Part shown: positions 1 to 64,000 of the stretch, piece by piece
How the letters are laid out: each line of letters opens with the position of its first letter
Position numbering within the stretch: the stretch's first letter is position 1
From: Verrucomicrobia bacterium IMCC26134
Lineage (GTDB): Bacteria > Verrucomicrobiota > Verrucomicrobiia > Opitutales > Opitutaceae
Assembly: GCA_000972765.1 (NCBI GenBank)
Contig: CP011265.1
Span: forward strand, 1,364,001 to 1,428,000
Length of the DNA: 64,000 nucleotides
Reading direction: 5' to 3'
Notes under the pieces: generated by a model
What the model was told of the DNA's origin: nothing
The model's input: the letters and a program-made list of their open reading frames with translations, nothing else
The model's database searches: none
Position numbers and translations under genes: made by a program

Positions 1-1
1 A

Positions 2-799
2 TTTTTCGATCTCTATCCGCTTGAAAATATAATACCGACAGAAATTATACGCGACGATATCGATGATATTGTTCGTAAGGACGGCCGGCCGATCTTTAAG
101 CCGGGGATAGGTTTTTTTCAGGGGATAGATAAGGCCAACCTACACAAACAGGCGCAGCGAGCCTATTTGGCTAATATCAGCTATGTGGATTATTGTCTGG
201 GCGTAGTGTTCGATGCGTTGAACAAGAGTAAATATGCCGGCAACACCATCGTCATGGTCTGGGGTGACCACGGCTGGCATCTGGGTGAGAAGACGAAATA
301 CGGTAAGACTGATCTGTGGGAAGAGTCGGACCGGGTGCCGTTTATCGTCAGCGTTCCGGGTTTAGTGAAGCCCGACGTCAAATGCGATGGCGTGGTCAAC
401 TTGCTTGATATGTATCCGACGCTGATAGAGCTGTGCGGTCTGCCGGCCAATCCGGAAAACGAAGGGCGCAGCTTTGCGCCGTTGCTGAAAAACCCGGCGA
501 TGGAGTGGAGCTATCCGACGCTCACCACCTATCAATATAAGAATCACTCCCTGACCGACGGTCGCTACCGCTACACGTGGTATGGCGGCAAGGCCGATGG
601 AGCCGAGGAGCTCTACGACCACGCGAACGATCCCTTGGAACACAAAAACCTAGCCGCGAACCTCGAATCCAAAGCGATCATCGCCGGCTTTCAAAAATAC
701 CTGCCCACGCAAAATGAACCGAATTCACCCTCTAACAAGCTTTCCGGCGCCGACAAAAAGAAGATGAGAAAGGGCACCCAAAAGAGTGATGAGGAATAG
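2..799 (+). CDS. Sulfatase, C-terminal part (partial, 5' end outside window)
   Basis: The reading frame is open from base 2, so the start and the CxPxR active-site motif lie upstream of the window. The visible part carries the sulfatase metal and substrate segment VMVWGDHGWHLGEK, then VPFIVSVPG and NLLDMYPTLIELCGLP, which are typical of iduronate-2-sulfatase-like members of the S1 family. The closest relative in the window is the gene at 21201. These enzymes hydrolyse sulfate esters of carbohydrates in the periplasm or outside the cell. The last 20 or so residues form a basic then acidic tail (ADKKKMRKGTQKSDEE), a feature shared with several other secreted enzymes here. The family call is secure; the substrate is unknown. 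Confidence 0.9.
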   Translation, partial: FFDLYPLENIIPTEIIRDDIDDIVRKDGRPIFKPGIGFFQGIDKANLHKQAQRAYLANISYVDYCLGVVFDALNKSKYAGNTIVMVWGDHGWHLGEKTKYGKTDLWEESDRVPFIVSVPGLVKPDVKCDGVVNLLDMYPTLIELCGLPANPENEGRSFAPLLKNPAMEWSYPTLTTYQYKNHSLTDGRYRYTWYGGKADGAEELYDHANDPLEHKNLAANLESKAIIAGFQKYLPTQNEPNSPSNKLSGADKKKMRKGTQKSDEE

Positions 800-851
800 C
801 CTCATTCCAAAAAAACCGCAGTTCCCGAGTTAACTTTAATTAGTTAATTTT

Positions 852-2408
852 ATTAAAAAACTAAAAACGAGTATCTGTTTATGTCTGCTAGTCGCTGCGG
901 CGGCTGGCCCAGCGGTCGCGAAGGACGCGAAGCGACCGAACATCATTTTCATTTTTTCCGATGACCACGCGCTACCCGCTATCAGCGCCTACGCTGATCC
1001 GCGCAAGCTCATTGACACGCCGAACATTGACCGCCTCGCGAAGGAGGGCATGAGACTTGATCGTTGCCTCGTCACCAACTCGATTTGCGGCCCGAGCCGT
1101 GCCACGGTGCTTACCGGAAAATATTCGCACAAAAACGGGTTCTACAACAATACGAACAGCCGCTTCGACGGATCGCAGATCACCGCGCCAAAACTGTTGC
1201 AGGCGGCGGGCTATCAGACGGCGATGATTGGTAAATGGCACCTCGAAACCGAACCGACGGGCTTCGACTTTTGGCAAATTCTCCCCGGCCAGGGCCAGTA
1301 TTACAACCCGCCGATGATCCGAAACGGCGAGAAAGTGAAGCTCGCGGGCTACGTGACGGACAGCATCACCGATGCCACGCTCGACTGGCTGAAGCAGCGC
1401 GACGAGTCGAAGCCATTCCTGCTCATGCTCCAGCAAAAGGCGCCGCACCGCGAGTGGGAGCCTGCCCTGCGTGACCTCGGCTTCGACCAAGACCGCAGAT
1501 ACGACGAGCCACCCACACTCTTCGACGACTACGCCGTCCGCGGCATCGCCGAGCGCGATCAACAGATGACCATCGCGCAGAAGATGAATGACAAGGATTT
1601 GAAGCTTGTCGCGCCGGGTGGCCTTAACCCAGAGCAACGCAAGACCTGGGAAGCCTACTACGGGCCGCGCAACGCGGCGTTCCAGCAGCAGAAACTCACC
1701 GGCAAGGAACTCACGAGTTGGAAATACCAGCGCTACATGCACGACTACCTTGCCTGTGTGAAGTCCTTGGATGACAGTGTCGGTCGCGTGCTTAAGTATC
1801 TAGACTACGAAGGCCTTGCGGAAAACACCATCGTGATGTATTCCTCCGACCAGGGATTCTTCCTCGGCGAACACGGCTGGTTCGACAAGCGCTGGATTTT
1901 TGAGGAATCGCTCCGCGCCCCGCTGCTCGTCCGCTGGCCCGGCGTGACTAAGCCCGGCAGCACGTCTCGCGACATCGTTTCCAATCTCGACTTTGCCGAG
2001 ACCTTCCTCGACGCCGCCGGCGTCCCGATTCCCGCCGAAATGCAGGGCCGCAGCCTGCTCCCCGTGCTTGCCGGTCAGACGCCCGCCGACTGGCGAAAAT
2101 CATTCTACTACCACTACTACGAGTATCCCCAGCCGCACCATGTCCGCCCCCACTACGGCGTCGTCACCGACCGCTTTAAATTGGTGCAGTTCTACGGCAC
2201 CGGCGAGGACTACACCGAGCTGTTTGACCTGCAAAAGGATCCTCAGGAAATGAAGAGTGTCTTCGACGCCCCGGCCTACGCCGCGACGCAAAAGGAACTC
2301 CAGGCCGAGCTCGTCCGTCTGCGCAACGAACTGCAAGTCCCGGATCAAATTTTCCCGGAGTTATTTGGCGGGAGAGCCAAAGGCAAGAAGGACGCGAGCG
2401 GGGAGTAG
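852..2408 (+). CDS. Secreted sulfatase (CGPSR type), probable ATT start
   Basis: S1-family sulfatase with the formylglycine motif CGPSR followed by ATVLTGKYSHKNG. Metal-binding parts are FIFSDDHA near the N-terminus and YSSDQGFFLGEHGWFDK near residue 340. The first ATG in frame (1050) would remove the SDDHA metal ligands, so it cannot be the start. The frame is open back to 840. Reading from ATT at 852 gives a textbook signal peptide, KKLKTSICLCLLVAAAAG, ending AVA before KDAKRPNIIF. No ATG, GTG or TTG lies in between. The gene therefore either uses a rare ATT start or has lost its ATG. The domain pattern resembles N-acetylglucosamine-6-sulfatase or mucin-desulfating sulfatases. The C-terminus is lysine-rich (RAKGKKDASGE). 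Confidence 0.88.
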   Translation: MKKLKTSICLCLLVAAAAGPAVAKDAKRPNIIFIFSDDHALPAISAYADPRKLIDTPNIDRLAKEGMRLDRCLVTNSICGPSRATVLTGKYSHKNGFYNNTNSRFDGSQITAPKLLQAAGYQTAMIGKWHLETEPTGFDFWQILPGQGQYYNPPMIRNGEKVKLAGYVTDSITDATLDWLKQRDESKPFLLMLQQKAPHREWEPALRDLGFDQDRRYDEPPTLFDDYAVRGIAERDQQMTIAQKMNDKDLKLVAPGGLNPEQRKTWEAYYGPRNAAFQQQKLTGKELTSWKYQRYMHDYLACVKSLDDSVGRVLKYLDYEGLAENTIVMYSSDQGFFLGEHGWFDKRWIFEESLRAPLLVRWPGVTKPGSTSRDIVSNLDFAETFLDAAGVPIPAEMQGRSLLPVLAGQTPADWRKSFYYHYYEYPQPHHVRPHYGVVTDRFKLVQFYGTGEDYTELFDLQKDPQEMKSVFDAPAYAATQKELQAELVRLRNELQVPDQIFPELFGGRAKGKKDASGE

Positions 2409-2470
2409 CCCTCCATTTGTCCCGGCAAATATCTACTCAATCGCGGCCAGCCCCCAACCGAACCCAAAAG

Positions 2471-4132
2471 ATGAAACGCTCAATTCTCCGTTTGATAACA
2501 GCCGCAGTATCTGTCGCCGCCCATTGGGCGGGCACTTCCGCCTTCGCCAATGGCGCTGACTTCACGCCCCTCTCGAAGCCGCAATACAAACTCTACTCGG
2601 TGTGCTCCAATAAAATTGACGCATCCAAGGAAGACTTGCGGCTCATTGCCGAAAATTTTGAATTCTATCACGGGAAGTTTCAGCCCGAACAGGCGGATGC
2701 CATCCGCGAGATCAACCCGGCATTCAAGTGTCTGACCTACATCAACAGCACCTACACGCAATCTGAGGCCGATGTCCGCCTCGTGGAATCCCAATACCGT
2801 GATTGTCTGAGCATGCTGGTGGCGGCTCGCTTGTCGCAGTCGATCGAGGCCGGAAGCACGAAGTTCCGTGTTGAGCCCGCCGGAGACGGGCAAAAGTCTG
2901 GCGGAAAAGAAGTGCCAATTCCGATCCGGGCCAGCACGATCGCGGGTGACTATTCGTCCATTGAAAATGGCAAGCCGAGCACGAAGTTTTACGTCTTTTG
3001 GATACGCATCGGCGACGAGTTGATGCGCGTCAATCAGTTCATTCCCGCGACGGGTGATATCGAGGTCGCGCGAAGCTTCGCCGGCACCGCCTCGGCAGCG
3101 CATCCGGCGAAGGCGAACGTTTTTTCCCCTGTTTACCTTGGCTTTGATCGTAGCCCGAAGAGTAAAGAAAGTGCTAACACCTCTTCCCGTGGCAACTATC
3201 CAAACGGGCACGACGATAAACTTCGCTACGTGCTGGATCCGGCCTATAGAAAGGGCTACCTTTTTCAGGGTGAAACCGTGCTGAAGGCCATGCAGGAAAA
3301 TCGCGTGGACGGCGTGTGGATGGACACCCTGAATACCGGCACCTTTAATCTGAGTGATTGTCTCGGCCGCGCGGCCGCCGGGAAGGTCTGGGACTTCGCT
3401 AAAAACCAGCCCTACGCTCCCGATGACTTTCGCCTGGGCCAGGAGAAGAAAGTCGCCTTTATAGGGCAATTCATCAACGAGCGACTCGGTAAGTTCCCGT
3501 TCCTCGTCGCCAATAACCTGACTGACGCGTATGCGCCGGGGCGCGGCGGGCTCAAACTACTTTTGATGGCCACGGAGGTGAAGCCGCGCCCGCTGGATGC
3601 CTACTGCATGGAAGGCGGTCTCGAGTTGCAGAGCCCAGAAAAATGGAAAAAGCGGATCGTGATGCTCATGGACGCCGCCCAAAGTGGCCTCGCCGCGGCC
3701 CCGATCTGGGCCAATGCGGGCTCTCCGAGCTATGCCGAATCGGAGCCCGACACGCCCGGACGCGACAAGGCCGAACGGTTTGGTTACGCCAGTTACCTGC
3801 TGGGAGTCGAAAAAGAGGGCAAGACGCTGATGGGCACCTACGCCTTCTATCAGGCCAACGGCAAGCGTTTCGTAAAAATCCATCCCATGTATTATTACCC
3901 CATTGGCTACCCGGCTGTAACCGTGAAGCCCAATGAGTTTGGCAAATACCTTATGAAGGACGTTCCGGTTTACCACCGTTCGTTCACCAATGGCCTCGTG
4001 CTGGTAAATTCGTCCGATCAGGACTGCCCGGTGAAACTCGAAGAAACGTATTTTGATCCTGATACGCGCCAGTTGGTTACGACAGTCACAATGTCCGCCG
4101 GCACGGGCAAAATACTGCTCAACAAGCCATAA
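2471..4132 (+). CDS. Secreted putative glycoside hydrolase (GHL15-like TIM barrel)
   Basis: 553 residues from the ATG at 2471, which begins a signal peptide (MKRSILRLITAAVSVAAHW, cleavage near AFA-NGA). An upstream ATG in the same frame would put 18 charged residues before the peptide and is not preferred. The body reads like a TIM barrel: NFEFYHGKFQPEQADAIREI, LTYINSTYT, VDGVWMDTLNTGTFNLSD (aspartate at a strand end) and a later VPVYHRSFTNGLVLVNSS segment of the C-terminal beta domain. This arrangement resembles the hypothetical glycosyl hydrolase families such as GHL15. It sits 62 bp after a sulfatase and probably belongs to the same transcript. The fold class is likely, the substrate unknown. 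Confidence 0.7.
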   Translation: MKRSILRLITAAVSVAAHWAGTSAFANGADFTPLSKPQYKLYSVCSNKIDASKEDLRLIAENFEFYHGKFQPEQADAIREINPAFKCLTYINSTYTQSEADVRLVESQYRDCLSMLVAARLSQSIEAGSTKFRVEPAGDGQKSGGKEVPIPIRASTIAGDYSSIENGKPSTKFYVFWIRIGDELMRVNQFIPATGDIEVARSFAGTASAAHPAKANVFSPVYLGFDRSPKSKESANTSSRGNYPNGHDDKLRYVLDPAYRKGYLFQGETVLKAMQENRVDGVWMDTLNTGTFNLSDCLGRAAAGKVWDFAKNQPYAPDDFRLGQEKKVAFIGQFINERLGKFPFLVANNLTDAYAPGRGGLKLLLMATEVKPRPLDAYCMEGGLELQSPEKWKKRIVMLMDAAQSGLAAAPIWANAGSPSYAESEPDTPGRDKAERFGYASYLLGVEKEGKTLMGTYAFYQANGKRFVKIHPMYYYPIGYPAVTVKPNEFGKYLMKDVPVYHRSFTNGLVLVNSSDQDCPVKLEETYFDPDTRQLVTTVTMSAGTGKILLNKP

Positions 4133-4411
4133 ATGCACCAACACACAATGATACACTTTTTCATTATCCAGCTCGCGATCTGCGGATTGCTAGTCATTGC
4201 GCAAGCCTCCGATCGGCATTCGGGTAAGGTCGCTGTCGCACCCACCCAAAAGATTGAGCTGTTCGACGGCCAAAGTCTTTCCGGCTGGGTATTCGTTTCC
4301 AAGGACACCAGCGCGCCAGTCGATGACATTTGGTCGGTGACTGATGGCATCATCGTGCCAGCACGTTTTTATACCGTTGAGATCAACAAGCCGGAAGGAC
4401 GAACAATTTGA
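4133..4411 (+). pseudogene. Truncated DUF1080 (3-keto-disaccharide hydrolase-like) remnant
   Basis: 92 codons starting immediately after the stop of the previous gene; the ATG at 4148 is an alternative start. There is a signal peptide (MIHFFIIQLAICGLLVIAQA). Next comes the typical opening of a DUF1080 concanavalin-like domain, IELFDGQSLSGW, then IWSVTDGIIV. In intact DUF1080 proteins this is followed by about 150 more residues. Here ten or so unrelated residues (RFYTVEINKPEGRTI) and a stop follow instead. The simplest reading is an internal deletion that removed nearly all of the fold. It lies between two apparently intact secreted enzymes and overlaps the open frame of the next gene. Function is very unlikely. 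Confidence 0.7.
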
Positions 4412-4434
4412 AAAAACAAGTTATTAAGAAAGTA

Positions 4435-7400
4435 ATGAATTGGATAAAAGTCTGGGGAACAGCGCTGATCATTGGTTTTCCGATGACCTCTTCTGCGGCG
4501 GTAAAAATCTACTCCGCGCCCGCAGGCATTGATTGCAGTGGCGACTTCGCGGTGACCGTGGACGGGCGGGAAGCTTTTGTCTTCTATATGGCAGAGAACG
4601 GGCTGAGGAAGAAATTCCTGCCCGGTGCGGATATCACGAAGTTGAAGGAGCCTAAAGTTGTCATTAGAAACCAGACCGAAGATGACCCGATTAGGAAGGA
4701 AAGCCGGAAAGCGCGTGAGTCCTGGGTTTCCTTCGAAAGCGATGGTCTAATGCCCCTCAGTATTGGGCAGTTGGCGGACAAACTGCCGCTGGAGAACATC
4801 CTGCTCATCGACGGCCTCGGCAACGCCGTTAAGCACGAGATCGCCGGCGGGAGGATTTCGTTCACCGCGAGACCGGGTAACAAATACCTGCTGGTTCTCA
4901 ACCGTGACCTCTCGCGTCGCCTGACCATCTTCGCCGAAACTCCCGAGCAGGATGTGCCGGATAAGAACGGCCCCGACACCTTTCTGATTCAGCCGGGCAC
5001 CCCGCGCGCTTCGTATGAAGTAACGACGAAAAAAACCCTGTTTTTCGCGCCTGGTCTGCATGAAATGGGCGACAGTTTTCCGCTCCGGCCGGAGCTTCAG
5101 ATTTATCTGGCGCCGGGAGCTTACGTGCGCGGCTTCTTCACCTGCCCGCCAGAGGCGGAGACCGCCGGCGCGTCCGGAGTTAAAATCTTCGGTCGTGGCA
5201 TCCTTTCGAGTGAGTATAACCAAACGACCGATGGCCCGAACGACAATTTCCTCCCCCGTCCGCTGCGCTTCTGGAGCAATTCGATCTACCTCGGTGGCTT
5301 CAACCGCGAACCCGCCGACAAGCAGATCGTCAAGGACATCACCCTCATCTATCCGTCGCAGCAACCCATCATGGGCAATGGCTCGAATACGCTCATTGAA
5401 AACGTCAAGGTCTTCAACTTCGAGAAGGATTTCGGCGCCATCTGCGTTGGCTCGCAGGCAGCGGTGCGAGATTGCTACGTTTCGACCGACGTCCGTGCGC
5501 TCACCACATTCGGATCGGACACGACTTTTAGCCGCAACATGATCGTTGGCTTCGAAGCGGGCACGCCGTTTCACCTCGGTGACCGCATTCTCGACAATCT
5601 TAACAACATCACCTTCGAAGACTCTACCGTGGTCGGAAACTGGGGCACCCTGTTCTGCGTCCAGCAGGTGCATTTCGGAAATCTCAGCAACCTGACGGTT
5701 AAAAATATCAAGGCGATCTATGCTGGAACCAAGCCCAGAACCTCGCTGCTGAGTCTGGCGGTCGGCTTCTCACCGTATCGCCGGGATAACGATCAAGGCA
5801 GCATCAGCGGTGTGACCGTCAGTGATATCCGCATCACCGCATGGAACAAGACGCCGAAAGTCGCGGTGGACGCCTTCGGTTTCAGCGAGCGGTGCGCAGT
5901 GCGTGGCGTCACGGTCGAAAACATTACGGTCAATGATGAGCCTGCGGAGTTTTTGCCGGACATCGAACAGCATGCCTACCAAATCGCTATTGGTGGAACA
6001 ACCATTGCCGAAGGAAAGCGCCCGACAGCTAAACCGCCTTACCGGAAATACCCGCTCGTCGAACCGGTGGCCAACCCAGCCGAGGCCTACCCCCGCCGCG
6101 ACGAGGATGGCGACAGGTTGGGCCGGAACATCGCACACCGGATCGCCTATCCCTCGGCCGCGGATAAGGCCAACCCCAGTTTCCCGAAAAGCCTCTCTGC
6201 GGCATTTGATAATGTAGCCACCGGTGCGAGCCTGGACGGGATCAAGACGATCGCAGCGCCGACCGAGGATTTCCTGCAAACCTTCGCGCCCGTCACCGAC
6301 CCGCGCATGCACGCTCTCCATTCACCAGACTACGAAGTAATTGTCGCCCAGAAGAGCAGTCGCAGTCCGGCAGCGTCGGTCCCGGTGTATGAAAACATCG
6401 GAACGATGAACAGCACGGGTAACTCAATCAGTTGCCCACCGCCGATGCCCACCGAGCACTTTGCTAACTTCACCCACCGCGGACCGGTGGAGGTGACGGT
6501 GCGCATGAAAGAGCGCGCACCCGTCATCAAAGAGGCCCTGATCCTACCCTCGCAGCTGAATATCCAGCCGACTTATGCCGCAGACCGGCGGAGCTTTTCG
6601 TTTACCGTGCCCGGTCCCCAATACGTCGCCATCATCGTCAACAGCGACTGGCTGCGCCCCTTGTTTGTTTACGGGAATCCACCGGAGGCGCCTGCGCCCA
6701 ATCCAGCCGACGCAGCGGTCCTCACCATCAAAACAGGCGACGACTTCAAAACCCTGGAAAACCGCAAGAAACTCGCAGACTTCCGCGTCATCTATTTTGC
6801 CCCGGGCTATCACGACATCGGATTGTTTTTCCCGATTTTGAGCGACCAGACGATCTACATCCCTGGCGATGCTTACGTGGCGGGAACGATCCTCGGAATC
6901 AACCGGGCCCAAGCTAACAATAACGCTTACGGCACAAAGCTGATCACCCAAAACAAGAACATCTTTAACTACCCGGCCTTCAAGCAGGGCTATCGGGACG
7001 CGGCTGATTACGTTTACATGGATCCATCGAATAAGGGAACGGGTGACTTCCTCGGGTCGATTGAAAATTTCACGATTCGCGGACGCGGTATTCTTTCCGC
7101 TGAACCCATGGACTGGTTCAAGGGACAGGAGGACGTGCCCAGCTATCCGATCTTGGTGAATCGCGGGGGTATGAACGGCGTTCTTGAGGGCGTGACTCTC
7201 ACCGGCAGGCATTTCCACTCGGCCAATTTCTTCGGTTCGCCCGCGCTGATCGCCAACGTCAAGACACTCTCCGGCTTTCATGGCAACACCGACGCTTCCC
7301 AGTGGGGCATGGTGCGTCGCAATCTTTTCAGCATTCAACAGGATGATGGCACTTACATTAAAACCGGCCTGGATATCGACGGCTGGTTCGCCTGGCAGCA

Positions 7401-7917
7401 GAACAATGCGAACGTCTTTTGTTTCACCCGAAACACGCCCACGGATGGCAACACCCTCGGCCACGCGCTCGTGCGCAACGTCACCGTCATTGACGGGCGT
7501 TATGGATCGGCCGGTGTCGGCAACCTGGCCGGCTCCGAATACAACCCGATGCGTGGCGGCTTCTGGCTTGGGATCAACCATGACAACAACAAAGCCAACT
7601 TCGGCTATATCGCCGACATCGTCATGCAGAACATTCGCTTCGAAACTACCGTAAACCCGCTCTTCCAGTTCGCGCCGATGACCGGCACGAATAACACCAA
7701 GCTGATCGGCGTCGAGGGCATCACCTTTGACAACATCCAAGTTCCCATGGGCCAGAACTGGAAGAGCATCTTCGGGGTCCGCCCGGAAGCGCCGGATGAT
7801 TTCATGCGCGGCATTGTCATCAAAGACCTGTTTATCGGTGGCAAAAAAGTCACCGACTTTAACGAGTTCGCCCGGACGAGAAGCGACGGACGCAATTTGG
7901 ATGTCAAAATCAAATAA
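4435..7917 (+). CDS. Secreted tandem two-domain beta-helix glycosidase (GH49/GH28-like)
   Basis: 1160 residues from the ATG at 4435, which opens a signal peptide (MNWIKVWGTALIIGF, cleavage near SSA-AVK); a TTG nine codons upstream is also possible. The protein is two homologous halves, roughly residues 30-540 and 640-1150. The first half has IYLAPGAYVRGFF and VKIFGRGILSSE. The second has IYIPGDAYVAGTI and FTIRGRGILSAE. These segments match the entry strands of pectin-lyase-fold enzymes, especially GH49 dextranase-like proteins. The second half has an acidic IQQDDGTYIKTGLDIDGW segment where catalytic aspartates are expected. The matching part of the first half (FEKDFGAICVGSQAAV) is poorer in acids and may be non-catalytic. 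Family placement is by pattern only. Confidence 0.72.
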   Translation: MNWIKVWGTALIIGFPMTSSAAVKIYSAPAGIDCSGDFAVTVDGREAFVFYMAENGLRKKFLPGADITKLKEPKVVIRNQTEDDPIRKESRKARESWVSFESDGLMPLSIGQLADKLPLENILLIDGLGNAVKHEIAGGRISFTARPGNKYLLVLNRDLSRRLTIFAETPEQDVPDKNGPDTFLIQPGTPRASYEVTTKKTLFFAPGLHEMGDSFPLRPELQIYLAPGAYVRGFFTCPPEAETAGASGVKIFGRGILSSEYNQTTDGPNDNFLPRPLRFWSNSIYLGGFNREPADKQIVKDITLIYPSQQPIMGNGSNTLIENVKVFNFEKDFGAICVGSQAAVRDCYVSTDVRALTTFGSDTTFSRNMIVGFEAGTPFHLGDRILDNLNNITFEDSTVVGNWGTLFCVQQVHFGNLSNLTVKNIKAIYAGTKPRTSLLSLAVGFSPYRRDNDQGSISGVTVSDIRITAWNKTPKVAVDAFGFSERCAVRGVTVENITVNDEPAEFLPDIEQHAYQIAIGGTTIAEGKRPTAKPPYRKYPLVEPVANPAEAYPRRDEDGDRLGRNIAHRIAYPSAADKANPSFPKSLSAAFDNVATGASLDGIKTIAAPTEDFLQTFAPVTDPRMHALHSPDYEVIVAQKSSRSPAASVPVYENIGTMNSTGNSISCPPPMPTEHFANFTHRGPVEVTVRMKERAPVIKEALILPSQLNIQPTYAADRRSFSFTVPGPQYVAIIVNSDWLRPLFVYGNPPEAPAPNPADAAVLTIKTGDDFKTLENRKKLADFRVIYFAPGYHDIGLFFPILSDQTIYIPGDAYVAGTILGINRAQANNNAYGTKLITQNKNIFNYPAFKQGYRDAADYVYMDPSNKGTGDFLGSIENFTIRGRGILSAEPMDWFKGQEDVPSYPILVNRGGMNGVLEGVTLTGRHFHSANFFGSPALIANVKTLSGFHGNTDASQWGMVRRNLFSIQQDDGTYIKTGLDIDGWFAWQQNNANVFCFTRNTPTDGNTLGHALVRNVTVIDGRYGSAGVGNLAGSEYNPMRGGFWLGINHDNNKANFGYIADIVMQNIRFETTVNPLFQFAPMTGTNNTKLIGVEGITFDNIQVPMGQNWKSIFGVRPEAPDDFMRGIVIKDLFIGGKKVTDFNEFARTRSDGRNLDVKIK

Positions 7918-7983
7918 GATGCTCGCGGCGGACCCTTTTGATTTTCCGCCAACGGGAAAGCACCCATGTATCCCACCGCAGCA

Positions 7984-9363
7984 ATGACCACGCCCATCCG
8001 CACGCTCCGTCTGGCTGCCGCGTTCATCCTGCTCTCGACCAGCCCGGCTTTCGCTTCACCCCAGTCCGGTTCGCCTCCGCCGAACATCGTATTCCTGTTG
8101 GCCGACGATCTCGGCGGAGGCGACCTGCATTGCTACGGGCATCCTTATTCGCGAACGCCGAACATTGATTCCCTCGCCCGCGACGGCACCCGCTTTCTGC
8201 AAGCCTACGCCACAGGCGCAACCTGCTGTCCGGCGCGCACGGGGTTGATGACTTCGAAGTTTCCCGCGACGTATCCAACTTACCCGGCGAATGGCGGCTT
8301 TGCGGACCGCGTCACGATCACCGAGTTGTTAAAGAAACAAGGCTACGCCACGGGACATTTTGGCAAATGGCACATCGGCCCCGAACAGAAACCCGGCACC
8401 TACGGCATTGATTCCCTCATCACGGGCGAGGCGATCCAGAGCGGCAAAAAGGCGAAGATCGCCGACGACCGCGGGCGCGACGCGCACCTTTACGACGACG
8501 CCATCCATTTCATCGAGCAACACAAGGATGGCCCTTTTTATGTGAATGTGTGGGGCCATATCTCGCACAATCCCGTGAACCCCATCGGATCGCTGGTGAA
8601 GCGTTGGGGCGGGCTGCACGTGATGGACAGCAACTTCCCCGATCAGATGCACACCAAGTTTAACGACGTTCGTAAAGCCGGTGGCGACGTGGACGACGGG
8701 ATGCGCCGTTACCTTGCGGACGTCGAATCGCTCGACGACAACGTGGGCCGACTGCTGAAGCGGCTCGATGAACTTGGCCTGCGCGAGAATACGATCGTCG
8801 TCTTCAGCTCCGATCAGGGCGCGGACATGACCAAGGCATCCCTCGGCGGACTGCGCTTCAATCAAATGGGCTTCAACGGAGCGTTTCGTGGTGGCAAACA
8901 CACGCACTGGGAAGGCGGCGTGCGCGTGCCCTGGCTCGTGCGTTGGCCGGGGCACGTTCCCACAGGGCGCACCGACAAGCAATCCGTCATCAGCGGCGTG
9001 GACTGGCTGCCGACCTTGTGCGCAATCACCGGCGTGACAATCAACCCCAATGACTTCGACGGTGAAGACACTTCCGCAGCGTGGCTTGGACAGGCAGCCC
9101 ATGTGCGCTCGAAGCCCCTTTTCTGGAAAACGAGTTCGCCGGGCAGCGAGTCCTTCATTCGCGAAGGACCGTGGAAACTGCGCAACCCAACCCGCAAAAA
9201 TAACGGCGAAGTAGAACTCTACGACATCAGCGCCGATCCAGCCGAGTCAAAGAACCTAGCCGCACAAAGTCCTGAAATCGTGAAAAAGCTCTTCGCGAAG
9301 TTGATCGGTTGGTGCGCCACGTTGCCGAAGGAATACCTCAAAACAACCGACCGGGATGACTAA
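7984..9363 (+). CDS. Secreted sulfatase (CCPAR type)
   Basis: 459 residues from the ATG at 7984; an ATG six codons upstream is an alternative. The signal peptide is TLRLAAAFILLSTSPAFA. Sulfatase hallmarks in order are NIVFLLADDLGGGDLHCYGH (metal ligands), TCCPARTGLMTS (the formylglycine cysteine in a C-x-P-A-R context), TGHFGKWHIG and VVFSSDQGADMTK. C-x-P-A-R is less common than C-x-P-S-R but is known in the family. Arylsulfatase-A-like in overall pattern. It is 66 bp downstream of the beta-helix enzyme and collinear with it, suggesting a joint role on one sulfated glycan. The C-terminus has no lysine-rich tail, unlike several other sulfatases here. Confidence 0.9.
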   Translation: MTTPIRTLRLAAAFILLSTSPAFASPQSGSPPPNIVFLLADDLGGGDLHCYGHPYSRTPNIDSLARDGTRFLQAYATGATCCPARTGLMTSKFPATYPTYPANGGFADRVTITELLKKQGYATGHFGKWHIGPEQKPGTYGIDSLITGEAIQSGKKAKIADDRGRDAHLYDDAIHFIEQHKDGPFYVNVWGHISHNPVNPIGSLVKRWGGLHVMDSNFPDQMHTKFNDVRKAGGDVDDGMRRYLADVESLDDNVGRLLKRLDELGLRENTIVVFSSDQGADMTKASLGGLRFNQMGFNGAFRGGKHTHWEGGVRVPWLVRWPGHVPTGRTDKQSVISGVDWLPTLCAITGVTINPNDFDGEDTSAAWLGQAAHVRSKPLFWKTSSPGSESFIREGPWKLRNPTRKNNGEVELYDISADPAESKNLAAQSPEIVKKLFAKLIGWCATLPKEYLKTTDRDD

Positions 9364-9473
9364 GTCGCCTTCGGTCAAACCTGCCTCTCCAATATGCAAA
9401 AGTTCTTTTTGCTCTTCCCCTCAAATCTCGACCGCGCAGCTCTCCATGCCGAGGTCGGTCAAAGGCAAGAAAC

Positions 9474-11024
9474 ATGAGTCATCGTTTTCAGCGAGTCGGT
9501 GTCGTTGCGGCGCTCGTGATGGGAGCATTTCTTTCGACGACGGTATGCCATGCTGAAGCCAAGCCGAATTCTCGACCGGACGTCGCGCAGTTTAAGCCTC
9601 AGGATCAGTATCCGACTGCCCCTAGCAACCGTGCCGGGATAACCTACGCAGGCGACGACACCGACTTCGCAAATCCCGAACGCGGGTGGTTCGTCTTCCG
9701 GGAACTGAAACCGCACGGCGACAACGTCAACTCTTGGGCCACCGATGCGCTGCTTGAGAACTACCACGCGCAGGGTTACCGGCTGGCCAAGCACATCCTT
9801 ATCATCCCAACGCGTTCCGAACCAATCCCGCAAAGCTTTCTCGACGACCTGCAGCGCGAGGCGGACTTGATGCGGAAGCACGGCTTCAAGGTCATCTACC
9901 GATTCAACTACAACTGGAACCACGACATCAACAACGAGGATGCGCCGGTTGCGATCACACTCTCGCACCTTGAGCAACTTCGGCCGTTTTTTACGGCAAA
10001 CATCGACGTGCTCTTCGCGATGGAAATGGGATTCATCGGCTTCTGGGGGGAGATGCACAGCTCGACGCAAGGCCACACGGTGCCGAAAACGGTAGGGCTT
10101 TCCGAAAGCGGCCAACGCATCCTGCACAAGGCGCTGGAGGTTTTCCCGCAGGAGCGCTTTGTCGCCGTGCGCTACCCGCAGATGATCTACCGTGATCCCA
10201 CGAATTATGGCTCGCTGGGCTTTCTAAAACCGCTCGATGAGGCGTCCGCCTACAACGGCTCCGAACAATCGCGACTGGCCGCGTGGTATGCCAACTTTGG
10301 CGCGGGAGAAAAACTTTATCACCGCGACGCGGAGCTGCTTTCCAAATGGGCACCCGAGACGCGGTATGTGCCGATGTGGGCGCACTGCGACCACTTCGAG
10401 GACGTGACGATGGACCCTCGGGAATGGCTCGAAATGGCCCGCAGGTTTCACTTCGTGGCGCTCAGCAATCCCAAGGATGAATCGTCCACGAGGGACATCT
10501 TTGACCGCTGGATAAAGGACGGTGCCTACGACAACTTTGCCAAGAAGCTCGGCTACCGCTTCCGACTCGTCCGTGCCGAATTGCCGAAGACGTTGAGACC
10601 TGACTCTGGCTGCGAGGTGAAGATCGAGATGGCCAACGACGGGTTCGGGCGCGTCACGAACCCACGCGCCGTCGAGTTGATCCTTCGCGGCCCGGCCACC
10701 TACGCCGACCGTCTCGATGACGCACGCGGCAACCGCCTCTGGCTTCCCGGTCCGGGTGAAACGAAGACCCTCGCATTCACCGCCGGACTCCCGGCCGAGA
10801 TGCTTCCGGGTGACTACGAGATGCTGCTGAACCTGCCTGATCCGCAGCCGTCCCTCGCCAGCAGATCCGACTTCAGCATCCGCTTGGAAAACGAGAAAAT
10901 ATGGGAAGCCGCAACCGGGTTCAATCGGCTCCTTCATGCGATCCACATTGAACCCAACGCGGATGGACAGCGCTACCAAGGCGCGCTGCAATTCACTCCG
11001 TGTAAAACTGGACCGCTACAATAG
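9474..11024 (+). CDS. Secreted DUF4874/DUF4832 protein (putative glycosidase)
   Basis: 516 residues with signal peptide (VGVVAALVMGAFLSTTVCHA). The mature part opens with TDFANPERGWFVFREL, the recognisable start of DUF4874. It continues as a TIM-barrel-like region (LRKHGFKVIYRFNYNW type strands, DVLFAMEMGFIGFWGEMHSS with glutamates at strand ends). It ends in a DUF4832 region with an Ig-like C-terminus (EVKIEMANDGFGRVTNPR). Proteins of this pair are found in polysaccharide-utilisation settings and are thought to be glycoside hydrolases, but no activity can be stated. It is collinear with the flanking genes. Confidence 0.75.
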   Translation: MSHRFQRVGVVAALVMGAFLSTTVCHAEAKPNSRPDVAQFKPQDQYPTAPSNRAGITYAGDDTDFANPERGWFVFRELKPHGDNVNSWATDALLENYHAQGYRLAKHILIIPTRSEPIPQSFLDDLQREADLMRKHGFKVIYRFNYNWNHDINNEDAPVAITLSHLEQLRPFFTANIDVLFAMEMGFIGFWGEMHSSTQGHTVPKTVGLSESGQRILHKALEVFPQERFVAVRYPQMIYRDPTNYGSLGFLKPLDEASAYNGSEQSRLAAWYANFGAGEKLYHRDAELLSKWAPETRYVPMWAHCDHFEDVTMDPREWLEMARRFHFVALSNPKDESSTRDIFDRWIKDGAYDNFAKKLGYRFRLVRAELPKTLRPDSGCEVKIEMANDGFGRVTNPRAVELILRGPATYADRLDDARGNRLWLPGPGETKTLAFTAGLPAEMLPGDYEMLLNLPDPQPSLASRSDFSIRLENEKIWEAATGFNRLLHAIHIEPNADGQRYQGALQFTPCKTGPLQ

Positions 11025-11059
11025 TCATCCGCACATCTGCTGAGTGCGATCAAGTGACC

Positions 11060-12040
11060 ATGAAAAAAAAGCCAACCATGCGAACCCACAGCTCTTCCCC
11101 CTACCTTGTCACTCTGCTTAGCTTTCTGCTGACACCGCTAACCCTAGCGCAACGCCCCGAACTCAAAACGGGGCCGAATGCCGATCTCGGCGGTGCTTCG
11201 CTCATGCCGGCGAATGATGAATGGAATCGCGGCGTCTCCAGGGACCCCGTAGACCCACGCAGCGATGCGATCATTGCCAGCATTGGCGCGGAGAAGGGAC
11301 TGCATGAGGACTTTGGCCTTGTCTGGCAGGGTGCACCGGGAGGCATACCGTATTACGTTGTCGGCGGCGATCAGCCGAAGGTGACGGTGATTTTCAACGA
11401 AGGCAAAGACGAGAGCGATCCAGGCCCGTATCCCATCCCGCCCGACGCGTGGATCGAAGGCGGCGCCAAAAGTGACGGCGACCGCCACGTGCTCGTGCTC
11501 GATAAGGACAACTGGAAACTCTACGAACTCTACCGCGCCTTCCCAGCCGACGGCGGTAAATCGTGGCATGCATACAGTGGCAGTGTGTTTGATTTGAAAG
11601 CGCCCACGCCACGCCCCGCAGGCTGGACGAGTGCCGATGCCGCCGGCCTGCCGATCCTACCCGGACTGGCCCGCTACGACGAGATTTGCGGCACCCGGAA
11701 ACTCACGCACGCCCTGCGCTTCACCGTCCAAAAATCCCGCCGCGCCTACGTGCCACCCGCCACGCACTTTGCCAGCCCGCACCAAGAGGAAAACCTGCCG
11801 CCCATGGGCATGCGCGTGCGCCTCAAGGCCAGCTTCGACACCAGCAAATACACCGGCGCGGCCCGAGTCATCCTCGAGGGATTGAAAACCCACGGCATGA
11901 TCCTCGCCGACAATGGTGGCGATTGGTTCATCAGCGGCGCACCGGATGAACGCTGGGTTCACGATGAACTTACCCCCATCCGAAACGTGAAGGGCAAGGA
12001 CTTTGAAGTCGTAAAAATGGGCACCCTGACGACCCGATGA
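11060..12040 (+). CDS. Secreted protein of unknown function (DESDPGPYPIP family)
   Basis: 326 residues from the ATG at 11060, with signal peptide (PYLVTLLSFLLTPLTLAQ). Marked by DPRSDAIIASIGAEKGLHEDFG, DESDPGPYPIPPDA, DGDRHVLVLDKDNWKLYELY, ALRFTVQKSRRAYVPPATHF and MILADNGGDWFISGAPDERW. This is a family I recognise as widespread in Planctomycetes, Verrucomicrobia and Acidobacteria but without assigned function. A decayed paralogue lies at 17735-18235. The run of prolines and conserved aromatic residues suggests a folded extracellular domain, possibly carbohydrate-active. Its end is followed by a 12 bp gap and then an 8-bp tandem repeat in front of the next gene. Confidence 0.75.
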   Translation: MKKKPTMRTHSSSPYLVTLLSFLLTPLTLAQRPELKTGPNADLGGASLMPANDEWNRGVSRDPVDPRSDAIIASIGAEKGLHEDFGLVWQGAPGGIPYYVVGGDQPKVTVIFNEGKDESDPGPYPIPPDAWIEGGAKSDGDRHVLVLDKDNWKLYELYRAFPADGGKSWHAYSGSVFDLKAPTPRPAGWTSADAAGLPILPGLARYDEICGTRKLTHALRFTVQKSRRAYVPPATHFASPHQEENLPPMGMRVRLKASFDTSKYTGAARVILEGLKTHGMILADNGGDWFISGAPDERWVHDELTPIRNVKGKDFEVVKMGTLTTR

Positions 12041-12052
12041 AGCATTCACCCC

Positions 12053-12100
12053 TTAACCCATTAACCCATTAACCCATTAACCCATTAACCCATTAACCCC
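12053..12100 (+). repeat. 8-bp tandem repeat (TTAACCCA)n directly before a start codon
   Basis: Five perfect copies of TTAACCCA (12053-12092) and a sixth ending in C instead of A (12093-12100). They abut the ATG at 12101 with no intervening base. The array occupies the whole ribosome-binding region. An 8-bp array of this kind can slip during replication, so its length could change the spacing of upstream signals. It does not lie inside a coding frame. Confidence 0.95.
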
Positions 12101-13330
12101 ATGAGCCATTCCCGGCGTTTTTTCCCAGCCACCCTCACGCTTGCGCGGCTCTCCCTGGCCCTTCTGTTGCCACTGACCAGCGTGGCTGTCCCCTTGCCGA
12201 CCGCCGTCAGCCCTCAAGGCACCTTGCTGCGCGGAGGTGCCGAGATCTTTCCCTTTGGCATCTATCATACTTCATGGATCGGCGAGCGCTATGGGGACGA
12301 GCGCGCTCAAGACCTGCTCGCCATCCACGACAACGGTCTTCGCATCCTGATGACCACCCTTGACCCCACCAGCCGACAATCCGATTTCACTCTTCTCGAC
12401 GACGCGGCTCGGCGCGACATGGGCGTCATGGCCGAGCTTTACCTTCCCGCCCTCGGCCTACTAATCGATCAAATGAAGAGTTACCCTGCCATCATCTCCT
12501 GGCAGATCGGTGATGATTTTAATGTCACGTCTTCAGAAAATTACTGCTCGCCCGAGCTCCTCAAGGAACGCCACGAGTTGGCTAGGGCGCACGACCCCAA
12601 CCACGTCACCTACGCAAGCGGCGGTTCTGCGCCGGTGGCGCGGTATCGGTCATTCAAAGACTATCAAGGCTGCATCAACATGATCGGCATCCAATGCTAT
12701 CCCGTGGACAACAAGCCGGATTTTCCTGATGAACTGATGCTTGAGCTTTGTTTCCAACAGCTTCAATCACGAGTTGGGGAAATCGAAGGCTCGGGCATTG
12801 TCCCCATCGCCAACTTGCAATCCTTCAGTTGGTCGAAAAAGGGCATTTTCCCCACTCCCTCCGAATCTCGAAACATGCTCTATGGCGCACTCGCCGCAGG
12901 GGTGAAGGGCGTCTTGTATTACACATTCTACGACGGCACGCCTATCAACGGCCACGTGACGCTGAACCAGCAGAACCCGGCACTTTGGGACGAAATCAGG
13001 AAGCAGTCCAAGGAGATCAACCAACTCGCTCCGTTTCTCCTCAAGGGCACCCGCCGCGCCCTCACGTCCAACGCGGAGCATGTCCATGTTTTCATGTGGG
13101 AAAACGACTCGAAGAAAATCCTCGTGGTCTTCAGCACCGACCGAAGCGTCGCGCGGGATTTGCGCGCGGAAATTCCCAATTCGGCAGGCGAAACACTCTC
13201 AACTCTATTTGCCAACCGGCCGGCCGGATTGGAACTCAAAGACGGCATCCTAAACGGCAGGATTAGCCCCGAGGAAGTTCACGTATATTCTGTCTCGGAG
13301 TCCGCCCAACTCCGCCCCCTCGAACAATAA
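12101..13330 (+). CDS. Secreted TIM-barrel protein, putative glycoside hydrolase
   Basis: 409 residues with a signal peptide (LARLSLALLLPLTSVAVPL). After it comes a barrel-like series: IFPFGIYHTSWIGERYGDE, DNGLRILMTTLD, MGVMAELYLPA, AIISWQIGDDFN, INMIGIQCYPV, VPIANLQSFSW and GVKGVLYYTFYDG. The strands and the closing aromatic strand look like clan GH-A hydrolases (GH2/GH5/GH42 class). However, no clear catalytic Glu pair in the usual context can be named, so this is a fold-level call. The ATG directly follows the TTAACCCA array. It runs into the GH114-like pseudogene 30 bp downstream. Confidence 0.65.
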   Translation: MSHSRRFFPATLTLARLSLALLLPLTSVAVPLPTAVSPQGTLLRGGAEIFPFGIYHTSWIGERYGDERAQDLLAIHDNGLRILMTTLDPTSRQSDFTLLDDAARRDMGVMAELYLPALGLLIDQMKSYPAIISWQIGDDFNVTSSENYCSPELLKERHELARAHDPNHVTYASGGSAPVARYRSFKDYQGCINMIGIQCYPVDNKPDFPDELMLELCFQQLQSRVGEIEGSGIVPIANLQSFSWSKKGIFPTPSESRNMLYGALAAGVKGVLYYTFYDGTPINGHVTLNQQNPALWDEIRKQSKEINQLAPFLLKGTRRALTSNAEHVHVFMWENDSKKILVVFSTDRSVARDLRAEIPNSAGETLSTLFANRPAGLELKDGILNGRISPEEVHVYSVSESAQLRPLEQ

Positions 13331-13360
13331 TCCCCAAGAAATCAGTCGTAAAAATCAGCC

Positions 13361-14290
13361 ATGAAAACACCTGCCTTCGTCGTCTCTATTTTGATTCTTA
13401 TCCTGGCGCAATTTGCCCGCGCGGAATCCTCTCCCGCGTCGTTCGCCTACATCCTGCAGGCCGATTCCTTCGCGAAAAAAAACCTGCGGCCGTCGCGCAG
13501 CTCAGGGATTGCGATCGCGATTGGATCGTCCTCGATGCGACCTTCGCTGGCGACACGCCGTGGGAGCGGGCCGATCTCGACGCGATCCGCAGCGGTAAGG
13601 AAGGGCGGAAAGTGGTCGCCTACATCTCCATAGGCGATGCGGAGAGCTACCGTTCCTACTGGCGCCCCGAGTGGGGCAGCAATGGCAAGCGCACCGCCGC
13701 CGCGCCGGCTTGGCTCGGGATCGAAAACCCGGACTGGAAGGGGAATTTCAGGTCAAATATTGGAACGCCGAATGGCAGAATATCATGCTGGCCGCGATTG
13801 ACGACGCGATGGCGTGCGGTTTCGACGGCGTGTATTTGGATATCGTGGACGGCTTCGAGACGTATGAGCAGAACGGCGAGGATTTCATCGATGACCGCAT
13901 GAACCCCGAGACGAAGCACACCTATCGCCGCGACATGGTGGACTGGGTGAAAGCCATCGCCGCCCGCGCCCGCGCGAAAAATTCCGCTGCGCTTATCATC
14001 CCGCAGAACGGCTCCCAGCTCGTCGCCAATGGCGACTTCGTCGAAGTCATAAGCGCCATCGGCATCGAGGACCTGTTTGCCAATGGCAAAAAGCTCCAGC
14101 CCGACTCGCACACGGATGAAATCCTCGGCCATCTGAAAAAATGGCTGCGGCAAAGAAGCCCGACCTGCTCATCGAATATCCGAAGAAGCCGGACCTGCAG
14201 GCGCAGTCAAAGAAATTGGCCGAGGAGAACGGTCTCGTTTGGCTCGTGGCGGATCGTCAGCTCAAGACGCTTGGCGAATCCGGCGAGTGA
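13361..14290 (+). pseudogene. GH114/TM1410-like endo-galactosaminidase gene with three frameshifts
   Basis: The protein is spread over three frames. Frame 2 gives a signal peptide and ASFAYILQADSFAKKN. Frame 1 gives DRDWIVLDATF, VVAYISIGDAESYRSYW and WLGIENPDWKGNF. Frame 3 gives VKYWNAEWQNIML, FDGVYLDIVDGFETY and AALIIPQNGSQL. The end reads in frame 1 or 2 again, KKPDLLIEYPKKPDLQ to a stop at 14288. The shifts fall near 13475-13490 (beside an A8 run), 13749 (one C missing in TTTC-AGG) and 14138-14143 (an A6 run where A7 restores the frame). Each shift is repaired by a single added base. The domain matches GH114/TM1410 endo-alpha-1,4-polygalactosaminidase-like proteins. Two of the three lesions are in homopolymers, so sequencing error must be considered. 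Confidence 0.8.
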
Positions 14291-14326
14291 GGCTCTGGCC
14301 CATGCCGGAAGACTCCAGCACGCCGC

Positions 14327-16279
14327 TCACTTCTTCGGGGTGCGGATGATGATTTCAACGAGCTCCTTCCGGGCCGCCGCCCATACATCAGGATCAATCG
14401 CCCAGGAAATATCGCCACGCTGCCAGGTCGGGTCCTCCGGATCGGCTACGCCCAGCTCCCAGGCAACCTTGGGAACCATCCGTTCCACAATCTTGGTCGT
14501 TGCCGCTTCATCGATGCGTCCCGCCAAGGTGAGATAATCGTGATCTTGCAATCCGCGCCGCCACTGCTTGAGGCGCAGGCTGGCGAACGGTCCCTTTACG
14601 CCATAGGAGGAAGCGGGATAGAGTTTGTCCGTGCCCGGATACATGAGCACGCCGTCGCCGTTGGCATAATTTGCTCCCGTTTCTCCCGCGCTCGGATCGC
14701 GCCGCGTCGTGGGGCCAAACGTTTTTGCCGTGGTGAAAAGATCTGTTTTGTTTCCGCCGCCTTCGCGGTTGGTATAAAAGGTGGCTTCCCAAAAAAAATA
14801 ACTATCCACTTTGAAGCGATATTGAATCCAGCTATTCACCCAGAGGGAAACTCCGTCGTCCTCCGTGCAGAAGGAACCGCCAAAAGGGCGCACTCCGTTG
14901 TAGAGATAAAATTTACGGTCAGGTTTGTCCGTGTATTCCGGCAGCGCCTGCTCCCAGTCTTTGGCCACGCCCAGGCTGAGTTGCGAGGCAACCACGTTGA
15001 TCGTTGGCACGTGCTTGGCCGCAGCGGGTAGCTGGACCGTCGCCATCGAGGGCATCCGTTTTCCGACGCCCGGATTCCGGGCCATCCACTGCGCCCATTT
15101 TTCGGTCGGGCCAAAATCTTTCGACTCATCAATCAGGTAGAGAAAGTAGTCCACTTGAGGCGCGTTCGCATCGAACCAGTTGACCCACGCGTCGCAGTGT
15201 TTCTGGATCGATTTTTCGTTCTGCCAATCCTTTGGAATCCCGTAGGTCCGGACGGAATAAACGGTGTTACCCACCCCGGCGCCCGGGCCGTCATATCCAT
15301 TGGGGGCGCTGAAGAAATCTCCTTTCAGGCGTGCGGCAAAATGGTCGTTGGGACGATCCTGCGTTTTGTCTTCGTGTTCCAGGCCGCTGGAATCTCCGAT
15401 GAGGGAAATCTTATGCCGGTGGGCGAGGAGGAAGTGGCGGTCTTGGATGGTTTTTCCCAAAGCCTCCTCCTGCGGATCATCAATCCAGCTTTTTCCCAGA
15501 TAACGCTCGTTGATATTGGAGCCGGACAAAAATAGCATACTCTTACCAGTGGGCACATCAGGCAGGGCAAAGGTATAAACGGTCAGCGTCACGGGCACGC
15601 GCTTCGTCGGGCCGCCCGCCTCCTCCACGGTCACCTCGCCCTTGTAAACACCAGGCGCGGTGCTTTTGGGGATGTAAACATCGGCCCAAATGCTCTGGTT
15701 GCGGCCGGCCGCGATAGCGAAAGGCGGCACTAGTTCCAGCGGCACCGCGATGTCGGGGTAGGCCCTGTCGTGATCCGGACGATCCGACCAACCCGTCCCC
15801 GCCTTGGCGTGTCCATCGTCGCTCCACGGCCGCCGCAATCGCTCCGGCACATGCCGCTCGTCGTAGGTCTCGTAATTGTTGCCGATCGAAAGCCCTTGGA
15901 TGGGCAAATACCGGACAAAGAAAAGTTCGATGGGACGTCCCACCCAATTAAAAACACCATCGCCGGCAACGGCCTTGGATTGGATTTTTCCGCCCTTGGC
16001 TTTCAGCGTATCAAAGCGAACCTTCACGTCCTTCGCGCCTGTTTTCGCGGCTTCCAGCACGAGGTTAAAGCTCACCACTTCGTTGGCCGCACCGGAGAGG
16101 CAAATGGTCCCGCCGTTCCACAAGTAACTGTGAACCTTACGGCCGTTGGGTGAACCCACCCGAAGCTCGTCCTGGCTGACTTTGTCGCCTCCATCGTTGC
16201 CCCAAATGGCCGTGATTTCTGCACCCAACGGTGCGGCTTCAAGAAGGAGAATGATGAGAAACGTGACGGGGGATTTCAT
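14327..16279 (-). CDS. Secreted DUF4091 (GH123-like) glycoside hydrolase
   Basis: 650 residues on the minus strand, convergent with the GH114-like pseudogene (36 bp apart). Signal peptide MKSPVTFLIILLLEAAPLGA. An N-terminal beta-rich domain is followed by a barrel (VDYFLYLIDESKDFGPTEKW with adjacent Asp-Glu). Then comes the DUF4091 C-terminal domain, with YFFWEATFYTNREGG, NGDGVLMYPG and LRLKQWRRGLQDHDYL. DUF4091 proteins include or resemble GH123 N-acetylgalactosaminidases. The DE in LIDESKD is the likely catalytic pair of this class, which is inference. The gene is complete at both ends and has no close partner in its own direction. Confidence 0.82.
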   Translation of the reverse strand: MKSPVTFLIILLLEAAPLGAEITAIWGNDGGDKVSQDELRVGSPNGRKVHSYLWNGGTICLSGAANEVVSFNLVLEAAKTGAKDVKVRFDTLKAKGGKIQSKAVAGDGVFNWVGRPIELFFVRYLPIQGLSIGNNYETYDERHVPERLRRPWSDDGHAKAGTGWSDRPDHDRAYPDIAVPLELVPPFAIAAGRNQSIWADVYIPKSTAPGVYKGEVTVEEAGGPTKRVPVTLTVYTFALPDVPTGKSMLFLSGSNINERYLGKSWIDDPQEEALGKTIQDRHFLLAHRHKISLIGDSSGLEHEDKTQDRPNDHFAARLKGDFFSAPNGYDGPGAGVGNTVYSVRTYGIPKDWQNEKSIQKHCDAWVNWFDANAPQVDYFLYLIDESKDFGPTEKWAQWMARNPGVGKRMPSMATVQLPAAAKHVPTINVVASQLSLGVAKDWEQALPEYTDKPDRKFYLYNGVRPFGGSFCTEDDGVSLWVNSWIQYRFKVDSYFFWEATFYTNREGGGNKTDLFTTAKTFGPTTRRDPSAGETGANYANGDGVLMYPGTDKLYPASSYGVKGPFASLRLKQWRRGLQDHDYLTLAGRIDEAATTKIVERMVPKVAWELGVADPEDPTWQRGDISWAIDPDVWAAARKELVEIIIRTPKK

Positions 16280-16676
16280 TAGATTGTTCGGCCCATTTCG
16301 TCCGGCCTGACGAACGGGGAGAGATCGTAACGCGTGAACCTTAAGAGAGGGTGGTAAACCACAACCCGACTATGGGGGCCGCCAAGGAACTCCCCGGCCA
16401 TCTCCTCATTTAAAAAAATTATTAACCCAGCTTGGCCTCTGGAGGATCACCATGCCTTGTCTCGAGCTTGGAAAACAGAACCCCGTGCTCGCTTCTTGCG
16501 CTTAGTGTATTCGGGCCCCGCTATATGTCTCCCGCGCGGATTGCGTTTGTGCTCATCGTCCATCCGGTCGGTCAGTTTGGGTGTATATTGCCCCTGCACG
16601 TTATCTACACTGTTTAATCACGGGGATAGGTTCTTGGTTTGACGCTTCTCCCTAGCTAGACCAGATGAGTTTAGGA
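16280..16676. other. Intergenic stretch, nothing identified
   Basis: About 400 bp between the starts and ends of minus-strand genes. It holds the promoter region of the DUF4091 gene (right of 16279) and sequence downstream of the pseudopilin. I find no RNA gene, coding frame with family features, or strong terminator in it. Short open frames here lack any recognisable pattern. Confidence 0.5.
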
Positions 16677-17417
16677 CTATTTACCGTCCCAAACATCCTG
16701 GCCGATGGCGTCGTTGGGAGCGGCAGCCATCAGGGCATCTAGAGTGTATCTTTTCGTATGCCCATCTACAAAGAGGACATGAATTGCGTCTTTATGGCGA
16801 AATGAGAGAATCTTGCGAGCCGCCGGAGCGGCGGCGATGTCTGTTTGGCCTTCTGTGAAGTTGATGCCTGCACCGCCGGCGGCGATGTTACCGGTCGCGT
16901 CCACCAAGGCATCAAGCAAAAGGAAAGTCCTCGAGGGGTTTGGGATTGATGAAGCGAGACGCGGTCCGTTGGGGGCGGCGGCGCCCGCTGCATTGGTTTT
17001 TTCGAGCACATACGTGGCCACGTATTGAATTATATTAACCTTGGTAGGATCGGGCTGGATTTCTTCTCCGGGGCAATAATATATTTTGCTGCTCAATGAC
17101 TTGTTGGTGCCAGTCTGGGTGGGTATGTATGGATAAAGAGCTTTGGCCCAGTTGAGATTATTAACGGGATCATCGGGAGCATAGTTATATCGGAGTCGCG
17201 GATAGTAACCTTTGTTGTCCGATGGGTAGAGATTGATAGCCACGCCAATTTGACGAAGGTTAGAGACGCAGTTAGCTCCTTTGGCGGTTTTGCGGACCGA
17301 GCCCACGGTGGGGATGAGGATCGCGGCAAGAATGCCAATAATGGCAATCACGGTAAGGAGCTCAATGAGGGTAAAGCCTCGCGAGGCACGGGGAGATGCT
17401 AGGCAATATTTTTTCAT
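16677..17417 (-). CDS. Type II/IV pseudopilin-like protein with H-x(n)-DG C-terminus
   Basis: 246 residues. The N-terminus has a prepilin peptidase site and hydrophobic helix: RGFTLIELLTVIAIIGILAA, with Glu at +5. The soluble part contains NLRQIGVAINLYPSDNKGYY. It ends with FRHKDAIHVLFVDGHTKRY, the H-x(n)-DG signature of the large pseudopilin families of Planctomycetes, Verrucomicrobia and Lentisphaerae. Such proteins are processed at the inner membrane and assembled by type II secretion or type IV pilus machinery, and often sit beside sulfatases. The upstream region contains a ~200 bp block repeated in front of the 18504-18830 gene, so the two may be co-regulated. Confidence 0.9.
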   Translation of the reverse strand: MKKYCLASPRASRGFTLIELLTVIAIIGILAAILIPTVGSVRKTAKGANCVSNLRQIGVAINLYPSDNKGYYPRLRYNYAPDDPVNNLNWAKALYPYIPTQTGTNKSLSSKIYYCPGEEIQPDPTKVNIIQYVATYVLEKTNAAGAAAPNGPRLASSIPNPSRTFLLLDALVDATGNIAAGGAGINFTEGQTDIAAAPAARKILSFRHKDAIHVLFVDGHTKRYTLDALMAAAPNDAIGQDVWDGK

Positions 17418-17521
17418 GTCGGAATGGGCGTGGGAGGCAGCTTGCCTACTCGAAACAAATACCTATAAAATCTTCGGAACTGGGGAGCAAATTAGCGAAA
17501 ATGCAGGAGGGACCAATAGTG

Positions 17522-17722
17522 AACTCCCAATTGCCCATAAAATCTTACGCGAAAATTTCAGATGCGACGCAAAAACAATAACGAATAGATCGTTCGTCCA
17601 ATTAAAGCGTGCACCAAATTCTACTCAGAGAAAGTGTGACGCAATGGCGGAATTAGGAGCGTGTTTACGTTGAGCCTCGATCGGAACGTTCCGTCGATTT
17701 TAACCGTTCGCATCATTCTTGG
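17522..17722 (-). promoter_or_regulatory. Upstream duplicated block, copy A (before the pseudopilin)
   Basis: About 200 bp that align with 18877-19080 in the same orientation. Shared anchor words are AACTCCC, ATCTTACGCGAAAATTT, TTAAAGCGT-CACCAAATTCTA, TTGAGCCT, GATCGGAACGTTC and TCGATTTT, with divergent filler between them. The block begins 105 bp upstream of the pseudopilin start. Because the duplicate also lies just upstream of a minus-strand gene, a promoter or operator role is the simplest explanation. Confidence 0.75.
17682..17693. promoter_or_regulatory. Perfect 12-bp palindrome CGGAACGTTCCG
   Basis: CGGAACGTTCCG is its own reverse complement and lies within copy A of the duplicated upstream block, flanked by CGAT on both sides. 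An equivalent site with one mismatch is at 19038-19049. It looks like a repressor or activator operator for a dimeric regulator (LacI-type sites are of this size), which is inference; no regulator gene is in the window. Confidence 0.6.
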
Positions 17723-17734
17723 TGGGTTGCTGCT

Positions 17735-18235
17735 TGGTTCGCTGGTTCTCGCGCAACATCACAAACTTCAAATGATGCCAAATTCCTATCTCGGCTGAGC
17801 GATACTCTCATGTCTGCGAATTAAGAATGGAATCGCGAAGCCTCCAAAAAACCGTGGACCTTCGCAGCGATGCAATCATTGCCCGCATCCGTGCTGAAGA
17901 CTCACTGCACGAGGACGTTGGGTTTGACTGGCAGGGTGCGCAACCAAGCATTATCTACTTTCCCCGTGGCGATTAGCAGAAGTTGCTGGTGACTTTCAAT
18001 AAAGGCAAAGTCGAGAGAGATTCCGTCTCACATCGCATCCTGCCCGATTCACGGGCCGAAGGCGCCTCGAAACGAAGGCCTCCTCCATTGTGCTCTTGCT
18101 CGATAAGGACACTCGGAAACTCACGCATGCCCTGCGCTTCACGGACAAGATACCCAATCGGGCCTAGGTGCCACCAGTCAGGCACTTTGCCAGTCGGCTC
18201 AAAGAGTTAATCCTGCCGGCCCATGGTCCTTAAAA
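17735..18235 (+). pseudogene. Decayed paralogue of the 11060-12040 gene
   Basis: Nucleotide alignment with 11140-11800 is clear: GAATGGAATCGCG, GCAGCGATGCAATCATTGCC, CTGGCAGGGTGC and GTGCCACC with GCACTTTGCCAG recur in order. In-frame stops include TAA after the GCGAA segment, TAG in CGATTAGCAG, and TAG where the intact gene has the TAC of RAYVPP. The segment between the two GGAAACTC words of the intact gene (11514 and 11697) is missing, and a single GGAAACTC remains at 18114. That points to a deletion between 8-bp direct repeats. The 5' signal peptide is also eroded. It is not expressed as a full protein. Confidence 0.85.
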
Positions 18236-18453
18236 TGTAAGACCCGAACATGGGACGGGCTCCATAACTCCGTTCCTGTTAGGCAGGCTCTGTAAACCTA
18301 GTAATCTTAGACTAGCCACTCGCGGAATTCGTTGGCATGTGCCCGTCATCATCCAGATGCCGCAAGGGACACAGGCCAACGTCGAAAGGGGACACTCGAG
18401 TTCAATTAATGTTACCGTCTCCAGAGAAAACCCGCGATGCATGCGAACGCGGC

Positions 18454-18473
18454 GGGGGTGGGGGAGGGGGGGG
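18454..18473 (+). other. G-run (G5-T-G5-A-G8), potential quadruplex
   Basis: The + strand reads five G, T, five G, A, eight G. This gives enough G-triplets for an intramolecular quadruplex. It lies 31 bp beyond the stop of the minus-strand gene at 18504-18830, so it would be a C-run in that transcript's 3' end. It could be a structural block or a mutation and sequencing hotspot. Confidence 0.7.
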
Positions 18474-18503
18474 ATTTACGAAGCAACGGGCCTCGCCCAG
18501 ATC

Positions 18504-18830
18504 TTATTTTCCCGCTTCAGGGGTCGCGGCGGTCGCTTTCTCCGAAGGGATTATGGTTTCGGCAGGCGTGACGGTCGCAGCAGACGAATCCTCAGCCGCA
18601 GCTTGCATTTGCTTCTTTTTCTTCCCCTTGTTCTTCTTCTTTTTGGCGCCCTGTTCAGGCTCCTGCACCTGAGCTGCGGGATCAGCAGCGGGAGCCGGGG
18701 CAGAAACATCGGCACTGGTGCTCGGAACTGCGGTAGCAGTGGTAGCAGCATTTTCGGCGCGAACCGACACCATGGCCATGCCAAGGGCAAGGAGCATTAG
18801 GAATAACTTTGATTTACGTGTGGATTGCAT
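18504..18830 (-). CDS. Small secreted lysine/alanine-rich low-complexity protein
   Basis: 108 residues. It has a signal peptide (KLFLMLLALGMAMVSVRA-EN), then an Ala/Thr/Pro-rich linker, a strongly basic core (GAKKKKNKGKKKKQMQ) and an acidic or neutral tail. No family is recognised. The basic core looks like the lysine-rich tails on sulfatases and hydrolases in this window, so it might bind polyanionic sulfated glycan or DNA outside the cytoplasm; this is inference. The duplicated upstream block (copy B) starts 47 bp before its ATG, linking it to the pseudopilin at 16677-17417. Confidence 0.6.
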   Translation of the reverse strand: MQSTRKSKLFLMLLALGMAMVSVRAENAATTATAVPSTSADVSAPAPAADPAAQVQEPEQGAKKKKNKGKKKKQMQAAAEDSSAATVTPAETIIPSEKATAATPEAGK

Positions 18831-18876
18831 AGGTAGGATGGTTACGGGAGTTTAAGTAAGGGGCCAATCAAACGCT

Positions 18877-19080
18877 AACTCCCGAGTCCCGATGATATCT
18901 TACGCGAAAATTTGCGATTAGACTCACAAAAAATGCCGAATGGAGCGTCCGCCCATTTAAAGCGTTCACCAAATTCTATTTGGAGAGGGGGGGCGCTGGA
19001 GGAAGTAGAGTCGTTTATACTTTGAGCCTTGATCGATCGGAACGTTCGGTCGATTTTTCCACCGACCGCTTCATTCTCGG
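18877..19080 (-). promoter_or_regulatory. Upstream duplicated block, copy B (before the lysine-rich protein)
   Basis: Second copy of the ~200 bp block seen at 17522-17722. It keeps the same order of conserved words and the palindromic core, and lies directly upstream of the 108-residue gene. Conservation is patchy: islands of 8-17 identical bases separated by divergent sequence. That fits functional sites under constraint rather than a recent duplication. Confidence 0.72.
19038..19049. promoter_or_regulatory. Near-palindrome CGGAACGTTCGG in copy B
   Basis: Counterpart of the perfect palindrome at 17682-17693, embedded in GATCGAT on the left and TCGAT on the right. One base differs from perfect symmetry. 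It occupies the same relative position in the duplicated upstream block. Confidence 0.55.
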
Positions 19081-19408
19081 TCGAGTGATTTTGAGGGCGC
19101 ATCCAAATCCTCAATGCTGAATTACGATCATTTGTATTACGCACAAATTAAATTACTTACAGCTACATAGCCGCAGGGCCTATTCTGGTTTCAGGACGGC
19201 TTTACCCTAAATCGGATTCGTTTAAAACCGGAAATGCGCGAATCATCGTTAGATTCGGAGCATAGCGGGGGTTTATGACATACGCTCCTTGTGGTTCGAG
19301 TCAGCTGGCGCGTGTGTCCCGCCTCTCAATCTTTTCATCCCGCTTCACATAAATTCCTTAGCTAAGTCCGAATTACTTCGGTGCCCCTTTGTTTCATTCA
19401 AAACCCAC
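19081..19408. other. Intergenic leader before a sulfatase gene
   Basis: About 330 bp between the divergent lysine-rich gene's upstream block and the sulfatase start at 19409. The sulfatase frame is open back to 19289 but shows no domain there. I see no tRNA, terminator or coding signal; it probably contains the sulfatase promoter. Confidence 0.45.
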
Positions 19409-21001
19409 ATGAAATATTACCCTGTTGCTATATTCCTTACCTCCCTAGTGACATTGCTGAGTCTGAAGGCTTCGGAAGCTCCCGCTCCTGCAAAGCCGCC
19501 CAACATTGTGGTTATCATGGCCGACGATCTTGGCTTCGGCGATCTTAGCTGTTACGGCGCCAAGGCGGTCCCGACACCCAATGTAGATCGAATCGCTTCC
19601 CGTGGCGTGCGTTTCACCAACGGTTACGCACCTGCCTCGACTTGCACCCCCTCGCGCTATGCCATGCTCACTGGCGACTACGCGTGGCGCCAGATAGCGA
19701 AACAAACAACTATTTTAGATGGTGACGCCCCCCTAGCGATTGAGCCGGGCACTTTGACGCTGCCGGAGATGCTTCGGCGTATGGGTTATGCCACTGGGAT
19801 TGTCGGTAAGTGGCATCTCGGTTTGGGCGACGGCAAGACCCCCCTTAACTTTAACGGCGAGGTAGCGCCAGGCCCCCGTCAAATCGGTTTTGATTACTCG
19901 ATTATCATACCCGCGACCGTGGACCGTGTTCCCAGCGTGTGGCTGGAGAATGATCGGGTCGTTGGACTGGATCCAGCCGACCCTATTTCGGTCAGCTACA
20001 AAAACAACATCAGCGATACCCCCTTGGGCACGGAGCGTCCCGACTTGCTGATGCAAAAAGCCGATAAGCAGCATTCCAACTCAATCATCCACGGGATCAG
20101 CCGCATCGGTTATATGAAAGGTGGCCACGCCGCCCGTTTTAAAGATGAAGATCTACCCCATACCGTGGTGGATAAGACGGTGGACTTTCTGGAAAAGCAC
20201 CAGAGCAAGCCCTTCTTCCTTCATGTCGGATTGTTTGAACCCCACGTGCCTCGGGTAGCCGATCCGCGCATAGTCGGCGCAACCGGCAGCTGCGGCATCC
20301 GCGGCGACGTGATTCGCCAGATGGATTGGCAAACAGGAAAGATTCTCGATGCCCTCGAACGCCTCAAGCTGACCGACAACACCCTTATTCTTTTCACCAG
20401 CGACAACGGCCCGATCTTTTTCGACGGTTATGAGGATAACGCCAAGGCCGATGCCGACGCCGCCTGGCATGATCCGGCGGGTGGGCTACGTGGCTTCAAA
20501 TACTTGGTTTATGAAGGCAGCACCCGCGTGCCTTTCCTTATGAGCTGGCCCGCAAAAGTGCCCGTCGGTGTTTCCGACCGCATGATTTGCCTTACTGATA
20601 TGATGGCAACGTGTGCCGCAATTACTGGTGCGCAAATTCCTGCGGGTGCCGCGGTAGACAGCCTTAATCAGTGGCCCGTTTTACAGGATCGTAGCGCGAA
20701 CGCTATTCGTGAATCGGTAGTGCAGCAGGGCATCTCCGGTGCTTATGCAATTCGTCATGGCGACTGGAAGCTCATTCCCGCCAATGCGGTGAAGCAGGCT
20801 AACGGCATGGGCTCCGGCGCGAACCCCGACGACCCCCGCTTCGCCGCCGCAATCGTGCGGGAAACTCTTTTATTCAACTTGGCTGAAGATCCGGCAGAGA
20901 CCAAAAACCTCGCAAGCGAGCGCCCAGAAAAAGTGAAAGAACTGTCCGCTCTCCTGCGAAAAACCGGCGTGCGCCATGTAAGCGGTTTGGAGTCCGACTA
21001 A
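19409..21001 (+). CDS. Secreted sulfatase (CTPSR type, arylsulfatase-A-like)
   Basis: 530 residues from the ATG at 19409. The open frame extends 40 codons further upstream, but the signal peptide MKYYPVAIFLTSLVTLLSL fixes this start. Motifs in order: NIVVIMADDLGFGDLSCYGA, STCTPSRYAMLTGDY (formylglycine site), TGIVGKWHLGLGDG, PFFLHVGLFEPHVP, LILFTSDNGPIF and GGLRGFKYLVYEGSTRVPF. All the residues expected of an active S1 sulfatase are present. It is the first gene of a plus-strand series that continues with another sulfatase and an alpha-galactosidase, which suggests action on a sulfated galactose-containing glycan. Confidence 0.93.
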   Translation: MKYYPVAIFLTSLVTLLSLKASEAPAPAKPPNIVVIMADDLGFGDLSCYGAKAVPTPNVDRIASRGVRFTNGYAPASTCTPSRYAMLTGDYAWRQIAKQTTILDGDAPLAIEPGTLTLPEMLRRMGYATGIVGKWHLGLGDGKTPLNFNGEVAPGPRQIGFDYSIIIPATVDRVPSVWLENDRVVGLDPADPISVSYKNNISDTPLGTERPDLLMQKADKQHSNSIIHGISRIGYMKGGHAARFKDEDLPHTVVDKTVDFLEKHQSKPFFLHVGLFEPHVPRVADPRIVGATGSCGIRGDVIRQMDWQTGKILDALERLKLTDNTLILFTSDNGPIFFDGYEDNAKADADAAWHDPAGGLRGFKYLVYEGSTRVPFLMSWPAKVPVGVSDRMICLTDMMATCAAITGAQIPAGAAVDSLNQWPVLQDRSANAIRESVVQQGISGAYAIRHGDWKLIPANAVKQANGMGSGANPDDPRFAAAIVRETLLFNLAEDPAETKNLASERPEKVKELSALLRKTGVRHVSGLESD

Positions 21002-21200
21002 CTCTTAGGAGTCCAATCGTTATATAAAGCGCCCAGAGTTACCGGAAAAACCAACAGGAAATGTGTAACTTTTCCTTCAGGCATTCGCCCACGGATATCG
21101 GACGATCCACACCCCCTAGACGTGGTTAACCCATGTTATCCCTCGTTCAGCCCTCCGGGCCGGGGTTGATGCTCTAATACAAAATACTTTATTTAAATTA

Positions 21201-22751
21201 ATGAGAACCCACATTGCGTGTATCGGCCTGATATTGACCTCGGTCGCCTGCTTACGCGGAGCCGAGGCACCCCGTCAGCCCTACAACATCTTGTTTATCG
21301 CCGTAGATGACCTGAACGACTGGGTCGGCACCTTCGGTGGTGCTCCCCAAGCGAAGTCAGCCACGCCGAATATTGATCGCTTTATAGACAGCGGAGCGAT
21401 GGCCTTTCAGCAGGCCAGCTGCGCCGCCCCCGTCTGCGCTCCCTCGCGTGCTGCACTACTCTCGGGCATGATGCCGAATCGCACCGGTGTTTATCTTAAC
21501 ACCCAACGGTTCCTCGACTCTACGGCCGTGCAGACCCACCTGACGCTGCCTGAGTATTTCAGCAAAAACGGCTACTTCACGCTCTCGACCGGCAAGATTT
21601 TCCACCGTCACCCCGGTGATTCGGGTCAATGGGCGTGGGACCTCTGGTTCGATGGTGACGGCGGTAAAGGTGGCGGTGCTGATCCCAATCACGTCACCAG
21701 TCGCAAGAAGAATTTAGTGGATGGGGAAACAAACGTAGTGCCTGCAGTCGAAAGCGAAGGGGATGAAGGCGGCGAGGGCGAAGGCACGGATTTTGCCTGG
21801 GGGCCGACAAGGGGCGGCAAGGAAGAGACCAAAGACTGGAAAGCCGCCGAATGGGCGGTGCAGCAACTCGCCACCCCTCGCGACAAGCCCTTTTTCCTCG
21901 CGCTCGGCATTTCGAAGCCGCACCTCACGTGGTTTGTCCCGCAAGAATATTTTGACCGTCATCCCTTGGAGGGCATCACGCTCCCGAGAATCCTCGATGG
22001 AGACCTGAATGATATCACCACCCCCAGCGGGGCGGTTAAGTTTAAACCCACCTCCGATTTCAATTGGGCGATGGAAGACCCAAAGCTATTTAAAAGTGCC
22101 CTGCAGGCCTATCTCGCCGCCACCAGTTTGGCCGATGATTGCGTCGGGCATGTTCTGGATGCCTTGGCCAAGAGTCCGGCCAAGGATAATACTATTGTCG
22201 TAATCTGGGGCGACCACGGATGGCATCTCGGAGAGAAGCAACGCTTTCGCAAGTTTACCCTTTGGGCTGAATCCGCCCGTGTGCCTTTGATCATCCGCAC
22301 CCCGGATATGAGCGCACGAACCGATAGCCCCCGCGCGGTCAACTTGATAGATCTCTATCCCACCCTGATTGATTTATGCGGTCTGCCGCCAAAGACCAAC
22401 ATAGACGGACGCAGCATCGCGCCTCTCCTGCGTGATCCGAAGATGGCTTGGCCATACCCGTCCATCACCATTAATGCAAATGGAAGCGCGTGTGTTCATG
22501 ACGAGCGCTGGTATTTTATTCGTTATAATGACGGCACCGAGGAATTCTATGATATGGAGAACGATCCTATGCAATGGACCAATCTGGCCAAGTCAGATAA
22601 TCCTGAGATTATTTCCCATAAAGATCGCTTGGCCAGGTCATTCCCGACCTCTTTTGTGCCGGATGTCAAAGCGTTCGACAAGGGCGACAATGGCAAAGGC
22701 CCGCTCGATATGGGCATCAAGGCCGTGCGGGCCAAGGTTAATCTACAATGA
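21201..22751 (+). CDS. Secreted sulfatase (CAPSR type, iduronate-2-sulfatase-like)
   Basis: 516 residues with signal peptide (IACIGLILTSVACLRGAEA). NILFIAVDDLNDWVG supplies the paired aspartates and VCAPSRAALLSG the formylglycine site. KPFFLALGISKPHLTWFVP, IVVIWGDHGWHLGEKQ and NLIDLYPTLIDLCGLPPK are typical of the iduronate-2-sulfatase-like group. The partial gene at the left edge of the window belongs to the same group. The start is preceded by an A/T-rich TTTATTTAAATTA with no purine-rich ribosome site, as for several genes here. It is 40 bp upstream of the alpha-galactosidase and probably cotranscribed. Confidence 0.93.
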   Translation: MRTHIACIGLILTSVACLRGAEAPRQPYNILFIAVDDLNDWVGTFGGAPQAKSATPNIDRFIDSGAMAFQQASCAAPVCAPSRAALLSGMMPNRTGVYLNTQRFLDSTAVQTHLTLPEYFSKNGYFTLSTGKIFHRHPGDSGQWAWDLWFDGDGGKGGGADPNHVTSRKKNLVDGETNVVPAVESEGDEGGEGEGTDFAWGPTRGGKEETKDWKAAEWAVQQLATPRDKPFFLALGISKPHLTWFVPQEYFDRHPLEGITLPRILDGDLNDITTPSGAVKFKPTSDFNWAMEDPKLFKSALQAYLAATSLADDCVGHVLDALAKSPAKDNTIVVIWGDHGWHLGEKQRFRKFTLWAESARVPLIIRTPDMSARTDSPRAVNLIDLYPTLIDLCGLPPKTNIDGRSIAPLLRDPKMAWPYPSITINANGSACVHDERWYFIRYNDGTEEFYDMENDPMQWTNLAKSDNPEIISHKDRLARSFPTSFVPDVKAFDKGDNGKGPLDMGIKAVRAKVNLQ

Positions 22752-22790
22752 TATAATTTTTCATATAGTATCAATTTAAACTAACTTAAA

Positions 22791-24629
22791 ATGAATCAAA
22801 AAATCGTAATAATTATGACTGCGGCGATGCTAAGTATCGGCGCTGTTTTTGCAGAAACCGCCCCGTCGTCCTGGCAGGACATCACCATCAACGTCAAGGC
22901 CACTAATCCGGTTGCGACCACACGGCAGGTTACGGAGCAGGAAGACGGGTCCGTGCGCCTCAAAGTCACCTTGGCCAATGAGGGCACCGAGCCCCTTATG
23001 ATCGAAAAAGTCACCGTTCGTATCCCCCTGCCCGAGAAAACAACGAATGAAACTGAAGTCCTCTTTGGTGGTAGTGATATGGGGCGCGCCCCCGTGTCAC
23101 GCCAAAGCATTGGTAAATTGGGGAGAATCAGTTCCAGCCAGTTTTTCACGATCGTGAAGATTGCCGAAAATGATTACTTGTTTGCCGGTTCATTGTCATG
23201 GCGCATTTTCCTCCCCAATATTACGGTCAAAGACGGCGCGTATGAAATTACGTCCAAAGGTGAGGGCAAGCAGCTTAGCCCCGGGCAGAAAATCGAGTAT
23301 GAGCAAATCGTTCTGACCCGTAGTAATAACTGGGTCACGCTGCTCAATCAATTTGGCACGGCGATCGCCAAGGAAAACGGCGTCGCTCAGCTCAAGAATG
23401 TCACCTTTAATGGCTGGGCCACGTGGGATTACTACGGACGTGTTTTCGTGGCGGATGATATTCTGAAAAACATGGAGCAGTTGATCAAGCTGCCGCTTAA
23501 GTCCAATATGGTTCAAATTGATGGCGGGTGGTGGACCCAGCGCGGCGACTATACCAGCGTTCGCCCGAATCTGCCCGGCGGTATCAAAGCGATCGCGGAT
23601 CGTATTCGTGCCGAAGGTAAAACAGTCGGTCTGCACTTCGATGGCTTCCGTGGCGATGCCAAGGCGGAAATCTGCAAAACCCACCCCGAATACTTCCTGC
23701 ATGACCAAGACGGCAAGTTGATCGTCGAAACAAAAGAGATGGTCGATATGGTCATGGATTACACCTTCTTTGACTATTCTCATCCAGGTGCCCGCGCCCA
23801 CATTGCCGAATGTATTAAGGCCATGAAAAGCTGGGGCATCACCTATTTCAAGGTGGACTTCATGCGTTACGGCCTCGAGGATGATATCAAGAGGAATAAC
23901 CCGGCCGTAAAAAGCTTTAAAGCCTACGATCCGACCATTACCGGCGTTGAGCGTTTCCGTTTAGGTATCAAGGCGATTCGTGATGCCATCGGGCAGGACA
24001 ACTACTTTCTGGGGTGCTCGGCGGTATTTGGTCCCACGATCGGCTTTGTTGATGCAATGCGCACCGCCGGTGACATCCATCCTGTATATGATGCGTTCGG
24101 TGAGCGTGCCCTCGGTAACACGGGCAATTTCTACCTTAAGTCTGTATTCAATTTGGATCCCGATTATATCGTAGTTCGCGCCGCGGCCGATGAGGATGAA
24201 ACCGTATTTGGAGCTGAGAAGAAAAAGGGCGGCACCTTGACGGAAAATGAGGGCCAGATGTGGACGGATTTCGTCAGCCTTTTCGGTAACGTTCGACTGA
24301 ACAGCGATAATCTAAAGACGCTACGGCCTGAGCGTAAGGCCATCGTAGCAGGGGGTCTTAAATCCCCCAAAATGGATGAGACGATTCCGCTTGATGTATG
24401 GAAACATGCCACAAGCAAGCTGGATGCAGTTGAGCTGATCCTCTCGCGCAGCGGAACCGACATATACCTGGGGGTCTTTAATTGGGCCGACACCCCGAAG
24501 TTTTATTCTCTCCCCTCCTTTGGCAAATCGGCTGCCGACATTCAATTGAAAGCCCGCCACTCGGTGGTCTTGAAATATGAAGGCACAGACTCGTTTGAGG
24601 CACTTTGCGATAAGCTTAAGACGAACTAG
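22791..24629 (+). CDS. Secreted alpha-galactosidase-type hydrolase (GH36-like)
   Basis: 612 residues with signal peptide (IVIIMTAAMLSIGAVFA). An N-terminal beta-sandwich (to about residue 200) precedes a TIM barrel: NGWATWDYYGRVF, MVQIDGGWWTQRGDY, KTVGLHFDGFRGDA, ITYFKVDFMRYGLED (the aspartate of KVDF fits the nucleophile) and FVDAMRTAGDIHPVYD (the aspartate of TAGD fits the acid/base). These are the landmarks of GH36/GH27 clan GH-D melibiases. A short C-terminal beta domain follows. Located after two sulfatases, it probably removes alpha-linked galactose or a related sugar after desulfation. Clan assignment is strong, the exact linkage is not known. Confidence 0.87.
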   Translation: MNQKIVIIMTAAMLSIGAVFAETAPSSWQDITINVKATNPVATTRQVTEQEDGSVRLKVTLANEGTEPLMIEKVTVRIPLPEKTTNETEVLFGGSDMGRAPVSRQSIGKLGRISSSQFFTIVKIAENDYLFAGSLSWRIFLPNITVKDGAYEITSKGEGKQLSPGQKIEYEQIVLTRSNNWVTLLNQFGTAIAKENGVAQLKNVTFNGWATWDYYGRVFVADDILKNMEQLIKLPLKSNMVQIDGGWWTQRGDYTSVRPNLPGGIKAIADRIRAEGKTVGLHFDGFRGDAKAEICKTHPEYFLHDQDGKLIVETKEMVDMVMDYTFFDYSHPGARAHIAECIKAMKSWGITYFKVDFMRYGLEDDIKRNNPAVKSFKAYDPTITGVERFRLGIKAIRDAIGQDNYFLGCSAVFGPTIGFVDAMRTAGDIHPVYDAFGERALGNTGNFYLKSVFNLDPDYIVVRAAADEDETVFGAEKKKGGTLTENEGQMWTDFVSLFGNVRLNSDNLKTLRPERKAIVAGGLKSPKMDETIPLDVWKHATSKLDAVELILSRSGTDIYLGVFNWADTPKFYSLPSFGKSAADIQLKARHSVVLKYEGTDSFEALCDKLKTN

Positions 24630-24709
24630 CAGCAACTAGACGCGATTTTCTATCACCAACCCAAATGCGCACGTCCGTGCTTCTTTAATTTACCAGTCAT
24701 CACCTCTCG

Positions 24710-24955
24710 ATGAAATACCCCTTTTTTATATTCATCTGGACCCTGCTCATTTCCGTTATACGGGCGGAAGATAGACTCGATCTGGCCTACGGCACTTCCG
24801 CTGGTGAGGAGCTTAAACTCGATCTTTCCGTGCCTGCGTGGCAGGGGCCGTTTCCGGTGTGCATCCTCGTGCATGGCATGAGCAGTTGGAGGCAACTCAA
24901 CTCTGACTACATAGCCCAGCTCGTTAACTGGTTAAATAAGACCCTAAAGGCGTAA
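24710..24955 (+). pseudogene. Collapsed alpha/beta-hydrolase (acetyl-esterase-like) remnant
   Basis: 81 codons that start with a signal peptide (MKYPFFIFIWTLLISVIRA). They continue with the opening strands of a BD-FAE-type esterase: LDLAYGTSAGEELKLDLSVP and FPVCILVHG, the oxyanion-hole strand. Only about 25 residues follow, ending in AQLVNWLNKTLKA, which looks like the last helix of such enzymes. The nucleophile serine, acid and histidine regions are absent. An in-frame internal deletion that joined N- and C-terminal ends explains this best. It lies 80 bp after the alpha-galactosidase and 12 bp before the giant modular gene. Confidence 0.7.
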
Positions 24956-24967
24956 ACACGACCGATC

Positions 24968-27900
24968 ATGAAACGCAACGCCCTCATTTTCGCCGCACTC
25001 CTGCTGGCGCCGCTAGCTTCGCTTCATGCCGAGCTAGGACTGGCCAGGGAATCCTTTGGCGTTTGGGATCGGGAGGGTCTTCATTCGGTCGCGGACTATC
25101 CCTACGCGCGCGGCCAGTCACTGAATATGCCTTGGGCAGCAGTGCACAAGTTTTACACCGGAAACTATGCTGTAGATTTTGATTGGACGGATCTGAACAT
25201 CCTATTGGCGTCTGCCGAAGCTCAGAACCAATCCATCACCTGTTCGATATCTCCCATCGGCGGACTGGGTGCGGGGCAAAGCATGCCGGGTTGGATGTTC
25301 GGGCCGCTCACCGCCACGGGCGGGGGTCTGGTGGCATTCTCGGAGGTCGCCGATCCCAGCCGGCCGACGGTCATCCCGGCGTCATATATTTACGCGAAAT
25401 ATACGGAACCGCAATTCAAGGTCTATTTCGCGGCGGCGGTGAAGGCGTTAGCCTACAAGATCCGCTATGACCCTGCGACTTCGGAAAGTCAGCGGGCCCG
25501 TATCGCCTTTGTGCGGGTGGACACCGGTGCCACCGGTGATGAAGAGCCCTACGAGAATCCGAGCCTGATTCCACCGGCTTATTATATCTCAACCGCGGCT
25601 TGGGATGAATATCGCGACTGGGTTTTCGAGCTCTATCGCAAGGAGTTCCAAGAGGGACCGGGGCGCCCGATACCGCTCCTTTTCAATACAGTGGAACCCG
25701 TGCTCGGTGCACCGAATCTCAAGTGGAATTGGATTGTTAATAATGTGCGGGGTGGTTTCGGAATCAAGCATGGTGGACAGATGCGGGGGCATCACTTGTC
25801 GGAGTCTGAGTCGAATGTGACGGTCTATAAGCCCTTGGCGGTGGATTCCGATTTTAAGTTCTTTTCCAGAAATGAAATGGATCAAACTTGGACGAAACCT
25901 TACTTTAAGCTCAATGTGCCTTTGAATATGTATTGGGCTGCGCTCGAGCAGTTGAATGTGGGCATGAGCATTTGGGATTGGAGCGGCACGGCCATGGAGA
26001 ACGCGGATGGCACTCTTAAGCAGTTTTTCGGTAACGGTAATTTTATCTTTACCGCTGAATTTTTTAACAAATGGGCGGCGGAGCTTGATCCAACCACGTC
26101 CGGTGGTGGATTCTGCGTTTTCCACGAGGGGCTAGATTCGTATAATATCGAGAAGTTCCCGACGGGCTCAGGCCCGGGTCAATATGGTAACGCATCGTGG
26201 GGCAATACCGCCCGCTACACGGCGATCTGTGAGGCCTATGCCGCTCAGGGCGCACAGATGGACGATCTTGCCGGAGCCACCATGGGGTCAGTTGCACAGC
26301 GTGATGACAACCCCGGCATGATCGGATTTAATGATGCCGGTTGGAAAATTCATCCCGGCAACTACGACCGCTTCATCACCCAGCTTGATCCTGATAACAC
26401 CAGCAAGGCGCTCTGGCGTGTCGGCACTGCCACTTCAGGTCCTGAAAAAGGAAAGCTGTCCTCCACGGCGCACGCCTTCGACCGCTTTGCGCGGCGCTCC
26501 GATACCGCGTCTGGCAAGAACACGATGTATTTCGACATCAATGATAACCTGCTGCCGTCGATCGGCCAACGGGTGCAAATTAATGTCACTTACCGCAACG
26601 ATACCGCCGGGCAGTTCCTGATTAAATACGATGCCGTGGGCAACACGGTGAAAACACTCACGGTCAACAAAACCGGACTGGGAACTGGCAACGAGGTTTG
26701 GGCAACGGCTTCGTTTGAGGTCGCGGACTGGGTCTTCGGGAACCGCCAGCCTACAAATACCGCCCCGAGTGGCTCCGACCTGCAGTTGGTCAATGTGGGA
26801 CCCGGCGATACCATCTATCACGGCATCGAGTTGATTAAAATAGCCGATATCAGCGTGGGCATCATCGGCAGCGGGACCGTGACGGGCCGCAACAACACCG
26901 CGGCTTTCTCGCCCCTGCCTGCCAGCTTCATGGAGGCTCAACGCTTGGAACTGAAGGCCACGCCCGCGCCGGGCTGGCAATTCACCGGGTGGAGCGGCGC
27001 CTTGACCGGCAGCAACCCGACTCCATTTCTTTTCCCGACCAAGGACACCCGCCTCACGGCCACGTTCGCGCCGGCTACGGTTAGCTCTTCCGTGGATGAT
27101 TTCAATTCGGCCACGTGGTCGGGCGGCAATGGTTGGAACGGCGACTGGACGACAGTCGGCGCGGCAAAGTCAGGTGCCATCGTCGAACTCAATGGCGGAG
27201 CCACAGCCGCTAGAATCACCCGCACTTTCGCCGTTCCACTGACGGGCGCGACCCTCTCCTTTGACTGGGATCTGGATCGAATCGCTGCCAATCTTTCTGA
27301 ATCCGGCACGGTCGAAGTTTCCTCCAATGGAACGACCTGGCAGCAGGTTTGGATTCAGAACTCCAGGGGCACGGATGTCGATGGCACCGCGAATATGTTA
27401 CCATCAGGAAACATCGCCCTTACCGGCAGCATCGCCTACGTCCGCTTCACCTTAAATGCCGGAGGGTCTGGAGACACCTTCCTGATCGATAACTTAACGA
27501 TCACGGGAACGCCGGTCGTCGTCTTCAGTAGCTCGCCTCAGTTCAACACCGAGCCCATCAGCAAGGCCGCGGCCACAGTAGCTCAGGCCTACTTAGGGCA
27601 GACTCTGGCCGGCACGGCGACCGACCCGAACAGCAATTCGCTGAGCTATTCCAAGCTTTCCAAATTTTCCGGAGGATCTGACTGGCTCACCATCTCTCCC
27701 AGCGGAGGGCTGGCCGGAACACCCACGCTCGCTGACCTTGGCCTCAACCGCTGGACCGTGCAGGTAAGCAGCTCCGGTGGCTCGGAGACGGCGACGCTCT
27801 TGATTAACGTCGTCGCACCCGGCCCCAATCCACCCTCGGCGCTGACGTATCCGAGCCCCGCAGCTTACACGAGGGGAACCGCGATCCCGAATACTTCCCC

Positions 27901-30859
27901 TACCAGCAGTGGCGGCAGTGTGTTGCGGTATTTAGCCTCACCCCGACTGCCCAAAGGACTTTATCTCAACAGCACCACCGGCAGCATTAGCGGCACGCCG
28001 TCGGAGGTGTCCGCGACCGCCACTTACACCATCACGGCCACCAATACCGACGGCGCCACCACTTCAAACGTCGTCATTACGGTCAACGATATGGCGCCCG
28101 CGTCGCTCACGTATTCCAGCAATCCGGCCAATTACACTTCGGGCACGGCGATACCCGTCAACACCCCGGGCAGCAGCGGCGGAGTGGTGGTTTCTTATGC
28201 GGTCTCACCCGCACTGCCAGCGGGTCTGGCTTTGAGCGCCTCCACCGGCATCATTAGCGGCACGCCCTCGGTGCCAAGCCCGACAACTCTTTACACCGTT
28301 ACGGCCACGAACACCGGCGGCTCCACGACGGCCCAGGTCAGCATCGCAGTGGATAGTCTCGGACCCTTGGCGCTAGCCTACTCCAGTAACCCCGCCATCT
28401 ACACCAAGGGCGCGGCGAGCGCCAACAACACGCCCTCCAGCAGCGGCGGAGCGGTGGTATCTTATTCGGTGTCACCCGCACTGCCAGAAGGCCTGACGCT
28501 GGACACTGCCACCGGCATCATCAACGGCACACCCACGACGGTTACGCCCTCGGCCAGCTATATCGTCACGGCGACAAACGCCAACGGCTTCACCACTGCT
28601 TCGCTAACGATCACGGTCAACGATGCCCCCCCCTCGGCGATGACCTATTCCAACAACCCCGCCATTTACACTGTGGGCACCGCACTCACGACCGCCACCA
28701 GAAGCGCCCCCACCAACAGTGGCGGTGCCGTGGTTTCGTATTCGATCACGCCAGCATTGCCCGCCGGGTTGTCGCTGAATCCCTCGACCACCGCCGCGAA
28801 CTTTGGAGCCACCAGAGGCACCCCCACAGCGGCGAGCCCGACCACCGTTTACACCGTCACGGCCACGAACACCGGTGGCTCCACTACCGCGACGCTGACC
28901 ATCACGGTCAATGCGGTCGCAACCTCAGCGCCGACCAACCTGACCTATTCCAGCAACCCCGCCACCTACACCATTGGCTCTGTGATCACCAACAACACGC
29001 CGACCAGTAGCGGCGGAGCGGTGTCCTCGTATGCGGTTTCACCCGCACTGCCTGCGGGTCTGGCGCTGGACACCACCACGGGGTTTATCAGCGGCACTCC
29101 GACGGTGGTGACTGCGCCCGCCACTTACATCGTCACGGCCACGAACAGCCTCGGCTCCACGACGGCCTCGGTGAGCATCACGGTCAGCGGCATACCACCT
29201 TCGGCGCTGACCTACTCCAGTAATCCGGCGGCTTACACCAAGAATACATCGATCACAAATAACACCCCGACTAGCGGCGGCGGGGCGGTGGCTTCGTATG
29301 CGGTCACGCCCGCGCTTCCAGCCGGCCTTACCCTGAATACCTCCACCGGAGTGATAAGCGGCACGCCCACGTCGGTTGTTCCAACCGCCACTTACACCGT
29401 CACGGCCACAAACAGCTTCGGATCCACCTCCGCCTCGGTGAGTATCACGGTCAATGACTCCATTCTTACCTATAGTAACTCCTCGTTGATCACGATCAGG
29501 GACAATAACACCGCGACGCCTTACCCCTCCACCATCACGGTTCCGACCACCGCCGGAACCATCGCCAAAGTGACGGTCCAACTCAATGGCTTCAATCATA
29601 CCTATCCGGCCGACGCGGCTATCCTGCTCGTTGGGCCTTTAGGGCAAAAGTTCCTTCTATTTTATCACAGTGGCGGGGGCACCGACGCAGTAGGTGCGAA
29701 TTTGATATTTACTGATTCGGTTACGACCTCGCTTCCGAGCGCAATTGTAAGCGGAACTTACAAGCCATCCACCTACTCCAGTGGCACCTACACCTTCGCT
29801 TCTCCCGCTCCCGCCTATCCGTATCTTTCCGGGGCCTTGTCCGGCTTCAATGGCACGAATCCCAGCGGGACGTGGAGCCTCTACGCAAGAGATGATGCTA
29901 AAACTGACAGCGGCACATTGAGCGGAGGATGGAGTCTGTCCTTTGAGATCAGCCAGCCGGCCGTCGTCGCCCCCTCGGCGCTGGCCTATTCCAGCGGTGC
30001 GGGCACCTACACCAAGGGCGCAGCGATTACCAACAACACCGCGACTAGCGGCGGCGGTGCGGTGGTTTCGTATGCGGTCTCACCCGCGCTGCCAGCGGGG
30101 CTCGCGTTGGACACCGCCACCGGCGTCATCAGCGGCACGCCGACCGCAGTAACCTCAACCACCACCTACACCGTCACGGCGACGAACACCGGCGGCTTCA
30201 CGACTGCTTCGCTGAGCATTACGATCAACGATATCGCCCCCTCGGCGCTGGCCTACTCCAGCGGTGCTGGCACCTACACCAAGGGCGCGGCGATTACTAA
30301 CAACACCGCGACTAGCGGCGGCGGTGCGGTGGTTTCGTATGCGGTCTCACCCGCGCTGCCAGCGGGGCTCACGTTGAACACCGCAACCGGCGTCATCAGC
30401 GGCACGCCGACCGCAGTAACTTCAACCGCGACCTACACCGTCACGGCGACGAACACCGGCGGCTTCACGACTGCTTCGCTGAGCATCGCGGTGGTCACGC
30501 CCTACACGGCATGGGCCACCCAATACAACCTCGTCCAGGGGCCAACCGGAGACGACGATGGCGACGGCAACTCAAATAACTTCGAGTTCGTCGCCGGCCT
30601 CATCCCCACGAGCGCAAGCTCCGTATTCCAAACCGCGGTGTCGACTGTGCCGGGTCAATCCAGCCAAGTAGCCATCAGCTTCGGCCCGATCGTAGCCGAC
30701 CGCACTTATACATTGAAGAGCACTGGGTCCTTGAGCTCGGCGACCTGGATGCCGCTTACCAATTTCACGTCGAGCGATACCGGCAATGTGCGCACCGTGA
30801 TTAGTAATTCAGCCGCCATCCCGCCCGTTTTCTTCCGGGTCGAGATCAGTCTCCCGTAA
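24968..30859 (+). CDS. Giant modular surface/secreted enzyme with Ig-like repeats
   Basis: 1963 residues with signal peptide (ALIFAALLLAPLASLHA). Approximate domains: 25-510, the TIM-barrel family also found at 35621, 37531 and 47802 (ESFGVWDREG, FVRVDTGATGDEEPY); 515-625, beta-sandwich; 626-705, InlB-type B-repeat-like domain (TPAPGWQFTGWSG); 706-850, a beta-jelly-roll-like region. Then come 855-952, an Ig-like domain (PQFNTEP to a GGLAGTP motif), and 955-1496, six He_PIG-type Ig repeats. These are followed by 1497-1662, a proprotein-convertase P-domain-like region (GFNGTNPSGTWSLYARDD), then two more Ig repeats to about 1841. The C-terminus has GDDDGDGNSNNFEF, a Ca-binding-like loop. It probably displays the enzyme at or beyond the cell surface. 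Confidence 0.82.
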   Translation: MKRNALIFAALLLAPLASLHAELGLARESFGVWDREGLHSVADYPYARGQSLNMPWAAVHKFYTGNYAVDFDWTDLNILLASAEAQNQSITCSISPIGGLGAGQSMPGWMFGPLTATGGGLVAFSEVADPSRPTVIPASYIYAKYTEPQFKVYFAAAVKALAYKIRYDPATSESQRARIAFVRVDTGATGDEEPYENPSLIPPAYYISTAAWDEYRDWVFELYRKEFQEGPGRPIPLLFNTVEPVLGAPNLKWNWIVNNVRGGFGIKHGGQMRGHHLSESESNVTVYKPLAVDSDFKFFSRNEMDQTWTKPYFKLNVPLNMYWAALEQLNVGMSIWDWSGTAMENADGTLKQFFGNGNFIFTAEFFNKWAAELDPTTSGGGFCVFHEGLDSYNIEKFPTGSGPGQYGNASWGNTARYTAICEAYAAQGAQMDDLAGATMGSVAQRDDNPGMIGFNDAGWKIHPGNYDRFITQLDPDNTSKALWRVGTATSGPEKGKLSSTAHAFDRFARRSDTASGKNTMYFDINDNLLPSIGQRVQINVTYRNDTAGQFLIKYDAVGNTVKTLTVNKTGLGTGNEVWATASFEVADWVFGNRQPTNTAPSGSDLQLVNVGPGDTIYHGIELIKIADISVGIIGSGTVTGRNNTAAFSPLPASFMEAQRLELKATPAPGWQFTGWSGALTGSNPTPFLFPTKDTRLTATFAPATVSSSVDDFNSATWSGGNGWNGDWTTVGAAKSGAIVELNGGATAARITRTFAVPLTGATLSFDWDLDRIAANLSESGTVEVSSNGTTWQQVWIQNSRGTDVDGTANMLPSGNIALTGSIAYVRFTLNAGGSGDTFLIDNLTITGTPVVVFSSSPQFNTEPISKAAATVAQAYLGQTLAGTATDPNSNSLSYSKLSKFSGGSDWLTISPSGGLAGTPTLADLGLNRWTVQVSSSGGSETATLLINVVAPGPNPPSALTYPSPAAYTRGTAIPNTSPTSSGGSVLRYLASPRLPKGLYLNSTTGSISGTPSEVSATATYTITATNTDGATTSNVVITVNDMAPASLTYSSNPANYTSGTAIPVNTPGSSGGVVVSYAVSPALPAGLALSASTGIISGTPSVPSPTTLYTVTATNTGGSTTAQVSIAVDSLGPLALAYSSNPAIYTKGAASANNTPSSSGGAVVSYSVSPALPEGLTLDTATGIINGTPTTVTPSASYIVTATNANGFTTASLTITVNDAPPSAMTYSNNPAIYTVGTALTTATRSAPTNSGGAVVSYSITPALPAGLSLNPSTTAANFGATRGTPTAASPTTVYTVTATNTGGSTTATLTITVNAVATSAPTNLTYSSNPATYTIGSVITNNTPTSSGGAVSSYAVSPALPAGLALDTTTGFISGTPTVVTAPATYIVTATNSLGSTTASVSITVSGIPPSALTYSSNPAAYTKNTSITNNTPTSGGGAVASYAVTPALPAGLTLNTSTGVISGTPTSVVPTATYTVTATNSFGSTSASVSITVNDSILTYSNSSLITIRDNNTATPYPSTITVPTTAGTIAKVTVQLNGFNHTYPADAAILLVGPLGQKFLLFYHSGGGTDAVGANLIFTDSVTTSLPSAIVSGTYKPSTYSSGTYTFASPAPAYPYLSGALSGFNGTNPSGTWSLYARDDAKTDSGTLSGGWSLSFEISQPAVVAPSALAYSSGAGTYTKGAAITNNTATSGGGAVVSYAVSPALPAGLALDTATGVISGTPTAVTSTTTYTVTATNTGGFTTASLSITINDIAPSALAYSSGAGTYTKGAAITNNTATSGGGAVVSYAVSPALPAGLTLNTATGVISGTPTAVTSTATYTVTATNTGGFTTASLSIAVVTPYTAWATQYNLVQGPTGDDDGDGNSNNFEFVAGLIPTSASSVFQTAVSTVPGQSSQVAISFGPIVADRTYTLKSTGSLSSATWMPLTNFTSSDTGNVRTVISNSAAIPPVFFRVEISLP
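29978..30490 (+). repeat. Two near-identical 267-bp Ig-repeat units
   Basis: Units beginning at 29978 and 30245 are about 95 percent identical by eye and encode consecutive 89-residue He_PIG-type repeats. The six upstream repeats of the same protein are far more divergent. The similarity points to recent duplication or gene conversion within the gene and to a site prone to copy-number change. Confidence 0.88.
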
Positions 30860-30893
30860 TCTCTTATTTGATACGTAGTCTGCTCCATAAACC

Positions 30894-31099
30894 ATGAAAA
30901 TGAGCCGCACCCGCTTTACCACCATTCTACTCGGTCCACTGGCCGCACGCCATGCTGACCAGCCTTTATCACACTCCAGCCCCAACATGATTTTACATTC
31001 TCGCGGATGACGCGGGCTATGGCGATTTCAGCTGTTACGGGCAAAGACTTCGCGGAGTTTGACGCAATCATGAAGCAGGCTTGGCGCGTTCCCTCCTGA
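30894..31099 (+). pseudogene. Collapsed sulfatase remnant (5' and 3' ends only)
   Basis: It starts with a signal-peptide-like ATG at 30894. With one extra T removed near 30988, the sequence reads PNMIYILADDAGYGDFSCYG, the N-terminal metal site of a sulfatase. Directly after CYGQ the sequence jumps to DAIMKQAWRVPS and a stop. That matches the C-terminal ALMKQAWRNPS of the intact sulfatase at 39467-40939. About 1.2 kb of the gene body, including the formylglycine site, is gone. The remnant ends 24 bp before the next gene and is not translated usefully. Confidence 0.88.
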
Positions 31100-31123
31100 G
31101 CGGTCCGTCACTTTTCACCCACG

Positions 31124-32407
31124 GTGAAAACTTTTCTATCTCAAATCCTTTTCGCATCAGGGCTTCTGATGCCGGCGCTCGCACTTGGCGCGGGCACAGC
31201 GTCACAGGGATTGTATTCTGATAAGTCGGAAACGCTGCGCGACTTTCCGCTTCAAAGTCATATCCAACACGTGCAGCCAATAACTGGAATCGTCTTCTGG
31301 GAGGATTCGGGCCGGAATGAAACCGACGCCATCCAGCTCGAATACTCCTACATGCGTTATGGCGATATTGTGTCACGGAAGGGCGAATACGATTGGGCGC
31401 CGGTCGATAAAAAGCTCCAAGACATCGCCGGCCGCAAGCACCAGGCGATTCTACGTTTTTACTTCGTATATCCCGGCGATCCCACCACCGTGCCCGCTTA
31501 CATAAAGGCGCTGCCGTATTACAGGGAGACGACGGCGCTGAGCGAGAAGAAGACCACGGGCTTTCCTGATTGGTCGCATCCGGAGCTGAAGCGTTTTGTT
31601 AAGGAATTCTACACGCGTTTCGCGGAACATTACGACCGCGACCCGCGCTTGGCGTTCCTACAGACCGGATTTGGTTTGTGGGCAGAATACCACATCTACG
31701 ACGGCCCCTTGAAACTCGGCGGCACCTTTCCGGACAAGGAGTTCCAAGCAGAATTCCTGCGGCACATGGCGGCAACTTTCAAGTTCACGCCCTGGAGCAT
31801 CTCGGTTGATGCGGCAGACGAGGAGGTGACACCACTGGCAGGCAACACGGAGCTGCTGGACCTTCCTTTCGGTCTCTTTGACGACTCGTTCCTCTGCAAG
31901 CAGCACGTAAAGGAGAACGAGCAAAATTGGAACGCATTGGACCGCGAGCGATTGCGGCGCTCCCCCGGCGGTGGCGAATTCAGTTATTACAACAAACGCG
32001 ACCAGAAGCTGGCACTCGCGCCCAATGGCCCCAACGGCGTATCTTTCGAGACTTCCGCCCGTGAATTTCACATCAGCTACATGATCGGCAGCGACCAACC
32101 GCAATACCAGTCTATGGCCCGCATCCAGCAGGCGGGGCTGGCCTGTGGCTACAAGTTTCGTGTGCTAAAATTTCAGGTCGGTGACCACTCGGCGCGGGTC
32201 ACGGTGGCGAATGAGGGCATAGCCCCGATTTATCATGATGCCTTTGCCGCGGTGAATGGAGTGCGGGCCGGCGGCTCGCTGAAAGGCCTGGCTCCCGGCG
32301 AAAGCGCGACTTTCGACATCGCCAGCGGCGGCGCATCACCCCGCTTGACCATCGAAAGCGACCGCCTTGTGCCGGGGCAGCACATTGAATTCGAAGCCGC
32401 CCTGTAA
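31124..32407 (+). CDS. Secreted DUF4832-like putative glycosidase
   Basis: 427 residues from a GTG start at 31124, which gives a clean signal peptide (MKTFLSQILFASGLLMPALA). The body reads as a barrel: GIVFWEDSGRNETDAIQLEY, HQAILRFYFVYPGDPTTVPAY, LAFLQTGFGLWAEYHIYDG, LDLPFGLFDDSFL and FHISYMIGSDQPQYQ. It ends in an Ig-like domain (HSARVTVANEGIAPIYHDAF). The pattern matches the DUF4832 family and is related in layout to the gene at 9474. The glutamate of LWAEYH is at a position where clan GH-A acids occur, which is only suggestive. It lies between two sulfatases, on the same strand. Confidence 0.68.
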   Translation: MKTFLSQILFASGLLMPALALGAGTASQGLYSDKSETLRDFPLQSHIQHVQPITGIVFWEDSGRNETDAIQLEYSYMRYGDIVSRKGEYDWAPVDKKLQDIAGRKHQAILRFYFVYPGDPTTVPAYIKALPYYRETTALSEKKTTGFPDWSHPELKRFVKEFYTRFAEHYDRDPRLAFLQTGFGLWAEYHIYDGPLKLGGTFPDKEFQAEFLRHMAATFKFTPWSISVDAADEEVTPLAGNTELLDLPFGLFDDSFLCKQHVKENEQNWNALDRERLRRSPGGGEFSYYNKRDQKLALAPNGPNGVSFETSAREFHISYMIGSDQPQYQSMARIQQAGLACGYKFRVLKFQVGDHSARVTVANEGIAPIYHDAFAAVNGVRAGGSLKGLAPGESATFDIASGGASPRLTIESDRLVPGQHIEFEAAL

Positions 32408-32446
32408 CTCTCAACCCCTCGAAACCGTCTGGAATTCGAACCAAGT

Positions 32447-33913
32447 ATGAATCGGAAAATAACATTAGTTTTCGCCTGCCTGATTCTTACGTCTCTGGCC
32501 GCGCTCTGTGCCGCCAATCCGGCGGCGTCCGCCGAGCCAAAACCCAACGTCCTGCTTATCCTCTCCGACGACCATAGCTATCCGCATTTAGGCTGCTACG
32601 GCAATAAGGACGTAAGGACGCCTAACCTCGACAAGTTCGCGGCGGAAGGCATGCGTTTCGACCGTGCCTATGTGAGCAGCCCGCAATGCGTGCCGTCTCG
32701 GGCAACCATCTTTACCGGGCGTTCGCCGGTGGACATCGGCATGTCACGCTTTTCCTCACCGCTGCCACGTGCGATCAAGACCTACCCCGAGGCGCTGCGG
32801 GCGGCGGGTTGGTTCACCGGTGTCGCCGGGCGCACCTATCATATGGATGGCGCGAGCGGGACGATGCCACCGGAAACCCAGGCCGTTTTCGACAAGTATA
32901 AACTCAAAACCTTTCCGGATCGCCTTGATTTCGTAAAGATAGGGAAGATCGAAGAAATATCGCTGGGGCAAATGCGTGAGTTCCTCGATCTGAGGCCATC
33001 GGACAAGCCCTTCTTTCTTCAGCTCTGTTCGCACGATCCGCACCGCCCGCTCACCACCAAAGGCCCGTTTAAAACCGACCCGAGCAAAATCACGCTGCCG
33101 GCCCATTACCCCGACACCACGCTCGTGCGGGAGGACCTCGCGAATTACTACGACGAGATAGCCCACTTTGATGTGTTTTTCGGCGAAGCGATGGCGGAAC
33201 TCGAAAAACGCGGACTCGCTGCGAACACGATCGTGATTTTTATGGGTGACAACGGTGCCTCCCAGTTTCGTGGCAAGGGCACCCTCTACGAGTTTGGTAT
33301 TCACGTGCCCCTTATCGTGCGCTGGCCTGGTAAAGCGATGCCCGGGTCATCCTCGACAGATTTGATCAGCGGCGAAGATATTGCCCCCACCTGCCTAGAG
33401 GCCGCCGGCCTGCCTATCCCTCCTGAAATGACCGGTAAGAGCTTTGCCAAACTCTTGAAGGGTGAGGCCTACGAACCGCGCACGGTGGTCTTCTCCGAGC
33501 GTGGCGCACACGGCTATGATCTGCCGGGCAACACCGCCGATTTCGATCTGAGTCGCGCTGTTGTCAGCAAGACGCACAAGCTGATCTATAATGCGCTCGG
33601 AGAACTACCGTATTGGCCGGTCGATTTCTACAAAATGGATTTCTGGAAAGAGTTGGTTGCGATGCAAAAATCCGGAACCCTCGATGCCAAGTTCGAAAAA
33701 CTCTATTTCGCCCCGACCCGTTCGATGTTTGAACTCTATGACTTGGTAAATGATCCCGAAGAATTCACCAACCTCGCCGGCACTCCGCAAGCCGAGGCGG
33801 TGGAAACCGAACTCAAGGCCGAGATGCACGAATGGATTATGCTGCAGCGCGATTTTATCCCGTTGCCCGCAGTCTCCAAAAAGGGCGGCAAAGGTAAACA
33901 AGGCGGCGAATAG
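32447..33913 (+). CDS. Secreted sulfatase (CVPSR type, heparan-N-sulfatase-like)
   Basis: 488 residues with signal peptide (TLVFACLILTSLAALCA). Motifs: NVLLILSDDHSYPHLGCYGN, PQCVPSRATIFTGRSP (formylglycine site), PFFLQLCSHDPHRPL and IVIFMGDNGASQFRGKGTLY. The SDDHSYPHLGCYG opening resembles the sulfamidase/heparan-N-sulfatase-like group. The C-terminus is a glycine-lysine tail (KKGGKGKQGGE). It stands 39 bp after the DUF4832-like gene and 41 bp before another sulfatase, so an operon is likely. Activity class is certain, substrate unassigned. Confidence 0.93.
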   Translation: MNRKITLVFACLILTSLAALCAANPAASAEPKPNVLLILSDDHSYPHLGCYGNKDVRTPNLDKFAAEGMRFDRAYVSSPQCVPSRATIFTGRSPVDIGMSRFSSPLPRAIKTYPEALRAAGWFTGVAGRTYHMDGASGTMPPETQAVFDKYKLKTFPDRLDFVKIGKIEEISLGQMREFLDLRPSDKPFFLQLCSHDPHRPLTTKGPFKTDPSKITLPAHYPDTTLVREDLANYYDEIAHFDVFFGEAMAELEKRGLAANTIVIFMGDNGASQFRGKGTLYEFGIHVPLIVRWPGKAMPGSSSTDLISGEDIAPTCLEAAGLPIPPEMTGKSFAKLLKGEAYEPRTVVFSERGAHGYDLPGNTADFDLSRAVVSKTHKLIYNALGELPYWPVDFYKMDFWKELVAMQKSGTLDAKFEKLYFAPTRSMFELYDLVNDPEEFTNLAGTPQAEAVETELKAEMHEWIMLQRDFIPLPAVSKKGGKGKQGGE

Positions 33914-33954
33914 TTAAATACTCTTATTCCATTCATCCCGCAAATTTTTTCCTT

Positions 33955-35556
33955 ATGACCACCCGCATCCCCCGGTTTCTTATCGGACTAACGCTCACCG
34001 GCTCAGCCGCGCTCTATGCCGCGGAACCTGCAACGACGCCCGCCAAACCCAATATCTTGATCATCCTCGTGGATGACATGGGCTATTCGGATCTCGGTTG
34101 TTTTGGCAGCGAGATAAAGACTCCCAACCTCGATCGTCTTGCCGCCGGCGGGATGAAATTCACCCAAGTGTATAACACGGCGAAGTGTTACCCTACGCGG
34201 GCCAGCTTGTTGACCGGCGCATACTACCAGCGGACGGATTTGGATTTCTCAAAAACCGCGACGCTCGGCGAGGTGCTCCAACCGGCCGGTTACCACACGT
34301 GGTGGGCGGGCAAAAATCACGCGCATTTTAATCCGGTGACGCGCGGTTTTGAGCATTACTACGGAATGATCGGCGGCGCGGAAAATCATTTCAATCCGGG
34401 TGATCAGCCCGCCGGCCCCGGGCAGCCCGCTCCGGCTTCCAAGGGTAAGGGAGCGACTTGGGCGGATGACGCCGTGGAGATGAAGCGATTTACACCGAAG
34501 GATCCGAAGTTCTACGATACCGACGCGTTCACCGATCGCGGGCTCCAGTGGCTGGATAAATACGGCAAAGACGGAAAGCCCTTCCTGCTCTATATGGCAT
34601 ACACCGCGCCCCACTGGCCCTTGCAAGCTTGGCCGGAGGATATCGCCAAATACAAGGGCGTCTATGACGGCGGTTATGATGCCGTGCGGGAGGCTCGCTA
34701 CAAGCGCCAGATCGAGCTGGGGCTGGTAGATCCGAAAACTTCGCCGCTGCCGCCTCGGGAAGAGGATGTTAAAGCGAAAAAAAAGAAAGCGAAGGGAGAA
34801 AATGGAGCGGAAGATCCCAGGACCGTGGCAACCCGCATGGAAATTTATGCCGCGATGGTTGATCGGATTGATCAGAACATCGGACGGCTCATCAAGAAGC
34901 TAGAAGAGCAGGGAAAACTCGATAACACGCTCATCATGTTTCTCTCCGACAACGGTGCCTGCGCGGAAGGCCCAAAGGTGGATAACGCCGATCCCCATGC
35001 GCCGATGGGCAGCGTGGCTAGTTTTGTGAGTTACGGCCAAAACTGGGCGACCGTCAGCAATACCCCGTTGCGTAAATGGAAGACCGACAGCTTCGAGGGC
35101 GGGATTAACACGCCACTTGTGGTTCACTGGCCGGCGGCCATCAAGCCTCAGGCTGGGTGGAACCGAGAACCCGCCCACTTGATAGACATCATGCCCACCG
35201 TGCTCGCCGTCTCCGGCGCGAAGTTTCCCGGTGAATCCAAGCAGGAGAACATTGCGCAACCGGACGGCGTTAGCCTCCTGCCCGCATTTAAAGGGCTACC
35301 GGTTCGTCGCCCGAATCCTCTGTTTTTCCAATTTGCCAAAGGCGCTGCCGTTCGTGATGGGCAATGGAAGCTCGTGCGGAACACGCAGACGTGGGAGCTC
35401 TATAACATGGCGGCGGATCGCACGGAAATGCGTGATCTCGCGGCGCAAAAACCAGAGTTGGTGCAAAAGATGGATTCCGAATGGAAGGCTTGGTGGAAGG
35501 ATACCACCGGTAATGAGTGGACCGGAACTCCGCCCAAAGAAAAAGCTGAGGAATGA
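33955..35556 (+). CDS. Secreted sulfatase (CYPTR type), paralogue of 41024-42622
   Basis: 533 residues with signal peptide (FLIGLTLTGSAALYA). Motifs: NILIILVDDMGYSDLGCFGS, AKCYPTRASLLTGAYYQR (formylglycine site with Thr instead of Ser), WWAGKNHAHFNP, FLLYMAYTAPHWPLQAWPED and LIMFLSDNGACAEG. The enzyme pairs closely with the one at 41024 (AKCFPTR, nearly the same length and gene order), so one arose by duplication. Threonine at this position is tolerated by formylglycine-generating enzyme in known sulfatases. It has a short acidic-basic tail (PPKEKAEE). Confidence 0.93.
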   Translation: MTTRIPRFLIGLTLTGSAALYAAEPATTPAKPNILIILVDDMGYSDLGCFGSEIKTPNLDRLAAGGMKFTQVYNTAKCYPTRASLLTGAYYQRTDLDFSKTATLGEVLQPAGYHTWWAGKNHAHFNPVTRGFEHYYGMIGGAENHFNPGDQPAGPGQPAPASKGKGATWADDAVEMKRFTPKDPKFYDTDAFTDRGLQWLDKYGKDGKPFLLYMAYTAPHWPLQAWPEDIAKYKGVYDGGYDAVREARYKRQIELGLVDPKTSPLPPREEDVKAKKKKAKGENGAEDPRTVATRMEIYAAMVDRIDQNIGRLIKKLEEQGKLDNTLIMFLSDNGACAEGPKVDNADPHAPMGSVASFVSYGQNWATVSNTPLRKWKTDSFEGGINTPLVVHWPAAIKPQAGWNREPAHLIDIMPTVLAVSGAKFPGESKQENIAQPDGVSLLPAFKGLPVRRPNPLFFQFAKGAAVRDGQWKLVRNTQTWELYNMAADRTEMRDLAAQKPELVQKMDSEWKAWWKDTTGNEWTGTPPKEKAEE

Positions 35557-35620
35557 GCAACCGCAGTTCGTCAAGAAACCTACTAGCGCAACCCGAAAAG
35601 TTTTAGGATTTTAATACAAA

Positions 35621-37498
35621 ATGAACTCAGTAATAAAAAGCTTCGCTGCCAAAATCACCCTCATTACCCTGATCGGTTTGAGCGTTTTGGCGACCATTAA
35701 TGCCGCTCCACTGCCCAGCGCTTTCGGTGTCTGGGACCGGGGAGAAGCCATGGATCCTAAAGCGTATCCATTCCTGAGGGGAACGTCATGCGAAGCGCCT
35801 TGGAATGAAGTGGAGAAAAAGCCGGGCGTCTATGACTGGAGCTTCATGGATGCGGCGATTGAGAGGGCTATTAAGGACAGTATCTCGCTCTATTTCTCAT
35901 TCGAGGCTGGTCCGAAAACGCCGGACTGGGTGTATGAAAAAGGCGTCCCCAAGGTCGTAACGGATAATAAGATGCACGCTGATAAATTTCCTTACTATCC
36001 CTATTATCTCTCCTCGGAATACAAGACCTACTATCACCGCTTTCTCACCGAGATAGCTAAACACATCAACACCTACCCCAAAGAGAAGCTGGAGCGCATC
36101 GCTTTCATCCAGGTCAAAACGGGCTGCACCGGGGACGAATGTGCCTACAAGGGCAACCCCAAGGATCCCAAATACAACTTGGAAACGTCGAGTCCGGAGT
36201 GGAGGGCTTTCCGGTTGGAGACTTTCGCCCTGCATGCCAAGCTGTTCGGTGCGGAATCCGGACTGAATATCAGCCTGCTTTTGAACAACGTCGCACCCGA
36301 GGCGGAAAGCGATGGCAAGAAGGATTTCACGGAGGAGTGGAATTGGGCAACCACCACGCTTAAGGACGGCTTCGGCATTAAGAACGGGGCACTCTCCCGG
36401 GGACATCATATGACCGGGGAAATCCCCGCGGTGAATACATTCCTTCCTTACCTCATAGATGCCAACGGAGTCACCCTGTTTCGGAGATCGGAGATGGATC
36501 AGTCCTGGCAGAGGCCCTTGTATCAGCTCAACGTTCCGCTTAACTTTTACTGGAGCGCGATCAATGGCCTGAACTCGGGGCAAAGCATCTGGGACGTAAC
36601 CAAAAGCGCCATCGAGGCGAGCAAGGAACGGGGATTCGACTATTCGTTCTACTTTTTCAACCGTTATGCTGGCCAGATATATCCCAAAACCGCCACCGGT
36701 GCGTTTTGCGCCTTGCACAAGGGCCTGGATGCTTCCGACACGAATGCTTATCCCGAGGCTACATTTGGTAAGGCCTCCAAAGGCAACGTGGAGCGGATGG
36801 AGAAAATTACCGCCGCCTATGCCAAGTATGGCGCGGCCATCGATGACAAAAACGCCCTCACCTTGGGGCAGGTCGGGCAACGTGGCGATCAATCCGGATT
36901 CAATGACGTCGGCTGGCAAATCTGGCCGGATAATTACGGGCGCTTTCTCACGCAAATCGAGCCTGATGCCACGTCCATCCCGCTGTGGCGTGTCGGCGGC
37001 CCGATTACCAATACCTCCTCGATCTATTCCCGGTTCGCCCGCGGTTTCGAGCACGCCTCCGGCAGGGACACGATGCTCTTCAAACTGCACGACGGTTTTT
37101 CCGCCGACGCCAAGCCCAAGGTAATGACGATCACGGTCGTCTGGTATGACGGTCAGCAAGGTTCGACTTGGAAGCTGGATTACGATGCCGGTCCCGCGAC
37201 CATGAAGACCGCGCTAACCGTCACCGGAAAAGGCGACCAAACGTGGCATCATGAGACCGTCACCGTGCGTGACGCGGTTTTCAATCATGGTGGTAAGAAG
37301 GGCGCTGACCTGGCCTTGGTGAACACGGACGCGAAAGACGACGTTTTCAGTCTGGTCGAAGTTCACCGTGGGGAACCGAAACTTCCGCTACTCCTTCCGC
37401 CTACTGAAGTGAAAGCCTTTCCAGCCTCTGGCAAAGGTGCCAAATACGGAAAACGTGAAAAAGGGAAAAAGGACAAGTCGGCTGACGGCGAGATATAA
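35621..37498 (+). CDS. Secreted TIM-barrel putative glycoside hydrolase, paralogue 1
   Basis: 625 residues with signal peptide (KITLITLIGLSVLATINA). It opens with SAFGVWDRGEAMDPKAYPFL, EKKPGVYDWSFMDAAIERAI and TPDWVYEKGVPKV, a GH42/GH5-like barrel pattern. AFIQVKTGCTGDECAYKG carries acids at a strand end, and FRRSEMDQSWQ is a second conserved spot. Residues from about 480 form a beta-sandwich (TITVVWYDGQQGSTWKLDYD, VNTDAKDDVFSLVEVHRG). The tail is strongly basic (KREKGKKDKSADGEI). The next gene is a close paralogue 32 bp downstream; others are at 24968 and 47802. The exact GH family is not assigned. Confidence 0.72.
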   Translation: MNSVIKSFAAKITLITLIGLSVLATINAAPLPSAFGVWDRGEAMDPKAYPFLRGTSCEAPWNEVEKKPGVYDWSFMDAAIERAIKDSISLYFSFEAGPKTPDWVYEKGVPKVVTDNKMHADKFPYYPYYLSSEYKTYYHRFLTEIAKHINTYPKEKLERIAFIQVKTGCTGDECAYKGNPKDPKYNLETSSPEWRAFRLETFALHAKLFGAESGLNISLLLNNVAPEAESDGKKDFTEEWNWATTTLKDGFGIKNGALSRGHHMTGEIPAVNTFLPYLIDANGVTLFRRSEMDQSWQRPLYQLNVPLNFYWSAINGLNSGQSIWDVTKSAIEASKERGFDYSFYFFNRYAGQIYPKTATGAFCALHKGLDASDTNAYPEATFGKASKGNVERMEKITAAYAKYGAAIDDKNALTLGQVGQRGDQSGFNDVGWQIWPDNYGRFLTQIEPDATSIPLWRVGGPITNTSSIYSRFARGFEHASGRDTMLFKLHDGFSADAKPKVMTITVVWYDGQQGSTWKLDYDAGPATMKTALTVTGKGDQTWHHETVTVRDAVFNHGGKKGADLALVNTDAKDDVFSLVEVHRGEPKLPLLLPPTEVKAFPASGKGAKYGKREKGKKDKSADGEI

Positions 37499-37530
37499 TA
37501 AACCAACAGTTTGATAACTCTAGGTTCATC

Positions 37531-39414
37531 ATGAAAAAACCCCCCCTCGGGCTCTTCGTCCTCACTCTAATCGGCATCTGCTCATGGCTTCATGCTGCGC
37601 CTCCGCCGACTGCCTTCGGCGTATGGGATCGTGCCGACGCTTCCGATCCCAAGGAGTATCCGTTCCTGAAAGGATTGGCGTTCAATCAAGCTTGGAAAGA
37701 TGTGGAAAAACAGCCCGGCGTCTTTGACTGGAGCACTCTGGATCAGGCAATGGAAAGCGCCGTTCAGAAAAACCAGTTCATCTACCTCGCGTTGGGCGTG
37801 GGGCCTGATGCACCCCTATGGATCTATGCCAAGGGCGTCCCGGAGGTGAAGACCGACAACCAAATTCACGATAGTTGGCCCGTTTACCCCTTCTATCCTT
37901 CGCCGACATACAAATCGCTTTTCCAGCGATTGATTACGGAATACGGGAAGCACATCCGCAGTTACCCGATAGAAAAACAGAAGCGCATTGCGTTCATTCA
38001 GGTCAAGACCGGCTGCACCGGCGATGAATGCGCTTACAAGGGCGATGTGGTGGAGAAGAAATTCGACTTGCCCGTGAAGTCGCCCGCGTGGCGGGAGTTC
38101 CGCTTGTGGGCGTTCGACGTATTTGTGAAGACCTTTCAGGAAAGTTCTGACCATCCCCAGATCAGCCTGATGTTTAACAACGCTTCGCCGGGTGAGGATG
38201 ATGGGGGCGGGCAGGGTTATCAAAAAGAGTGGGAGTGGGTGATGGCCAATTCCAAGGGCGGGGTTGGGATCAAGATCGGCGGCAGTGCGCGCGGTCATCA
38301 CTTGAGCGGGGAACGGACCAAGATTGACACTTGGCAACCCCGTCTGATCGGCGCGCAAGGCACTCCGTTGTTTGCCCGCTCGGAAATGGACCAAACCTGG
38401 CAGCGCGCGTATTATCAGCTAAACGTTCCGCTCAGCTTTTATTGGGGTGCGCTCACCGGCCTGCAAAACGGCCAAAGCATTTGGGATATCAGTGCCGGCG
38501 CCATGGGTGCGTGCAAGGAGCAGGGCTTTGACTACTCTTTTTATTTCTTCAACCGCTACGCGGGACAGACTCAGCCGCAGACGGCCACCGACGCCTTCTG
38601 CGCCCTGCACAAAGGATTGGATTCCGCCGATACGAAGGCCTACCCTGAGGAGCAATTCGGCACGGCCGGCAAAGCCAATGTAGATCGCATGCTGAAGATC
38701 TGCGACGCGTATTCCAAGTATGGCGCGGCGGTCGACGACAAGAATGGGCTGTTGCTGGGCCAGGTTCGGCAACGCGACACGCAAACCGGATTTAACGACG
38801 TGGGCTGGGACATTTGGCCGGACAACTACGGTCGCTTCCTCGATCAGATAGATGCCGATGCCAGCTCTATCCCGCTATGGCGTGTTGGCGGACCGATCAC
38901 CAAGACCTCATCCATCTATTCCCGCTTTGCGCGCAGCTTCGAGCACGACTCCGGCAAGGACGCCATGTATTTCAAATTGCACGAGGGCTTCTCTCAAGGT
39001 AACGAGCCGAAGGTCATGACGATGACGGTCGTCTGGTATGACGAGACGGAAGGATCGACCTGGAAGTTGTGTTACGATGCGGGCAAGGCGGGCATGAAGA
39101 CGGCGCTGAACGTCACCGGGAAAGGTGACAAGCAGTGGCATCATGAAACGGTCACGGTCGAGGATGCCGTCCTTCGTCAGGGAGGAAGCAAGGGTGCTGA
39201 CTTCGCTCTAGTGAACACCGATGCCAAGGACGACATCTTTAGCCTGATTGAAGTCCATCGCGGCAAGCTGGAGACGCCCGTGCTTGTGCCTCCCACCCAT
39301 TACAAGGTGTCTGACAAAGCGCCGATGCCGCCCAAAGCAGATAAGGCAGGCAAGGGCGGTAAAGATAAGAAAGGTAAAAAGAAGCAACCGGCTGACGGCG
39401 AGGCATCGGAATAA
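37531..39414 (+). CDS. Secreted TIM-barrel putative glycoside hydrolase, paralogue 2
   Basis: 627 residues, tandem paralogue of the preceding gene along its whole length. Signal peptide LGLFVLTLIGICSWLHAAPP. Conserved landmarks: TAFGVWDRADASDPKEYPFL, EKQPGVFDWSTLDQAM, AFIQVKTGCTGDECAYKG, FARSEMDQTWQRAYYQLNVP, and a C-terminal sandwich with VNTDAKDDIFSLIEVHRG. The tail is the most basic in the window (GKGGKDKKGKKKQPADGEAS). Tandem duplication with retained acids suggests two enzymes with related but distinct specificities. Confidence 0.72.
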   Translation: MKKPPLGLFVLTLIGICSWLHAAPPPTAFGVWDRADASDPKEYPFLKGLAFNQAWKDVEKQPGVFDWSTLDQAMESAVQKNQFIYLALGVGPDAPLWIYAKGVPEVKTDNQIHDSWPVYPFYPSPTYKSLFQRLITEYGKHIRSYPIEKQKRIAFIQVKTGCTGDECAYKGDVVEKKFDLPVKSPAWREFRLWAFDVFVKTFQESSDHPQISLMFNNASPGEDDGGGQGYQKEWEWVMANSKGGVGIKIGGSARGHHLSGERTKIDTWQPRLIGAQGTPLFARSEMDQTWQRAYYQLNVPLSFYWGALTGLQNGQSIWDISAGAMGACKEQGFDYSFYFFNRYAGQTQPQTATDAFCALHKGLDSADTKAYPEEQFGTAGKANVDRMLKICDAYSKYGAAVDDKNGLLLGQVRQRDTQTGFNDVGWDIWPDNYGRFLDQIDADASSIPLWRVGGPITKTSSIYSRFARSFEHDSGKDAMYFKLHEGFSQGNEPKVMTMTVVWYDETEGSTWKLCYDAGKAGMKTALNVTGKGDKQWHHETVTVEDAVLRQGGSKGADFALVNTDAKDDIFSLIEVHRGKLETPVLVPPTHYKVSDKAPMPPKADKAGKGGKDKKGKKKQPADGEASE

Positions 39415-39466
39415 CCAGCTCAGCCTCCTCCATCCATACATCCAACTCTAGTCCAAAAACAAATTC

Positions 39467-40939
39467 ATGAAAAACCGACGTATTCTTCTTCCTCTAATCA
39501 CGCTATTGCTCGCTCCGCTGACGATTCTGCACGCCGCCGAGTCAGCGAAGCCACCTGCCAAGCCCAACATCATCTACATCCTCCTCGATGACGCAGGCTA
39601 CGGCGACTTTGGCTGCTATGGTCAAACAGCGTTTACAACTCCGCATGTGGATGAGATGGCAAGCGAGGGCATGAAGTTCACCCGTCACTATGCGGGAGCG
39701 GCGGTTTGCGCCCCCTCGAGGACCACGCTCATGACCGGTTTGCACACCGGCCACAGCCGGGTGCGCGCCAATGGCCCCGCAACGATTCCCGATACCGATC
39801 TGACCGTGCCGCGGCTGCTCAAGGATGCGGGCTATCAGACTGCCTGCATCGGGAAATACGGTCTCGGCATGCCGCTCGCTCCAGATGATCCCAAAAAGAA
39901 GGGCTTCGATTATGCCTTCGGTTATGTGGACACCGCGCACGCGCACAACGGCTACCCCACCTACCTCATCCGCAACGGCGAAAAGGTGATGTTGGATAAC
40001 CAGCAGATCCCCGGCTCCGAGAACAAACCCGGCACCGGCGTGGCCACGGCCGAGGGCCGCAAACAATGGGCACCGCAGCTCCTCGCGGACGACGTGCAGC
40101 AGTATCTGGATCAGCGCGCGAAGGACAAGAGCCAGCCGTTTTTTCTCTATTACACGCCCATTCTACCTCATGCGAACAATGAAGCGGACGAGAGCTCGCC
40201 GCTCGGTCACGGCATGGAAACCCCAAGCTACGGCGAGTTCGCGTCTCGCGACTGGCCCGACGTTCAAAAGGGCTACGCAAGCGCCATGAGATTCGTGGAC
40301 AACGAGGTTGGAGCGGTGCTCGCCAAATTGAAGGCGCTTGGGCTCGATGATAACACCATCGTCATGCTTTCCAGCGACAACGGACCGCATAAAGAAGGTG
40401 GAAATGATCCGGCCTTTTTCAAAAGCAGCGGCGGTCTCGCCGGCATCAAGCGTGATCTCACCGAGGGCGGTGTGCGTATGCCTTTTGTTGTAAGATGGCC
40501 CGGCAAGATCAAGGCGGGCACGATCAGCGAGCAAGTCAGCGGCTTCCAGGATTTGATGCCCACCGTGGCGGATCTCTCCGGCGGTAAAGTGACGTCGGAG
40601 TGCGACGGCATTTCCTTCCTTCCGACCTTGCTCGGAAAAAACGATCAGCAGAAGAAACATGACTATCTGTTCTGGTATGGCTCCGAAAAAGGAGGGAAAC
40701 TCGCTGTTCTCAAGTGGCCGTGGAAGCTCCTCCACCTCAATACGGGATCCGCGGAAGCGTCTGACGAGTCAGGAAAATCCACCGCCAAAAAGAAGATGAC
40801 CGCTCCCAAGCCGCTCGTCGTTCAGCTCTTCAACTTGGAGGACGATCCTACCGAGTCCAAGAATGTCGCAAAGGAAAACCCCGAGTTGGTCGAGGAACTG
40901 GAGGCGCTGATGAAGCAAGCTTGGCGCAATCCCTCCTGA
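39467..40939 (+). CDS. Secreted sulfatase (CAPSR type)
   Basis: 490 residues with signal peptide (RILLPLITLLLAPLTILHA). Motifs: NIIYILLDDAGYGDFGCYGQ, AVCAPSRTTLMTGLHTGHSR (formylglycine site), TACIGKYGLGMPLAPDD, FFLYYTPILPHANNEADE and IVMLSSDNGPHKEG. The GKYG in place of the usual GKWH is seen in the choline- and arylsulfatase-like subgroup with this opening. The C-terminal MKQAWRNPS also ends the collapsed remnant at 30894, showing that a second copy once existed. The start follows the paralogue 2 gene by 52 bp. Confidence 0.93.
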   Translation: MKNRRILLPLITLLLAPLTILHAAESAKPPAKPNIIYILLDDAGYGDFGCYGQTAFTTPHVDEMASEGMKFTRHYAGAAVCAPSRTTLMTGLHTGHSRVRANGPATIPDTDLTVPRLLKDAGYQTACIGKYGLGMPLAPDDPKKKGFDYAFGYVDTAHAHNGYPTYLIRNGEKVMLDNQQIPGSENKPGTGVATAEGRKQWAPQLLADDVQQYLDQRAKDKSQPFFLYYTPILPHANNEADESSPLGHGMETPSYGEFASRDWPDVQKGYASAMRFVDNEVGAVLAKLKALGLDDNTIVMLSSDNGPHKEGGNDPAFFKSSGGLAGIKRDLTEGGVRMPFVVRWPGKIKAGTISEQVSGFQDLMPTVADLSGGKVTSECDGISFLPTLLGKNDQQKKHDYLFWYGSEKGGKLAVLKWPWKLLHLNTGSAEASDESGKSTAKKKMTAPKPLVVQLFNLEDDPTESKNVAKENPELVEELEALMKQAWRNPS

Positions 40940-41023
40940 GCAGGCGAATCGCCCGCGCCCCATGCCGTGATAACTGGCTGTGATGGCAATCAGCCGTAGG
41001 TTTTTAGCCCGCCCATTGTTCCC

Positions 41024-42622
41024 ATGAACCACATTCTAAAACTAATCCTTGTCGCGCTGCCGCTGAGTTCGGCCGCCGCGCTCTTTGCCGCCGATCTTAC
41101 CAAGCCGGAAATCAAACCCAACATCCTGATCATTCTGGCCGACGACATGGGTTACTCGGACATCGGGTGCTATGGAGGGGAGATTCAAACTCCGCATCTG
41201 GACAAACTCGCCGCGGGTGGAGCCAAGTTCACCCAAATGTATAATACCGCCAAGTGCTTTCCCACGCGTGCTTCATTGCTTACCGGTGCATATTTCCAGC
41301 GGACGAATGCGGATTTCGCAAAAACAGCGACCCTGGGTGAGGTGCTCCGGCCAGCTGGCTACAACACCTTTTGGTCGGGAAAGCAGCACGCGAAATTCAA
41401 TCCGGTGACGCGCGGATTTGATCGCTACTATGGAATGATCGGAGGCTGCGAAAACCACTTCAATCCCGGGACGGACGCCGCTCCGGGCCAGCCGGTGCCA
41501 GCCTACAAGATCGCTGGCAATCGCTGGGCTCTCGACGAGGAGGGTGTGCCGGAAAACGCTAATTACGTCCCGCAGGATCCCAAGTTCTACGACACCGATG
41601 CCTTTACCGATCGTGCGCTGACCTGGCTGGATGAATATAAAAAGGACAACAAGCCGTTTCTGCTCTATATGGCTTACACCGCGCCTCACTGGCCCTTGCA
41701 CGCCTGGCCCGAGGACATTGCCAAATACAAGGGCGTCTACGATGGCGGCTACGAGGCCGTGCGTCAGGCCCGTTATAAGCGGCAGGTTGAGATGGGGCTC
41801 ATCGATCCGAAGACGGCGCCGCTACCGGCCATGGAGATAGGGGAGAGGAAGCCCAAATGGGAGGACCTCTCGTCCGACGAGCGAAAGCTGGAAGCGATGC
41901 GGATGGAGATCTATGCAGCGATGGTTGATCGGTTGGATCAAAACATAGGGCGCCTGATCAAAAAACTGGAAGGGCAGGGCAAACTCGATAACACCTTGAT
42001 TATATTTTTATCAGATAACGGAGCCTGCGCGACCGACCCCAAAATTGATAACGCCGACCCCGACGCGCCGATGGGTAGCGTGGCGAGTTACCCCAGCTAT
42101 GGCCAAAACTGGGCGACCGTGAGCGACACCCCCTTGCGCAAATGGAAGACCACCAGCCATGAGGGCGGCATCAACACGCCGCTCATCGTTCACTGGCCGG
42201 CCGGATTCGCGCCGTTGTCCGAATGGAACCGCGAACCCGCTCACTTGGTGGACATCATGCCAACGGTTCTGGCGGTATCGGGTGCGAAGTTCCCCGGCGA
42301 GTCAAAGGAAGCCGAAATTCGTCCATCCGGCGGCGTGAGCCTGCTACCCGCTTTTAAAGGCGAGACGCTTGCACGCAACAACCCTCTGTTCTTCCAGTTT
42401 GGTAAAGGTGCCGCGATCCGCGATGGGCAATGGAAACTCGTGCGACTGGGCCCGACGTGGGAATTGTATAATGTAGCCACGGACCGTAACGAGATGCACG
42501 ACCTCGTGAAAACACACCCCGAAATTGCCCAGAAAATGGAAGCGCAGTGGCTGGCCTGGTGGAGAGATTGCACGGGCGCGGAGTGGACCGGAAAAGCCCC
42601 GAAAGAGATCAAGGATGAGTGA
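41024..42622 (+). CDS. Secreted sulfatase (CFPTR type), paralogue of 33955-35556
   Basis: 532 residues with signal peptide (LILVALPLSSAAALFA). Motifs: NILIILADDMGYSDIGCYGG, AKCFPTRASLLTGAYFQR, SGKQHAKFNPVTRGFDRYYG, FLLYMAYTAPHWPLHAWPED and LIIFLSDNGACATD. The sequence agrees with the 33955 gene in nearly every block, including the C-terminal WWRDCTGAEWTGKAPKE. Sequence drift is concentrated in the loop around residues 260-290 and in the C-terminal third. Likely a diverged duplicate for a related sulfate position. Confidence 0.93.
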   Translation: MNHILKLILVALPLSSAAALFAADLTKPEIKPNILIILADDMGYSDIGCYGGEIQTPHLDKLAAGGAKFTQMYNTAKCFPTRASLLTGAYFQRTNADFAKTATLGEVLRPAGYNTFWSGKQHAKFNPVTRGFDRYYGMIGGCENHFNPGTDAAPGQPVPAYKIAGNRWALDEEGVPENANYVPQDPKFYDTDAFTDRALTWLDEYKKDNKPFLLYMAYTAPHWPLHAWPEDIAKYKGVYDGGYEAVRQARYKRQVEMGLIDPKTAPLPAMEIGERKPKWEDLSSDERKLEAMRMEIYAAMVDRLDQNIGRLIKKLEGQGKLDNTLIIFLSDNGACATDPKIDNADPDAPMGSVASYPSYGQNWATVSDTPLRKWKTTSHEGGINTPLIVHWPAGFAPLSEWNREPAHLVDIMPTVLAVSGAKFPGESKEAEIRPSGGVSLLPAFKGETLARNNPLFFQFGKGAAIRDGQWKLVRLGPTWELYNVATDRNEMHDLVKTHPEIAQKMEAQWLAWWRDCTGAEWTGKAPKEIKDE

Positions 42623-42724
42623 CCACTGGACTCTATCGCCTTGTAGCGAACCATGAGAACTGAGCCAGGCCATCAGCCTCAAATAACACTCTTTCAGGCG
42701 AATAATAGACCGCTTGGACGATTG

Positions 42725-44185
42725 ATGCTCAACCGACGCAGCTTTTTGGGCGCCGTCGCGACTGCCTTGGCTTGGACCGGATCGGGACTGGGTGGCGGAC
42801 CGCTTTTTGCCAAGCCTGGTCCGGCTAAAAGCCTCACCGTTAAAGCCCGGCCGCGGTTCCTCTATGAGCAGGGACCGTTGGTCATGGCGGAGGATTCCGT
42901 GCGCGATGCCATTGGCGGTTATTCGTTGGCGAAACTTCCCAACCCCGAGCCCAAGTGCCAGGTGCGTTTGCAAGGCGACAACATCACTCCGCTGACCGAA
43001 CGGCTGTGGAAGATCGCGCTCGACGACGCGGAGCACAATCTCGTGACCAGCGAGTCGGGCACAGTGTATTTCGGCGCGGGCAGCCAGTATGGCCTTCGGA
43101 TTTACGAGCGTGATATCGCCGTCTCCGGTGTGCTGGGCCTCAACCGTTTCTATCCGGAAATCATGCTTTCTTCGCTGAGGGTGGCGCGCGAAATCCGCAA
43201 GGAATTGGGCTACAAAGTTTCGGCTCCGCACGTGGTCAAAGAGATCGCCGCCCCGTGGGAGGTGATTGCGCAAATTGATAAGGAGATCATGGCGAAATAC
43301 CGGACCAACTCCTACACCCGACGCACCGATGATGTGGCCTGGCTGTGGGCGGTGGACGATCTTTTCACGCTCCATCCCAAGCTGGCTGACTGGGCTTGGA
43401 TGGCTGAAAACGGCGAGCTGTTTTTCAATAACTTCTATGCGCCGTGGTTTGATCAAAGCGACGGCCTTTACCGCGGCCAACCGCTCTTTCACGATATCCA
43501 AAGCTCTGCCTACCCCAAGGGCATGAGCACTGCCGATTGCGTGCTGCTGAAATCTCTCGCCACCAACTGCCTCTACTATCGCGGTATGCAGGCCATGGCC
43601 AAGGCGTGCGAAAAATCCGGCCGCCCCGTCGCTGATAATCAGCATTGGCTCGACCGCGCCGCCGCACTCAAGGCCTGCATCCTGAAGACGTTCACCCAGC
43701 CCGACGGAGCACTCGCTTATTACAAGGATCGCCACGGGAAACTCATGATCAACCGCTCGGGCTACGCGACCGCCTTTGCCGTCATTTTCGGAATTGTGGA
43801 GGGCGACGCAGCCAAGGCGGCCTACGCAGGCTTTCCAACGCCCGACAACGGCATTCCGCTCTTCTTCCCGTTCATCGCCGGCACCGAAGGTTCGGTGTGG
43901 CACAACCAAGCCAGTTGGCCTTTCTGCGACACCTTCTTCCTCTGGGGGAAATCAATCGCCGACGGTAAAGACTACACCGACTACAACGCCGCACTGCTTG
44001 CCCGTTCGATCGGCACCGCCATCAAACCCCAAAAAGCGAAGGAGGATCAGGCGGAAGCGGATGGGTTTGGATCCTTCCACGAATACATCACGCTGCCGGA
44101 CGGCTTCATTCATGGCTCAGGCCGCCAGCTCTGGTCGGCCGCCGCCTACCTCAACGTCTGCATTCGTGCCGGGCTCGTAGCCTAA
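42725..44185 (+). CDS. Tat-exported six-hairpin glycosidase (alpha-rhamnosidase-like)
   Basis: 486 residues from the ATG at 42725. The next ATG upstream (42653) adds 24 residues before the export signal and is not preferred. The N-terminus is a Tat signal: NRRSFLGAVATALAWTG. The rest is rich in helices typical of (alpha/alpha)6 barrels: RTDDVAWLWAVDDLFTLHPK, YAPWFDQSDGLYRGQPLF, DCVLLKSLATNCLYYRG, HWLDRAAALKACILKTF and YATAFAVIFGIVEGDAAKAA. The pattern resembles bacterial alpha-L-rhamnosidase or related glycosidases. It is the only clearly Tat-dependent protein here, so it may fold in the cytoplasm with a cofactor or metal. Ends 16 bp from the convergent sulfatase. Confidence 0.75.
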   Translation: MLNRRSFLGAVATALAWTGSGLGGGPLFAKPGPAKSLTVKARPRFLYEQGPLVMAEDSVRDAIGGYSLAKLPNPEPKCQVRLQGDNITPLTERLWKIALDDAEHNLVTSESGTVYFGAGSQYGLRIYERDIAVSGVLGLNRFYPEIMLSSLRVAREIRKELGYKVSAPHVVKEIAAPWEVIAQIDKEIMAKYRTNSYTRRTDDVAWLWAVDDLFTLHPKLADWAWMAENGELFFNNFYAPWFDQSDGLYRGQPLFHDIQSSAYPKGMSTADCVLLKSLATNCLYYRGMQAMAKACEKSGRPVADNQHWLDRAAALKACILKTFTQPDGALAYYKDRHGKLMINRSGYATAFAVIFGIVEGDAAKAAYAGFPTPDNGIPLFFPFIAGTEGSVWHNQASWPFCDTFFLWGKSIADGKDYTDYNAALLARSIGTAIKPQKAKEDQAEADGFGSFHEYITLPDGFIHGSGRQLWSAAAYLNVCIRAGLVA

Positions 44186-44201
44186 AAATTGCAGATTTCA
44201 G

Positions 44202-45581
44202 CTACTCTTTACCCGCTTGATATTGGTTTACAAAGTATGGGTCACGGGTCCACGGGTATTCTTTGAGCGCAGTCTGTAGCCTGGCCTTTGCGGCTTTAGC
44301 CTTTTCGTCGAGCTCATTGTCCAAGAGGGATTTTTTAAGTCTGTCGTCCTTTCGCACGTCGTAGAACCGACCGTCGGTGAAGAGCCAATAACTCCCATCA
44401 TGGGCAAACTCGGCTTCCGCCTTGGCGCCGCCCTCCGGACTATACCAAGCATAAAGGAATTCGCGGGGATTACCTTTCTTTCCAAGCAGTTGAGGCAGGA
44501 AACTACGACCGTCTAGTTTCAATTTATCAGGAATCGAAGTGCTTGTGACTTCACAAATCGTTGGCAGGAAATCTCTAGTGTCTATCAGGTCTGTGCTGAC
44601 CTTGCCGCCGACGACATGGCCGGGCCAGTTGCCGATGCCCGGCACGCGGGTGCCCCAGGGCGAAGCAGAGCCCTTGCCGCCGTTGACTTCGCGCCCCATG
44701 AATTGAGATTTCACGGTTTTCGATGTGCCGTTGTCGCCCAGAATAAGAACGAGCGTGTTATCGCGTAAATGCAGTTCTTCGAGTTTGGCTATCAGTTTGC
44801 CGATCAGTTTATCGCTATAGGCAGTCATATCTGGAAAATGTTCGCCTTTGCCTGAGCCGCCGTCCGCCTTCTTGATTTTGCTTCCGTCCGCTCCCTTGTT
44901 CTTCTTGCTCTTGCCCGATTCGAGGTAGTCCGGACTATCCGGCGTGGCATCAAACGGCGAGTGCGTGAGCATCATTGTGTAGTAAAGGAAAAATGGCCTG
45001 TCTTTATTACGCGTGATGAAGTCGAGCGCATAGTCGCTCACGATATCCGGCCCGTATTCATTGTTTTTAGAGGTCACCAGAGTGCCGTTGGTTTCTATTG
45101 TGGGATTTCTATAGCGACTGCCCTTTTCGTTGAAATGCCAGAGGCAGTGTTCATCGAAGCCAAAATGCGTGGGCCCATCGGGTTCTACACCAAGCTGCCA
45201 CTTGCCCGCGATGGCCGTCGCATAGCCGTTACTCTTTAGCAAATTGCCGAAGGTGGTTTGTGTTCTGTCCAGACTACCGAAGTTTGAGTAGTTCCGTTTG
45301 TTACTCATGCCGGTCATCAGTTGCACGCGCGTGGGCGTGCAGAGCGGTTGAGCGTGGCATTGCTCGAAACGCACGCCCGTCGCGGCAAGTTGATCCATGA
45401 CGGGGGTCTTATAACTTTCTCCTCCGTTGGCCGTGACGCACTCATAGCCGAAGTCGTCAATCAAGACGATCACAACATTGGGTTTTGAGTCGGGCTTAAC
45501 TGAAGGAGCGGCCAATAACGTGATCGGAAGCGCAAGCGCGAGAACTGACAGAAATGGTGTTATCGCAGGTATATTTATCAT
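44202..45581 (-). CDS. Secreted sulfatase (CTPTR type)
   Basis: 459 residues on the minus strand with signal peptide (FLSVLALALPITLLAAPSV). Motifs: NVVIVLIDDFGYECVTANGG, QPLCTPTRVQLMTGMSNKRN (formylglycine site with Thr), TAIAGKWQLGVE, FFLYYTMMLTHSPFDATPD and LVLILGDNGTSKTVKS. A low-complexity lysine-rich loop (SGKSKKNKGADGSKIKKADG) is inserted near residue 220 between the central elements, rather than a C-terminal tail as in its neighbours. The gene is convergent with the six-hairpin gene and heads the minus-strand group that extends to 50130. Confidence 0.92.
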   Translation of the reverse strand: MINIPAITPFLSVLALALPITLLAAPSVKPDSKPNVVIVLIDDFGYECVTANGGESYKTPVMDQLAATGVRFEQCHAQPLCTPTRVQLMTGMSNKRNYSNFGSLDRTQTTFGNLLKSNGYATAIAGKWQLGVEPDGPTHFGFDEHCLWHFNEKGSRYRNPTIETNGTLVTSKNNEYGPDIVSDYALDFITRNKDRPFFLYYTMMLTHSPFDATPDSPDYLESGKSKKNKGADGSKIKKADGGSGKGEHFPDMTAYSDKLIGKLIAKLEELHLRDNTLVLILGDNGTSKTVKSQFMGREVNGGKGSASPWGTRVPGIGNWPGHVVGGKVSTDLIDTRDFLPTICEVTSTSIPDKLKLDGRSFLPQLLGKKGNPREFLYAWYSPEGGAKAEAEFAHDGSYWLFTDGRFYDVRKDDRLKKSLLDNELDEKAKAAKARLQTALKEYPWTRDPYFVNQYQAGKE

Positions 45582-45720
45582 TTGATATACGGTTAGGAAA
45601 ATAGATTTTTCCGGGAACTTGGCGACAGTTGTGCAAGGGATGGTCGAACGCTGAAATCAGCTTATAGGGTAAGGGTGGAAGAACGGATTCGAATGGAATT
45701 GTTGCGATATTTGCATTGGC

Positions 45721-47787
45721 TTAGTTGATTTTTAGGACCCGGGTCATGTCCTTCTCCATCGCGACGGTGAGCTTCCAGCCTTTGGGACTCGGGGTCACCT
45801 TAATCGGGGTGTTTGCGACCATCTCGCTGAATGATGGTTTTGGCTTCAGCCCGAGCTTGGCGGCATCAACTTCGATCTCGACCGATGCGGGCGGGTTCGG
45901 CCCCCAGACGGTCAGATAGATGTTTTCCCCTTTGCCGAAACGCTGCAGTTGAACCTTCGGAGAATTGACGGTGGCATAGGTGACCGGCTCCCAGCCCGCG
46001 AGGCGGATAGCGAGGTTGGCGGGTTCATATTTGTCCCACAGTGCCTTGTGTTCCGGCTTGGTATACCAGGAATAATCCTTGTCATAGCCGGGATGCCCGG
46101 GCGGATAGAAATAGAGAACCTGCACCGGGCAGGCGAAACCGTAGGCCGTGGTTTTCGCGAGGGCGTTTTTGATTACCTCCAAAGTCGGAGACTCCTTGTG
46201 CGCCGGAATATTCCCCGAGGAAATTCGATAAGATTTTCGCCCGACCACCAAACGCTCGAAATCAAAGCCTCCCAACTCAAGCGGTTTGAAGCTTCCTTCC
46301 TGCCAGCCGCCGGCCACCACTGAGGCGAGGAAGAACTGCCCGCCCGCCATCTGCCCTGCCGGTTTGTTGGGGATTTTTTTCCAACTGTATCCCTTCATTC
46401 CTGCCGCCTCATGAAACAGTCCGCCCTGCTTGAGCTGTAATCGGTAGGCGTCGAACAACTCGTAGTTTGTGAACTGGGTATGAATGGAAGGACGCCCGTC
46501 CTGATCGAACGTCAAGGGATGGTCGATGTAGGGAAAATGATCGCGGCGATAGTTGAGGAAATTACTCCAACCCCCAAGACGGTCCCAGTGAATGCCAACA
46601 AAATTACCCACATTTCGGAGATCAACGGCCTTGCCTAAATACATGTCTGCATAGACGGGATGATGTGGAGTTTGATCTGCAAACAAGTCGGGATCGCAGT
46701 TATGCGGGAAGTCAACGCCTCCAGCTGACGCTCCAAAGCGCCCAATGGTTCCGTCAGGATTATAACAAATACTATTGATGAGAGCGGCCCGTCCCTCAAT
46801 CAGCAGCGTGGATTTTGCGTCCCCCTTTTTCTCGTAATGCTGAATGGTATCTGTCTTGGCAATGGCATCAAGTAACTGTTTATTTGTCTTAAGGTCTTCC
46901 GCCTTCTTCAATCCTTGGATTCGTGCCGATGTTTTCGTGTAAGCTAAATACTCTTTATAGTTGGGATCGATCTGGCGGTCGGTCTTCACTTCTTCTTTGA
47001 CATAGTTCATGTTCATCCAGTCATGGTGATGACCGAGGAATGACATGGTCTTCGCGTCGATATGATAGTATTCGGGATACCAGTCGTAGTATTTCGCCAG
47101 CGCATCACGACCCCCCCACGTGCCGTCGATGGAGTAGATGCGGAAACGGAAGGGTGCCTTGGATGGGAATTTCTTGGTGTCCTTCGACAAGCCGAACGCC
47201 ATTTGGATGCGGAGACCGTCGGCATCGGCCCCAACCTCGAATACACAGGGATCCGTCGGAGGAATGCACAGCGCGATTCCACCTTTGTCCGTCCAAACGG
47301 CGGGAATCGGCACCATGTTGTTTTCCTCCGCATAAGCCGGGGTTTCTTGATTGATAACCGGACTGACGCTTAGCGTCTTACCCCATTTCCAGCCGGTGGT
47401 GTTTACCGGCAAATTGAAGCCCAGCCACACGCCGCGATCCTTACCGGTGAGATCTTCCAGTTCTCCCGCCACCTCGATAAAACCCGGCCCCTCGGTAATC
47501 ACCGCCTGCACCTGTGCCTGAAGCGGGCTGTTCAGCGTCAGGTGGAGTTTGCCGTTTTTGGCAAAGGCGCTTCCAGCTAGGAAAGCTTTTTTGACAGTAT
47601 TTGGTTCACGCAGATAAAAACCACCCGCGGCGCCTTGTGGCAGCTTTGTGCCGTTCATTGCGACACCGGAAACATTTCCATTTTCCTGCAATTCCAGCGT
47701 CAGTCCCGCACGATCCGATACCGTTTCCGCCAAAGCAGAAGCACCGAAGAGGAAACCCCCGGCTAAAATCAAAGTTATGTTTTTCAT
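45721..47787 (-). CDS. Secreted hydrolase-like protein of unknown family (688 aa)
   Basis: 688 residues with signal peptide (ITLILAGGFLFGASALA). A beta-rich N-terminal half (LTLELQENGNVSGVAMNGTK, RGVWLGFNLPVNTTGWKWG, GADADGLRIQMAFGLSKD) leads into a barrel-like centre. The centre holds KYYDWYPEYYHIDAKTMSF, GRAALINSICYNPDG, NFVGIHWDRLGGWSNFLNYR and GMKGYSWKKIPNKPAG. A C-terminal beta domain follows (GKGENIYLTVWGPNPPASVE). I do not recognise the family; the shape fits a large carbohydrate-active enzyme. It lies between a sulfatase and a paralogue of the 35621 family in a minus-strand run, so a role on the same glycan is likely. Confidence 0.6.
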   Translation of the reverse strand: MKNITLILAGGFLFGASALAETVSDRAGLTLELQENGNVSGVAMNGTKLPQGAAGGFYLREPNTVKKAFLAGSAFAKNGKLHLTLNSPLQAQVQAVITEGPGFIEVAGELEDLTGKDRGVWLGFNLPVNTTGWKWGKTLSVSPVINQETPAYAEENNMVPIPAVWTDKGGIALCIPPTDPCVFEVGADADGLRIQMAFGLSKDTKKFPSKAPFRFRIYSIDGTWGGRDALAKYYDWYPEYYHIDAKTMSFLGHHHDWMNMNYVKEEVKTDRQIDPNYKEYLAYTKTSARIQGLKKAEDLKTNKQLLDAIAKTDTIQHYEKKGDAKSTLLIEGRAALINSICYNPDGTIGRFGASAGGVDFPHNCDPDLFADQTPHHPVYADMYLGKAVDLRNVGNFVGIHWDRLGGWSNFLNYRRDHFPYIDHPLTFDQDGRPSIHTQFTNYELFDAYRLQLKQGGLFHEAAGMKGYSWKKIPNKPAGQMAGGQFFLASVVAGGWQEGSFKPLELGGFDFERLVVGRKSYRISSGNIPAHKESPTLEVIKNALAKTTAYGFACPVQVLYFYPPGHPGYDKDYSWYTKPEHKALWDKYEPANLAIRLAGWEPVTYATVNSPKVQLQRFGKGENIYLTVWGPNPPASVEIEVDAAKLGLKPKPSFSEMVANTPIKVTPSPKGWKLTVAMEKDMTRVLKIN

Positions 47788-47801
47788 GTATATTTATCCG
47801 A

Positions 47802-49586
47802 CTAATGGGACTCGCTGGTAGTCAGCGCCTTCCGATCTACGCGCTGGACTTCGATGAGGTGGAAGACTTTGTTTTTGTCATCGAGATTGACCAACGCAAT
47901 GTCCGCGCCCTGCGGACCTTGGTGGTTCATCACGGCATCCGTAATCGTAAATATCTCCTCCCGCCAGCGGTTCGTCCCCGTTCCCGTAAAGGTTTTGGCG
48001 GATTTGAAGTTTCCTTGGCCGGCATCATAGGAAAAACCCCATGAGCCGGTGGTGTTGTCATACCACACCAAACGGAAGCTTAGCGGGCCAACGGGTTGGC
48101 CGTCTTGCTTGAAGAAATCCTTGTGGAAGCCGAAGTAGAGCGCGTTTTTGCCCGACTTGTGTTCAAAGCCGCGCGCAAATTTTCCGTAAGGCTGATCTTT
48201 CGGGCCTAGATTCCACCAACCGACGCTGGTTTCCAGTTTTTCGATGGGGTAGAGAAACCGGCAATAGTCGTCGTCGATCCGATCCCAGGCTACATCGTTA
48301 TAGCCGGTGCGGCTGCGGCTTTTGAGTCCGCCAGCAAGCGCCTTATCCAAGTCCTGCACCACCGCGCCGTGGTCGGCGAATTCCGCACAAATTTTCAGCA
48401 CCCGATCGGTATTGTTTTTGTTTGCCGCTCCGTATTTAGCCTCGGGGAAGCGGATGGTGTCGTCCGCATTCAGCTCGTCGCGCAAGGCGCAGAAGGCCAC
48501 CGGTGACTTATTCGGATATTTCTGGCCGGCGTATCGATTGAACATGTCCAGCGACTCGCGCCACTGCGGATCCTCGATGACGAACTCCGGCAAATTCCAG
48601 ATATCGAGCCCATTTTGCAGGGCTCCAAGAGCAGTCCAATACAAGTTCTGCTGCGGATTCTGCTGAAACCACTTTGAGTGTTCCGTCGTCTGGCCCTTGC
48701 GGGGGATCATCGTCTCGCCCTCCCCTCGGGAGAAAACAGGGCGTCCGGAGGGATTGTCCGGTGTCATCCACGGTTTGTAGCCGTTGAATTTGGAGCGTTC
48801 GGAGTTGCTGCCGTAGCCGTGCGAAGGCACGCCCTGTTTTAACACCGTGCCCGGATAATACTTGAGTCCAGCGGCCACGTCCTCGGTGTGAATTAGCAGC
48901 GCCATGGGCGGCTTGCCGTCCATGGGCTTTGAAAAAGCGTCAACCGTGAAACGACGAATGTATTTCTGGTAATCCGCCCACTCCTCTCGCATCACCTTGT
49001 AACGAGGGTCCTTGGGTTCACCTTTGTAGCAGAAGCCGTCACCGGTCGAGCCTTCGACCACTTGGTGGAACACAACGCGCTTGAACAACTCCGGCGGCAG
49101 GCTGCGCAGATGCTCGGCCAGTTTGGTGATGATCCGTTCCGAGTAGAACTTGTATTTCTTGTCCAACGGATAGGCTTGGATGCCGAAATTGGGGTCATCC
49201 TTAAAGGTATCGATTTTCACCTTGGGCACGCCCTTGTCGTAGAGCCATTGGGGCTCGGTGGGGTTGATCCAGAGCAGCGTGAAAACATACTTATTATTTG
49301 CCGCCGCCTGTTTGATGATGTCATCAAACAGATCCCATTTATAGACGCCATCCTCTGGCTCCAACTTATCCCAGCCTACTACGATCGGAATGCCCCGAAG
49401 GCCTGGGTAGGTTTCTTCGGCGGTGATCTTGCTGTTCCATTTATTCGGTGTGCCACCCCAGGAATACCAGCTCCATACCCCGCAGGCTTCCGGCGGCAAC
49501 ACACCCAGGGGCGCCTTTTCGGTTTGCTCCGCCCGCCCGCTGGCGGACATCAGCAAGCCCAATACTAAAGCAGCGGAGTTTTTCAT
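47802..49586 (-). CDS. Secreted TIM-barrel putative glycoside hydrolase, diverged paralogue
   Basis: 594 residues from the ATG at 49586; an ATG six codons upstream (49604) is possible. Signal peptide MKNSAALVLGLLMSASGRA. It belongs to the same family as the genes at 35621 and 37531: LRGIPIVVGWDKLEPEDGVYKW, EPQWLYDKGVPKV, a VVEGSTGDGFCYKG strand, YKPWMTPDNPSG and VNLDDKNKVFHLIEVQRV. At the strand where the paralogues read TGCTGDE this copy reads EGSTGDG, so the local acidic residue has moved or been lost. It lacks the lysine-rich tail. Activity may have changed or been lost. Confidence 0.68.
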   Translation of the reverse strand: MKNSAALVLGLLMSASGRAEQTEKAPLGVLPPEACGVWSWYSWGGTPNKWNSKITAEETYPGLRGIPIVVGWDKLEPEDGVYKWDLFDDIIKQAAANNKYVFTLLWINPTEPQWLYDKGVPKVKIDTFKDDPNFGIQAYPLDKKYKFYSERIITKLAEHLRSLPPELFKRVVFHQVVEGSTGDGFCYKGEPKDPRYKVMREEWADYQKYIRRFTVDAFSKPMDGKPPMALLIHTEDVAAGLKYYPGTVLKQGVPSHGYGSNSERSKFNGYKPWMTPDNPSGRPVFSRGEGETMIPRKGQTTEHSKWFQQNPQQNLYWTALGALQNGLDIWNLPEFVIEDPQWRESLDMFNRYAGQKYPNKSPVAFCALRDELNADDTIRFPEAKYGAANKNNTDRVLKICAEFADHGAVVQDLDKALAGGLKSRSRTGYNDVAWDRIDDDYCRFLYPIEKLETSVGWWNLGPKDQPYGKFARGFEHKSGKNALYFGFHKDFFKQDGQPVGPLSFRLVWYDNTTGSWGFSYDAGQGNFKSAKTFTGTGTNRWREEIFTITDAVMNHQGPQGADIALVNLDDKNKVFHLIEVQRVDRKALTTSESH

Positions 49587-49632
49587 GTTTATGATTTCTT
49601 TCATACGGCCAGAAGATTGCGGCGGGCTAGCT

Positions 49633-50130
49633 TTAGCTGCCGGTGATGAGCACCGTGGCGTAGGACATGGCGCCGTCTATATCCAGAGAGATGCGTCGGC
49701 CTCGGTCGGACGCCGGCAAGCTCAGGTGCTTGCGATACGACACGGGCCCCGTGTATTTCAGTTTTCCGGTCCTACCCCGATATTCCTGCTTATAAGGGCC
49801 CTCGATGGCCCAGTCGTGGGGGAGATCCAGTTTCCGCCAGGCGGAGTCATCGAATCCCGGCTGGGTATAGGGCACGTTCGTCCCAAGGTTGCCATCGGGC
49901 CGTTTGTGCAGGACCGTCGGATCCACTAAGAAGGCCTCACTGCTGGGTAGCAACCATTGACGGATATCGGGGTAATCTAGCGAACTAGCGACTTGGGCTG
50001 GATCGTCTTTTTGGAAACGCCAGTCGGTGTTGATGGAGATGCGTTCGCGGGCCGTTTCGGCGGCCGGCATGCCGGCTATTCCCGTCAGCAAAAAGCCGAT
50101 GAGAAGTCGTATAGAGATGAGGCAGTTCAA
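49633..50130 (-). pseudogene. Truncated GH2 beta-galactosidase-like gene (N-terminal part only)
   Basis: 165 codons: signal peptide (LISIRLLIGFLLTGIAG), ISINTDWRFQKDDP, KLDLPHDWAIEGPY, YTGPVSYRKHLSLP and GRRISLDIDGAMSYATV. This is the standard opening of GH2 sugar-binding domains. Where the usual wLNG strand should follow, the frame ends in LITGS and a stop. GH2 enzymes are normally 600-1000 residues and no later parts are found downstream. The stop lies 46 bp before the start of the next minus-strand gene. A deletion or insertion junction is the likely cause. The remnant sits at the right edge of the sulfatase region. Confidence 0.82.
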
Positions 50131-50790
50131 GGAGATGGCGTTACGCTTTTGCGTTCTGTGATCGCTGCAGCGTGGGGCGGTTAAGCGCCAGCTGGGGTAG
50201 GGGAGAAGCCGGGTTAGCGCGACTTAGCGAACGCCCGGCGGTTAATTGAACTATGGCGTGAACGGAACGAAGGGGTTTGGGCTATCCGGTTAACACTCCC
50301 GCTCGCACCTAAGTCTAACGAGTAATCACGCTTTATAGCGCCGGGCGGTAATCGGTTGTGCCTAAAATTAAATATTAGTTTTCGCATTTCCCCGAGATTA
50401 AGAATGAGAATCGGCTTTCTGCCGCAACCTGCTGGCCATTTGATGGTCAATCACGCATTCCGATGCAGTTTTAGTATCTCGTTTCACGGAAAAGGTTTCA
50501 TTTTTATCTTTTCTTCGGCGGGTGATAACGCACAAGGGACACGGATCCCCTAAACAGGGGAATGGGTAAGTTTTAAGAGAGAGGGAAAGCGGGTGGTGGT
50601 CCTTGTCCTGGGGCAGGTCCGATGGCGAAGGTTTCTATCCGCTAAAACCGCCCTAGTTTCTCTACAGTTCTCCACAAACTTTTTGTCCGGAGCTGCCTAT
50701 TTTCGCTTAAAGTAAAAATAAAGCGTTATAAAATACTGATTTCATTGTCCACGATTTCACGGATTTTCAAGTTTATAAATAATTATTCAA
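50131..50790. other. Gene-poor boundary stretch
   Basis: About 660 bp between the GH2 remnant and the tRNA fragment. It contains the likely promoter side of the minus-strand group and A/T-rich sequence near 50700-50790. Two weakly related, oppositely oriented segments with a CGCCCGGCG core occur near 50231-50265 and 50322-50347. No protein or RNA gene is visible. It marks the change from the polysaccharide region to the salvage and defence genes. Confidence 0.5.
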
Positions 50791-50829
50791 CAAGGACTTG
50801 CGCGGGTTCGAATCCCGTTGGCCGCCCCA
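50791..50829 (+). tRNA. Orphan tRNA 3' end (T arm, acceptor strand, CCA), incomplete
   Basis: GCGGG-TTCGAAT-CCCGT (50802-50818) is a canonical T stem and loop. It is followed by seven acceptor bases TGGCCGC, a C at the discriminator position and CCA ending at 50829. CAAGGACTTG before it could be part of a variable arm. The D arm, anticodon arm and 5' acceptor strand are absent from the sequence to the left, so this is not a functional tRNA. Isotype cannot be assigned. It looks like the 3' end left by integration into a tRNA gene, that is an attachment-site relic. Confidence 0.8.
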
Positions 50830-50904
50830 TGTCTTTCTCCTCTTTTAAAGAGGAGTTTTGCTTACTGACTTCTCCCTGTGGCGCTTTTGTGGCGCCCCGT
50901 CTTC

Positions 50905-52269
50905 CTATTCGTCGGACGATCGCGGTTTATCCGCGCCAGAAGCAGACCTGCCCTCCGGCAACACCAGATTCAGCACGAGCGCGGTGATGCCGCCGGCGGC
51001 GATACCGGATTCGAGAAATGCCTTTACCCATTCCGGCAGCGTGCCCAGCCAGGTTGATTGCGAAGGCGCGCCGAGACCGATGGCGAGCGAGAGCGCCACG
51101 ATCAACGCATCGCGTTGTGAGATACCCCGGCTCGCGATCAAGCGCAGTCCAGAGACCGCCACCAGGCCGAATAGCATCAAGGCCAGCGCACCCAAAACCG
51201 ACGGCGGCATCGCCGTGACCCAACGTCCGACCGCCGGGAAAAGCCCCAGCAATGCCAGCATGAGCGCCATCAACGGGCCGATGCGACGGCTGGCCACGCC
51301 GGTGATTTGTATGACGCCATTGTTTTGTGCGTAGGTGGTGCTGGGGAAGCCGCCCACCAGTGCCGAGCTGAGACTGGTCAACCCATCCGCCAGCACCCCG
51401 CCGCGCAGTCTCGCCCAGTGCGCCTGACCTTGGGCCGGAAGACCGGAAAGTTCCGCCGTGGCGGTCATGTCGCCCATCGCCTCAAGCACCGATACGAGGT
51501 AGATAAACGCGAAAGGCAGCACCAGCGCCCAGCTGAAGGAGAAGCCATGCGGCAACCAGCGGGGCAGCGTGATCCACGAGCCGTCTCCAGCCTCCGGTGC
51601 GTGCAGCCAACCGCCCGCGGCGCACACCAGGTAGCCCGCCGCCACGCCAAACAAGACCGACGCCAAACGCGTCCAACGCCGACCGGCGGCCTGCGCGCCC
51701 AGCACCACCGCGATGACGATGCCCGCGACCAGCCCGCCCGCCCACGGAGGCGCCCCCGTTGCAGCGGGGGCCACGATGCCATACATGGCCGACGGGATCA
51801 GCGTGAGCCCGATGAGCAGGACGACCACTCCAGATACGAGCGGCGTAAACACTTTCCGGAGCATGGGCAAAAACGGGGCGAGCACCAATTGCACCGGTGC
51901 AGTCACCAGCGACATGCCCAACATCAAGGCCAGCCCGCCGGTTTTTCCGGCGAGAATAAGCGGCTGCAGAAATGAAAAACTCGTGCCCGTAACACTCAAC
52001 AAGCCCGACCCGACCGGCCCCGGTCTCATGGTTTGCAGCAAAGTGCCGAGCGCCGAGGCCATCAGGGCCATGCTGACGAGGTAGGCGGTGTCGGCCGCCG
52101 GCCATTTAAGGATGCCCGCCAGGATGAGCGGTGGCGTGATGGTGCCCACCACCATGGCCGCCACTTGCTGCGCGCTGACGAGCAGCGCGGGGCCGGCCGG
52201 CACGCGTTCTTCCAGGCCATAAACCAGGGCAGGCGACGGCGATTGATCGGGGGCAACTGATTTTTCCAC
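50905..52269 (-). CDS. NCS2 family nucleobase permease (xanthine/uric acid type)
   Basis: 454 residues, hydrophobic throughout with about 12 to 14 membrane segments. It has the NCS2 signature TYAQNNGVIQITGVASR, whose QNNGVI and following TGVASR match the purine (XanP/XanQ-like) branch more than the uracil branch. GLEERVPAGPALLVSAQQVA is the typical N-terminal helix. It imports xanthine or a related oxopurine with protons across the inner membrane. It is transcribed away from the phosphoribosyltransferase gene at 52385, with a shared 115 bp regulatory gap, giving a purine-salvage pair. Confidence 0.92.
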   Translation of the reverse strand: MEKSVAPDQSPSPALVYGLEERVPAGPALLVSAQQVAAMVVGTITPPLILAGILKWPAADTAYLVSMALMASALGTLLQTMRPGPVGSGLLSVTGTSFSFLQPLILAGKTGGLALMLGMSLVTAPVQLVLAPFLPMLRKVFTPLVSGVVVLLIGLTLIPSAMYGIVAPAATGAPPWAGGLVAGIVIAVVLGAQAAGRRWTRLASVLFGVAAGYLVCAAGGWLHAPEAGDGSWITLPRWLPHGFSFSWALVLPFAFIYLVSVLEAMGDMTATAELSGLPAQGQAHWARLRGGVLADGLTSLSSALVGGFPSTTYAQNNGVIQITGVASRRIGPLMALMLALLGLFPAVGRWVTAMPPSVLGALALMLFGLVAVSGLRLIASRGISQRDALIVALSLAIGLGAPSQSTWLGTLPEWVKAFLESGIAAGGITALVLNLVLPEGRSASGADKPRSSDE

Positions 52270-52291
52270 GCCGGTAATTTTAGCACGCCAT

Positions 52292-52316
52292 GTGCCAGTG
52301 CAAGCGCGACTGGCAC
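52292..52316. promoter_or_regulatory. Perfect inverted repeat between permease and phosphoribosyltransferase
   Basis: GTGCCAGT at 52292-52299 is matched by its reverse complement ACTGGCAC at 52309-52316, with a 9-base spacer. It lies between the divergent starts (52269 and 52385). It could be an operator for a dimeric regulator of both genes or an RNA hairpin in the phosphoribosyltransferase leader. The symmetry is exact over 8 bp per arm. Confidence 0.6.
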
Positions 52317-52384
52317 TGTGTTTGCTGGATTGTTGCGCGCATCTGCGGCCGTCTGTCTCCGATCCGCACCACGTTTACGCGCTT

Positions 52385-52948
52385 ATGCACTTACCCGAAC
52401 ACCTCAACCACCTCTACACGCCCGCCCAGATCGAGTCCCGGCTTGGTGAACTCGCCACCAGTCTGGATGCGTGGGCGGCCGAATCGAAGGCCGAGAACGG
52501 CCGTCTCTTGCTCGCCGTGTGCATGCTGAGGGGCGGGGTGTTCTTTTTTTCCGATCTGCTCCTGCACTTGAGACACTCGGTGGAACCCGGATTTTGCCGC
52601 GCCTGGAGCTATGCCAAGGGAATCAACGGACAGCCCGAGGACACCGTGCGCATGGACTGGCAGGGACTCGACGTGCGGGATCGCCATGTGGTCTTGATCG
52701 ACAATATCTGCGACAGCGGACGCACCTTGGCCGCTGCATCCGCGCAGCTCGAATCCTGGGGCGCGCGAAAGATCCGCACCGCCGTCATCGTGCATCGCCA
52801 GCGCGCGGATTCGATCCACACCCCTACGCTCACGGGGTTTGTTTACCCGGGAGTCGAGTGGTTGGTCGGCTACGGCTTGCGAGATCGCGATGCGGACTTG
52901 ATGAACACTCGCTCCATTTTCACCGTGCGCGGCAGCGGCGCGGCCTGA
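52385..52948 (+). CDS. hpt: Hypoxanthine phosphoribosyltransferase
   Basis: 187 residues from the ATG at 52385. The frame extends upstream without family features and across the inverted repeat, so this start is preferred. LYTPAQIESRLGELA and VCMLRGGVFFFSDLL are the N-terminal HPRT features. HVVLIDNICDSGRTLAAA is the PRPP loop, with ID in place of the commoner ED. VKGINGQ-type loop residues also occur (AKGINGQPEDTVRMDW). It converts hypoxanthine or guanine with PRPP to nucleotides in the cytoplasm. It is paired divergently with the NCS2 permease, which would bring in the bases. Xanthine-guanine specificity cannot be excluded. Confidence 0.85.
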   Translation: MHLPEHLNHLYTPAQIESRLGELATSLDAWAAESKAENGRLLLAVCMLRGGVFFFSDLLLHLRHSVEPGFCRAWSYAKGINGQPEDTVRMDWQGLDVRDRHVVLIDNICDSGRTLAAASAQLESWGARKIRTAVIVHRQRADSIHTPTLTGFVYPGVEWLVGYGLRDRDADLMNTRSIFTVRGSGAA

Positions 52949-53096
52949 GCCCGCTCACGCGAGGGTAAATAACAGAGCCTCGCACGCCGCGGCGGCCGTC
53001 AAAGTCAGCAAGCCGGGTATCGAGGTTGCCCCAAAACAGACGGTGACGAGGCCGCCAGGGCACAGCGAAGAGCTGCAGCGCATCGGACTTCGGGCT

Positions 53097-54125
53097 TTAA
53101 CTCGCCTGCTCCAGTGCGATTGAGGTGTTGAGGGCGCAGCCGGTTGTGCCCTTGTATCCTCGGCAGTAGCACGAGCCCCACTTGTCGCCCTCCGTGCAAT
53201 CAAAGGTGAGCAAGGCGCTCGAGCAGACCGGGCAGAGAATAGATCGTTGTCCCTGGGCATAGCGGTAGGCGATCCGGTCCACGATCTGACCCCGGTAGTC
53301 CGCCTCGCGGTTCTTTTCAAAATCCATCCAGTAAAGCTTGCCTCTGCCGGGAGAAAACTCCCCGGTCGCCCGTTCATAAATCAGAAGACCGCTCACGCTT
53401 TCCTTACCCTGCGGTGAAGTGAACGTGAACATGATCCGGTAGCGATTTTTCAGCGCACTGTTGGGGCCGAGGTGACGCTCCTCATCGTAAGGGGCATAGA
53501 CTTGCCCCTCGATCACCGGTTGCTGACCTTTGATGCGCGGAAGGAGGTGCGTGCGCGCGTAGGTGAAAAAATCGGTCCGAAATTTCTCGTCCACCGCTTG
53601 CCGAAAGTGGTCGGTGTGGAAGGGGCCAAACACAGTGCCGCCCTCGAGGGTCTTCGCGCCGGTGCCTGCGATATCCTCGTAAACCACGGGATTGAAGCGG
53701 CTGTCGCCGATGGTGATATCGGGATCGGCCGAGGCGCTCAACGCGGCGATTTCCCGCTCCTTCAATTCCCTGGCCTCGTTTCGCGTTTTGGCGTTATCGA
53801 TGGAGCCCACGTAAACCACCGGCTTGTTGATGTCTTCAAAATCCCAACGCCCGTAGACTTTTTCGATCTGCCTTTTCGAAGTGAATTCCAAGTTGAACGA
53901 AAAATGAAATTTGACGATGCTGACCGGACCGAGGTGACGCAGTTTATCGTAGTCGGAGTAAACCCGTCCCTTCACCGCCAGCACGGGTCCGGTGAGCTGG
54001 GGGATGATCACGGTCCGGATTTGGTCAAAGAACCACTCGCGTTTTTCGGGGGCGGCATGGGCGCGAAAGTAGTCGGTTTCAAACGGGCCGAAGGTGATCG
54101 TGTGCTCGGAGATTTCGAGATTCAT
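53097..54125 (-). CDS. Uncharacterised protein: duplicated domain plus C-terminal zinc ribbon
   Basis: 342 residues from the ATG at 54125; a start nine codons upstream is possible. Two homologous halves follow each other. ITFGPFETDYFRAHA, VIIPQLTGPVLAVKGRVYSD and LRHLGPVSIVKFHF pair with VFGPFHTDHFRQAV, HLLPRIKGQQPVIEGQVYAP and ERHLGPNSALKNRY. The C-terminal 60 residues hold CPVCSS and GSCYCRG with further cysteines, a probable zinc ribbon. I do not recognise the family. It stands alone on the minus strand, between purine salvage and a restriction cluster, so a nucleic-acid or defence role is possible but is only context. Confidence 0.6.
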   Translation of the reverse strand: MNLEISEHTITFGPFETDYFRAHAAPEKREWFFDQIRTVIIPQLTGPVLAVKGRVYSDYDKLRHLGPVSIVKFHFSFNLEFTSKRQIEKVYGRWDFEDINKPVVYVGSIDNAKTRNEARELKEREIAALSASADPDITIGDSRFNPVVYEDIAGTGAKTLEGGTVFGPFHTDHFRQAVDEKFRTDFFTYARTHLLPRIKGQQPVIEGQVYAPYDEERHLGPNSALKNRYRIMFTFTSPQGKESVSGLLIYERATGEFSPGRGKLYWMDFEKNREADYRGQIVDRIAYRYAQGQRSILCPVCSSALLTFDCTEGDKWGSCYCRGYKGTTGCALNTSIALEQAS

Positions 54126-54536
54126 AAGGTGGTGGATTAGGCGCCCGATCATGAGGCTTTTTACCTGTGATGCAAATCGGTGCCCGGGCCTGCTTTTCAG
54201 TGGGGCTTGCCTTTTGCGGCCAACTCGAAACGCACCGGCTACGGGGGCGTTTTTAGCATCAGATCAACCCGGCTCAAGCGTCCGTAAAATAGGGACCTTA
54301 ACATGGCCTAGTGTAGCCCCGACCGGTGGTCTGGGTCCGCGGGGAAAGCCCGATTGCCGTTCGGGCCTACAGCAGGCAAAAGCCTACGTTATACGGGCGT
54401 TTGGTATGATCGCGGTGGCTAGGGCTCGTGGGGGACTACAATTAGCAAACTTAGGCCCGCCGCGCTCAGAGTGCGGAGCGCCGTGGAGGGAGTTGCTATG
54501 CCTGACCGCGCTTGTTTCACTTCATGGCTGACAACA
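54126..54536. other. Divergent intergenic region, nothing identified
   Basis: About 410 bp between the divergent zinc-ribbon gene and the HNH nuclease. The HNH frame is open leftward to 54471. No RNA, repeat or family-like coding frame is seen. It must contain both promoters. Confidence 0.5.
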
Positions 54537-55439
54537 ATGATCGCCTGCATCGACCAGACCCTTGACCGGATTTATACCCTCAATGTCGGTGCCGTGGGTC
54601 ACGGGGCCGAGCGACACGAACGCCCGCATAAGGCGCTTCTGCTCCTGGCGGTGCTTGATCTCCTCGATGCCGGACAGGCCACGCCGGACCGCATCCCCTG
54701 GGGCGCACCGCTGCGTGAGCGCTTCAGTCTCTACTTTGCCAAGGTTCGCCTGCGGGATGACCGCGACACCCCGGAAAACCCGTTTCGCTATCTCGCGAGC
54801 GATGGCTTTTGGGAAACCTATCGGATCACGCTCGCTGGTCCCGTCCCATACGAAGGTGAGGTTTTGGTGCGCGATTCCGGCACGCTCTTTGCGCGACTGG
54901 TTGACGGGGTTGATCTAGTCGCGGCCGACGCCAACCTGCGGCATAGGTTGAGACAGGCGCTGGTGGCGCGCTATTTCCCGAACGCGGCGAAACAGTTGAT
55001 CGAGCCCATCGATATGGTGAGTTCGGAAGATGACGACGAGGCACTCGAAGTGCCCGGACGCAACGCGGGTTTCCGGCGTAAGATCCTAGAGGTTTACGAC
55101 CACCAGTGCGTGGCCTGCGGGTTGCGGATAAAACTCCCCGTGCACGAGGCCTGCTACGTGGATGCAGCGCACCTGATACCCTTTGCCGAGAGCGCAAACG
55201 ATCACCCGACCAACGGCATCGCACTCTGCAAAAACCACCACTGGGCGATGGACCGCCACCTCATCGCGCCTACACCGGCCGGCGTGTGGAAAGTCTCGCG
55301 GGTTTTAATCGGTCACCGATCGACCGGCGAAGCGGAGTTGGTGCGCCTCGCGGACCACCCCGTGCTGCCGCCCACGGATGACGCCTACCGCCCCGACCCG
55401 GCTGCGATGCAGTGGCGCGTTGAACGTTTGATCGCGTAA
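54537..55439 (+). CDS. HNH endonuclease, phosphorothioate-DNA-dependent McrA-like
   Basis: 300 residues from the ATG at 54537; ATG 54498 is an alternative. The N-terminal half has RPHKALLLLAVLDLLDAG, RFSLYFAKVRLRDD and NPFRYLASDGFWE, resembling the sulfur-binding domain of ScoMcrA/SprMcrA-type enzymes. The C-terminal half is an HNH site: QCVACGLRIKLP, DAAHLIPFAESANDHPTNG and ALCKNHHWAMDRH, giving two CxxC-like zinc ligands and the H-N-H set. Such enzymes cut DNA carrying phosphorothioate or sometimes methylated cytosine. No dnd genes are in the window, so this would act as a stand-alone type IV restriction enzyme. Confidence 0.75.
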   Translation: MIACIDQTLDRIYTLNVGAVGHGAERHERPHKALLLLAVLDLLDAGQATPDRIPWGAPLRERFSLYFAKVRLRDDRDTPENPFRYLASDGFWETYRITLAGPVPYEGEVLVRDSGTLFARLVDGVDLVAADANLRHRLRQALVARYFPNAAKQLIEPIDMVSSEDDDEALEVPGRNAGFRRKILEVYDHQCVACGLRIKLPVHEACYVDAAHLIPFAESANDHPTNGIALCKNHHWAMDRHLIAPTPAGVWKVSRVLIGHRSTGEAELVRLADHPVLPPTDDAYRPDPAAMQWRVERLIA

Positions 55440-55461
55440 AAGGGGAGAAGATTTAACCCGT

Positions 55462-55486
55462 CCCTTGTTTACCTCTAGGTAAAGGG
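55462..55486 (+). terminator. Possible hairpin terminator after the HNH gene
   Basis: CCCTTGTTTACC, a TCTA loop and GGTAAAGGG can form an imperfect stem 22 bp after the HNH stop codon, with a small bulge. A classic U-run is lacking, so this is tentative. It could serve the convergent small ORF as well. Confidence 0.35.
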
Positions 55487-55545
55487 AGCGAGTTTAACGT
55501 CCGGCGGTGAAGACTTCGGGGGGGTGATTGGTTTGGCAACGAGCC

Positions 55546-55614
55546 GCATATCAAGTTTGGGTAACATAGCTACGGCCGATAAAAACAACAATACTCGGCC
55601 TGACCCCTTTGGAT
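55546..55614 (-). repeat. ~70 bp direct repeat, copy 1
   Basis: Aligns with 55929-55998 in the same orientation. Shared parts are CAAGTTTGGG/AAAGTTTGGGG, TAGCTACG, TCTCGGCC/CTCGGCC and CCCCTTTGGAT. It overlaps the 3' end of the small ORF at 55570-55785 (encoding IQRGQAE). Confidence 0.7.
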
Positions 55615-55785
55615 CGGCCGGTCCTGCGGAGGAACCTCGGTGACGAGCCCGGCATCACGCAGTAGGTCGTAAGCGCGCCGAGCTTCGGTCGGCCTGAGTT
55701 GCTCTAAAAGTGGGGACATCGCGGCGACTGCTTTGGTAACCGGATTAGCAAGCTGAGGAAAGGGCGTTGGGGGCGTGGTGCTCAT
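55570..55785 (-). CDS. Small hypothetical protein (71 aa)
   Basis: 71 residues, ATG at 55785: TPFPQLANPVTKAVAAMSP, LRPTEARRAYDLLRDAGLV, and an end reading DRPIQRGQAEYCCFYRP. The middle resembles a winged-helix or helical DNA-binding segment only vaguely. No family is recognised. The last 17 residues are encoded inside the ~70 bp repeat, and the IQRG-AE part recurs at the C-terminus of the neighbouring nuclease. It may be a remnant created by repeat movement or a real small accessory protein. Confidence 0.35.
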   Translation of the reverse strand: MSTTPPTPFPQLANPVTKAVAAMSPLLEQLRPTEARRAYDLLRDAGLVTEVPPQDRPIQRGQAEYCCFYRP

Positions 55786-55797
55786 GCGAGGTTTCAG

Positions 55798-55923
55798 TTA
55801 GTGGCCGGCCGATTCTATGAGGCGGATTTCTTTGATCGTTTGGCGGTCGGTGAGCAGCGCGCGGAGTGGGCGCTTCAAGTCGTGGGAGGCGTTGAAGATT
55901 TCAGCGAAGGCTGGTTTGCTCAC
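55798..55923 (-). CDS. Very small ORF (41 aa), possible gene fragment
   Basis: GTG at 55923 to a stop at 55798: SKPAFAEIFNASHDLKRPLR, ALLTDRQTIKEIRLIESAGH. It lies 12 bp upstream of the 71-residue ORF and in the same direction, so the two could form one transcript. No family is recognised. Its GTG start and the 5' boundary next to the direct repeat suggest a fragment of a longer gene. Treat as tentative. Confidence 0.3.
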   Translation of the reverse strand: MSKPAFAEIFNASHDLKRPLRALLTDRQTIKEIRLIESAGH

Positions 55924-55928
55924 GAAAC

Positions 55929-55998
55929 GCCTATAAAGTTTGGGGCAACGTAGCTACGATGGATAGAATCAACGTTTCTCGGCCAGGCCCCTTTGGAT
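55929..55998 (-). repeat. ~70 bp direct repeat, copy 2
   Basis: Second copy of the repeat at 55546-55614. It overlaps the C-terminal codons of the McrC-like nuclease (IQRGLAEKR) and its downstream region. Together the two copies bracket the 41- and 71-residue ORFs. Confidence 0.7.
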
Positions 55999-58464
55999 TG
56001 TCGCCAGGCCCCTTTGGATTGTCCTTCTTGTTCTTGGATCGGCCTGCATTGCCTTTAGCAGCACCTGCAAAGTCAAAACCCGTGGAATTGGTGAGGTGCG
56101 CTTCAGCGCTTTAACCTCACGGTATTTACGCCGAGACTCGAATTCGGTCATTACCTCCTGTAACTTTCTGCCATCCCATTTTTGACCATTGAAGACTGCG
56201 TCCGGTTCAACTTCGAAGATGGCATAGATGTCGCCGCTGGCCGATCCGGGATAGCCTTTCTGCTTCAAATCTTCGACGGTAAAAATCTTGTAGCCGGGCT
56301 TCCCGCCTTTGAGCGCTAATAAGCCATCGGCCACTTGGCTCTTGTAGGTGTGGAGCAGAATGTGGCGCGCTGAGGCGAATTCCGGTGGCACGTGCCAAGT
56401 GCCACGTCGATCACCCAGCCGAACGACCGCAAAACCTGTCTTCATCGTCCAGTTAAGTTGCGCTTCGTCCTCAAACCAAGCCACCACCACATGATGTTCA
56501 GACGGAGGCAGCGCCCGCGTCGAGTCGCTCAACTCATCCCGCTCCGCAAGCATCAGTGACCCATACTGCACTGGTTCTTCCTCAAGCATGTAGCTCTCAG
56601 CGACGTGATAGCTCACACGCTCTTGCGCCGTCGTCCGGTTGCTAACGTGCGCGAGCACTTCATCCAAAAATTTTTGAAGCGATTCCAAACCCTGAGCCAC
56701 TCCGTTCTCGTCCGGTGCGACTCCGAACGCACCGAGCCCCGGTAGGATTTCGTGAAACCCCTTAAGCTTCTCCGCTACGTTCGCCCGCCCTGGATAAAGG
56801 ACATAAGCACCTTGCGAGCGTTTAATGGCATCGCGGTATGCGTGCATTTTCAACAAGTCCTGCCGCTTGTAATTGCCCTCAACCTCGTCGTCGGCGTCGT
56901 CCGACCCTTCCGCACCGAACAAGCCCTCAATGTCCTCCACGCGATACTTCGCGTCGAAATGCACATGCACAAGCAACTCCTGCCGCTCCGCGTCCGCCTC
57001 ACTCAAAGCCTCTGGCCAAAACGTCAGCGTGTAGTCGGGATGCAACCGCCGCGTCCAGCTTCCGCCCGCGTGCCGGTCCTGCGTCACTTCAAAGCGGCGG
57101 TTGTAAGCGAAGCGCGCATTCAATCGGCGACTCTGCCCCGCGAACGTGCCGACAAACGGCCCCAGTTCCATCCGCTTCCGCAGCCGAAGATTCGGCGACC
57201 CTTCCTCCAATCCTTCAATCAATTCCTCCACCGCCGGACGATCTCCACCCCGGCACTTCTGGCAGAACCAGCCCAGCAACTCGAAGAATAGCCAATACTC
57301 GTAGAGGCTAGCCACGTCGCGCTGTCCTGCGTGAAACAACTCCTCGCCGCCTTCCCACGAAAGCTCCGCCGCCGTGCGAAACCTCAACCACCAGCGCAGC
57401 ACCTCGCGATAGCCCGCCTTGCGCTGCAACACCGGACTGCCCAGCGGCGCGAAACGCATCTCGCCCACTTCACGAAACAAGCTGCGCCCCAGCCAATCCT
57501 CCACAGTGGCCGCCAGCCGACGCGACAATGCCGCCGATGCGCCCCAGGCATTGCAATTCTCCTTCGCCTCGAAGACGCCCTGTGCGTGGGTGAGGAAAGC
57601 TCGGAACTCGCCCAGCGCGAACTTCACAAACCGGTTCTCCAGCGTATCCAGGTCCCGCGACTTGCGCGGCACCAGCACGCGCTCGGCGATGGACTCCAAA
57701 CCGAGTTGCGTGCGTAGCGGATGCGACGCCGGAACCACGCGGCGTGGATTGCCCGTCACCAGTTGCCGCACCGCCGACGGCGTCCAGCGAACCGGTCGGT
57801 CACTGGAAACGGAGTCGCTCACCGTGGACAGCCGCTCATGGGGAAAGCTCAGGATGCGTTGCAGCGCGGCGGAGAAATCGGCGCTGTCCAGCGTCTCGCG
57901 CAGCAGCTCCAGTTGGATTTGCAGCCAGCCCGCATCCGTCCGGTCTTCAAATGTCGAACGGAAACCCGCCTTGGCCGATGACCGTGCATCCGCTACCAGC
58001 CCCGCCATTTCATCCGACAGCCGCCGAAGCATCCCCCGGTATTCCGTCCGGTAATCCAGCTTGAGCGAGCGCACATCCAGCAACGCCGACGCCACCGCAG
58101 ACTTCGCGTCGTCCACCTCGCCCTCGACAAGTTCCATCAGGAGCGTGCCGCAAAAGGAACGCGTCTCAATCAGTCCCGCATCCGGCTTTCCTCCGCCACT
58201 GCCTAGACTTCGGCGACGACTTGAAAGACTGCAGCGCAGCCGTAAGTCCGCGCCGTTGGCGGACACCACTTCATATTCATACCGCTCGGACTCACGCAAT
58301 TGAATGGTTGTTTCCCCATGTTCCCGAGCGTCTTCCTCATTCGCTTCCGCCAGCGGTGTTGTGAATGGGTTTTGGTCTAACCTGACCGGCACTAATGTGA
58401 CACGCCCCACCACTGTTCCTGAGGGCGAGCGAAACGGAACGCTGGTATCAGGAAGAACGCGCAT
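55969..58464 (-). CDS. McrC-like DUF2357 restriction nuclease subunit
   Basis: 831 residues from the ATG at 58464; an ATG at 58503 would overlap the upstream gene by 35 bp. Long helical N-terminal and central parts match the DUF2357 arrangement (LVPRKSRDLDTLENRFVKFA, VASLYEYWLFFELLGWF). A PD-(D/E)xK nuclease core follows: RRLHPDYTLTFWPEA, LLVHVHFDAKYRVED, where DAKYR is the acid-x-lysine motif, then LLKMHAYRDAI. The C-terminus ends in a duplicated 7-residue unit (TIQRGLA twice). The start is 4 bp after the stop of the McrB-like gene, so translation is coupled. It is the cleavage subunit of a McrBC/LlaJI-type complex. Confidence 0.85.
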   Translation of the reverse strand: MRVLPDTSVPFRSPSGTVVGRVTLVPVRLDQNPFTTPLAEANEEDAREHGETTIQLRESERYEYEVVSANGADLRLRCSLSSRRRSLGSGGGKPDAGLIETRSFCGTLLMELVEGEVDDAKSAVASALLDVRSLKLDYRTEYRGMLRRLSDEMAGLVADARSSAKAGFRSTFEDRTDAGWLQIQLELLRETLDSADFSAALQRILSFPHERLSTVSDSVSSDRPVRWTPSAVRQLVTGNPRRVVPASHPLRTQLGLESIAERVLVPRKSRDLDTLENRFVKFALGEFRAFLTHAQGVFEAKENCNAWGASAALSRRLAATVEDWLGRSLFREVGEMRFAPLGSPVLQRKAGYREVLRWWLRFRTAAELSWEGGEELFHAGQRDVASLYEYWLFFELLGWFCQKCRGGDRPAVEELIEGLEEGSPNLRLRKRMELGPFVGTFAGQSRRLNARFAYNRRFEVTQDRHAGGSWTRRLHPDYTLTFWPEALSEADAERQELLVHVHFDAKYRVEDIEGLFGAEGSDDADDEVEGNYKRQDLLKMHAYRDAIKRSQGAYVLYPGRANVAEKLKGFHEILPGLGAFGVAPDENGVAQGLESLQKFLDEVLAHVSNRTTAQERVSYHVAESYMLEEEPVQYGSLMLAERDELSDSTRALPPSEHHVVVAWFEDEAQLNWTMKTGFAVVRLGDRRGTWHVPPEFASARHILLHTYKSQVADGLLALKGGKPGYKIFTVEDLKQKGYPGSASGDIYAIFEVEPDAVFNGQKWDGRKLQEVMTEFESRRKYREVKALKRTSPIPRVLTLQVLLKAMQADPRTRRTIQRGLATIQRGLAEKR
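55982..56023 (-). repeat. Perfect 21-bp tandem duplication in the McrC-like C-terminus
   Basis: Two exact copies of a 21-bp unit (55982-56002, 56003-56023) encode the repeated TIQRGLA near the C-terminus. Being 21 bp, copy changes keep the frame. The unit is also part of the ~70 bp direct repeat. Recent slippage is the likely origin. Confidence 0.9.
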
Positions 58465-58468
58465 GGGC

Positions 58469-60574
58469 TCACGCCTCAGCGAAGGAGGCGAATCCGTTTT
58501 CAATCAGCAGCCGCCACATCCGGCCAATCTTCTCCGCGCTCAATGGATAAGGCGCACCAGCTGGGACAACGACCGACGGCTCGGCCTTTTTGTCCGTCGA
58601 GCGCGCTGCCTCTTCCGCCGCCTTGAGCGCGTCCGCTCCACGGCCTGCCGCATCGTTCACGCACAGGAACCACAGCTTCTTGAGCACCGGCCCCAGTTTG
58701 GCCCGCGAGCCGTGCAGCTTGGGGAGCAGCTTCTGGAACACCACGCAGTCCATTGCGTATTCGAGCCATCCGCGTCCCTCACCATCTTCGTCAGACCAAG
58801 CTCCTTTGCCTTCATCAAGCTTCTTGTTCCAAACCTTACCGTCACCAAGCAGCTTGTAGAAGTGAATGAAGCGGGCCGTCTCGTAGGCCGTGCGATACCC
58901 AAACTCCGCTCCATGCGCTTGCAGCGTTTTGAAGAGCAACAGCATTTCGGCATCGTAAGCAGCCTTTACCTCGTCGGGCACAGCCACTGAATTCTTGGCC
59001 GCATCTACGAACGCATTCCCAAACGACGGTGCACCTTTGCCATCGAGCTTCGACAGGTCGGGTTTGGCCGGGCTGCCAAGGAAGCCTTCCAAATCGCGAT
59101 CGTTCATGCGGAATTCGATGACGTTCGCCCGATCCAGAACTTTCGGCGAGAACATGTAGGTTGTCTCGTCCACGTTCACCGTGCCTATGATGAAGAGATT
59201 CCCGGGGAGTTTTTTCAGTTTTGGCGGGACTGGCTTTGACGCTGATGTTTTTCGCCACGTTTCCGGCTTCGTCACGTCACCTGAGTAGAGCTCAAGTCCT
59301 TCATCTGACTCGATGATGGAGAGGACGTCGGCGAAATACCGCTCGACGTGCGACAGATTCATTTCGTCGAGAATGAGGAAGTGTGGAACATCACCATGCG
59401 CTTCGGCGTGGAGAATCAAATCCAGAGCGGGTTTGGCAACATAATGGGTTGCCTGTAATCCGTCAGGGTAGCCAAGGATGTTATCGGTGCCTGTCCAGTC
59501 TGCCCCAACCGGAACGACTTCATAGCACTTTGCAGATTCAGTGCTTTTACGAGCTGCAACCAAAGCGAAGGCAGCCGGCTTGTAGTGGCTTTCCAGCCTG
59601 TGCAAGTAACCGGTGATTTTGCTTTGAGCTTCGATCTTGTCGCGCAGCTCGCGCCCGCTCACCGATTCGGGCACGTCATTGGATTGAATATAGTCAGCCC
59701 ACTCTTGGATAATCACGCGAGGAAGCGGCACCAACTTTCCGTCCTCAGTTGCCAGCTCGACTACTCCTGCATCTGCAGCGACTACTGTGTAATCGTTTTG
59801 AATCCCCTTTATTGTGCTCCCTGGTTTAAACGGGTCCGCCGGGACCGTTTTGGGTGTCAGCCATCTCGCAAGAGCCTGAGCGAGCTTCGTTTTGCCTGAC
59901 CCGGCCAAGCCCGTCGCAATCAAAAACCGCTTGGATAAAAGGCATGAAGTGAACCGGTGTGCGATAGTGTTGTCAACGTGCAGTCGACTTATTGCTGCAT
60001 CAGATCTGAATTTTTCAACTAGGTTACTAATGCCTTCTGTCTCTGAACTAGCGCTTCCAGACATCGCACCAGCGGCAGGCGCCAGACCACCGGTTGTCCC
60101 TGTTATAACTAATTGTGCATCATGAAAACGGGACTTTAGCAGGTCAAAATATCCAGATGGCCGGCTTTGGATGACCCGCTTCAATAAAAGACCGCCGTCG
60201 GACTCCACAAAAATCAAAATCACGTCGTATCGCGTATTGTCGCTTCCATCGACGAATTTTCTAGAGGTGACGACCGCGCTATCAGACAGACGCTCTAGAT
60301 CGACAGTGGCGCTCTCCACTTGCATAAAAGCTACCCCAACTTTCGTATGCCGACCAGCTTGGTTGCCCTGAACAAGCCTTGTATCTAAATTTGAGGTTCT
60401 AGTTTTCGCTCCGGTAGCATAAATCTCTTCAATTGGAACTCCAAGAACCCCGGCAAGCAATTCTCGTATCGCGTTATATTTCGTTGTCGATGTGTTACTC
60501 ACTCCATCTGGGTAGCTCGTCAGCAATTCAGTCCATAGGCTGTTTAGCTGTGTCGATGTATCTTCGTTTGGCAT
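58469..60574 (-). CDS. McrB-like AAA+ NTPase subunit
   Basis: 701 residues. The N-terminal ~200 residues are a separate region (TKYNAIRELLAGVLG, DTRLVQGNQAGRHTKVG, YDVILIFVESDGGLLLKRV) that could bind DNA. The AAA+ core follows: Walker A GLAGSGKTKLAQ near 222-233, VPVGADWTGTDNILGYPDG, Walker B HFLILDEMNLSHVERYFADV near 398-417, and TVNVDETTYMFSPKVLDRAN near 457-476 as sensor/McrB signature. It probably hydrolyses GTP or ATP to drive translocation and activate the DUF2357 nuclease. The order with its partner and two methyltransferases is that of LlaJI systems. Confidence 0.88.
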   Translation of the reverse strand: MPNEDTSTQLNSLWTELLTSYPDGVSNTSTTKYNAIRELLAGVLGVPIEEIYATGAKTRTSNLDTRLVQGNQAGRHTKVGVAFMQVESATVDLERLSDSAVVTSRKFVDGSDNTRYDVILIFVESDGGLLLKRVIQSRPSGYFDLLKSRFHDAQLVITGTTGGLAPAAGAMSGSASSETEGISNLVEKFRSDAAISRLHVDNTIAHRFTSCLLSKRFLIATGLAGSGKTKLAQALARWLTPKTVPADPFKPGSTIKGIQNDYTVVAADAGVVELATEDGKLVPLPRVIIQEWADYIQSNDVPESVSGRELRDKIEAQSKITGYLHRLESHYKPAAFALVAARKSTESAKCYEVVPVGADWTGTDNILGYPDGLQATHYVAKPALDLILHAEAHGDVPHFLILDEMNLSHVERYFADVLSIIESDEGLELYSGDVTKPETWRKTSASKPVPPKLKKLPGNLFIIGTVNVDETTYMFSPKVLDRANVIEFRMNDRDLEGFLGSPAKPDLSKLDGKGAPSFGNAFVDAAKNSVAVPDEVKAAYDAEMLLLFKTLQAHGAEFGYRTAYETARFIHFYKLLGDGKVWNKKLDEGKGAWSDEDGEGRGWLEYAMDCVVFQKLLPKLHGSRAKLGPVLKKLWFLCVNDAAGRGADALKAAEEAARSTDKKAEPSVVVPAGAPYPLSAEKIGRMWRLLIENGFASFAEA

Positions 60575-60594
60575 AAGTTATTTATTGCTAGATC

Positions 60595-61761
60595 TCATTC
60601 CGAACCAACAATCGAATCTGCATGTGCTTGAAGTGACTCCAAGAACCGATCCGAATAGGTAACATTTGTGCATACTAGGGCGCGCTTTAGGAAGCCGCTA
60701 GTTGCTCTAACACTCAGTGGCTTTAGTGGATCTTTAAGGAATCTTTCCAGCCGTGGGGTCTGACAAAGTTCGGGCCATTGAGATAGCGTGACTGCATATG
60801 CTTTCCCCTTGTGTCCCCAAGCTGCCTTCGGCCAACGATCGCCCGCTATTCGGAGCGAGCTTACACCATCGTATCCGATCGGGTTTTCAAAGCGGCTAGC
60901 AAGCCAAGTAGACAATCCTGTATTAACAGCATTACCAATCAACCTCCAGCGAGCGTTCTTTTTGAGCCCGACCGTTTGTTCAACTTTAGCCGTCCAATCT
61001 GTCTCAAATCCTTGCAACCGTTCGGCATCGTTTAACGTAATTGTCCCGACAAAATTTCTCTTCGGAACCCAGATAGCAGGGGGGGAAGCAATCCCGATGG
61101 TTGACCCGCCTTTTATTGGCGGAACTCCTTCCTTAGCCCATCCAACGCCCCGGCTGCCCTCCGTCCAATAAAAGCCATACCATGCGCTCTCATCAACGTC
61201 CGATGGCTTGCCATCAATGTCTCCGGGATTTTGATTCCCACTAAACAGAATCTCGCGGGGATCCTCGGTCCGCGATGCAACCATAAGGACTCTAGGTCGG
61301 CGCTGTGGAGTTCCGAACGACCTAGCATCAACAACGCGATAAGCCCACATATACCCCAAATGCTCTAATTCGGAAACCAAATGCCGCATCGCTGCCCCAG
61401 CGTCTAGGGAAAGCATGTAAGGCACGTTTTCTACCACTAGCCATTTCGGCTTAGGCCGCGCGGTCGAGATTAATCTAAAGAGGTGATCAACTAGACCCGA
61501 GCGAGTTCCACCAATTCCAGCTTTACCTCCAGCTTGGCTCAAGTCTTGACATGGAAATCCCGCAAGAAGGAGGTCGCAAGCGGGGAGCCTTTTTAACTTA
61601 CTGACATCGTGCGATATTGGCACATCAGGAAAGTGCGCGCCGAGGACAGCCTGAGCAGCAAGATCGTTTTCGCAGAAGAGGAGAGGCGTGCGCCCAAGCT
61701 TGTGGAATCCAAACTCCAACCCCCCAATCCCTGAAAAGAGACTCACAATGCGCTCACTCAT
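60595..61761 (-). CDS. DNA (cytosine-5) methyltransferase 1
   Basis: 388 residues. m5C motifs: I, LFSGIGGLEFGF (8-19); IV, GFPCQDLSQAG with the catalytic Cys (about 71); VI, VVENVPYM (about 109-116); VIII, QRRPRVLMV (about 153); X, GNAVNTGLSTWL. The target-recognition part is residues 170-270. It would protect the host's sites from the associated nuclease. The start overlaps the stop of the upstream methyltransferase by 4 bp (ATGA), showing tight coupling. Two methyltransferases for one system fit an asymmetric site with different sequences on each strand. Confidence 0.94.
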   Translation of the reverse strand: MSERIVSLFSGIGGLEFGFHKLGRTPLLFCENDLAAQAVLGAHFPDVPISHDVSKLKRLPACDLLLAGFPCQDLSQAGGKAGIGGTRSGLVDHLFRLISTARPKPKWLVVENVPYMLSLDAGAAMRHLVSELEHLGYMWAYRVVDARSFGTPQRRPRVLMVASRTEDPREILFSGNQNPGDIDGKPSDVDESAWYGFYWTEGSRGVGWAKEGVPPIKGGSTIGIASPPAIWVPKRNFVGTITLNDAERLQGFETDWTAKVEQTVGLKKNARWRLIGNAVNTGLSTWLASRFENPIGYDGVSSLRIAGDRWPKAAWGHKGKAYAVTLSQWPELCQTPRLERFLKDPLKPLSVRATSGFLKRALVCTNVTYSDRFLESLQAHADSIVGSE

Positions 61762-63140
61762 GAATGGCCTCCTCCTGCGTTTAGAAGCGCCAGACCTAAA
61801 ACATATCCCAGTTTTGGTGGCACCGCGTTTCCGATGTATTTCTGCAACTGGCGTCGTCCTAAATCGTCAAACGAAAACCAGTCTGGAAAAAATTGGATCC
61901 TGGCCGCCTCATGCGGCGTGAGAGTGCGTTTTCGGAAAGGATGAACAAAACGACCTTGTCCTGTAGATCCAAATCCGCTCGTAATTGTTGGAGCCTGTGC
62001 GTCCGGGCGCATCCGTCCATATACCGAGTTGTAAGCATGCGGCTTTAGCCGATGACAATCAGGTCGCTCAGAATCTGGAAGCTCATAAAGATCATTCTCA
62101 AACAAATAGTTGATTCTTTCTTTGTTGGTTGCCGAGTGAGTAGCTGCCGTCGTGAAAACGTTTGGAGATGATTCCGACTCGTCAATTAAGTCATCAATTG
62201 CCCACATTACTGGACGCACCTTCCGCACAAGTGCCATGAGGGTGCATTGAAGCACTTCAGGATTACCAAACATGGCCAAGGTGAAATGTCTCTTGCGATT
62301 TTGCGCTACACCATAGTTCGCCGCATTGAGCATTATGGAAGCGGTCTGATAGCCTAGGCGATTGAGGTGCTTTAATGTTTTTTGAACCACCTCCGTTGAT
62401 GAATGCCTGACACCTAAAACGTTCTCAATGATAATGAACTTTGGTTTGAGGACAGTCGCCGCCCGGCCCATCACTCCATATAAGTCGTTCCTTGGGTCGT
62501 TTCGGCGGGTGTGGTTATTAAGATCCGAATGCCCCTGACAAGGTGGCCCTCCAATCAGAAAGTCCACGTGTCCACATTGCTCTTTGAGGCGTTTTTCTCC
62601 CGGATTTAGCGAGGCTGTTGCCACGTTATCAAAGGTCTCCTCTATCGGCTTGGAGCAGATGTGTTTCGGAAAGAGATTCGCAGAATAAACTTCAAGGGCT
62701 CCCTCATCTATATCCGATGCAAATACAGACTCAAACCTTCCGTCCAATGCTTGTGCGGCTGCTTGGATACCAACGGATAAACCGCCGCATCCCGCAAACA
62801 AATCCACGACGCGCAGGTTGGGACCGCTTCCTAGAGACTCTGGTGGTCGTTGCGCCATCAGCCATGATTTTTCAAAGGATGCGTCAATATCGAGGCCGAA
62901 CGGTTCATTGGTTGCAGGAAAGGAAGCACTTCCTTCGTAGTTGGCGATGGATACCTTTCTCGTGATTTTTTTTCCGTCCCTACTCAGACTAAAATATTCA
63001 GGAGCAACTACCTGCGGAAAAAATCCGAGGTCGCCACTTTGGTCAGGCGGATCAAACTGCTTCTGTCTTTTTATCATGGAAATCTTAGTTCGTTCAAGTT
63101 CGGTGTTTCGCGTCTTGGATGCAGCGAGAAATTTCTTCAT
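61758..63140 (-). CDS. DNA (cytosine-5) methyltransferase 2
   Basis: 460 residues; an ATG at codon 22 (63077) is an alternative start. An N-terminal extension of about 110 residues precedes motif I (VVDLFAGCGGLSVG, 111-124). Then follow ASDIDEGALE, motif IV (IGGPPCQGHSDLNNHTRRND, Cys about 201), motif VI (IIENVLGVRH, 237-246), motif VIII (NRKRHFTLAMFG, 281-292) and motif X (YIGNAVPPKLG). It is the first gene of the operon and probably methylates the second strand or target of the restriction site. Its N-terminal extension may help recognition. Confidence 0.93.
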   Translation of the reverse strand: MKKFLAASKTRNTELERTKISMIKRQKQFDPPDQSGDLGFFPQVVAPEYFSLSRDGKKITRKVSIANYEGSASFPATNEPFGLDIDASFEKSWLMAQRPPESLGSGPNLRVVDLFAGCGGLSVGIQAAAQALDGRFESVFASDIDEGALEVYSANLFPKHICSKPIEETFDNVATASLNPGEKRLKEQCGHVDFLIGGPPCQGHSDLNNHTRRNDPRNDLYGVMGRAATVLKPKFIIIENVLGVRHSSTEVVQKTLKHLNRLGYQTASIMLNAANYGVAQNRKRHFTLAMFGNPEVLQCTLMALVRKVRPVMWAIDDLIDESESSPNVFTTAATHSATNKERINYLFENDLYELPDSERPDCHRLKPHAYNSVYGRMRPDAQAPTITSGFGSTGQGRFVHPFRKRTLTPHEAARIQFFPDWFSFDDLGRRQLQKYIGNAVPPKLGYVLGLALLNAGGGHS

Positions 63141-63623
63141 GCGGCCAATTCCAGTTGATTATCCGTCTTTCGGCGCTCGCGGAAGCCGCGTTTGGCGTCG
63201 ACGTTTCTGTTTTTCGCGAGGAACCAGATGCAAACTAGAAAGGCTGAACGAGGAAGGATGAGGGATGAAATGGTGATCAGGCGGTTCGGCACTCTCAGTT
63301 CGTCATTCGGCATTTTCCGTTTGGCCTCGCCGGACTGGTTGTAGGACATGCTGCCATTGGCGCGGACGTAGGCCGATGGTGGCGGATGCTTGGGAGGAGG
63401 AAACGACGGAATGATTTGCCTGCTCAATGTGATTCGTGGGTTTTGAAGACCGTGACGGGTTAGCGCAACGTTCGTTTCTGGAAAATTGGAATGGTTGAGA
63501 AATCAAGAGGGTTTCGGCCGCGAAGCAGACCATGGCACCTGAGACCAGATGTCGTGTAGGCCGGTGAGTTCTGCGGATTGGTCGGGTTGGCGCAGCAACG
63601 CAGATTAAGGTAGACGATTAAGG
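63141..63623. other. Intergenic region before the methyltransferase operon
   Basis: About 480 bp. An open frame on the minus strand (63137-63427) has no domain. The bases around 63240-63330 (ATGAGGGATGAAATGG, TCGTCATTCGGCATTTTCC) look like the low-complexity intergenic sequence common in Verrucomicrobia. The operon promoter should lie here, but I cannot place it firmly. Confidence 0.45.
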
Positions 63624-64000
63624 TTAAGAAGGCAGGGAGCTACTCAGACTCAGCGGGCGACGGAGTGCGGTGAGGTGGGTTTGCCAGTCGAGTGGGCTGG
63701 CTTTGGCTAGGTCGGTCGTGACGGTGCGCAACCAGGTGCCGGCGCGTTGTTCGAGGGTGGTGGGGGCGCGGTTGAACGTTCCCAGTTCGAGGGGGCGGGC
63801 AGCGAAGTCGGTGACGGTGTTGAACACCGCGTAGGCGTTGGCCCCGAGTTCAGTTTCGTAGGCGGCGTGACGCTGGCGTATCTCTTGCACGACCTGGGCG
63901 CGCTCAGCGGATTGGCGCTCGGTGCGGCAGTGATCGGCCGGCGCGAGGGTAAGCAGGGCGGCGATCAGCTCGTGGGCGATGGGGGGCGTGACGGGGGTGG
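63624..64000 (-). CDS. DUF932-like protein, C-terminal part (partial)
   Basis: The frame is open to the window edge, so the N-terminus lies outside. The visible 125 residues include HELIAALLTLAPADHCRTER, ETELGANAYAVFNTVTDFAA and RAGTWLRTVTTDLAKA. The ANAYAVFNTVTDFA segment is the C-terminal landmark of DUF932/phage-plasmid-like proteins. These are mostly found on plasmids, phages and other mobile elements, so the right edge may enter a mobile region. Function is unknown. Confidence 0.65.
   Translation of the reverse strand, partial: TPVTPPIAHELIAALLTLAPADHCRTERQSAERAQVVQEIRQRHAAYETELGANAYAVFNTVTDFAARPLELGTFNRAPTTLEQRAGTWLRTVTTDLAKASPLDWQTHLTALRRPLSLSSSLPS

What the first reader, a model, noticed from the sequence alone, without database searches (positions are those of the whole stretch)
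55969..63140. LlaJI/BsuMI-type restriction operon: two m5C methyltransferases, McrB-like ATPase and DUF2357 nuclease
Four minus-strand genes with ATGA overlap, a 20 bp gap and a 4 bp gap are arranged M2-M1-R1(McrB-like)-R2(McrC-like). Known LlaJI systems have two m5C methyltransferases for an asymmetric site plus McrB/McrC-like restriction subunits. Here the nuclease is of the DUF2357 type, and the ATPase has a ~200-residue N-terminal region that resembles no domain I can name. The system may have a new recognition site.
Basis: partly seen in the sequence, partly recalled or inferred. Interest (0 to 1): 0.75.

Follow-up and report, generated by a model that had tools for sequence, protein, structure and literature searches.

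The report
Restriction system with swappable targeting module
Four bacterial genes look like a DNA defence system that marks its own DNA with two methyl-writing enzymes and destroys unmarked DNA with a motor and a nuclease; the half of the motor that should choose the target appears to have been inherited with the methyl-writers rather than with the rest of the motor.

Summary
The four genes are present as described: M2 and M1 (intact m5C methyltransferases), R1 (McrB-like AAA+) and R2 (McrC-like DUF2357 plus PD-(D/E)XK nuclease). Best reading: a type II-like restriction-modification system with a McrBC-type nuclease. "LlaJI-type" fits the layout, not the family: R2 does not match Pfam RE_LlaJI, and DUF2357 is the ordinary N-terminal domain of McrC. 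R1 carries the NxD signature of an uncharacterised, methyltransferase-associated McrBC branch flagged in 2024; the closest experimental precedent appears to be PcaI (one methyltransferase).

New here: R1 is a compositional chimera. M2, M1 and R1's first ~200 codons share one codon composition (GC3 0.43-0.48); R1's AAA+ part and R2 share another (0.64-0.68). In 66 related loci the N-terminal part is lower in 58; in the 26 with an m5C gene within 2 kb its GC3 tracks the methyltransferase (partial r 0.88), not its own C-terminal half (0.00). M1 and M2 trees agree with each other, not with the R2 tree. So M2, M1 and the R1 N-terminus look like an exchangeable specificity cassette. R2 also ends in a predicted YTH-like domain. 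Site, asymmetry and activity are untested.

The parts
61758..63140 (-). M2: m5C DNA methyltransferase, 460 aa, key motifs present; first gene of the operon
   Evidence: PADLOC MTase_II PDLC03368 2.7e-115
60595..61761 (-). M1: second m5C DNA methyltransferase, 388 aa, different subfamily; overlaps M2 by ATGA
   Evidence: PADLOC MTase_II PDLC03324 1.4e-146
58469..60574 (-). R1: McrB-like AAA+ motor subunit, 701 aa, NxD signature (N467, D469)
   Evidence: PADLOC PDC-M26A 5.5e-36
59981..60574 (-). R1 N-terminal region (residues 1 to about 198): proposed target-recognition domain, no known fold assigned; GC3 0.43, like M1 and M2
   Evidence: AF2 model unreliable here
59525..59842 (-). Insertion of about 106 residues in the AAA+ domain after Walker A, present in a subset of relatives; function unknown
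59888..59911 (-). Walker A motif GLAGSGKT (residues 222-229)
55969..58464 (-). R2: McrC-like nuclease subunit (ATG at 58464; the open frame begins at a TTG at 58503)
57388..58176 (-). R2 DUF2357 domain (McrC N-terminal domain), residues 110-372 of the 844-aa frame
   Evidence: 1.5e-35
56785..57306 (-). R2 PD-(D/E)XK nuclease domain, residues 400-573; predicted catalytic P489 D490, D517, K519
56026..56514 (-). R2 C-terminal domain, residues about 664-826: predicted YTH-like fold
   Evidence: Z 7.5-8.9, 122-138 residues aligned
63141..63623 (.). 483-bp gap upstream of M2, presumed to hold the operon promoter; the consensus scan showed none here

Best explanation
A four-gene, methylation-guarded restriction system. 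M1 and M2 write m5C at the system's own recognition sequence, most simply one strand each of an asymmetric site. R1 is a McrB-type AAA+ motor whose first ~200 residues bind the unmethylated site; R1 rings recruit R2, whose McrC-like domain stimulates the motor and whose PD-(D/E)XK domain cuts after translocation. The operon is a mosaic: M2, M1 and the 5' part of the R1 gene form a specificity cassette joined to a motor-nuclease core (rest of R1 plus R2) that in other genomes is joined to other cassettes. Shown by sequence: gene content, intact motifs, NxD signature, separate histories, composition step. Inferred: site binding by the N-terminus, translocation, protection, asymmetric site, role of the YTH-like domain. 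The confidence given is for the restriction-modification and mosaic reading; I put the asymmetric site alone at about 0.5.
For: Gene order and motifs. McrB/McrC homology. Relatives of both M1 and M2 sit as an adjacent pair upstream of R1-R2 in three other loci: L064 (62/60% identity, the best match of each), L055 (48/45), L047 (45/44). Among 98 R1 proteins the window's N-terminus matches only L064 at significance (37% over 155 aa, 7e-25); L047 and L055 N-termini resemble each other (z 8.4). M1 and M2 trees agree: (window, L064) 99/99 in both; (L047, L055) 90/93 and 98/97. In the R2 tree (quick method, 87 rows) the window groups with L046, L044, L017, L047 and L045 (95), L064 lies outside and L055 pairs with L059 (99); the four systems need 4 changes (shuffled mean 3.9), that is, no clustering. 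GC3: M2 0.46, M1 0.48, R1 N-part 0.43, R1 core 0.64, R2 0.68; cassette versus core chi-square 98, p 4e-23. Over 66 loci N-part below core in 58 (Wilcoxon 4e-11); R2 cut at codon 200 shows no step (mean 0.009); 68 control ORFs -0.015, sd 0.046; partial r of N-part with methyltransferase given core and R2 0.88 (n 26), with core given methyltransferase 0.00. The step lies near Walker A; in the window at -24 codons.
Against: No activity, methylation or recognition site is known. One of the four M1/M2 systems, L064, has no composition step (R1 N-part 0.51, core 0.44); the best change points of the other two lie 44 (L047) and 149 (L055) codons after Walker A, not before it; and only 34 of 67 loci have a strong change point at all. 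N-termini of the pairs (window, L064) and (L047, L055) are not clearly homologous (window-L047 z -0.5; L064-L047 z 5.8; hhalign E 0.024, probability 2%). M1's second-best relative is a solitary plasmid gene (L034, 51%), ahead of L055 and L047, and the M1 tree does not make the two pairs sisters, so the M1/M2 pair may have been assembled more than once. The composition step is about as large in loci with no m5C gene (mean -0.114 of 18), so it marks foreign N-termini in general, if it marks exchange at all. Rows are related by descent and thus not independent. The YTH-like domain of R2 has no explained role in a system that should ignore methylated DNA.
Confidence: 0.78

Rival explanations
1. 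Same restriction-modification system, but M1 and M2 act on two different (for example palindromic or overlapping) sites, only one of which concerns R1-R2; the other is a companion or regulatory methyltransferase. (A variant of the best explanation that differs only on the asymmetric site.)
For: M1-like enzymes show no second m5C gene in about 13 kb in 6 of 6 plasmid loci examined (L034-L038, L040; 6 of the 14 records with at least 80% coverage), and in one of two same-family genomes (L129, next to an unassigned 284-aa protein; the other, L128, has a second m5C gene of another subfamily). An M2-like enzyme is the only m5C gene in L039 and L130. Of 387 genomes, 3 have M1-like and 2 have M2-like genes at E<=1e-50, this genome included, and only this genome has both. 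M1's target-recognition stretch is about as conserved as the rest (63% vs 62% to L064; 48 vs 47 to L055; 53 vs 51 to L034; 46 vs 46 to L036; but 39 vs 49 to L035), hinting at one common site across solitary and paired forms.
Against: Both are kept intact and adjacent in all four loci with this pair upstream of R1-R2, assigned to Verrucomicrobiota and Planctomycetota for the three named ones; their trees agree. One plasmid M1 relative (L040) is followed by a gene annotated as an Eco57I-type methylase, so some 'solitary' forms may have a partner of another class.
Confidence: 0.4
2. A type IV (modification-dependent) McrBC enzyme whose neighbouring methyltransferases are incidental or serve something else.
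For: Many relatives of R1-R2 show no m5C gene (28 of 62 informative loci; at least L075 and L080 of these have an N4/N6 methyltransferase instead). Of 23 R1 proteins scanned against Pfam, 7 carry MrcB_N or EVE above cut-off (MrcB_N: L022/L099, L028, L042, L088, L108, L112; EVE: L028, L044). R2 ends in a YTH-like fold.
Against: ATGA overlap and 20-bp and 4-bp gaps make one operon; this R1 N-terminus does not match MrcB_N or EVE in Pfam and its one clear relative, L064, also has the M1/M2 pair. A McrBC enzyme reading m5C next to two m5C writers would be expected to attack its host.
Confidence: 0.12
3. The GC3 step within R1 is not a swap but selection: recognition domains and methyltransferases are kept AT-rich or use rare codons for low expression, while the motor core is codon-optimised.
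For: The step has the same sense in 58 of 66 loci, also where no m5C gene is present.
Against: Trees of M1/M2 and R2 disagree, and loci whose R2 is 80-86% identical to the window's (L046, L044) carry R1 N-termini without a match to it, which selection on codons does not explain.
Confidence: 0.2
4. A decayed or silent island.
For: R1, M1 and M2 have no match in 3 of 3 same-genus genomes sampled; a DUF932 gene lies directly upstream.
Against: All four frames are open with intact catalytic motifs.
Confidence: 0.05

Closest known systems
NxD-type, methyltransferase-associated McrBC homologues (Bell et al. 2024, eLife, PMC11090510; passages and sections 6-7 read)
   Same: NxD signature, adjacent DNA methyltransferase, McrC homologue with extra fused domains, insertions in the GTPase domain. 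The paper says no NxD McrB has been characterised and defers this group to a later publication.
   Different: Two methyltransferases here; no two-component genes recognised in the operon. What I read of the paper does not describe in-gene composition steps or exchange of N-termini with methyltransferases.
PcaI of Pectobacterium (Birkholz et al. 2022, PMC8989522; passages and section 22 read)
   Same: [quoted passage not shown] shown to restrict DNA lacking its m5C mark.
   Different: One Dcm-like methyltransferase, palindromic CCNGG. Its sequence was not in hand, so homology was not measured.
LlaJI (O'Driscoll et al. 2006, PMC1459862; abstract, Results part 1 of 2 and Discussion read)
   Same: Two m5C methyltransferases, R1 McrB-like with a unique N-terminal half, R1 alone binding the site, R2 with PD-(D/E)XK; restricts unmethylated asymmetric GACGC.
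   Different: R2 here does not match Pfam RE_LlaJI; the R1 N-terminus shows no sequence match to a known DNA-binding domain. A review places a B3 domain in LlaJI R1 (PMC12707154, passage).
BsuMI (YdiR, YdiS, YdjA)
   Same: The R2 model matches chain A (Foldseek 8.9e-5) and the R1 model chain B (1.1e-2) of 9a5m, a YdjA-YdiS model (which chain is which is inferred from the title and lengths).
   Different: BsuMI has three restriction genes with a separate small GTPase of 343 aa (PMC1459862).
E. coli and Thermococcus McrBC (type IV)
   Same: Motor and nuclease folds (6ut6, 6ut7, 6hz4).
   Different: No cognate methyltransferase; NxxD signature; N-terminus reads modified bases (PMC11090510 and PMC12707154 passages).

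Membership tests
LlaJI-type restriction-modification system | Four similarly oriented genes: two m5C methyltransferases, R1 and R2 | tested here: met
LlaJI-type restriction-modification system | R1 with a C-terminal McrB-like GTPase domain | tested here: met
   (homology and motifs; nucleotide preference not tested)
LlaJI-type restriction-modification system | R2 in Pfam RE_LlaJI (PF09563) | tested here: not met
   no match at E<=1; none in the genome, B. subtilis control positive
LlaJI-type restriction-modification system | B3 DNA-binding domain at the R1 N-terminus | tested here: inconclusive
   no sequence match; AF2 pLDDT 25-59 there
LlaJI-type restriction-modification system | Asymmetric recognition site methylated on both strands | not testable with these tools
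   needs methylation data
BsuMI | Three restriction genes, small GTPase without fused N-terminal domain | tested here: not met
   R1 is one 701-aa protein and R2 the only other restriction gene
Type IV McrBC | McrB-like AAA+ and McrC-like DUF2357 plus nuclease | tested here: met
Type IV McrBC | NxxD signature | tested here: not met
   VNVDE at 466
Type IV McrBC | No methyltransferase in the operon | tested here: not met
   two m5C genes in the operon
Type IV McrBC | Modified-base reader at the McrB N-terminus | tested here: inconclusive
   no MrcB_N or EVE match in Pfam, but the fold is unsolved
NxD methyltransferase-associated McrBC branch (Bell 2024) | NxD signature | tested here: met
   N467, D469 invariant in 38 of 38 rows; 93 of 93 R1 proteins fit a slightly loose NxDE pattern (most loci were recruited with patterns that include DETTYMF)
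NxD methyltransferase-associated McrBC branch (Bell 2024) | Methyltransferase association and extra domains fused to the McrC homologue | tested here: met
NxD methyltransferase-associated McrBC branch (Bell 2024) | Place in the published McrB tree | not tested
   the published alignment was not in hand
PcaI | Homologous R subunits including the C-terminal extension | not tested
   I had no PcaI sequence and did not search for one

The most novel reading that the evidence does not exclude
This NxD McrBC core (AAA+ part of R1 plus R2) is a general-purpose motor-nuclease that is retargeted by exchanging whole specificity cassettes: methyltransferase gene(s) together with the 5' part of the R1 gene, through recombination at a hinge near the Walker A motif. 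By swapping cassettes the same core passes between guarding an unmethylated site (m5C pair, single m5C, and apparently N4/N6 methyltransferases) and attacking modified bases (MrcB_N or EVE). The YTH-like domain at the end of R2 would then be a constant second sensor of DNA modification.
Probability: 0.5. Interest if true: 0.72.

Novelty: new variant of a known kind. Interest (0 to 1): 0.55.

Why it matters
The NxD, methyltransferase-associated McrBC branch is uncharacterised according to the 2024 census. If its N-terminal parts move with the methyltransferases, then (1) recognition domains can be delimited from DNA composition, (2) their sites can be read from the methylome of the host, since methyltransferase and N-terminus should share a site, and (3) chimeras made at the natural hinge should retarget the nuclease, which makes how an McrBC motor changed from reading methylated to unmethylated DNA directly testable.

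Tried and rejected
Structure of the R1 N-terminus: the AF2 model has block pLDDT 25-59 over residues 1-180, so its topology was not used; a two-row profile found nothing among PDB sequences. In the VIA rows for R1 nothing addressed residues 1-170, which is no evidence that the fold is new. More homologues of the N-terminus: of 384 genomes of the class only this one matched.

Recognition site: no relative with a stated site was found; promoter k-mers and consensus promoters (3 found, 4.1 expected in shuffles, none in the gap upstream of M2) gave nothing.

Homology of the two N-terminal pairs: tested by shuffles, HMMs and hhalign, not established. The HMM without the window row finds the window (3.5e-7) presumably because it contains L064.

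The rank correlation (0.91) shares a term in both variables and is not used; one search replaces it by partial correlation and controls.

YTH pocket: the canonical aromatic cage (recalled, from no call) was compared by eye with the alignments only; I make no claim about a ligand.

L107 (Paenibacillus) also has two adjacent m5C genes, of other subfamilies; its R1 N-terminus gives a weak RE_AlwI match (0.0054, below Pfam's cut-off). A lead only. L096 has two m5C genes 669 bp and more upstream and was classed 'dist'. One '1MT' locus, L058, has only a 181-aa m5C fragment.

Mobility: R1 has 258 plasmid records with a match, all under 60% identity and none covering 80%; viral contigs gave 2 loci.

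Literature: searches (8 of 10). One search (McrBC, NxD, methyltransferase) returned only the 2024 paper and its preprint; two searches listed no paper on exchange of McrB N-termini with methyltransferases among the titles shown (10 of 95, 15 of 112), which is not a full search. One search (PDC-M26) listed no paper with that name among the 8 shown of 1,561. Papers opened: PMC1459862, PMC8989522 and PMC11090510 (named sections); PMC11779793, PMC12707154, PMC10855626 and PMC12898733 (passages only; the last two hold no mention of McrB).

Rows dropped: 5 duplicate loci (L041, L019, L020, L021, L022) before counts; R1 proteins with under 130 residues before Walker A, or without an R2, before the 66; R2 fragments of 550 aa or less before the 87-row tree. 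L064 R2 in that tree is cut at a contig end (621 aa).

Full report
OBSERVATION. The four genes exist at the stated coordinates with the stated junctions: ATGA overlap, 20 bp, and 4 bp to the ATG at 58464. Both methyltransferases carry intact motifs and match Pfam DNA_methylase. R1 is an AAA+ protein; R2 has DUF2357 and PDDEXK_7 with an intact PD...DxK site. No Rfam family at gathering score and no tRNA was found in the window.

WHAT R1 AND R2 ARE. A profile of 38 R1 proteins matches McrB in the PDB (6hz4, 1.4e-6); the R1 model aligns with E. coli McrB (Z 16.6, 181 residues, rmsd 2.8), though other AAA+ proteins score as high (2r44, Z 18.1). The R2 model matches Thermococcus McrC (Foldseek 2.8e-7) and a chain of the B. 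subtilis YdjA-YdiS model of BsuMI (8.9e-5); by sequence alone the R2 profile finds no McrC in the PDB. DUF2357 is simply the McrC N-terminal domain (PMC11090510). R1 has VNVDE, the NxD signature; N467 and D469 are invariant in 38 of 38 rows. Bell et al. 2024 state that no NxD McrB has been characterised, that many are associated with methyltransferases, and that these will be treated in a later paper.

C-TERMINAL DOMAIN OF R2. Residues about 664-826 of the R2 model align with YTH domains: of the 50 rows, 4 are McrBC entries and 46 align in this region; 44 of these name YTH proteins or Mmi1 in their titles and 2 (4r3h, 4r3i) are titled only as an RNA-binding protein and an RNA complex. Z is 7.5-8.9, 122-138 residues, rmsd 3.2-4.6. 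The tool warns that Z near 8 can be a common arrangement; the consistency of the family and the coverage of nearly the whole YTH domain make the fold likely (block pLDDT 71-92 over residues 671-820), the function unknown. PcaI's nuclease subunit has a C-terminal extension of unknown function (PMC8989522), and McrC homologues fused to EVE-superfamily domains are noted in general terms in the 2024 paper.

RELATIVES. With one more pair in the own genome and two viral loci, and 5 duplicates dropped, 93 distinct R1 loci were classed by m5C methyltransferases: two adjacent in 5 (window, L047, L055, L064, L107), one adjacent in 19, one or more further off or on the other strand in 10, none in 28 with at least 5 kb upstream, and 31 with none but too little upstream DNA to say. 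The detector was seeded from M1 and M2 and sees only m5C enzymes; L075 and L080 have an N6_N4 methyltransferase just upstream, and L044 an N6_Mtase. Of 23 R1 proteins scanned against Pfam, 7 have an N-terminal domain above cut-off: MrcB_N in L022/L099, L028, L042, L088, L108, L112; EVE in L028 and L044. The other 16, the window's among them, have none.

SEPARATE HISTORIES. Relatives of both M1 and M2 occur as adjacent pairs in L064, L055 and L047. L064 holds the best relative of each; M1's next-best is a solitary plasmid gene (L034, 51%). The M1 and M2 trees agree: window with L064 (99/99 in both), L047 with L055 (90/93; 98/97). The R2 tree (quick method, 87 rows) does not: the window joins L046 (96), then L044, L017, L047 and L045 (95); L064 is outside; L055 joins L059 (99); the four M1/M2 systems need four changes. 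R2 is 86% identical to that of L044, whose neighbour is an N6 methyltransferase and whose R1 has an EVE domain. Among 98 R1 proteins the window's N-terminus matches only L064 (7e-25); L047 and L055 N-termini resemble each other (z 8.4), and the link between the two pairs is marginal.

COMPOSITION. In the window GC3 is 0.46 (M2), 0.48 (M1), 0.43 (R1 up to 10 codons before Walker A), 0.64 (rest of R1), 0.68 (R2); cassette 490/1061 versus core 879/1323, chi-square 98. L047 and L055 show the same step; L064 and L107 do not. Across 66 loci with at least 130 residues before Walker A, the N-part is lower in 58 (mean -0.127). Controls: R2 cut at codon 200 gives 0.009 (31 of 66 negative); 68 unlabelled ORFs of at least 450 aa from the same loci give -0.015, sd 0.046. 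These control ORFs were chosen mechanically and some may not be genes. In the 26 loci with an m5C gene within 2 kb on the same strand, mean absolute differences are 0.038 (methyltransferase to N-part), 0.139 (N-part to core) and 0.051 (core to R2); the partial correlation of N-part with methyltransferase given core and R2 is 0.88, and 0.86 in 24 loci without two near-copies; with core given methyltransferase it is 0.00. A single change point is strong (2 delta lnL over 20, my threshold) in 34 of 67 loci; 26 of these 34 lie within 60 codons of Walker A; the window's is at -24, about residue 198, L047's at +44 and L055's at +149. The step is also present where no m5C gene is found, as expected if N-termini are exchanged there too, but also as expected from the codon-selection rival.

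MECHANISM. By analogy with LlaJI, where R1 alone binds the site and both subunits are needed in vivo (PMC1459862), and with PcaI, where an m5C methyltransferase protects from a DUF2357-type McrBC nuclease (PMC8989522), the R1 N-terminus should bind the unmethylated site, and R1-R2 should translocate and cut. The asymmetric site is plausible, but M1-like and M2-like enzymes also occur apart.

SETTING. R1, M1 and M2 have no match in 3 of 3 same-genus genomes sampled, so the operon looks accessory. A DUF932 gene lies directly upstream.

VERDICT. An intact, probably working restriction-modification system; a two-methyltransferase variant of the NxD McrBC branch, LlaJI-like in plan but not in family. 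The notable result is the chimeric R1 gene and the evidence that the targeting half is inherited with the methyltransferases.

Noticed in passing
window 54471-55439 (+): Protein with HNH_2 (4.3e-10) and an NCBIfam match to phosphorothioated-DNA restriction endonucleases (7.5e-25, 87.6 bits, below the cut-off of 180), tail to tail with R2: a possible modification-dependent nuclease beside a modification-writing system, compare the PcaI/PcaII conflict of PMC8989522.
   Followed up: partly
L032 8022-12247 (G000:C1 near 3,051,000): A second NxD-type McrB-like plus DUF2357 nuclease pair in the same genome, preceded by a TPR protein and without an m5C gene in the 19 kb fetched.
   Followed up: partly
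L044 1-5604: N6_Mtase gene (3.4e-71, cut at the contig end), then R1 with an EVE domain, then an R2 86% identical to the window's: the same core joined to an adenine-type methyltransferase.
   Followed up: partly
L075 8211-13716; L080 8131-13711: N6_N4 methyltransferase, a 198-235 aa protein without Pfam match, a short R1 lacking an N-terminal domain, and R2: the small protein may be a separate specificity subunit.
   Followed up: no
L051 1691-1987; L052 6652-6984; L073 9671-9961: By eye, a related small protein of 96-110 aa directly precedes R1 proteins that lack an N-terminal domain.
   Followed up: no
L107 9266-11335: Paenibacillus system with two other m5C methyltransferases whose R1 N-terminus weakly resembles the AlwI restriction enzyme (0.0054, below cut-off), an enzyme of an asymmetric site by recall.
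   Followed up: no
L129 7599-8453; L036 7551-8393: Proteins of about 280 aa, alike by eye, without a Pfam or PADLOC match next to M1-like methyltransferases: candidate restriction enzyme of an unassigned family.
   Followed up: partly
window 59525-59842 (R1 residues 245-350): Insertion in the AAA+ domain after Walker A, shared with 35 other R1 rows at E<=0.01 (duplicates included) and absent from others; no Pfam match.
   Followed up: partly
L031 5463-6569: S-adenosylmethionine synthetase gene about 5 kb upstream of the operon.
   Followed up: no
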